From positions 1-25,470 of IMG/VR virus record IMGVR_UViG_3300031857_001246: a stretch of DNA of 25,470 nt, one strand, 5' to 3'. The position numbers and the translations under genes are program-made. The notes under the pieces were generated by a model, which was not told where the DNA came from, did not search any database, and worked only from the letters and a program-made list of their open reading frames with translations. Below, piece after piece: positions 1 through 25,470 of this stretch. Source of the stretch: a virus. Each line of letters begins with the position of its first letter. Within the stretch, counting starts at the first letter, position 1.

Positions 1-126
1 AAAGAAGAACCTAAGACAGCTTGGGTGAAGTTGGAAGCAGAGAACTTAGACAGCGAACAAAAGATTGCTCTATGGACATTGCTTCCTAGTAAAGTAAGAA
101 GTGCATTGAAAAATGCGAAAGGTTAA
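1..126 (+). CDS. C-terminal fragment of an unidentified early phage protein
   Basis: An open frame runs from the first base of the window to a TAA at 124-126, giving 41 residues. It ends in a basic, helix-prone tail with the string LWTLLPSKVRSALK. The stop lies only 2 bases before the ATG of the next gene, so the two are almost certainly co-transcribed and probably translationally coupled. Because the next gene looks like an ssDNA-binding protein, this could be the end of a recombination or replication protein. That is inference from position only: no family can be named from the visible piece. The upstream part lies outside the window. Confidence 0.6.
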   Translation, partial: KEEPKTAWVKLEAENLDSEQKIALWTLLPSKVRSALKNAKG

Positions 127-128
127 TT

Positions 129-380
129 ATGGAATACGATAACACTAATAGGGGTTCTCTCTTTAAGAACGACAGGAAAGACGATGCCAAGTTTCCTGAC
201 TACAAAGGCAGCTTAAATGTAGATGGCGTAGAATATTGGCTATCTGCTTGGCTTAAAGTAAGCAAGGATGGGGCTAAGTTTATGTCTCTGTCTATCAAGA
301 ACAAGAACGCTGATGCTTCTTTAAACAAACCAACAAAGCCTAAAAAGGCTGAATTTGACGATAGCGAAATACCATTTTAA
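129..380 (+). CDS. Small SSB-like protein with acidic C-terminal tail
   Basis: This 83-residue protein has a compact, probably beta-rich N-terminal part (conserved-looking strings NRGSLFKN, PDYKGSLNV, EYWLSAWLK, KFMSLSIKNK). A charged linker (residues 60-76) follows, and the chain ends in DDSEIPF. The last residues closely resemble the D-D-D-I-P-F tip that bacterial and phage SSBs use to dock partner proteins. The globular part resembles small phage proteins usually annotated as hypothetical or ssDNA-binding. I infer that it coats or handles ssDNA during replication, but no OB-fold motif can be proven by eye. It starts 2 bases after the preceding stop and sits in the + strand early operon. 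It is half the usual length of a bacterial SSB. Confidence 0.7.
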   Translation: MEYDNTNRGSLFKNDRKDDAKFPDYKGSLNVDGVEYWLSAWLKVSKDGAKFMSLSIKNKNADASLNKPTKPKKAEFDDSEIPF

Positions 381-386
381 GTTAAC

Positions 387-442
387 GGGGGGAACGCTGT
401 GCAAAGGCTTTTCTAGCTTGCGGACGAGCAGTTAGTACCCCC
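387..442 (+). ncRNA. Structured RNA leader, unclassified, upstream of the winged-helix gene
   Basis: The 79-base gap between two early genes can fold into a nested RNA. GGGGG (388-392) pairs with CCCCC (438-442), CTG (397-399) with CAG (429-431), GCAA (401-404) with TTGC (418-421), and GCT (407-409) with AGC (415-417) around a 5-base loop. A competing hairpin pairs CTAGC (413-417) with GTTAG (431-435) and TGC (419-421) with GCA (428-430) around a GGACGA loop. The ribosome site AAAGGAG (448-454) follows directly, so the element would lie in the 5' leader of the gene at 460. There is no U-tract, so it is not a simple terminator. I cannot match it to a known family. Confidence 0.4.
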
Positions 443-447
443 ACCTA

Positions 448-454
448 AAGGAGA
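448..454 (+). promoter_or_regulatory. Shine-Dalgarno site of the gene at 460
   Basis: AAAGGAG ends 5 bases before the ATG at 460. It is a near-perfect anti-16S match and lies just 3' of the folded leader at 387-442. It is therefore the natural target if that RNA controls translation. Confidence 0.6.
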
Positions 455-459
455 AAATA

Positions 460-792
460 ATGAATGATATTTTTGGCAACATGAAAGAATCAATGGAGAG
501 ATTCTTTGGAACTGCACCTTTTAAGTTGGCAAGAAACCAAGACCCTACAACGAGCCATCAGGCGGCTCAAGGGGTTGATAGCACCAAGCTAGAACAAATG
601 GTCTACGAGGCTATTAAGGGCTTCCCTGATGGGTGTATCTCAGACGAGATACTGGAGATGTATCCAAACTACCCATATTCCTCTATAACAGCAAGGTATC
701 GTGCTTTGTTAGACAAGGGATTTATTGAAGTGTCGGGTGTCAAACGTGGCAAATTTGGCAGAAATCAACGAATTATGAAAGCTGTCAAATGA
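460..792 (+). CDS. Winged-helix-like phage protein
   Basis: This 110-residue protein carries the phage motif DPTTSHQAA (residues 28-36). A helical segment (LEQMVYEAIKGFP, 44-56) follows, then GCISDEILEMYPNYPYSSITARYRALLDKGFIE. That last arrangement is helix, short helix-turn, a recognition-type helix (75-86) and a beta wing, with a basic end (GKFGRNQR). It is the pattern of small winged helix-turn-helix proteins in early regions of phages and suggests DNA binding, perhaps transcription control. The fold assignment is by pattern only. It has a strong ribosome site (AAAGGAG). Its last codons overlap the next gene as ATGA at 789-792, so the two are coupled. Confidence 0.72.
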   Translation: MNDIFGNMKESMERFFGTAPFKLARNQDPTTSHQAAQGVDSTKLEQMVYEAIKGFPDGCISDEILEMYPNYPYSSITARYRALLDKGFIEVSGVKRGKFGRNQRIMKAVK

Positions 793-971
793 TTGAAAAA
801 CCACCTTATTCAAAGATTAGTTATCCCTCTGTGCCAAACAAGGATTTTAAATGGTCATCTGGGTCTGATGTTCAAGCCATCTGGAGAAAGCATGGATGGA
901 CTCCACCCTCAGAGAAGATGCTGCCACCACCACCTGAGAAGTATCAAGAACCTTTAAGGAGAGTAAGATGA
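789..971 (+). CDS. Hypothetical small proline-rich phage protein
   Basis: This 60-residue product overlaps the genes on both sides by 4 bases (ATGA at 789-792 and 968-971), which is strong evidence that it is translated. It is rich in proline, lysine and aromatic residues. It contains FKWSSGSDVQAIWRKHGWTPPSE, a motif-like core, followed by a PPPPE run. The string VQAIWRKHGWTPP recurs in small early phage proteins of unknown role; I recognise the pattern but not a function. There is no signal peptide or membrane segment. It could be an adaptor or inhibitor protein, but nothing in the sequence decides this. Confidence 0.6.
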   Translation: MIEKPPYSKISYPSVPNKDFKWSSGSDVQAIWRKHGWTPPSEKMLPPPPEKYQEPLRRVR

Positions 972-1276
972 GTTACGCTGATGTAGAAATAAAAATAATC
1001 CAATGGTCAGAAGCCCGTAAGATTATTCCTAATAGCAACCCAGAGTCTCAGTTACTCAAAGCTGTCTCTGAGATAGGAGAACTAGCAGATGCCACGATTA
1101 AAAAAGACAGAGAAGCTATTGTGGATTCTGTTGGTGATGTCATGGTCTGCCTTATCAATTACTGCGCTCTTCAAGACATCAATCTAGTAAACTGCATGGA
1201 AGTTGCGTATGACCAGATTAAGAATCGCAAGGGCATACTATTGCCTAATGGAGTCTTCAAGAGAGATGCTACTTAG
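968..1276 (+). CDS. MazG-like nucleotide pyrophosphohydrolase
   Basis: This 102-residue, all-helical protein has the MazG-type metal-binding signature: E35-I-G-E38 in the first helix and D53-S-V-G-D57 in the second, both on helices facing the active site. MazG-like enzymes hydrolyse (d)NTPs or related nucleotides to monophosphate and pyrophosphate. In phages they are thought to clean up the nucleotide pool or lower host alarmone. The length fits the single-domain phage form. The gene starts inside the preceding stop (ATGA) and is the last + strand gene. Its final 8 bases overlap the end of a - strand membrane gene at 1269-1276. Confidence 0.82.
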   Translation: MSYADVEIKIIQWSEARKIIPNSNPESQLLKAVSEIGELADATIKKDREAIVDSVGDVMVCLINYCALQDINLVNCMEVAYDQIKNRKGILLPNGVFKRDAT

Positions 1277-1412
1277 CCAACAGGTAAAGACCGACATTAC
1301 TAAAGGCGTAACCTGCGTACACGACAGCCATGCTTGGATTTCCTTTCATTAGCTGTTCAGCAGCGATATAGGCGTAGATTGCCCCTGTCAGAATGATGAG
1401 CCATGCACTCAA
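1269..1412 (-). CDS. Small membrane protein, 47 aa, TTG start
   Basis: A 47-residue open frame starts with TTG at 1412-1410, overlapping the TGA of the phosphoesterase gene (TTGA), and ends with TAG at 1271-1269. AGGTG lies about 5 bases before the start. The product has two hydrophobic segments, WLIILTGAIYAYIAA (residues 4-18) and MAVVYAGYAFSNVGLYLLA (residues 28-46), separated by a short polar turn (EQLMKGNPS). It is therefore probably a two-pass inner-membrane protein. Similar short proteins with a GNPxMAVVYAGY-like stretch occur in phage late regions; the function is unknown to me. It is the last gene of the - strand late operon and converges with the MazG-like gene, overlapping it by 8 bases. 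Confidence 0.6.
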   Translation of the reverse strand: MSAWLIILTGAIYAYIAAEQLMKGNPSMAVVYAGYAFSNVGLYLLAK

Positions 1413-2395
1413 AATGCACCTACATCAATGACTTCGCCTCTGAATTGAATCTGGTCTTCGTCAAACTTATGGACTAACTCAGGCCATAACAACTGACCAT
1501 TAAAGAAGTTCAGTACCGCAAACCCTGACCTGTGGTTGTTGGGATTTATCTCAGCATAGTTAAACTGTGGGCCATCAGTCTCAGCAAGTGTTCCAGTATC
1601 TACTCCGTACCGAATCCCGTTGTAGTCGCTAAAAGGGGTCACTTTTAAACTATGCAGATGCCCCGTAACGATTGACACACCAGCGTTTACAGTATTGTTG
1701 TGAGTAGCGTGAATTCCACCCTTGTAGCGGTGCTTGATAATACATTGCTCGGTAGGCCATACCGCCCAACAAAACTCCCAATCTGGGATATGGTCTGTCA
1801 ACTTAAATCCTTGAACTTCCTTAAACTGTGGTGCGTGTTGGGCTAATCTGTTGCCAAACCGAATATCGTGGTTTCCCCATGTAAACAGTAACTTTACATT
1901 GTGTCTAGCAGCTTTAGCTACTTCTTCAATCTCACCCAACGCACCTTGCGTAGCTTTTAACTCTTGGATAACAGAAGTTTGGGGTTGGTCAGTAACGTCA
2001 TGCCTTGATATGGTAGAGCCATCAAAGGCATCCCCGTTACAGATTATGGCTTTGGGTTTGAACTCTTGGATAGCCCATAGAAGCCCCTTAAACGCTGTTG
2101 TGCGCTGACTTGGGATGAAGTGGGCATCTGAGAACACAATAACTGTTCCGTCCTCTATGCCAAGGTTTATTTGCTTTAAAGGAGAAAAGGATTTGGGTCT
2201 GTTTTTGTCGTACTTTAAACCTCTGTGGTCACTAGCAATGAGCGACATATTGTAGAATTTTTCCATGTTTCTTCTACGCAAATGCACAGCACGAATGTTA
2301 ATTCCAAGATGTTCAGCTACTCTTTGTGCAGACTGAAGTTGACCCCATAATTGGATGAACTCAGTATCCGTACAACTCTCATTATTTGAACTCAT
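1409..2395 (-). CDS. Calcineurin-like metallophosphoesterase
   Basis: This 328-residue protein contains the metallophosphoesterase motifs in order: D90-A-H92, G121-D122, G174-N-H-D177, H229-A-T-H232 and G245-H-L-H248. These bind two metal ions and hydrolyse phosphoester bonds. Residues 1-50 are a separate basic helical part (RVAEHLGINIRAVHLRRR) resembling a helix-turn-helix, which suggests a nucleic-acid substrate or DNA binding. The substrate cannot be told from sequence; phage members include nucleases and cyclic-nucleotide or protein phosphatases. The ATG has AAGGGA about 6 bases upstream and lies 14 bases inside the preceding peptidase-like gene. The location at the far end of the late operon, after lysis, marks it as an accessory gene. 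Confidence 0.85.
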   Translation of the reverse strand: MSSNNESCTDTEFIQLWGQLQSAQRVAEHLGINIRAVHLRRRNMEKFYNMSLIASDHRGLKYDKNRPKSFSPLKQINLGIEDGTVIVFSDAHFIPSQRTTAFKGLLWAIQEFKPKAIICNGDAFDGSTISRHDVTDQPQTSVIQELKATQGALGEIEEVAKAARHNVKLLFTWGNHDIRFGNRLAQHAPQFKEVQGFKLTDHIPDWEFCWAVWPTEQCIIKHRYKGGIHATHNNTVNAGVSIVTGHLHSLKVTPFSDYNGIRYGVDTGTLAETDGPQFNYAEINPNNHRSGFAVLNFFNGQLLWPELVHKFDEDQIQFRGEVIDVGAF

Positions 2396-2756
2396 TGGAA
2401 TCCCTTGTTAACAAGTTTTCTAGCAAGTTAATAACCCTATGCTCTTGCATCTCTATTTCCTCATCAGAGGACTTAGGGTCTGTAGCTGTACACATTAAGT
2501 CATGTAAGAAAACATGAAGCAACTCGTGAAGTGCTGTCTTATCTAGGCTCTCAGGTGTTATCTTTTCAGCACCAAAGTCACCAAGTCGATAGGTAGCCAA
2601 TCTAGCTGTCTGGTTAAACTCAACAGAAGCCATAGCTTGTTTGGCTGGCTTTATGCCTTTTTCTATGCGCCAATCACCAAGGCTTAGAACCTGCTGCCAT
2701 TTTCTGACACTTTGGGCAAATAACTCAGCATCTTTTGGCGTAGGAATGTTAGACAT
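2382..2756 (-). CDS. HExxH metallopeptidase-like protein
   Basis: This 124-residue protein has the zinc-binding motif H77-E-L-L-H81 in a helix (DKTALHELLHVFLHD). A downstream acidic helix (EEIEMQEHRVINLLENLL) may supply a third ligand, as E105 or H106. Upstream is a beta-rich segment (ASVEFNQTARLATYRLGDF) like the strand next to the active site in small zincin proteins. It resembles the phage and prophage putative metallopeptidases near the SprT-like group, but is shorter than SprT. The activity is inferred from the motif. It has no signal peptide, so it should act in the cytoplasm. Its end overlaps the phosphoesterase start by 14 bases, so the two are coupled. Confidence 0.72.
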   Translation of the reverse strand: MSNIPTPKDAELFAQSVRKWQQVLSLGDWRIEKGIKPAKQAMASVEFNQTARLATYRLGDFGAEKITPESLDKTALHELLHVFLHDLMCTATDPKSSDEEIEMQEHRVINLLENLLTRDSNEFK

Positions 2757-2786
2757 TTCAACACCTTATATCATAATTGTTACAAT

Positions 2787-3290
2787 TTAGTTTAAAAACA
2801 AAGCTACTTCTGCTTTGCGTCTTTTGACTAGCCCTGCTATTTCTTTACCACCTGCCTTAGTCCAAGACATAAAAGCCTCGGCAGCACCCTCCCAATCGCC
2901 ACGATTCACCTTCATGCGAATGGTAGACCTCTGGTAGTTGCCTAGCCCTGCGTTATACGCAAAAGAGACAACAGCGTCGAATTTGCTTTGATGACTAGCA
3001 AGAGCAGGAGAAAGTCGAAGAACACCACGCTCAAAAGTATCGATGTCAACCTTGAACAGATTGACCAGTTCATCTTTAGACCAAACACGAGCATCCCCCT
3101 CTTTAAGTTGGTAGTCAGACCTGATAAGCCCTGTGTAACCCTCTTTACGCACGTTTGGCAAGGCTAATTGGTCAGCATACATAGCGTGACCCCACCCGAC
3201 AGTCCAAATGGCAGCAGAGCAGCGATAAGGCTTGTTTCTGTAGCCTTCAAAGAAGTGCATCAAGTCCTCACCAGCTTTGCTGACTTTCAT
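2787..3290 (-). CDS. Endolysin, GH24 phage lysozyme
   Basis: This 167-residue lysozyme cleaves the MurNAc-GlcNAc bond of peptidoglycan. The catalytic region is E15 in FFEGYRNKPY, C24 and T30 in WTVGWGH. This is the E-x8-(D/C)-x5-T spacing of T4-type lysozymes, with cysteine in the second position as in phage P1 Lyz. The C-terminal half shows the family pattern FDAVVSFAYNAGLGNYQRST and GLVKRRKAEVALF. There is no N-terminal signal or SAR segment, so release must depend on the holin encoded immediately upstream. The start codon overlaps the holin stop (ATGA, 3287-3290). The length is normal for the family. Confidence 0.93.
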   Translation of the reverse strand: MKVSKAGEDLMHFFEGYRNKPYRCSAAIWTVGWGHAMYADQLALPNVRKEGYTGLIRSDYQLKEGDARVWSKDELVNLFKVDIDTFERGVLRLSPALASHQSKFDAVVSFAYNAGLGNYQRSTIRMKVNRGDWEGAAEAFMSWTKAGGKEIAGLVKRRKAEVALFLN

Positions 3291-3790
3291 TTCTTAGCCC
3301 ATGAACGTGAGCCAAACCAAAACCCGATAATCCCTCCAAGCATAGCCATTTCATCCGCAGAGAAAATAATGTCAGTAACTCGGATTAAATCATCCATGTT
3401 AGACACTAAATTAGGGCGTGAGTAAACGTAATAGGCAATCCATGCGTTGATTGCACACAACTCTAAAACAAAGATATAGGTCACTACAGGGCGTACAGTA
3501 CCCACAAAGTTAACTACCCATGTACTAGCCATTTCAAGCACCTTCTCATCGTGCTTTAGAGCCGCCTCAGTCATCTGAGCATCTGTTTGCATGGCAATCT
3601 GGTCTGTGCGGATTTCCTCAACTTTTTGTTGGGCAATAAACCCTTGTGCTGCTAGTTGTAGTTCACGCTCAGTTTGAACTTGTGCAAGTTTTAACTCATG
3701 CGCTTGGTCTGCTTTGTTCTGGAAGTAATCAAGAAGTTTAGGTAAACCAGAAATTAACAAACCACCGAGGGTAGAAAATAGAGATAGCAT
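3287..3790 (-). CDS. Holin of the 3TM type (GTA_holin_3TM/DUF3154-like)
   Basis: This 167-residue protein has an amphipathic/hydrophobic N-terminus (residues 1-20), a long charged coiled-coil (24-85), a membrane segment (about 101-123, VRPVVTYIFVLELCAINAWI) and a final hydrophobic segment in DEMAMLGGIIGFWFGSRSW (146-164). This layout, and the end motif GFWFGSRS in particular, matches the 3TM holin family found in phages and gene-transfer agents. It would form holes in the inner membrane that let the lysozyme reach the wall. It is coupled to the lysozyme by ATGA and to the preceding 49-aa gene by TAATG (3788-3792). Confidence 0.82.
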   Translation of the reverse strand: MLSLFSTLGGLLISGLPKLLDYFQNKADQAHELKLAQVQTERELQLAAQGFIAQQKVEEIRTDQIAMQTDAQMTEAALKHDEKVLEMASTWVVNFVGTVRPVVTYIFVLELCAINAWIAYYVYSRPNLVSNMDDLIRVTDIIFSADEMAMLGGIIGFWFGSRSWAKK

Positions 3791-3939
3791 TACAGTCCAA
3801 TCATTCCAAGAAGTTTATCGACAATTTTTGAAGCCAACTCGTCAGGTAAGTGAGGAAGCAGACCAACCACTAGATACGCCACATAAAGTTTAGCGAATAT
3901 CTTAAAGAATTTGTCTGCTTGTTTTTGGTAATCATTCAC
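3790..3939 (-). CDS. Small hydrophobic protein of the lysis cassette, 49 aa, GTG start
   Basis: A 49-residue frame starts at GTG 3939-3937, overlapping the TGA of the preceding gene (GTGA), and ends with TAA at 3792-3790 inside the TAATG junction with the holin gene. The product has a polar, lysine-rich start (NDYQKQADKFFK). One hydrophobic segment follows (IFAKLYVAYLVVGLLP, about 14-29), then an amphipathic helix (ELASKIVDKLLGMIG). Position and size suggest an accessory holin or antiholin, or a membrane helper of lysis; this is inference. Exact overlaps at both ends support it as a real gene. An ATG 4 bases inside, in another frame, gives only a short product lacking this pattern. Confidence 0.6.
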   Translation of the reverse strand: MNDYQKQADKFFKIFAKLYVAYLVVGLLPHLPDELASKIVDKLLGMIGL

Positions 3940-4430
3940 CTACCGCACCTTGCTGTAGCGCATAGTTCGTTAATTTGTGTAAGCCCCCAACCAACAGCAC
4001 CAACAAACATAACAATAACGACAATAGCAACCGCCCATTGCATTTGTTCTGCTTCTAAATCCTTTTGCCGTTGTTCTTCTTCTTTGGCTTTACGAGCAGC
4101 TATGGCATCATCTCTGTCCATCTCTGCTGCTCTTGCTTTAATCTTATTCCATACGTCTATATTGCCCGTCTGCATGTAAAGCAGTTGAAGTTGAGATTCC
4201 AACTTAGCCGTTTCCATCAACAAATTTTCTATTTGCATGGCAACGCTAAAATTAGATTTGTTCCCTGACCTTTTAGCTTCAAGCATAGCTTTAGTTGCTT
4301 GGCTACGAGCGTCAAAGAGTTTGCCAACAACGCCAGCTAACCCGCCTAAATCATTTGCAATTTTGGCGGCTTTTTTTACAACTGCTATTGCGCTTTGCAG
4401 TCCTTCCAATGCTGTTATAGGGTCTATCAC
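3936..4430 (-). CDS. Phage membrane-anchored protein of the lysis region, unknown function
   Basis: This 164-residue protein starts at GTG (4430-4428), overlapping the previous TGA as GTGA. The N-terminus (MIDPITALEGLQSAIAVVKK) is an amphipathic helix. A Gly/Ala-rich turn and long helices follow (60-130), including DVWNKIKARAAEMDRDDAI, then one membrane segment (about 132-152, WAVAIVVIVMFVGAVGWGL). The arrangement, a cytoplasmic coiled coil with a C-terminal anchor, is common in phage proteins next to holin genes. I know the pattern but no proven role. It is not a classical i-spanin, because the anchor is at the wrong end. It could help assemble or time the lysis machinery. Confidence 0.7.
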   Translation of the reverse strand: MIDPITALEGLQSAIAVVKKAAKIANDLGGLAGVVGKLFDARSQATKAMLEAKRSGNKSNFSVAMQIENLLMETAKLESQLQLLYMQTGNIDVWNKIKARAAEMDRDDAIAARKAKEEEQRQKDLEAEQMQWAVAIVVIVMFVGAVGWGLTQINELCATARCGR

Positions 4431-4573
4431 TTTCGTTCAACCTTTTGCCATTCAAGGCATACTACTTTGCGGTTGTAAACATCGCCTGTCCATGCCCACT
4501 TGACACAACGATATTTCTCTTTACTAGATGCCACCAACGTAAAGAACATTGAAAGCACCAGTAGCCATTTCAC
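4427..4573 (-). CDS. Small secreted or membrane protein, 48 aa, GTG start
   Basis: The start is set at GTG 4573-4571, which overlaps the stop of the preceding 30-aa gene (GTGA). The frame stays open further upstream, but that stretch is explained by the 30-aa gene in another frame. The product begins with a signal-like hydrophobic stretch (KWLLVLSMFFTLVAS). A Cys/Trp-rich part follows with the motif WTGDVYNRKVVCLEW. It looks like an exported peptide of the lysis region with two cysteines that could pair (C24 and C41). There is no lipobox cysteine after the signal, so it is not an Rz1-type spanin. Function unknown. It ends in a GTGA overlap with the next gene. Confidence 0.6.
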   Translation of the reverse strand: MKWLLVLSMFFTLVASSKEKYRCVKWAWTGDVYNRKVVCLEWQKVERK

Positions 4574-4662
4574 GTCATAGCCCAAACGATGATGTAAAAA
4601 CACCAAATGACAGTAATACAAAACAAGACTGCGGTAGTAAAAGCCACAGCCCAATCTTTCAT
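4570..4662 (-). CDS. Very small membrane protein, 30 aa
   Basis: A 30-codon frame begins at ATG 4662-4660, overlapping the stop of the 74-aa gene (ATGA), and ends at TGA 4572-4570, overlapping the next GTG (GTGA). After MKDW it is almost wholly hydrophobic (AVAFTTAVLFCITVIWCFYI), a single membrane-spanning helix. Overlaps at both ends, in a chain of similarly coupled genes, are the main evidence that it is translated. A role in lysis timing is possible but unproven. It is too short for any family assignment. Confidence 0.5.
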   Translation of the reverse strand: MKDWAVAFTTAVLFCITVIWCFYIIVWAMT

Positions 4663-4883
4663 TTTTTAATCCAAGTCTGCCAGACAGCACCAGCAGCAAT
4701 GACTAACCCACCAATCCACAAAACTGGTTGAGCAATAGATGCTATCCAGTTAAGAACCTTTACAGCACCCTTGGCAGCGTCAATAGCTTCAACAAGGTCT
4801 TTTGTGTTCTTATCTATCTCATCTACCTTTGCTTCAACAGCTAATAGACGCTCATAGATTTGCTCATGGCTTACATTGTTCAT
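4659..4883 (-). CDS. Small holin-like protein: coiled coil plus one membrane segment
   Basis: This 74-residue protein has an N-terminal coiled coil (residues 5-36, ERLLAVEAKVDEIDKNTKDL), a short linker (AAKGAVKVLNWIA) and one membrane segment (about 50-70, IAQPVLWIGGLVIAAGAVW), with a lysine end. Small phage proteins of this layout (XhlA-like or holin-like) sit in lysis cassettes and associate with the inner membrane. I infer a role beside the 3TM holin. Both ends overlap neighbours as ATGA (4880-4883 and 4659-4662). An alternative is an anchor for another virion or lysis protein. Confidence 0.65.
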   Translation of the reverse strand: MNNVSHEQIYERLLAVEAKVDEIDKNTKDLVEAIDAAKGAVKVLNWIASIAQPVLWIGGLVIAAGAVWQTWIKK

Positions 4884-5377
4884 GGCGCATCAGGCCAAGT
4901 AATAGTCCAAGGGAAACCTGTCTGCGTAGTCACATCACGCAAGGCTTGACGATAGGTAGCCCATACTGCTTTGTCAACAGGAGCGTCAGCTACTTGTGTC
5001 CAATCACATTCAGCTAACTTGTCACCACGGGTAGCACGAACACTCTTAGCCTGTTCAGCATCCTTAGAAGCCTTGTAAGCCACTTCTTGTTCAGCAGCAG
5101 TAGTAGTTACACCATCTACCACTTGGTCAATAAAGACAGGGCCAAGGATATATTTGGTGTACCACTTACCATCTACTTGCTCAACACCATTGGCTTGTGA
5201 GTATTGGTAAACAGTACCACCAGTAGCTTGTGCGCCTTCAAAGACTACATCAGCACCCAAAGCCTCCAAGACTTCAGTTGTTGTTATGTCCCATGATGGG
5301 CCACCATTGGATTTTGTGTATGCACGAAATTCTGCTTCGTACATGACTTGTCCATTTGAACGTAAACGAATCTGCAT
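4880..5377 (-). CDS. Tail fibre assembly chaperone-like protein (Phage_tail_APC type)
   Basis: The 165-residue protein ends with the recognisable chaperone motif (residues 117-162): RGDKLAECDWTQVADAP, VWATYRQALRDVT and GFPWTITWP. This C-terminal pattern (R-D..L..CDWTQ...W..YRQALRD....GFP...WP) is typical of phage tail assembly chaperones encoded directly after fibre genes. They help trimeric fibres fold and attach. The N-terminal part (1-95) is variable and beta-rich. The gene begins 9 bases after the stop of the 651-aa fibre gene, supporting a partnership with that fibre. It is coupled to the next, membrane-protein gene by ATGA. Confidence 0.82.
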   Translation of the reverse strand: MQIRLRSNGQVMYEAEFRAYTKSNGGPSWDITTTEVLEALGADVVFEGAQATGGTVYQYSQANGVEQVDGKWYTKYILGPVFIDQVVDGVTTTAAEQEVAYKASKDAEQAKSVRATRGDKLAECDWTQVADAPVDKAVWATYRQALRDVTTQTGFPWTITWPDAP

Positions 5378-5386
5378 ATAAGTCCT

Positions 5387-7342
5387 TTAAGCAATTGCTA
5401 AGAATATGAATGTGCCACCAGAGGCATTGATTTCAGATGGTGCTGTTGAACTAATTTCAAAACCTGCTGAGTAAGTATCAATGTAGTCTGTATTGGTAAC
5501 TTCAGCCGCAGTAGAGTTCAATAAAAGATAAGGGTCATTTCCTGAAACGATACCCCTTGCACTATCCCAGACGTACCACGAACCTGTGTCGTCTGTGCGC
5601 TTTATCAGGACAAACCTTGCGCCACCTGTAAAGCCACAATCAATTTGTTTTGTAGTTGCTGTACCTGTGTATGAGCCTACTTTGGAAACACCCGCACAAG
5701 TTGCAAACAAATAAATGACGTAGGTTTGGGAGGAGGCGCTATTAGAAGTTCCTACAGTAAACACAGTTGATGTGGGCGCAGTATCGTTCCACATGGTGCT
5801 TTGCACGTCCCATGGTTGTGAGTCATTTAAACTTCCACGTTTTGTTGGGCCATTAAAAGCATCGTAAACACGCCAATTTGATGAATTACTTCTGTTTTTT
5901 GTAATCATTAACTCAGGTACTGCACCTAAGTTGTGCGGTAATGTTTGATTTGCTCCCGTCCCCGTATAGCAAACCACATCAAAGAAGCTAGGCGCACGTC
6001 TGAAGAAATGTCCATATATGTTACTGGCGTTATTAAAAGACCCTGAGTCAGCGTAATTAACAGTAATTCCATCGTTATTAAAACTTACTAAATCTGAACC
6101 AGATGCTTCTGAATTTGTTAGAGCAGTGCTAATAAATTGGTTTACACCTCTTAGTCTATCAACTACAGCCCTGCTAAAAGTTATGGCAGCTCCTCTTGTC
6201 CCCGCTTCTACATAGTCAGCATTAAATCCAACGCCTGTTATTTGTCTATTTTGAGTTTCATTGCCTGTCCATAAAACAGTATTAAACACACTAGTCCCAC
6301 TTGTAGGCACTTTCATTGGGCCTCTGCGAATTGCTATGTAGATGCAAAATTTACTTGCACTACCCATCCTAGCAACAAACCCTGTAGAAGTTGGAGAAGT
6401 GTCTCTACCATTTATGCTTTCAGCATTAGAACTATCTGGAAGTAAATTAGCATTAGTTCCAGAACCAGATGGAGGAGCTGGCATACCTCTCATACTATCG
6501 TTCATAAACCAATCATCGTCTTGTCTTTGCAACATTACAAATTGTGGTTCATACCCTAAATTAACAGTAGCGTTTCCTGAGCCATCAGTAGTAAAACTAC
6601 CGCAAGTAATTACATTGTCTGTTCCAGTTAAACCAAAACCTCCTGCGTCATGTGCAAAGACATACGCCACATAAGTGCTACCAGAAGCATTAACATTTGA
6701 ATTTGTACCAAGGCTAAACACGCTTGATGTTGCTGTTGTGCTGTTCCAAACTGTTGAATCTGTTGTTGGTGTTCCTGTGTAAGCAAAGTTGTAATATTGT
6801 GTATTTGCAATACTTCGGTGATATATCATCCAATCACCAGTTGTGTTTGTTCGTTTAACAATAATGCAACCTGGAACTGAACCTAAATTGTGAGCAATTG
6901 TCCTGTTAGAACCTGTGCCTGTCCATGTCACAACATCAAAAAACTTTGGCTGTTTGCGGAATGTCCATGAGGCAGTCGCTGAACCTGTTATGTTTGTCCC
7001 ATACCCGTTTGAACCTAACGTAAAGCCGTTATTGTTAAACGATGTTAAGTCATACGAACCGCCTGTATTATTTTGAGCGTCTGAAAAATTTGAATAGATT
7101 TGATATGCAACGCCTCTTGCGGTATCTGTAAGTACATGTCTAGAACTATTGGCTCTACTTTTAATCCAAACCAACCCACCATTTGTAGATAAATCAACGC
7201 CATTTGTAATTGTCTGACCTGTTGGAGCATTGCCTGTGTAAAGGTATGTGCTAAACACTTCTTCAATATACACAGGAACAATAGGAACACCACCACCAAA
7301 GGCATCGTAACTAGCCGCACCAGAAGTTGCTTGTAATGGCAT
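5387..7342 (-). CDS. Tail fibre / receptor-binding protein with duplicated domain (DUF7483-like)
   Basis: I place the start at ATG 7342-7340 (651 aa). It has GGAGG 5 bases upstream and forms a TAATG overlap with the HNH stop; a start further upstream would run into the HNH gene. The protein is a tandem duplication: FFDVVTWTGTG (134-144) and HNLGSVPG match FFDVVCYTGTG (453-463) and HNLGAVPE, and YVAYVFAHDAGGFG matches YVIYLFATCAG. The chain ends in GGTFIFLAIA, a typical end of this virion domain. It is glycine-, threonine- and asparagine-rich and beta-stranded, as expected for a trimeric fibre. A chaperone gene follows directly. It probably contacts the host surface. Confidence 0.8.
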   Translation of the reverse strand: MPLQATSGAASYDAFGGGVPIVPVYIEEVFSTYLYTGNAPTGQTITNGVDLSTNGGLVWIKSRANSSRHVLTDTARGVAYQIYSNFSDAQNNTGGSYDLTSFNNNGFTLGSNGYGTNITGSATASWTFRKQPKFFDVVTWTGTGSNRTIAHNLGSVPGCIIVKRTNTTGDWMIYHRSIANTQYYNFAYTGTPTTDSTVWNSTTATSSVFSLGTNSNVNASGSTYVAYVFAHDAGGFGLTGTDNVITCGSFTTDGSGNATVNLGYEPQFVMLQRQDDDWFMNDSMRGMPAPPSGSGTNANLLPDSSNAESINGRDTSPTSTGFVARMGSASKFCIYIAIRRGPMKVPTSGTSVFNTVLWTGNETQNRQITGVGFNADYVEAGTRGAAITFSRAVVDRLRGVNQFISTALTNSEASGSDLVSFNNDGITVNYADSGSFNNASNIYGHFFRRAPSFFDVVCYTGTGANQTLPHNLGAVPELMITKNRSNSSNWRVYDAFNGPTKRGSLNDSQPWDVQSTMWNDTAPTSTVFTVGTSNSASSQTYVIYLFATCAGVSKVGSYTGTATTKQIDCGFTGGARFVLIKRTDDTGSWYVWDSARGIVSGNDPYLLLNSTAAEVTNTDYIDTYSAGFEISSTAPSEINASGGTFIFLAIA

Positions 7343-8016
7343 TAAAACCTCCAACCTTTGCTCAGATTTTCGTGAGCAGTTATAACTTGTAAATTCCAAG
7401 GAACGTGCATACCCGCTACGCCTTTTCCGTTAATTGGAACGATGTGGTCAACATGGTGTTTTATACCAGTTTGGATATACCTTGCTTCAGAAACATCGTA
7501 CATCTCTTGAATCATTGCTTTATCAATGGCTGTTAACCAAGATGGTGTAGCTGAGTCCTGAGCCGCCCTACGCCTTGCTCTAGCCGCAACATAACGCTCT
7601 TTGTTGGCCTTGTAAAAGTTGCTTGAATACTCAGGATTACGCTCATGCCAAGCCCTGCCAGCTTTTACTGAATACGCTTTAATTTTCTCAGGATTGGCTT
7701 TAGCCCATGCTTTTGTCTGTTCTTGCACTTTTTCTGGATTGTCTTTGCGATATTGTTTGGCATAAGCACTACGCTTATCTCTGTTTTTCTCGTCATATTT
7801 TTTGTTAATGGCAGCTTGTTTCTCAGGATTCTTAGCCCTCCACTCACGCAAATACTCACGAGTTCTTTTCCTGTATGTCTCAATGTTTGCCTGTCTGTTT
7901 TCACGACCAGCTTTAACTCGACAAACCCGACAAGTTCCGTAGTTTTTATTCCTACGCTTGTCCATTTGGAATTCATCCAAAGGTTTGTCAACATTACATT
8001 TCTTGCAGATACACAT
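7342..8016 (-). CDS. HNH endonuclease 1 with zinc ribbon and 15-residue repeats
   Basis: This 224-residue, free-standing HNH nuclease lies between two fibre genes. Residues C4-x2-C7 and C29-x2-C32 form a zinc ribbon. The middle (59-130) is a repeat of the unit W/Y-x3-N-P-E-K, whose asparagines fall at 63, 78, 93 and 108, exactly 15 apart, with a diverged copy at 127. The C-terminus is the nuclease: H188-V-D-H191-IVP, then HVPWN208, then H215-E-N217. Such genes usually act as homing endonucleases, cutting alleles that lack them. It starts 2 bases after the 816-aa fibre stop with no clear ribosome site and ends in TAATG. Its base composition resembles its neighbours, unlike the second HNH gene. 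Confidence 0.9.
   Translation of the reverse strand: MCICKKCNVDKPLDEFQMDKRRNKNYGTCRVCRVKAGRENRQANIETYRKRTREYLREWRAKNPEKQAAINKKYDEKNRDKRSAYAKQYRKDNPEKVQEQTKAWAKANPEKIKAYSVKAGRAWHERNPEYSSNFYKANKERYVAARARRRAAQDSATPSWLTAIDKAMIQEMYDVSEARYIQTGIKHHVDHIVPINGKGVAGMHVPWNLQVITAHENLSKGWRF
7627..7842 (-). repeat. 45-base coding repeats in HNH endonuclease 1
   Basis: This DNA encodes residues 59-130, where the unit W/Y-x3-N-P-E-K recurs with a 15-residue (45-base) period. Asparagines lie at 63, 78, 93 and 108, followed by a spaced copy at 127. At the DNA level the string TCAGGATT (+ strand) recurs at several NPEK codons, so the copies look like products of duplication. Confidence 0.75.
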
Positions 8017-8018
8017 AA

Positions 8019-10469
8019 TTAGGCTTTAAACTGAGTCACAGAGGCAAGAACTGTAAATGTACCAGACGAAACTTTGATAATCAGATAACGATAGCTATCA
8101 ATGCCACTCGCATTACCCGCAGTAGGCGCACCACCTAACCAACGTGTCGTAACACCAGATGTAGTGCCATCAACTTGAACAGCAGAGTTGTAGTAAGCAG
8201 TAGAGCCTTGAGTGACTAAGAAAGCCACAGTCATTGACTGACCCGTACTCATCAATGTATTCAATGAAGTACCGCTAGAGGCTCTGAAGTTAACTGTCCA
8301 GTTAGCAGACGCATTGCTTGTGTAGTACAAGACTGACTGAGTGGTAATGTCGTAGTTAATCGTTCCAGTAGCTGCAGTTGCTGATACTGTTGCTACCTCT
8401 GCCGCATCGTTTAAGACTGTAGCTAGAACCGATGATGTGCCTGAGAAAGTCTGTGTGCCAGTAAAGGTGTTGGCTACATTGACAACAGCAATATTAGCCC
8501 CTGCTAAAGTAGATGCACCTGTACCACCATTAGCGATAGGAAGTGTTCCAGTTACACCAGTACCCAAAGGAAGACCTGTAGCATTGGTTAAAACACCACT
8601 AGCAGGTGTACCCAACTGAGGAGTAGTCAGGACAGGGCTTGTCAGGGTTTTGTTTGTCAGGGTTTCAGTACCTGTCAAAGTAGCAAAGCCACCTGCCGTG
8701 AAAGCAGCGTTAGTCCATGTAGAACCTGTCCACACGAACAGATTGCTAGTCGATGTATTCCAGTACAAAGCACCTGTGAGCAAAGCGTTACCATCATTAT
8801 CAACAGTAGGGGCAGAACTCTTAGAACCTAAATATCTGTCATCAAAGGCATCGTAAGTGTTAGCAGCATCAGTAGCACTAGCAGCAGCGTTTGTTGCGCT
8901 TGTAGAGGCGTTTCCTGCGCTTGTGGAGGCATTTGATGCGCTCGTTGAAGCGTTAGAGGCTGAAGTCGCAGCAGCAGCAGCACTTGTAGCAGCAGATGTT
9001 GCGCTACCTAAGATGCCATCAACATAAGTCTTAGTGGCAGCGTCTTGGTTATTGGTAGGGTCACCCAATCCAGTAATCTTAGACGTACCCATCGCAATAG
9101 CACCACTCATCGTGCCACCAGTAGTAGATAACTTACCACTCAGAGAAGTATCAACTTCAGTCTTTGTGTAAGCATCTGTGATACCGAAACCAGAGATGGT
9201 AGTGGGATTCGTACCAGAAGTGATACGTCCGTAAGTGTCAACAGTTACAGACTTATATGTACTAGCAGTAACGCCAGTTGTAGCCAAGTCAATCTCATCT
9301 GCCCCTACAACAATTCGTGCGCTTGATGCAGTATTCACGTTAAGCGTGTTACCTGTCTTGCTCATGCCAGTACCAGCAACCACCTGACCAGCACCTGAGA
9401 ACTGCGCCCAAGTAATCGCTGTAGTGCCTAAAGTACCACCTGCTGCAATAGTACAGATAAATCCGTTATTTCCGTTTACTGTACCAGCCTCTACAAAGGT
9501 GTAAGCAGCAACCAATTCAGCGTATGTATCAGCATCTGTTGTTCTAGTCCATGAACCAGAGGCACACAAGTAAATACCATTGTTAGCAGTTGTAGTCTGG
9601 TCTTTAACCAATACTCGGTCACCAGCGATAACTGATACGCCATCAATGGTCTGTGCAGCAGATAAAGTAATGTTAGCTGTCGTAGCCGCAACCACAGATG
9701 CTTTGGCATCAATACCTTGGGCAATAGCATCTACATAAGACTTGGTTACTGCATCAGCATCAGCAGTAGGAGTACCAAGACCTGTAATCTTGTTTGTACC
9801 CATCGCTAAAGCACCAGACAGAGTTCCACCAGTTAGATTCAGCTTCAAGGCAGTTGCTGTATCTACATAACCCTTTGTGGCCGCATCTGAAGTATTAGTA
9901 GGAGTTGCTAGGCCAGTAATCGTAGCCGCAGTACCAGAATCCATATCCAATGCACCAGAGATGGTTACATTGTTGAATGTAGAAGTACCAGTAGCCGCAG
10001 TTACGTTACCTGTGACATTTCCTGTCAAGTTACCTGTGACATTACCTGTAACAGCACCTGTGTGTGTTCCTGTGGTGTTACCAGTTACGTTACCTGTCAA
10101 ACCACCAACAAAGCCTGTAGAGGCAGTTACTGTCGTTCCTGTGATAGCTTGGGCAGAAGAACCACCGATAACAGCACCATTTATCGTTCCACCAGTAATA
10201 GTGGCAGAAGATGATGTAAGTGGGCCTGACAGACCAGCAGTAGCCGTTAAAGTGCCTGTCAGCGTAGATGTTCCAGTAACCGCTAAGTTACCACCTACAG
10301 TTACATTGTCGCCAGCAGAGCCATCTTGAAAGTTCTTCAACTGAGCCATCAACTGACGAATAGCGTTGTTGACTAAGGATGGGGCCATGCCCTCCGCTAA
10401 GTTAATACTGTTAATGTCAGTATTGTTATTAGCGGTACTGCTGTATTCTGAAATCTTGGTCTTTGCCAT
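8019..10469 (-). CDS. Large tail fibre protein with repeats
   Basis: The 816-residue protein has an N-terminal attachment-like part (1-60), a run of TGNVTGN-type repeats (about 124-158) and three copies of ITGLxxPTxxxDAxTKxYVD (184-203, 228-247 and 465-484), a shaft repeat typical of phage fibres. An Ala/Ser/Thr coiled segment (488-536, [18 protein letters not shown]) follows. The C-terminal part includes [11 protein letters not shown] (644-654), a common phage-fibre signature. The tip (about 690-816) is beta-rich and probably binds the host. No chaperone-type peptidase tail is evident. The ATG has AAGGA upstream. It lies after the internal virion proteins and before HNH 1 and the second fibre. 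Confidence 0.88.
9996..10100 (-). repeat. TGN repeats in the large fibre gene
   Basis: This DNA codes for tandem T-G-N-V/L/T units (residues 124-158), visible on the + strand as repeated acctgtnac-like strings. It is a low-complexity shaft repeat within one gene and has no separate function. Confidence 0.7.
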
Positions 10470-10477
10470 GTTAGTCC

Positions 10478-12103
10478 TTAGTCGGGGTTAGCCATACCAG
10501 TTAAATCAATTTTGGTTGGTTTTTCAGCCTGATACAACAAATTAAACATTGTTGGATAGTCTATGTTTGGCATCCTGTTTTGAACATCAAGCAAACCTTT
10601 AGCAACTTGACCTGCGCCATAAGCAGCTTCACCCATTAAACGAGGAGATGAAGTAGCTAATGAAGCACCTGCAAGCGGTAAACCACCAACACCTTGTGCT
10701 AAAAACGCAGTAGGAATTGAAGTTGCTCTCTGTAGCCCTCTTGGTGTCCACTCAGAAAGGGCTTGACCTGCCAATGCTGGCATCATTTCTTTGCCTCCAA
10801 CTTTTTCAAGTTCTTTAGCAAGATTTAAACGCTGACCATAGTTTGTATTAACATTGTTACGCATCAAAGACTGCAATTTACGCATTGATGTGTCTGCTGT
10901 CGCCTTGTTACCCATAGACAAAGCCTTTTCAATTTCACGAATCGTATCTGTTGCATCAGAATACGCTTTCATTGTTTTTGCGTATGTTGGGGCTTGTTTA
11001 ACAATTTCAGATTTTATTCCGTTATAAACTTGATTAACTGAACCTAAAGCAGTCTTTTGCTCGTAAGGTATTTTCTCAAGAATATCGCCAATCTGTTGCT
11101 TTAAAGCATCTAAACCTTCTGGTGTATGAAATTCAGCAGGGTCTAGTTTTTTCCAAGCATTAACTTTAGCTTGTGCCTCTGATAATCTTTCAAAAGCAAC
11201 TTCATTTTTAACTTGACCTTTAAATGAAATGTCATCTAAGGCTTGTTTAACAGCATCATCTACGCCTTTTAAAGAAAGAACAGTTGCATCACCTTTGATG
11301 TTTTTCATTCCTTCGTTATAAATACGCCTTCTTTCAGTTGCCATTTTTGCTAAGTTTTGTTTAGCAGCATCAAGAACTTCAAGTTGCGGAACTTCACCAC
11401 GCAAATTAGCCTTAAACAAGTCAGCAGTTTCACCACCAGTTCTACCAGCTTGGTAAGCCTGACCAATAGCTTCTGAGCCTACGCCAGTTTGCAATCCAAG
11501 ACCAGCTTTAGTAGCACCACCCAAAACATCAAGTGTTTTTCCAGTAGTACGAGCAGCCAACATTAAAGGGTCAACAGCACGAGCAGCCGTAGTCAATGTA
11601 GGTGTAGCCCTTGTAGGCAACATAGCACCGCCAGTAAGCACAGTAGATAGGTCTGCCATAACTCCAGCAGGGTCAGTAGCCAATGCTCGTTTAGCACCTT
11701 CTACGCTACCATAGCGCTCTACATAGTGTTGACCAACTTTAGAAGCTAATTCACGACTAGCTTTATCCTCACCTACTGCTTGGACAAGTCGTTCTGGTAG
11801 TGCGTTTTGTAGGATGCCAGCACCAAGGTCTAAAACTGCTTTAGTTGTTTGAACAGGACTAGATACTGCTTGATATATATCACCAAGCATTGAGCCAACA
11901 GAACTAGGGAAGTTCTTTACTGCGCTAACTGCCACATCAGCAGCAGACAGTTGTGGTTGAGAAGAAGCCATAGGCTTTTCGGTAGGCTTTTGACCTGCAC
12001 GAATCCTCTCAACCATTGCCTTTAATTCTGGTGCATCTGGTGCAACATCATCAGGAATATCTGGAATCGTAATTCCGTCTTTTGTAGTAATGGAATATGG
12101 CAT
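10478..12103 (-). CDS. Internal virion / DNA ejection-type protein
   Basis: This 541-residue protein starts with [20 protein letters not shown], an N-terminal signature seen in phage internal virion proteins. Ala/Gly-rich, partly hydrophobic helices follow (65-105, 150-215), then long charged helices (235-430) and an Ala/Gly-rich hydrophobic stretch (about 440-510). No lytic transglycosylase or peptidase motif is visible. By position, as the third of three consecutive helical proteins between the tail genes and the fibres, it matches the ejection-protein slot of podoviruses. Those proteins leave the capsid with the DNA and cross the envelope. It is separated by 1 base from the 467-aa gene. 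The role is inferred from context. Confidence 0.6.
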
Positions 12104-12104
12104 A

Positions 12105-13508
12105 TTAGTAGTTCACATTAACATTTCTACTTGTATCACCAAATAAAGGTGCTACACCCTGAGACTTTCTGCGCTGGTCAATAAGTTTGACTGTATTTTC
12201 CTGTGCAGTAACAATTGATTCATTAAATTTCTTCAATGCTTCTAATGTTGCTTTAGTATCATTCTTTCCAGATGCAGCAATCAAAGCGTCAGCAAAACGC
12301 AATACATCCTTGTCTGTCTGTACGCCTTTTTCTGCACTAACTTTTAAGTTAACTGCATTTTTAACTGATGATTGCAAATCTGCATAAGCACGACTTGCCT
12401 CAGTTGAGTCACCAGTTAAGTTAGCTGCTTGATAGCGCAAGTTCTGAACAGGGCCAAGTTCTAACATTGGTTTCTTAGTAACAGGGTCTGGAGTCAATGC
12501 TTTAATTGGGGAGAACAACTCTTTCTGTGTTGATTTATAGCTATTGATAGCTTGCAAATCTTCATCTTCAGACTTCTGTAAAGTTGCTGGCAAGGGTTTA
12601 TTCTTGGCTGCATCAATTTTTTGCTCTGCAAGCATACGATTGATTTGTTGATTACCAAGTGCAATGCTTGCTGTCAATGCTTTAGCTTCAGCACTTTGTG
12701 CAAGACCTTGCTCTTTAAAAGCATTAAGTTGTTTGTCTTGTTGTTCAATTCGTGCTTGTACTTGTTGGAAATCAGAATTCTTTTGCAACTGTTGACCAAT
12801 TTGCGCTACACGAGCATCAACAACAGCAGGGTCTAAATTCTGCCAAGTTTTTGAATATTGTTGAACAATTGGTTTAAGATTTTTAGGTAAATTAGGGTCA
12901 GCCAAGTAAATAGCAAATGGGTTGTCTTCTTGTTGACTAGCACCAATAAACCCTGCTTTACGCAAGTCAGGAACAAGTTTAGCCATGCTTGCTAAAGATG
13001 TTAGTGGGTCAGGAGACAACATTGCCAAGGCTTGTAGTTTGTTTGTGTCAACAGAACGTGTAGTCTGAGCAGGTCTTACAGCCATATCAGGCATTAAGTT
13101 GCCTTCCTCATCACGAGCAGGGAATTGACTTGGTTGACCTTGGAATGTTACTTGTTCTGGCGTAGTGCTAGTGGTAAAAATTTGTGGCGCAAGTAAACGC
13201 ACTTGTTTTTCTTGCTCACGCCTTGCTTCATCTTCTTTACGCTTACGCATCAACTCTTGCAGTTGATAGTTTTGCAACTGGCTTTGCATAGCCTCAGACA
13301 TACCGCCTTTGTAGGCTTTCTGACCTAGTTGCAAGCCTTCAGCAATAGACTGACCAGTATTCCCACCTTGGAATAATCTGCCAGCCAATGCGTATAGGGC
13401 TTGTGCTTGTGCATCGTCACGATTACGAGCAATGTCAGCCTGTGACATACCGAGCAGACCCATTGTGTCTGCACCGCCTGTACCAAAAATGTCTAATAGT
13501 CCAGCCAT
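12105..13508 (-). CDS. Internal virion-type protein, helical, Gln-rich
   Basis: The 467-residue product is mostly alpha-helical and rich in Gln, Ala and Leu. It has coiled-coil stretches at about 70-110 (LQNYQLQELMRKRKEDEARREQ) and 235-310, and a short N-terminus (MAGLLDIFGTGGADTMGLL) that looks like a membrane-active or docking peptide. There is no enzyme motif. It lies between two other virion-like proteins, with gaps of 1-2 bases. That arrangement fits a structural or ejection protein carried inside the capsid. I do not recognise a named family. Confidence 0.58.
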   Translation of the reverse strand: MAGLLDIFGTGGADTMGLLGMSQADIARNRDDAQAQALYALAGRLFQGGNTGQSIAEGLQLGQKAYKGGMSEAMQSQLQNYQLQELMRKRKEDEARREQEKQVRLLAPQIFTTSTTPEQVTFQGQPSQFPARDEEGNLMPDMAVRPAQTTRSVDTNKLQALAMLSPDPLTSLASMAKLVPDLRKAGFIGASQQEDNPFAIYLADPNLPKNLKPIVQQYSKTWQNLDPAVVDARVAQIGQQLQKNSDFQQVQARIEQQDKQLNAFKEQGLAQSAEAKALTASIALGNQQINRMLAEQKIDAAKNKPLPATLQKSEDEDLQAINSYKSTQKELFSPIKALTPDPVTKKPMLELGPVQNLRYQAANLTGDSTEASRAYADLQSSVKNAVNLKVSAEKGVQTDKDVLRFADALIAASGKNDTKATLEALKKFNESIVTAQENTVKLIDQRRKSQGVAPLFGDTSRNVNVNY

Positions 13509-13510
13509 AA

Positions 13511-14404
13511 TTAGATTCCTAATTGTGCCAAAGTAGCATTAGATGCAGCACCTAATCCACCAACGTCAGTAAAGTTGCTAGGAGTAGAACCCCAATTAGA
13601 TAACCAATTTCCAATGTTAGGAGAGCCTAGATTCTTATACAAACCGCCACCAACAGCAGCAATACCTAATAGGTTTTGCAATGATGATGTGTCTGCTGCG
13701 CCACTAGCTGTAGACTGACCAACTCGTCCTAGTGGGTTTCCATAAACCAACGATAGGTAGTTTTGTAAGTTCTGTTGTGGTTGGTTTTGCAAGAAGTTAA
13801 ACTTAGCCATGTCAGATTGCAATTGCTGACCCTGATAGCCCTCACGCAGTTGACCTGCTTGCAACATCTGTTGAATGTCTTGGTAGTCAGCACCAGCCAT
13901 TGCAGGGGCAGCCATCGTAGCAGCTTGCTGTCTTGCTCTCTCATCAGCGTAGTTCTGATAAGCCAGTTGACCAGCCGTGTTAGCCAATTGTTGACCAAAC
14001 TGACCAGTTGCCCTGTCTTGCAATGACCCCATAGCACCAGAGCCATAACGCCCTGCTAGGCTAGACTTAGATGCAATATCACCTAAAGTTGTTTGAAACT
14101 GAGTTTCAGCAGCCTTGGCAGCAGGTTGAAATGCACCTTGAAAGAAAGGGTTTCCACCTAGAAAGCCACCAGAAACTGTGTTCTGTAGCTGATTCTGTGC
14201 AGATTGAAGTAAGGGATTACCCAAAGAAGCACGAGCCTCAAGAGCCTGTAGACCAGTTTGAGTGGTAGTGCTAGGGCTTACATAAGTCTGACCACCATAG
14301 TACTGAGGCCCACCGCCTTGATACGCTTGCTGTGCTTGCTGTAAGCCATACGAAAGGTAGGGCTGAATTGTTGGGTCAATTGACGATGTGGTAGTAGTAG
14401 CCAT
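13511..14404 (-). CDS. Internal virion-type protein, Gly/Gln/Ala-rich
   Basis: This 297-residue protein is low in charge and rich in Gln, Gly, Ala and Asn. Its helices follow the pattern LQQAQQAYQGG, LLQSAQNQLQN and FGQQLANTAGQLAYQNYADER. It resembles small internal virion proteins of podoviruses (the T7 gp14 position), but no sequence motif proves this. The ribosome site TAGGAG precedes the ATG. Upstream are a candidate promoter and a 5' hairpin, so this gene may head a sub-operon of the three internal virion proteins and the fibres. It contains no membrane segment except weakly at LLGIAAVGGGLY (about 244-255). Confidence 0.6.
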   Translation of the reverse strand: MATTTTSSIDPTIQPYLSYGLQQAQQAYQGGGPQYYGGQTYVSPSTTTQTGLQALEARASLGNPLLQSAQNQLQNTVSGGFLGGNPFFQGAFQPAAKAAETQFQTTLGDIASKSSLAGRYGSGAMGSLQDRATGQFGQQLANTAGQLAYQNYADERARQQAATMAAPAMAGADYQDIQQMLQAGQLREGYQGQQLQSDMAKFNFLQNQPQQNLQNYLSLVYGNPLGRVGQSTASGAADTSSLQNLLGIAAVGGGLYKNLGSPNIGNWLSNWGSTPSNFTDVGGLGAASNATLAQLGI

Positions 14405-14423
14405 CTTTTACTCCTAGAGTTTC

Positions 14424-14453
14424 GGATTCCAAGATGGGTCATCCACGGAATCC
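14424..14453 (-). promoter_or_regulatory. 5' leader hairpin of the internal-virion operon
   Basis: Read on the - strand, GGATTCC (14453-14447) pairs with GGAATCC (14430-14424), and inside it GATG pairs with CATC around an ACC loop. The hairpin lies directly 3' of the TATAAT box, near the expected transcript start, and 5' of the ribosome site. It could protect the mRNA end or tune translation. It has no U-tract and is not a terminator. Confidence 0.4.
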
Positions 14454-14482
14454 ATTATACATAAATTATTAAAATTAACCAA
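14454..14482 (-). promoter_or_regulatory. Candidate sigma70-type promoter
   Basis: On the - strand a perfect TATAAT (14459-14454) is preceded, after 17 bases, by TTGGTT (14482-14477), which matches TTGACA at 3 of 6 positions. The spacer is AT-rich. It lies in the gap after the 257-aa gene and points at the internal virion genes. Confidence 0.45.
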
Positions 14483-15248
14483 TAATTGCATACCGATATG
14501 TCTTATTGGCAGTCGAATTTGCAAAGTGGGTTATCGTAGCCGTACCCTGTCCTTGGGAACTGGCATAGATGTTTGTCAATGCTGACGGAGAGATGTAGTT
14601 CATTGTAGTAATCAAAGACGCTGTAGAGGGGTAATTTGTTCCAGAAGCATAGGCTTGGAGGCTCACCAAGGTGTTATCAGTTTCCCACCATAACTCGACA
14701 TAATCATTTGCATTTAAACTTAAAAAGTAGTTCCATCCAGTTAAACCATGACCATTAACTGAGCCATGCTTGCTAGGTACAGCAAAGAAACCTGTTGAGC
14801 CAGTAAGATTCGTTCCATTGACTTTTATCCAAGCCCTAACGTCATGGTCTTGCGAGTCCGTATTTTCAAACTGACCAGACCATTGGAAGTTATAAATTCC
14901 TGTGTTTTTAACATTCATCCTAGAACTATTGGATAAAGTTATGCCATTAGAGTAATCAGTTGTGTCTAATGTCATTGCATAGGCAGTATTTGCTGTAGCA
15001 ACAGTTTGGTCAACAAGGCTCTGAAACGCCCCATAAGGCATATAGTCAGCATTAGCAGCAGCAGAGGCAGGGACAAAGACAATCACGCTGTCTGGGCCTA
15101 TCCTTCTGTCTGTCAAAGTGGTAGTTAAAGCACCACCAGTAGCCAGAGTCAAAGTCCCTGTGTTGTTGGTCTTGCCATCCATGATGCCACGGACAACTTC
15201 TGCCACGGCTCGTTGGTCACCACCAAAAGCAGGTAGGCTTCTAAACAT
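14475..15248 (-). CDS. Virion-associated protein with jelly-roll-like domain
   Basis: This 257-residue protein has an N-terminal module (1-60) with the pattern GIMDGKTNNTGTLTLATGG...TTTLTDRRIGPDSVIVFVP, which is common at the ends of small phage virion proteins. The middle (about 90-200, ending TGIYNFQWSGQFEN...VRAWIKVNGT...NYFLSLNANDYVELWW) has the strand pattern of C1q/TNF-like jelly rolls. A closing segment is HFANSTANKTYRYAI. It probably decorates the tail or capsid, or acts as a short tail spike; this is inference. Its ATG overlaps the nozzle stop as TGATG (15246-15250). It is the last gene before the promoter. Confidence 0.6.
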   Translation of the reverse strand: MFRSLPAFGGDQRAVAEVVRGIMDGKTNNTGTLTLATGGALTTTLTDRRIGPDSVIVFVPASAAANADYMPYGAFQSLVDQTVATANTAYAMTLDTTDYSNGITLSNSSRMNVKNTGIYNFQWSGQFENTDSQDHDVRAWIKVNGTNLTGSTGFFAVPSKHGSVNGHGLTGWNYFLSLNANDYVELWWETDNTLVSLQAYASGTNYPSTASLITTMNYISPSALTNIYASSQGQGTATITHFANSTANKTYRYAIIG

Positions 15249-16687
15249 CAGCGCACACCTTGACCAGCTACGTCAACATCTACAGCAACAGCATTTTTCC
15301 AATCTGCGCCAGTAGGAACAACTTGAATACGATGATAACGCCCTGCGCTACGCAAAGAAACCCTATTCTCTGAGTCAGCAGCTACTGGAGTCCCAAAGGT
15401 AACATCTTGGCTTAACAATGTACGAGAAGCTACAGCAATCGTTGCAGAGCCATTATCTACCTGTGGTCTAGCCAAAGTTACTACAGACTGCCCACCAAGG
15501 TCAATGTCGCCAGTAGCAATGTTTCCTGTAAGACTTGCACCTGTGTAGGTATAAACCTTTGCACCTAGCGTACCACCAAGGAAATACTTTCCACCCACAT
15601 ACAAACGTGAGTCTAAACTTGTTGTCAATGCGTCAATAGATGCGTTAATGCTATCTAACTGCTCTAAAGTTACAGCAGTCGTAGATGCCTCAGACAAGTA
15701 ATCAGTACCTGCATCTGCATAAGTCCATCTCTTTGTAGCAAAGTTGTAAATGATTAGTTTACGATTTCCGTCTGTAGCTACATAGTTCCAAATAACCAGT
15801 TTGCGAATAGGGTCAACAGCAGCAGACATAGAACCATAGTCAGATTCTGATGCGTCATCAATAAAGAATCGGTCAACCTTTTCACTACCAATTGGCTGAA
15901 CAGTCTGACCATCACACAGATAAAAACCATCATCCGATAGGAAGAATGTAATCCCTTGGTACTGTGCAATAGACCCTGCAACCATACATCCCTTATTACG
16001 AGAGATGTTGTCAAACTGGAATATGAACGGAGTACCTACATAGGTCATTCGGCTAATGGCTCTTTCTAAGAACACCAAGCCAAACTCACCACCTCGGATT
16101 CCGACAATCTGTCCACCATCAGGAATATCTTGATAGTCAGACTGAGTGTTTACATTCTCTACCCAATCTGTTTCATCGTTAATTGCAGACCAACGAACAC
16201 GATATTGTTGCTGTGCAGCAGATTCATAAGTATTAGCGCAAACCACAAAGTCACGCACCACAGTAATAAATTTAGCAATAGGTGCAGATGCGCTTAAATT
16301 AGCAAATGCTGTAGAAGTTCCTAGAGTCCATGCTTGCAATACATCAGCATTGTTAGTTGTGATAACAGTCTTACCAAACTGAGTAAAACGAACCTTGTCG
16401 TTAATACCAGTAGTCATCCCTGTTTTAACTTGAGTCAATGCGCCTACGCCATCTACTGTGTAAATCTTAGATGCACCAGAAGTAAACAACTGAGTTGTAG
16501 AGTCTGGATTCTTGGCAGCGTACAAAGAAACTAAGTCCTCGGCAGCAGTACCAGAAAACGCTACAGCACTAGGGAAAGGCCCATATCCCACAGCCTGAGA
16601 AACCACGTTCTTAGCGTTAGTCAATGCACCAGTAATACCTGATTGGTCAGGCATCCACTCACCTAGTTGAATTCTTTGTGTGGGCAT
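15248..16687 (-). CDS. Tail nozzle / tail tubular protein B-like
   Basis: This 479-residue beta-rich protein has a repeated blade pattern: VSLYAAKNPDSTTQLFTSG, KVRFTQFGKTVITTNNAD, FGLVFLERAISRMTY, ITFFLSDDGFYLCDGQ and RKLVIWNYVATDGNRKLIIYNFATKRWTY. This propeller-like layout, with the string SDDGFYLCDG, is typical of the nozzle/stabilisation proteins of podoviruses (T7 gp12 or P22 gp10 role). They form the distal tube of the short tail. The neighbours agree: the adaptor gene lies upstream with a 1-base gap, and virion proteins follow. It is shorter than T7 gp12, as in many environmental podoviruses. Confidence 0.8.
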   Translation of the reverse strand: MPTQRIQLGEWMPDQSGITGALTNAKNVVSQAVGYGPFPSAVAFSGTAAEDLVSLYAAKNPDSTTQLFTSGASKIYTVDGVGALTQVKTGMTTGINDKVRFTQFGKTVITTNNADVLQAWTLGTSTAFANLSASAPIAKFITVVRDFVVCANTYESAAQQQYRVRWSAINDETDWVENVNTQSDYQDIPDGGQIVGIRGGEFGLVFLERAISRMTYVGTPFIFQFDNISRNKGCMVAGSIAQYQGITFFLSDDGFYLCDGQTVQPIGSEKVDRFFIDDASESDYGSMSAAVDPIRKLVIWNYVATDGNRKLIIYNFATKRWTYADAGTDYLSEASTTAVTLEQLDSINASIDALTTSLDSRLYVGGKYFLGGTLGAKVYTYTGASLTGNIATGDIDLGGQSVVTLARPQVDNGSATIAVASRTLLSQDVTFGTPVAADSENRVSLRSAGRYHRIQVVPTGADWKNAVAVDVDVAGQGVR

Positions 16688-16688
16688 A

Positions 16689-17309
16689 TTAAATGTATGT
16701 TGTTTGCATTGCCAAAGGAACGCCAGAGAATTGACCCTTCTCGTCAGAGCGAGTCAATGAACTCATAGCCCTATCAAACATAGTTCCCCATGTGTTAATA
16801 CGAGCATCATTCATCAGGTAAGGCTCTGCCTCAAGTAAAGCAGCATACAAAAGCAAGTCAGGACAAACAGTCAAAAATGTATTGCTTGTATTCGATGTAC
16901 TCAAGAACGTAGGCGCAGCAGAATACACAAGGTTTAATGTGTAGTTGCTATCGGGAATAGGTGCTAACTTAAATGTGGTTGATAAGACTGTGTAATCCAA
17001 TGGCTTACCTGCATCCATGCTTCGTGAGTTACGAGAGAACAAAGACGGAGATTCATAGTTCAATGGAAATACAGGATTACCTGCGACCACAAAATCTTTT
17101 ATTTCTAAGAAGTCAGATGGGATGGTAACTGTAGCTGTTCCTGATGTGCAGGTCAGCGTTGTAGACGTTAACATCTGGCGAATACGCAAGTCTCTACGCA
17201 AGCGTACTTCTGCCAAACGGATGAAATCTGGAATCTGCGTTGTTAGGTCTGTACGAGCCAAGTATTCTGCAATAGTTGTCTGTAGTTCAGCATAGGTAGT
17301 AAAACTCAT
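16689..17309 (-). CDS. Head-tail adaptor / tail tubular protein A-like
   Basis: This 206-residue protein begins with helices (YAELQTTIAEYLARTDLTTQIPDFIRLAEVRLRRDLRI), a pattern characteristic of podovirus adaptors (T7 gp11/P22 gp4 class). A beta region follows (TSTTLTCTSGTATVTIPSDFLEIKDF), and the helical C-terminus contains CPDLLLYAALLEAEPYL. The protein would form a ring under the portal to which the nozzle binds. Its start overlaps the end of the 104-aa gene as ATGA (17306-17309). The length is usual for the family. Confidence 0.85.
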   Translation of the reverse strand: MSFTTYAELQTTIAEYLARTDLTTQIPDFIRLAEVRLRRDLRIRQMLTSTTLTCTSGTATVTIPSDFLEIKDFVVAGNPVFPLNYESPSLFSRNSRSMDAGKPLDYTVLSTTFKLAPIPDSNYTLNLVYSAAPTFLSTSNTSNTFLTVCPDLLLYAALLEAEPYLMNDARINTWGTMFDRAMSSLTRSDEKGQFSGVPLAMQTTYI

Positions 17310-17620
17310 ACAACTCCTGTTCTAGTGCGCCATGCACGATTCATTGGGTCATTTAACCAAGCAGCAAAACGCTTGTCATCTAAAACAGCAAAGCCACGCA
17401 TGATTCCAGCTTTGTTCAAGTCATCAATGACAGTCATTGGAATAGATGCAACCTTATTGCCAAACAATTGGTCAGACCATCTTGCTCTCTCGTCATACGA
17501 GTTATATTCTTTTTTATTCTGCTCAACAATGTCAGTAACATCCTGACGAGTCTGGATAACAATACCGCCCTCACCATCAGCATGGACAGCAGTTTCACGA
17601 AAGTTGTTAGGGTTTTGCAT
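17306..17620 (-). CDS. Conserved phage protein between capsid and adaptor
   Basis: This 104-residue protein has an acidic N-terminus with HADGEGGIVIQTRQDVTDIVEQNK. The C-terminal part has IPMTVIDDLNKAGI and the conserved-looking end LNDPMNRAWRTRTGVV. Proteins with a QTRQDVTPI-like string and LNDPxNR...RT end lie in the same place, between the capsid and adaptor, in many podoviruses. Function unknown: it may be a connector or head-completion protein. It lies downstream of the terminator at 17651-17683, so its expression needs read-through or a promoter in the 25-base gap, where TAGAAT is a weak candidate. It is coupled to the adaptor by ATGA. Confidence 0.7.
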   Translation of the reverse strand: MQNPNNFRETAVHADGEGGIVIQTRQDVTDIVEQNKKEYNSYDERARWSDQLFGNKVASIPMTVIDDLNKAGIMRGFAVLDDKRFAAWLNDPMNRAWRTRTGVV

Positions 17621-17645
17621 AGCCTAATTCTATCAGTTTGGGTAG

Positions 17646-17683
17646 AAAAGAAAATGCCCCAGATGTTTAGTCTGAGGCATTTT
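17646..17683 (-). terminator. Rho-independent terminator after the capsid gene
   Basis: Read on the - strand, AAAATGCCTCAGA (17683-17671) pairs with TCTGGGGCATTTT (17663-17651) across a 7-base loop. This gives 13 pairs with one G-U, followed by CTTTTC (17650-17645). It stands 14 bases past the capsid stop and before the 104-aa gene. It should end many capsid transcripts and reduce transcription of the tail genes. Confidence 0.85.
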
Positions 17684-17697
17684 AGAGTTACACCAGA

Positions 17698-18648
17698 TTA
17701 AGGTGTCAAGTCAGCCAAAATGCCGTGAGCAGCTTGGTTTTTTACTTCCAAGGTGTACTCAGCCAACAACTGTGTAGACTCATTGTCGCCAGTAACAGCC
17801 AACTCGTTGGTCTGGAAAGGACGCAGATAAGCAATAGCAGCCATGTCAGGGTCAAGGATAAACGCTGTTTCGCCACATGAGTTAGTGGAAGTCATGAACC
17901 TGTTGGGAACAATTGAGATTGCACCGAAATCTGACAGGTAAACGTCCGCAGCCGAAATGATGGTTGTAGGCGTATTGCTTGGGGCCATGAAACGCTGTGC
18001 AGCAATACCAGTAAAGGCAGAAACCAACTGCTTGTGAGCAGGGTTCACCATCAATACTTTAGGATTGCCACCAGAAGCGTAAACTTCTTTAACGACAGTT
18101 TGCAAAATTGCCTCTGTGAAAGTGCGGTTTGTACCATCTGTACGAGCAGTAGTACCCAAGTCACCAGCAACACCAGAAGTACCGCCATCATAGTTAGAAT
18201 TCAACCATGCTTGCAGACCACCCAATTTACGAGCAGTAGAAGAATTGCCGTTAGCAGCAACTTGGTTGCTCAACAGGGTTGTCTCCATGTCACGCTTGAT
18301 TTCGCTAGAAGCCTTAGCCAACTGATAAGCCTTTTCAGACTTACGACCAGCTTTGTCAACTGACTGCAAAGTGCCAGAAATCTTGATAGTTTTCTGTGCA
18401 ATCTGAGTGCGGTTGCCTACACGAGTAGTAGGAGACATAGTAGCGTCAGATGCTGTTGCACCCTCAACTGTAAAGTTATCCAAAGAGGCAGCAGCCAAGC
18501 TGTCTGTTTGCCACTCGTGCAGAACAGCAGTTGCCTTAGTCTTGCCAATGGAAGACATAAATGGAACATCTGTTGGTGAAATCGAGTAGATAACATCCGA
18601 AAGGTCTTCTCTCATACCGATTGCGGTATATGTTTGATAGGTAGCCAT
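17698..18648 (-). CDS. Major capsid protein (SU10-like, DUF5309)
   Basis: The 316-residue protein fits the SU10-type HK97-fold major capsid protein. The N-terminal arm reads MATYQTYTAIGMREDLSDVIYSISPTDVPFMSSIGK. The spine helix region holds EKAYQLAKASSEIKRDMETTLLSNQ. The A-domain includes GGNPKVLMVNPAHKQLVSAF and the C-terminal part LRPFQTNELAVTGDNESTQLLAEYTLEVKNQ. It builds the icosahedral head. The ATG has GGAG 9 bases upstream (ggagtattaaattATG). The scaffold gene precedes it by 18 bases, and a strong terminator follows. The length is usual for this family, which lacks a delta domain because the scaffold is separate. Confidence 0.92.
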   Translation of the reverse strand: MATYQTYTAIGMREDLSDVIYSISPTDVPFMSSIGKTKATAVLHEWQTDSLAAASLDNFTVEGATASDATMSPTTRVGNRTQIAQKTIKISGTLQSVDKAGRKSEKAYQLAKASSEIKRDMETTLLSNQVAANGNSSTARKLGGLQAWLNSNYDGGTSGVAGDLGTTARTDGTNRTFTEAILQTVVKEVYASGGNPKVLMVNPAHKQLVSAFTGIAAQRFMAPSNTPTTIISAADVYLSDFGAISIVPNRFMTSTNSCGETAFILDPDMAAIAYLRPFQTNELAVTGDNESTQLLAEYTLEVKNQAAHGILADLTP

Positions 18649-18666
18649 AATTTAATACTCCAAAAT

Positions 18667-19596
18667 TTAAAAGAATCGTTCAAATGCTTTAGCTGCGTCT
18701 GCGACTTTTCCTGTCTCACGCAACCTCTGCATAACCTGTTTATCTTGTGAAGACTTAGCTTGAGGAACTGAAGTACCAGAACGCATCATCTTAGGGGCAG
18801 ACTGGAGTTTTTTATTCAACTCTGGTTTGCTCTTTTGAAGTTGCTCATACTTCATTGCCTTATACAAGGTCTGCACAGCACGACTGTCATACACGGAACT
18901 AAGTTCTTGGTCAGTCCAACCTACAGATTTCGCATAGTCACGGATTTGTTTCCGTACCGCATCACCCTGTGGTGTCGCTAACTCAGGAATCAGAGTAACT
19001 AGCTTCTCAGATTCTGTTCGTAAGTGCGCTTGCAGTTGGGATTGTTGCTCTGCTTGTTGCTGTTGGGCAATGCGTTGCTGTTCATTCCTGACTACTGCTA
19101 ACTGTTTCTCACGCTGACTCTGTTCAGCTACCGCTACCGCATAACCGATAGGGTCTGTTTCCTTTAGAACATCTAAGTCCACACCCCGATTTTGCTGCGT
19201 AAGGAAGCTATCCAACGCTTGCAACTTCTGGGCATATGCCTGTCGCTCTTGTTTAACCTGCTCTAAATGACCACGTTCAGCTTCAATTGCCTTACGTTGT
19301 TCAGCTAGAGCCTGAGACTTTTTAGTGTAGTCCGTACCTTGTTGATAACCCTTGATAAGTTCGTCTAGTTCTACTTCGACTTCCTCACCAGATGCTTTGA
19401 CTTTATATCTCTGCTTGGGCTGTTCCTCGGATTCCTCCTCAGAATACTCAACTTCGTCAGTCTCTTGTTGGTACTCTGGTTGACCTTCGGCTTGGCTGTT
19501 GTCAGCTTCCTCAGAATCACCCATCATGCCTTCAAACGCTGAAGCGGCTTGGTTTACATCTAGGCTTTCACTCCCATTAGGGTTGGTGTTTTCCAT
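18667..19596 (-). CDS. Capsid scaffolding protein
   Basis: This 309-residue protein starts with a very acidic, disordered stretch (residues 20-62, with EEADNSQAEGQPEYQQETDEV and EEESEEQP). A short strand-like part follows (YKVKASGEEVEVELDELIKGYQ), then a long Gln-rich coiled coil (95-225, QKLQALDSFLTQQ, EQQRIAQQQQAEQQ). The basic C-terminus holds KSSQDKQVMQRLRETGKVADAAKAFERFF and probably contacts the capsid protein. This is the usual design of phage scaffolds encoded just before the capsid gene. The ribosome site is weak. A 53-base gap with two inverted repeats separates it from HNH 2. Confidence 0.85.
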   Translation of the reverse strand: MENTNPNGSESLDVNQAASAFEGMMGDSEEADNSQAEGQPEYQQETDEVEYSEEESEEQPKQRYKVKASGEEVEVELDELIKGYQQGTDYTKKSQALAEQRKAIEAERGHLEQVKQERQAYAQKLQALDSFLTQQNRGVDLDVLKETDPIGYAVAVAEQSQREKQLAVVRNEQQRIAQQQQAEQQSQLQAHLRTESEKLVTLIPELATPQGDAVRKQIRDYAKSVGWTDQELSSVYDSRAVQTLYKAMKYEQLQKSKPELNKKLQSAPKMMRSGTSVPQAKSSQDKQVMQRLRETGKVADAAKAFERFF

Positions 19597-19614
19597 TTGT
19601 CATCTCAATAATCG

Positions 19615-19629
19615 CCAGAAACCTTCTGG
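19615..19629. repeat. Small inverted repeat upstream of the scaffold gene
   Basis: CCAGAA (19615-19620) and TTCTGG (19624-19629) form a perfect 6-pair hairpin with an ACC loop. It lies within the scaffold leader, 9 bases from the longer palindrome at 19638-19653. Confidence 0.5.
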
Positions 19630-19637
19630 ACGGAGGT

Positions 19638-19653
19638 GTAGCCTATAGGCTAC
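19638..19653. repeat. Perfect 16-base palindrome at the HNH 2 stop codon
   Basis: GTAGCCTATAGGCTAC reads the same on both strands. The TAG stop codon of the downstream HNH gene (19652-19650) lies inside it. It could be an operator or a recombination/cleavage relic of the homing endonuclease insertion. It has no U-tract, so it does not act as a classical terminator. Confidence 0.6.
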
Positions 19654-20189
19654 AGAATCTCAAACTTATTGTGTTTAACAAGATTTTGTCTTGCTTCAAT
19701 CACTTGTATGTTCCAAGGAACATGTAATCCACAAACAATATTAGACACTAAAGGAACTATATGGTCAACATGCCAATCAACTTTAGTTTTACTTTTTCTT
19801 AACTTTGCAAGTTCATATGCCTCGTCAAGCATCCATAAATCTATATCAGTTAACCACTTTGGAGTTGCTTGTTTTTTTGTAGCTCGTCTAAATGCGTTAA
19901 GTGATGTAACTTTATGTAAATTTTTTTGCTTCCATTGCTTTACTAATTCGTTACATTTTTCTTTATTTTTTTCCTTATATTCAATGCAACTTAAATTTCT
20001 TTTGTCTTTATTTCTTAAATGATATTCTTTTTGCTTTTTCAATTGAATATGCTTTGTTTTGGCATATCTATCTTTCATGTACTTTTTTACACATTCTTTA
20101 CATTTGTCTTGTCTTTCATCTTTTGATTTGTTATGAAATGAAAAAAAATCATAAGACTTTTGAACATTACAACAAATGCAAATTTTCAT
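19650..20189 (-). CDS. HNH endonuclease 2, AT-rich, zinc ribbon and 15-residue repeats
   Basis: This 179-residue nuclease has a zinc ribbon (C4-x2-C7, C30-x2-C33). Its basic middle contains a 15-residue repeat, Y56...N60, Y71...N75 and W86...N90, each followed by K two or three residues on. The HNH core is WH140-VDH143-IVP, HVPWN160 and N169. I chose ATG 20189, which overlaps the preceding stop as ATGA and matches the start of HNH 1; ATG 20201 is an alternative with four more residues. The gene is strikingly AT-rich with long T runs on the + strand, unlike its neighbours, which suggests recent acquisition. It is probably a homing endonuclease. Confidence 0.9.
   Translation of the reverse strand: MKICICCNVQKSYDFFSFHNKSKDERQDKCKECVKKYMKDRYAKTKHIQLKKQKEYHLRNKDKRNLSCIEYKEKNKEKCNELVKQWKQKNLHKVTSLNAFRRATKKQATPKWLTDIDLWMLDEAYELAKLRKSKTKVDWHVDHIVPLVSNIVCGLHVPWNIQVIEARQNLVKHNKFEIL
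19911..20024 (-). repeat. 45-base-period coding repeats in HNH endonuclease 2
   Basis: These bases encode residues 56-93, with three W/Y-x3-N-x2-K units 15 residues apart. The same period and motif are present in the first HNH gene, although the DNA is much more AT-rich here. Confidence 0.7.
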
Positions 20190-20425
20190 AATATTTTCCA
20201 TTTCTTCTCTCTAATCACAGTTTCCGAGGCCAAGCCTTCTAGGTGTCCTGTAAGTAGTTCAATAGTTTTAATGTGCCTGTAAGCGTCTTCACGCTTATCA
20301 CATTCTTCCCCACTTGTGTTAATTATTACACTAATCTGCTCTTTTTTCAAATTATCTATGACTTCTTTGAAAAAGTCATCATTTAATAGGTTTTTAGCCC
20401 ATTGTGCTAGAACGTGCTTGTCCAT
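20186..20425 (-). CDS. Conserved small phage protein, unknown function
   Basis: This 79-residue helical protein begins with MDKHVLAQWAKNLLNDDFFKEVIDNL and ends with IREKKWKIL. Its middle (NTSGEECDKREDAYRHIKTIELLTGHLE) matches a pattern I recognise from small podovirus proteins beside the portal and scaffold. The function is unknown; a head-assembly helper is possible. It starts 32 bases inside the 629-aa gene, in another frame, and ends in an ATGA overlap with HNH 2. It has no membrane segment. Confidence 0.65.
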   Translation of the reverse strand: MDKHVLAQWAKNLLNDDFFKEVIDNLKKEQISVIINTSGEECDKREDAYRHIKTIELLTGHLEGLASETVIREKKWKIL

Positions 20426-22283
20426 ATTGGTTTTGTATTCCAGAAATAATATCGTTAATAGACAAAGTGCTTGCTGATGGCATACCTTGCTTGCTACCCA
20501 AGATGCCCATCAAATCGTTGTAACTCAAGCTAGATGGCTGTGAGTATTGGATAGGCTCTGGCACTTGACCATAGTTAGGGTCTAGGAACTTTTCCCATTG
20601 AGTGCCAATTAGTAGATTTCTGTCGCCAAAGTTAATTGGAGGCAATACAGTAGCAGGTGCAACGCCTGTCTTTGGGGGAGTAGCCCAATTAGCAGGAACA
20701 TCAACAATTGGATATTGAACCCCACCAGAAGTACCACCACCAGTAGCAGCGTTAATTCCTGCAATAGTAGTTCCAATACCAAGAAGTTTTATTACATCAG
20801 ACGTAGTTAATGAATTATCTGTTTTAGTTCCAACAGTAGGCGTTGTAACTGTAGGAGTGGTTGGCGTAGTTACTGTGGGTGTTGTAGTAATTACTGGAAT
20901 ATCAGGTTGCGCAGGTCTTTCAGCAGTAACTTCAACATTCGGGGTAGTAGCTGAACCACCACCTAAAATAGATGTAACAGCATTTAAAACATCTGGAGAC
21001 ACTTGTTCTGGTGCTTTAGCAGTTATAGCAACAGTTGGAACTTGTGAAAGAGTGTTAATTAAATCAGTAGAAGTAATTGGTGTTCTGGCGGCATTAACAA
21101 GCAAAGTATCAGACGCACCTGTTACTGGCAATGCGCTAGTAATAGATGCAATATCTGCTGCACTTGCATTTTCTAAAAACTGAGTAATTTGTGCGTTTGT
21201 TAATCCTGCCCCTTGCATTGAACTAATTAACTGACTCTCAAGCGCATCATTAAACTGCGTTGGGGTCATATTAGATGCGTCTATTGGGCCACCTTGCAGA
21301 TAACCACTTAATGCGCCACCTGCACCACCAAGCAATGCGCCTTTAAGAACATCACCACCAGCAAGACCTGTTGTAGCACCCCCAAGAATTGCATTACCCA
21401 ATGCACTTGAAGCTATTTGACTAGCACCAGTACCTAACAAGGCATTACCAAGCAAGCCACCTGCACCAGTTGCAGCTAATGCAAGCTGAATAACTGGCAT
21501 CAATTGACCTATATCGGAAGTAGAGCCACCATATTGGGTATAAAAAATAGGTTTACCAGCATCATCGAACTGAACTCCATAAGAAGTAGAGCCTTTTCCA
21601 GCAAAAGTTCCTCCCCAAACATCACCACCTGCTCTGTCATAGTATGAATTTATAGGCTCACCAGTTGCTTTATTAACAAACTGAGTTACTGTTTGCGTCC
21701 CTGTTTCAATCTGATTTCCATAGTCATCAGTTCCATATGTAGGAACTTCTATTGTAGCTTTACCAAATTGGTTAATGTCAGTAATGCCCTGACCAGCCAA
21801 CATTACAGCCATGTCATAAGCGTTCTTTTCAGCAGAACCAAACCCTTGACCACTCCATTTATCTGTAGTCCCTTGAGCCAAAATCTGTTTAGCTATGTTA
21901 GCTACTGCACCTGTTGTAGGCTTGGTATCAACAGCTTCATTTCGTGCAGCACCAAGAAAACTATTAAGTTCTTGTGGCTCAATAGTAGAACCAAAATTCC
22001 AACTATCAATTTCTTCTTGAGATGGTGTTCTGCCTAATGTATCTTGATACAGCTTAACTGTAGGATTGATAGGGGCAGTAGATGCTTCAGTCGCTTGAGG
22101 TGCTACTGTTGTAGCTGCTGGCTCTGTACCTTGCGCTCTCGCTTGGGCAACAGCATTTATAAAACTAGCAACTTCATTTGCATCAATAGTTTCACCAAAT
22201 CCAGCCTCCCAAAAAGCCTTTCCACTTGGGTCTGATTCACGACCAGCATATTGTCTGTACAGGTCTTCTACAGTAAGTGCCAT
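20394..22283 (-). CDS. Large virion protein with DUF4214-like N-terminal repeats
   Basis: The 629-residue protein begins with two similar helical units: LYRQYAGRESDPSGKAFWEAG (8-28) with ANEVASFINA, and LYQDTLGRTPSQEEIDSWNFG (78-98) with QELNSFLGAA. This resembles the DUF4214-type L-Y-x4-G-R pattern. A glycine/alanine-rich hydrophobic region follows (about 260-330, LLGNALLGTGASQIASSALG), then a Thr/Pro/Val-rich linker (about 430-500) and a C-terminus with YNDLMGILGSKQG. It probably belongs to the particle, perhaps as an internal or portal-associated protein. The assignment is by composition and position between portal and scaffold. It is 2 bases after the portal gene. Confidence 0.55.
   Translation of the reverse strand: MALTVEDLYRQYAGRESDPSGKAFWEAGFGETIDANEVASFINAVAQARAQGTEPAATTVAPQATEASTAPINPTVKLYQDTLGRTPSQEEIDSWNFGSTIEPQELNSFLGAARNEAVDTKPTTGAVANIAKQILAQGTTDKWSGQGFGSAEKNAYDMAVMLAGQGITDINQFGKATIEVPTYGTDDYGNQIETGTQTVTQFVNKATGEPINSYYDRAGGDVWGGTFAGKGSTSYGVQFDDAGKPIFYTQYGGSTSDIGQLMPVIQLALAATGAGGLLGNALLGTGASQIASSALGNAILGGATTGLAGGDVLKGALLGGAGGALSGYLQGGPIDASNMTPTQFNDALESQLISSMQGAGLTNAQITQFLENASAADIASITSALPVTGASDTLLVNAARTPITSTDLINTLSQVPTVAITAKAPEQVSPDVLNAVTSILGGGSATTPNVEVTAERPAQPDIPVITTTPTVTTPTTPTVTTPTVGTKTDNSLTTSDVIKLLGIGTTIAGINAATGGGTSGGVQYPIVDVPANWATPPKTGVAPATVLPPINFGDRNLLIGTQWEKFLDPNYGQVPEPIQYSQPSSLSYNDLMGILGSKQGMPSASTLSINDIISGIQNQYGQARSSTMG
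21948..22262 (-). repeat. Two-copy DUF4214-like protein repeat
   Basis: This DNA encodes two related units of about 36 residues in the 629-aa protein, starting at residues 8 and 78. Each has an L-Y start, a G-R pair 4-6 residues on, a W and a final F-I/L-x-A. The copies are diverged. Confidence 0.5.
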
Positions 22284-22285
22284 GT

Positions 22286-24418
22286 TTAACCCCTAATCTC
22301 TACGTTAGATGTAATGCCAGCACCAATCTTCATTGCTTTCAGTTGTGCTTCTGCTTCAAACTCTTGTTGCTTCATAGCAAAGTAAGCCTGTTGTTTCTCA
22401 CGCTCTAATTGCAACTTAGCAGCTTCCTTCTCACGCATCATCTGCATTTCAAGAACAGCCTTCTGTTGCGCCATCTCCATGTCAATCTGTTGTTGCTGTT
22501 GCTTCAACTGAATGTCGGCTTGTGCTTTGGCTTGGTTAGCCTGTATCTCAGCCTGTGTCCTAGCCATAATTGCTTGAACTTCTGGAGGCATCTGTTGCTC
22601 TTGTGGAGGAGGATTAGACAGCATCTGGTCTTGCTCTGGCGTAATCGCTTTGTAGAACTCAGCACTATCTTTAAAGCCAGCAATCTCAACCATGCGTCCC
22701 AATGTGCCACGATACTGAGCAGGTGAAACGTAAGGATTGGCAGGGCCATACTGAGCAATCAACTGCTCTTGTTTAGCAAGAACCATAGACAACATAGCCA
22801 TCTGCTCTTGTCTGTTTCCAGCACCCAGACCTACGTTAATAGACACATCGTATTGGTTAGCCCATGTTCTAGGGTCAAACTCTACGAACTCACCACGCAT
22901 ACGAACCATACGAGCCTTGTCCTGATACTTACAGAGCAAGTGCAAGATGCCTTGGAACAAAGACTTAACACCTGTCTCAGCAAAGATTCGAGCCATTAGT
23001 TCAATCTTACCTGCGCCAGCTTGTTGCATAGAAGCAACCGCAGCAGCAGTCACGTTTTGCAAGATAGCAGGGTCTAAGCCCTGTGAAGCATCAGATACAC
23101 CAGTACGCTTAGACTGTACTGTGTCCAGATACTGAAGCATCGGGAAAGCCTGATTAGCCACGTTCTGAACAACTAACTGCTGAACAGCACCTTGTGACTT
23201 GGCACGAATAACACCACCAGCAGTAGAAGTCAGCAAGTCATCAAGGTTTACTTGACCTTCCACAGCAACCACACGAGCATTGTTTGTCAGATATAAGTTA
23301 TCCAACATCTGACGAGTGATAGTAGTCTTGATTAACTGTAGGTCAACTGTTCTATCAGCTAGTGAGTTACCAAAGAACTTGTGTGGAATTGGAATAGGAC
23401 AGATTGAGTGGAAAGGAACATAGTCCACTTCCTCAACCATTTCCTTACCATCCTCATCTTGCAGAATCTCATTAGAAGCGTAAAAGACTTGAGTCAGAGC
23501 AGCAATGCCCTTTCCGTTCATATCAGTTTTGACATAACACTCAAAGACCTCAATCTCTTGCATTGAGGGGTCATCAGTCTGAGTTTGGTAGGGTTGCTCA
23601 CCAGCAGAGTAACGAGCCACTCGCTCTGGCGTATAAGCCAAAGCATCATCCATCTGTAAGCCTTCAACTTGTTTCTTGTTAAAACCCATAGCAACCAAGT
23701 CACTACGAGTCAACATCTGTCTGTGGGCTACAAATGGGCTATCAGCAATAGTTCTAGCTTTCTTGCTAATCAAGAACTCCTCTGGGGGAACATTCTCAAT
23801 CGTTACTTTGCCTGACTTTTTCTTTTGTTGCACCACAACATTATGTGTAGCACTCATCACAGGCATACCCATAGGGTCAACAACTGGTTGTCCCATTGGG
23901 TCAATGATAGGAAGTTCTGTCGTATCTTGCTCGACAATCTCCATAGTCTCATCACTCATCAGCATTGCTAACTCGTCATCAGACAAGTCAAAGTAACGCT
24001 CTTTAGTAATGTCTTCTTTGTTTTCCCAATAAGCCTTAACGATGCCATTCTTCTGCATCAGGGCATCTTTGAACCAATCATGCAGAATGGCTACACCAGC
24101 GTTATCACGATTGAAAACCCAATTGCAGTAATCAGTAGCTTGCTTGGCAGAGGCTTCATCCCTTGGGCCTTGTGGCTCAAAGACTACGATATTGTCTGAG
24201 CCTGTAAAGATACGAACTAAGCTAGGTAGCGCACCATCTATCGCTTCTGCCACTTCTCCAGTAACGATTTGAGACTTACCCTCAACTTCATTACCATATG
24301 GCTGTCGTAGATAAGCCTCCAGAGCCTGTTTGCGTTGTTCAACAGTTTCACTTTCAATAAAGCCAATTGCATCATCAATCTCTGACTGTAGTATTGACTT
24401 CAGTTCGTTCTGTTCCAT
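22286..24418 (-). CDS. Portal protein (P22-like)
   Basis: The 710-residue protein matches the P22-type portal. N-terminal helices with LRQPYGNEVEGKSQIVTGEVAEAIDGALPSLVRIF and FEPQGPRDEASAKQATDYCNWVF (80-102) are typical of that family. Then come a beta region with KKSGKVTIENVPPEEFLISKKART, the stem region (LADRTVDLQLIKTTITRQMLDNLY) and the crown (SQGLDPAILQNVTAAAVASMQQAG). The C-terminal Gln-rich helix (about 590-690, QAEIQANQAKAQADIQLKQQ) probably forms the barrel. Twelve copies would make the ring for DNA entry. The ATG follows AAAGGAC and lies 44 bases inside the preceding small gene. Confidence 0.9.
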   Translation of the reverse strand: MEQNELKSILQSEIDDAIGFIESETVEQRKQALEAYLRQPYGNEVEGKSQIVTGEVAEAIDGALPSLVRIFTGSDNIVVFEPQGPRDEASAKQATDYCNWVFNRDNAGVAILHDWFKDALMQKNGIVKAYWENKEDITKERYFDLSDDELAMLMSDETMEIVEQDTTELPIIDPMGQPVVDPMGMPVMSATHNVVVQQKKKSGKVTIENVPPEEFLISKKARTIADSPFVAHRQMLTRSDLVAMGFNKKQVEGLQMDDALAYTPERVARYSAGEQPYQTQTDDPSMQEIEVFECYVKTDMNGKGIAALTQVFYASNEILQDEDGKEMVEEVDYVPFHSICPIPIPHKFFGNSLADRTVDLQLIKTTITRQMLDNLYLTNNARVVAVEGQVNLDDLLTSTAGGVIRAKSQGAVQQLVVQNVANQAFPMLQYLDTVQSKRTGVSDASQGLDPAILQNVTAAAVASMQQAGAGKIELMARIFAETGVKSLFQGILHLLCKYQDKARMVRMRGEFVEFDPRTWANQYDVSINVGLGAGNRQEQMAMLSMVLAKQEQLIAQYGPANPYVSPAQYRGTLGRMVEIAGFKDSAEFYKAITPEQDQMLSNPPPQEQQMPPEVQAIMARTQAEIQANQAKAQADIQLKQQQQQIDMEMAQQKAVLEMQMMREKEAAKLQLEREKQQAYFAMKQQEFEAEAQLKAMKIGAGITSNVEIRG

Positions 24419-24554
24419 GTTTGTCCTTTGGAGGGCGACCCATTCGGGGTTTGTCCAATTTTAACTCATTTACCATATTTTCGAGCATTTCAAGACGTAA
24501 TTCAAGTTCTTTTACTTTAGGTGCTAAATTTACACCCTGCATTTGTACATACAT
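24375..24554 (-). CDS. Small coiled-coil protein with AT-hook-like tail
   Basis: I place the start at ATG 24554-24552, which overlaps the TerL stop (TGATG); an in-frame ATG at 24566 would add four residues. The 59-residue protein has a charged leucine-rich helix (PKVKELELRLEMLENMVNELKL) and then PRMGRPPKDKHG. The G-R-P-P-K string resembles an AT-hook DNA-binding motif (consensus GRP). The size and place between TerL and portal suggest a packaging or regulatory helper; this is inference. The end overlaps the portal gene by 44 bases in another frame. A partner role for TerL is possible. Confidence 0.55.
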   Translation of the reverse strand: MYVQMQGVNLAPKVKELELRLEMLENMVNELKLDKPRMGRPPKDKHGTERTEVNTTVRD

Positions 24555-25470
24555 CAGACAATCCATTTCGGAGTTTGGTTAATCGGCTTAGACCATGTTG
24601 AATGTCCTTCATCCAATCCAAGGGCTAAGTAACGGAACGAATCAGAGCCATGACTTGACCAATCGTGTAGTGGTCTTTCATAGAATATCTTACGCTTCTC
24701 ATCGTAATCTCTGCGATAGTTTCTCAGGCAGTTCAGTCCTGTTTGCACCTTAGGAACATTAAACCAGCACCTTGGCAACAATCTTCTTACCGCTTGGATG
24801 CCATCATCTAGTCCCATTCTGGGTGCAATCTTGACTTCTAGTCCAGCCTCCTCAAGCATTTCCATTCGGCTCTTACCTGTCCCAAGTTCCCTGACCCTAA
24901 CGTCATGGGGCAGAATATGCTCTGCTTTGAGATAGTCATTGTCCTTAATCCACTTAACGTAGTGGTCTAAACCAACTCCGTGATTCTCGTAGTAGTCCAA
25001 TAATCTAACCTCAGTACCCACCAACTGAGCCACCCAGATAGACGTAGAGTCACCCATTCCCAAGTCCCAAGCAGTAAAAGTTCTGCTTAGTTCCTCTCTG
25101 GGAATCTCTTGCATATGCTTCTTTTGCTCTATCTCTTGAAGTAGTGTTCCATAATATGACCCCTCAACGCTTGCATCGAATGAGCACTCAAATTCCTGCA
25201 AATACTTGTCTTGCCCCATTTCATTCTTAGCAGCCTTTAGTTCTACCTCATCCACTACACCTGTCTCTGAGGCTTTGAACTCTAGCAAACCCCATCCTTC
25301 TTCCTTTTCTGCCCTGTCTCGCAGTTCTTTGAAGTGATTGTGGCCCTTTGGCGTACCAATGAACAAGCACCAGCCTTTCCTGTCAGCTAGTGCAGGTCTT
25401 ACTATGTCTGTCCAAATCTTAGGATTCTGGTCACCAATCTCGTCTAGGATTACTCCATCGAAATACTGGC
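24554..25470 (-). CDS. Terminase large subunit, 5'-truncated by the window edge
   Basis: The visible 304 residues are the C-terminal part of TerL, the packaging motor and nuclease. The frame stays open to the window edge, so the gene's start, Walker A included, is outside. The first visible part holds a Walker B motif with the catalytic acid (VILDEIG) and the coupling motif (LFIGTPKG). The RNase H-like nuclease domain follows: AWDLGMGDSTSIWVAQ (first metal-binding Asp), a middle acidic part (LPHDVRVREL) and DWSSHGSDSFRYLALG (last catalytic Asp, with the typical D-x-x-S-H-x-x-D-x-x-R-Y string). No small subunit is visible. The stop overlaps the next gene's ATG (TGATG). Confidence 0.9.
   Translation of the reverse strand, partial: QYFDGVILDEIGDQNPKIWTDIVRPALADRKGWCLFIGTPKGHNHFKELRDRAEKEEGWGLLEFKASETGVVDEVELKAAKNEMGQDKYLQEFECSFDASVEGSYYGTLLQEIEQKKHMQEIPREELSRTFTAWDLGMGDSTSIWVAQLVGTEVRLLDYYENHGVGLDHYVKWIKDNDYLKAEHILPHDVRVRELGTGKSRMEMLEEAGLEVKIAPRMGLDDGIQAVRRLLPRCWFNVPKVQTGLNCLRNYRRDYDEKRKIFYERPLHDWSSHGSDSFRYLALGLDEGHSTWSKPINQTPKWIV

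Follow-up and report, generated by a model that had tools for sequence, protein, structure and literature searches.

The virus DNA analysed here, a stretch of 25,470 bases with portal and major head genes (the window), carries a structured RNA element behind a gene for a phage ssDNA-binding protein (ssb). In many other, uncultured phages the same element follows ssDNA-binding-protein genes of several unrelated families, which is the key finding of this analysis. Its nested fold is confirmed as an RNA structure kept by compensatory change. The protein encoded directly upstream in the window has an acidic tail and the C terminus DDSEIPF, and its stop codon, TAA, occupies positions 378 to 380. 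The parts of the element and its flanking genes are listed in Table 1.

Table 1. The element and its neighbours in the window. E elements are those of the E class described below.
Feature	Position	Strand	Basis or remark
Upstream gene, phage ssDNA-binding protein, 83 aa	129..380	+	phrog_18154, E 9.2e-17; phrog_7364, E 2.8e-15
RNA element	387..442	+	6 nt 3' of ssb stop
P1, 5' strand, GGGGG	387..391	+	pairs with 438-442; both-side changes in 3/5 pairs
Internal loop, 5' side, GAAC (GAA conserved)	392..395	+	alignment
P2, 5' strand, GCUGU	396..400	+	pairs with 428-432; CG/UA and GC/AU both-side changes
P3, 5' strand, GCAA	401..404	+	pairs with 418-421; 99% paired, nearly invariant
P3, 3' strand, UUGC	418..421	+	same pair counts as P3 5' strand
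One-sided bulge GGACGA, conserved, between P3 and P2	422..427	+	alignments
P2, 3' strand, GCAGU	428..432	+	pair counts in window-class relatives
Internal loop, 3' side, UAGUA (AGUA conserved)	433..437	+	alignment
P1, 3' strand, CCCCC	438..442	+	same basis as P1 5' strand: both-side changes in 3/5 pairs
3' tail ACC, conserved	443..445	+	A 71%, C 84%, C 85% in 96 distinct E elements; window-class alignment
Shine-Dalgarno-like AAAGGAG of next ORF, outside fold	447..453	+	sequence
Downstream ORF, phrog_1123 (unknown function)	460..792	+	E 8.2e-10

A nested fold kept by compensatory change

The original prediction for positions 387 to 454 described one fold of four nested pairings, GGGGG/CCCCC, CTG/CAG (397-399/429-431), GCAA/TTGC and GCT/AGC (407-409/415-417), with the ribosome site AAAGGAG directly behind it, and a second hairpin that excludes the first. 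The sequence and its coordinates were correct on direct check, and the four pairings and the ribosome site were all present. Folding energy alone did not distinguish the region (positions 370 to 480, −24 kcal/mol, z = −0.17, with 79 of 200 shuffles folding as well or better), and therefore a reading of the single sequence would not have stood alone. The minimum-energy fold of this stretch contains P1 and pairs part of the inner hairpin otherwise.

The nested fold showed compensatory changes in relatives of the window. P1 (five pairs), P2 (five) and P3 (four) were 99.7% paired across 24 distinct window-class rows, which were hand-picked and include the 11 seeds of R1, the covariance model that aligned them. 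Cells changed on both sides numbered 33 compared to 9.3 in shuffles, and the covariation score was 0.337 compared to 0.169 in shuffles, none of which (0/500) reached the observed value; slid controls gave at most 0.124. The both-side changes fall in three P1 pairs and two P2 pairs, while P3 is neutral as to covariation because it is nearly invariant in the window class. Two measures were weaker: 5 pairs show a both-side change (as high in 18/500 shuffles), and further pair types number 13 (matched by 178/500). These pair counts (alignment A8) exclude the U-rich, loop-E-less and minimal classes; they also leave out GCT/AGC, which varies between relatives by eye.

The exclusive hairpin, CTAGC/GTTAG plus TGC/GCA, was the only alternative fold named in the prediction. 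It was 75.9% paired, which is the level of shuffles (77.4%), with a single both-side cell and no covariation, and a switch between competing folds was rejected on these pair counts. A structured RNA was thus correctly predicted, whereas two exclusive folds at a ribosome site were not borne out, since the alternative lacks covariation and the Shine-Dalgarno-like site lies outside the fold.

The prediction could also name no RNA family for the element, and no Rfam 15 family matches over it. There were no matches at the gathering threshold in the window, and in 20 and a further 13 loci there were none over the element, with int-alpA and tRNA matches elsewhere. Low-threshold scans returned sn2991 (E 5.5), TB11Cs5H2 (E 6.2) and REN-SRE (E 2.1), none of which came near its gathering threshold. 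Int-alpA RNA (RF02996) reached its gathering score away from the element in two relatives of the window phage (L035:952-1027 and L007:187-263, both on the minus strand). An intrinsic terminator was rejected, as the sequence after P1 is mostly ACC and not a U tract; each of two scans found a separate terminator-like hairpin within 100 nt downstream of 2/108 E elements among the matches listed (L282 and L440 in one, L217 and L440 in the other). A tRNA was rejected as well, with ARAGORN finding none in the window or at ten loci, including L154, L036 and L043.

Distribution and classes of the element

Relatives were collected with two gene-based scans of IMG/VR, from which the best 80 ssb-fetched and the best 80 ORF-fetched loci were taken, and an element recurs in several classes at their gene junctions. 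Gene-blind pattern scans of IMG/VR gave at least 120, at least 119 and 29 matching stretches. Model R1 was built from 11 window-type sequences (alignment A3) and model R2 from the E class; alignment A4 mixes classes and was a reading aid only. R1 matches the window, itself among the seeds, at positions 384 to 445 (89.6 bits, E = 1.8e-21) and nowhere else in it at E ≤ 1. At the same threshold there were 71 matches in 81 sources and 79 in 80 sources, on the plus strand and near the gene junction, and five loci (L036, L043, L045, L050 and L154) had two apiece. R1 and R2 together (E ≤ 0.01) placed the element in 71 of the 80 best ssb-fetched loci. Six of these 80 (L017, L021, L022, L023, L051 and L075) have a plain GGGGG/CCCCC hairpin instead, L029 has no element, and L077, whose contig runs on for only some 90 bases, shows none in them. 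At L065, R1 matches weakly (E 0.63).

The family plan consists of the outer stem P1, a GAA/AGUA internal loop, which may resemble a loop-E/bulged-G motif, an inner helix and a variable hairpin. The E branch reads P1 - GAAAGC GGA UGC - variable interior - GCA GC GAGUA - P1' - ACC. P1 pairs are diverse in this class too: among the matches listed, 96 distinct E elements have very different P1 sequences, such as GGGGCC/GGCCCC, GTTGG/CCAAC, TGTTGA/TCAACA and CAACATC/GATGTTG. In 72 distinct aligned rows among these matches (alignment A9, which excludes L245-L284), 98.8% of the counted cells were paired, with both-side changes in each of the four counted P1 pairs (67 cells compared to 15.6 in shuffles), although the number of such pairs, 4, was matched by 256/500 shuffles. 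The covariation score was 0.321 compared to 0.072 in shuffles. Near invariance of the inner GC and UGC/GCA pairs is in part an effect of the search pattern, in which they were obligatory. The interior opens with a helix of its own (mean contiguous pairing 3.41 compared to 2.20 in shuffles, maximum 2.48 in 500, for 83 interiors among the matches listed), set off by a fixed spacer of two bases (GU) or three (GAC or GAU). Elements from the E and covariance-model searches were deduplicated on their neighborhood from 306 to 235. By eye, some large interiors contain T-arm-like hairpins, for example GGUUG-UUCGACU-CAACC (L154:2824-2926, L036:1343-1435 and L043:3256-3348).

The element is single copy in nearly all long records examined. 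Among 20 long E records, 19 had one good match and G405 had two, with weak extra matches in G405 and G411, and 19 of 20 long window-type records, which were drawn from loci already fetched, contained the element, the exception being the record of L029. One 5-kb contig (L407) carries two opposite ssb-element copies and is probably an assembly chimera. In INPHARED, blastn with an E-type query gave two good matches (MW202462 and MW202544), and a window-type query gave no good match. R2, run on five INPHARED records only, added MW202710, where the match starts 18 nt behind an annotated "single strand binding protein." These three records are all assemblies from Manatee Spring. The portal protein of the window is 68 to 70% identical to the portals of three Manatee Spring records and 57% identical over 83% to that of Methylophilales phage Venkman.

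A blastn search of plasmids gave no full match. A host chromosomal function was rejected: 15/399 family genomes matched at E ≤ 0.01, and four of these were judged clear, in Comamonas odontotermitis, a Limnohabitans metagenome-assembled genome, G018 and G190, all of the same family. Five weaker matches in which the motif was inspected look like chance. Of ten pattern matches in genome contigs, the eight that look like chance matches in coding sequence were dropped. The Comamonas copy stands alone upstream of an ORF resembling exonuclease III and is followed by a terminator-like hairpin (L440:1702-1753), and the Limnohabitans copy lies behind a Tad2-like (PF11195) anti-defense gene and not behind ssb (L436:3760-4413).

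The element follows ssDNA-binding-protein genes of unrelated families

The longest open frame with its end near P1 was counted as the upstream ORF, a rule that may misassign a few. Among the matches listed, 195/207 rows have an upstream protein (12 have none). Small SSBs of the phrog_18154 type form the largest cluster (90), followed by phrog_27714 (36), phrog_9528-like (13) and Enc34-type ssDNA-binding (10) proteins and a five-member cluster of unknowns. Smaller clusters are of the DUF669 type (4), small Cys-rich ORFs (4), Pam3_Gp34 (4) and SSB (2), and the smallest groups are Gam-like, RecT and Tad2-like proteins and singletons.

Named ssDNA-binding PHROGs account for 39/106 upstream proteins of E elements among the matches listed (phrog_18154, 23; phrog_112, 10; phrog_6015, 4; phrog_44, 2), and Pfam assigns PF10991 to 10, DUF669 to 3 and SSB to 2. 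Counted as whole BLAST clusters, six families, picked after the upstream genes had been seen, directly precede 73/106 E elements among these matches (32, 13, 12, 10, 4 and 2), 25 of the 73 falling in two families that are gp32/SSB-like by model only. The same six families make up 68/1742 ORFs (3.9%) in 110 of the loci; the 106 elements include two from L436 and L440, the background ORFs come from 110 other loci, and some of the loci are related and therefore not independent of one another. Against the association, the remaining 33/106 E elements lie behind other genes, including RecT, Gam-like, Pam3_Gp34, Tad2-like, DUF932, terminase, helicase and unknowns. E elements among the matches listed have 31 BLAST clusters upstream (3.76 bits) and 42 downstream (4.42 bits). 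The contrast between the two sides thus lies in function more than in family number.

An ssDNA-binding role is likely, on the strength of structure models, for the phrog_27714 and phrog_9528-like genes, the latter family being named "nucleotidyltransferase" by PHROGs. The two models have mean pLDDT values of 58.6 and 66.1. With VIA-align, their best Z scores, read with this modest pLDDT, were 6.1 and 7.9 to a PhiC31 RDF chain, followed by T4/RB69 gp32 (Z 5.8 and 5.6) and, at lower scores, numerous SSB/RPA chains. Neither model had a Foldseek match at E ≤ 0.001, and a sequence search of the PDB gave no match for phrog_27714 and one chance-level match (E 0.73) for the phrog_9528-like protein. 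The element may be a way to find unrecognized phage SSB families, as these two candidates were met through it.

The element lies on the coding strand, usually a few nucleotides behind a stop codon. P1 starts 4 to 8 nt past the upstream stop in 157/208 rows, a set that includes one chance genome match (L441) and 13 rows without an upstream ORF, and in 76/113 E-class rows among the matches listed. Short gaps are favored anyway in compact phage genomes, and 157/208 is a raw count that includes whatever ordinary gene spacing contributes. Stop-codon readthrough or frameshifting was rejected, since gaps of 4, 5, 6, 7 and 8 nt all occur and no fixed frame continues. In some loci an HNH or small Cys-rich ORF separates ssb from the element. 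By eye, HNH endonuclease-like or other ORFs occur on either side of it (L164:2300-2879; L027, L042, L084, L099 and L143), sometimes with similar stop-to-P1 spacing. Two minus-strand ORFs with HNH-like zinc motifs, seen by eye, also lie among the structural genes of the window (7342-8016 and 19650-20201).

Possible roles and known systems

We tentatively favor the explanation that the element is a cis-acting structured RNA in the 3' untranslated or intercistronic region of the phage ssb mRNA and acts on the ssb message. Its mode of action would be stability, processing or termination-coupled folding, probably with a host factor. The element would most simply be transcribed together with ssb, because a promoter would not fit between stop codon and P1 and would have to lie within ssb. 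A ribosome paused at a stop codon would cover P1, given the size of its footprint. With P1 4 to 8 nt past the ssb stop, it would lie under the terminating ribosome, and folding would be possible only after the ribosome has departed. The folded core (P1, the GAA/AGUA loop and the GGA/UGC or GGACGA element) may then be bound by a factor common to unrelated phages, since it is conserved between phages with unrelated SSBs; this partner would most simply be a host nuclease, ribosome-associated protein or RNA-binding protein. A protein-binding element, which the original prediction had also offered, is possible. Binding would determine how stable or productive the ssb message is and in what ratio it stands to the next cistron, which would make the element retro-regulatory. 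A broader version, in which one and the same RNA module was repeatedly set behind nonhomologous ssb genes in unrelated phages, as a portable 3'-end sensor of SSB synthesis that reads ribosome departure from the ssb stop codon and feeds back on ssb output via a shared host factor, appears doubtful.

The original prediction saw a switch for the "early gene" downstream, and more generally the element could be a 5' leader, either a protein-binding operator or a riboswitch, that controls translation of the downstream cistron. We consider this unlikely. In the window the Shine-Dalgarno-like site begins 4 nt after the element, one cluster of homologous winged helix-turn-helix genes follows in 64 of the 184 elements with a downstream ORF among the matches listed (window-type loci), and in MW202462 the element precedes a gene annotated "marr family." However, a switch would be expected to serve a constant downstream gene or pathway, and none was found: downstream ORFs among the matches listed form 46 BLAST clusters, in 23/207 rows no ORF of 50 codons begins in the next 100 nt, and the distance to the next start codon is broad. 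A Shine-Dalgarno-like site is present in only 33/85 distinct E elements with a downstream start among the matches listed. Together with the lack of covariation in the alternative fold, the association with an ssDNA-binding function upstream weakens the proposed switch. In G405 a separate copy follows each of two different ssb genes, one of the PF10991 family and the other encoding a small window-type SSB. In L270 the element lies between a PF10991 gene and a tRNA gene that follows directly, and a leader function for an ORF is unlikely there. As a side observation, no Shine-Dalgarno sequence is visible before the ORF MRNQYATHTDF, which in L001-type loci (for example, L001:3250-3330) begins about 7 nt past the element.

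It is less likely still that the element acts as an insulator between the cistrons: a stable hairpin, needing no specific ligand, that would keep ribosomes from scanning or reinitiating and so uncouple the next gene from ssb. P1 is close to the stop codon, and plain GGGGG/CCCCC or near-continuous hairpins occupy the same place in some relatives, as an insulator would allow. The recurrence of the core among phages with unrelated ssb genes goes beyond this mechanical need, although the strictness of the E core was partly forced by the search, and the tRNA in L270 also argues against insulation.

It seems improbable that the ssb 3' end is processed into a trans-acting small RNA, or that P1 with the ACC tail mimics a tRNA and is recognized by tRNA-processing enzymes. 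The ACC tail itself, the ACCA directly before the tRNA in L270, the T-arm-like hairpins of the three large interiors and the stand-alone Comamonas copy with its terminator-like hairpin are consistent with such an RNA. However, position +4 is A in only 17% of 96 E elements among the matches listed, ARAGORN recognized none of the T-arm-bearing loci, and the interiors vary freely. A DNA-level site for replication, packaging or recombination that folds by coincidence is highly improbable: replication genes lie nearby and, by eye, relatives carry different classes at the same locus, but G-U pairs are common in P2, all R1 matches at E ≤ 1 in 161 sources are on the strand of the neighboring gene, and the distance to the stop codon is near constant.

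If action on the ssb message from its 3' end is correct, the element would represent a common phage RNA family outside Rfam 15 that is tied to a protein function and not to one protein family, and a compact handle on how phages tune their single-strand-binding protein. No such element was found in the literature searched, which covered neither subscription papers nor preprints. The study by Weinberg et al. (2010, PMC2864571) terms 3' UTR regulation highly unusual in bacteria and describes the L17 downstream element as a candidate structured RNA in a 3' UTR. The same study describes the STAXI motif, repeated pseudoknots near ssDNA-binding-protein genes among other DNA-handling genes that were proposed to act as ssDNA structure (PMC2864571). 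As far as these descriptions go, the present element shares with the L17 downstream element a candidate 3' UTR position but differs from it in gene and taxa, shares with STAXI the neighborhood of ssDNA-binding genes, and is tied to neither by an Rfam match.

In phage lambda, sib mediates retroregulation of int by an RNA structure downstream of the controlled gene, which contains an RNase III site. Both sib and the present element are structured phage RNAs 3' of a gene; here regulation of ssb would be the corresponding role. The present element has a conserved internal-loop core; the RNase III site is a feature of sib. The best-known control of a phage ssb gene is that of T4 gene 32, which acts at the 5' end, with the operator in the leader of its own gene. 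The autogenous translational operator of T4/RB69 gene 32 is a structured mRNA element tied to a phage ssDNA-binding gene (PMC535899). To that extent the two are alike. The present element instead lies behind the stop codon and is common to unrelated SSB families, and control of ssb from this position would be exerted at the 3' end of the gene, unlike the 5' control of gene 32.
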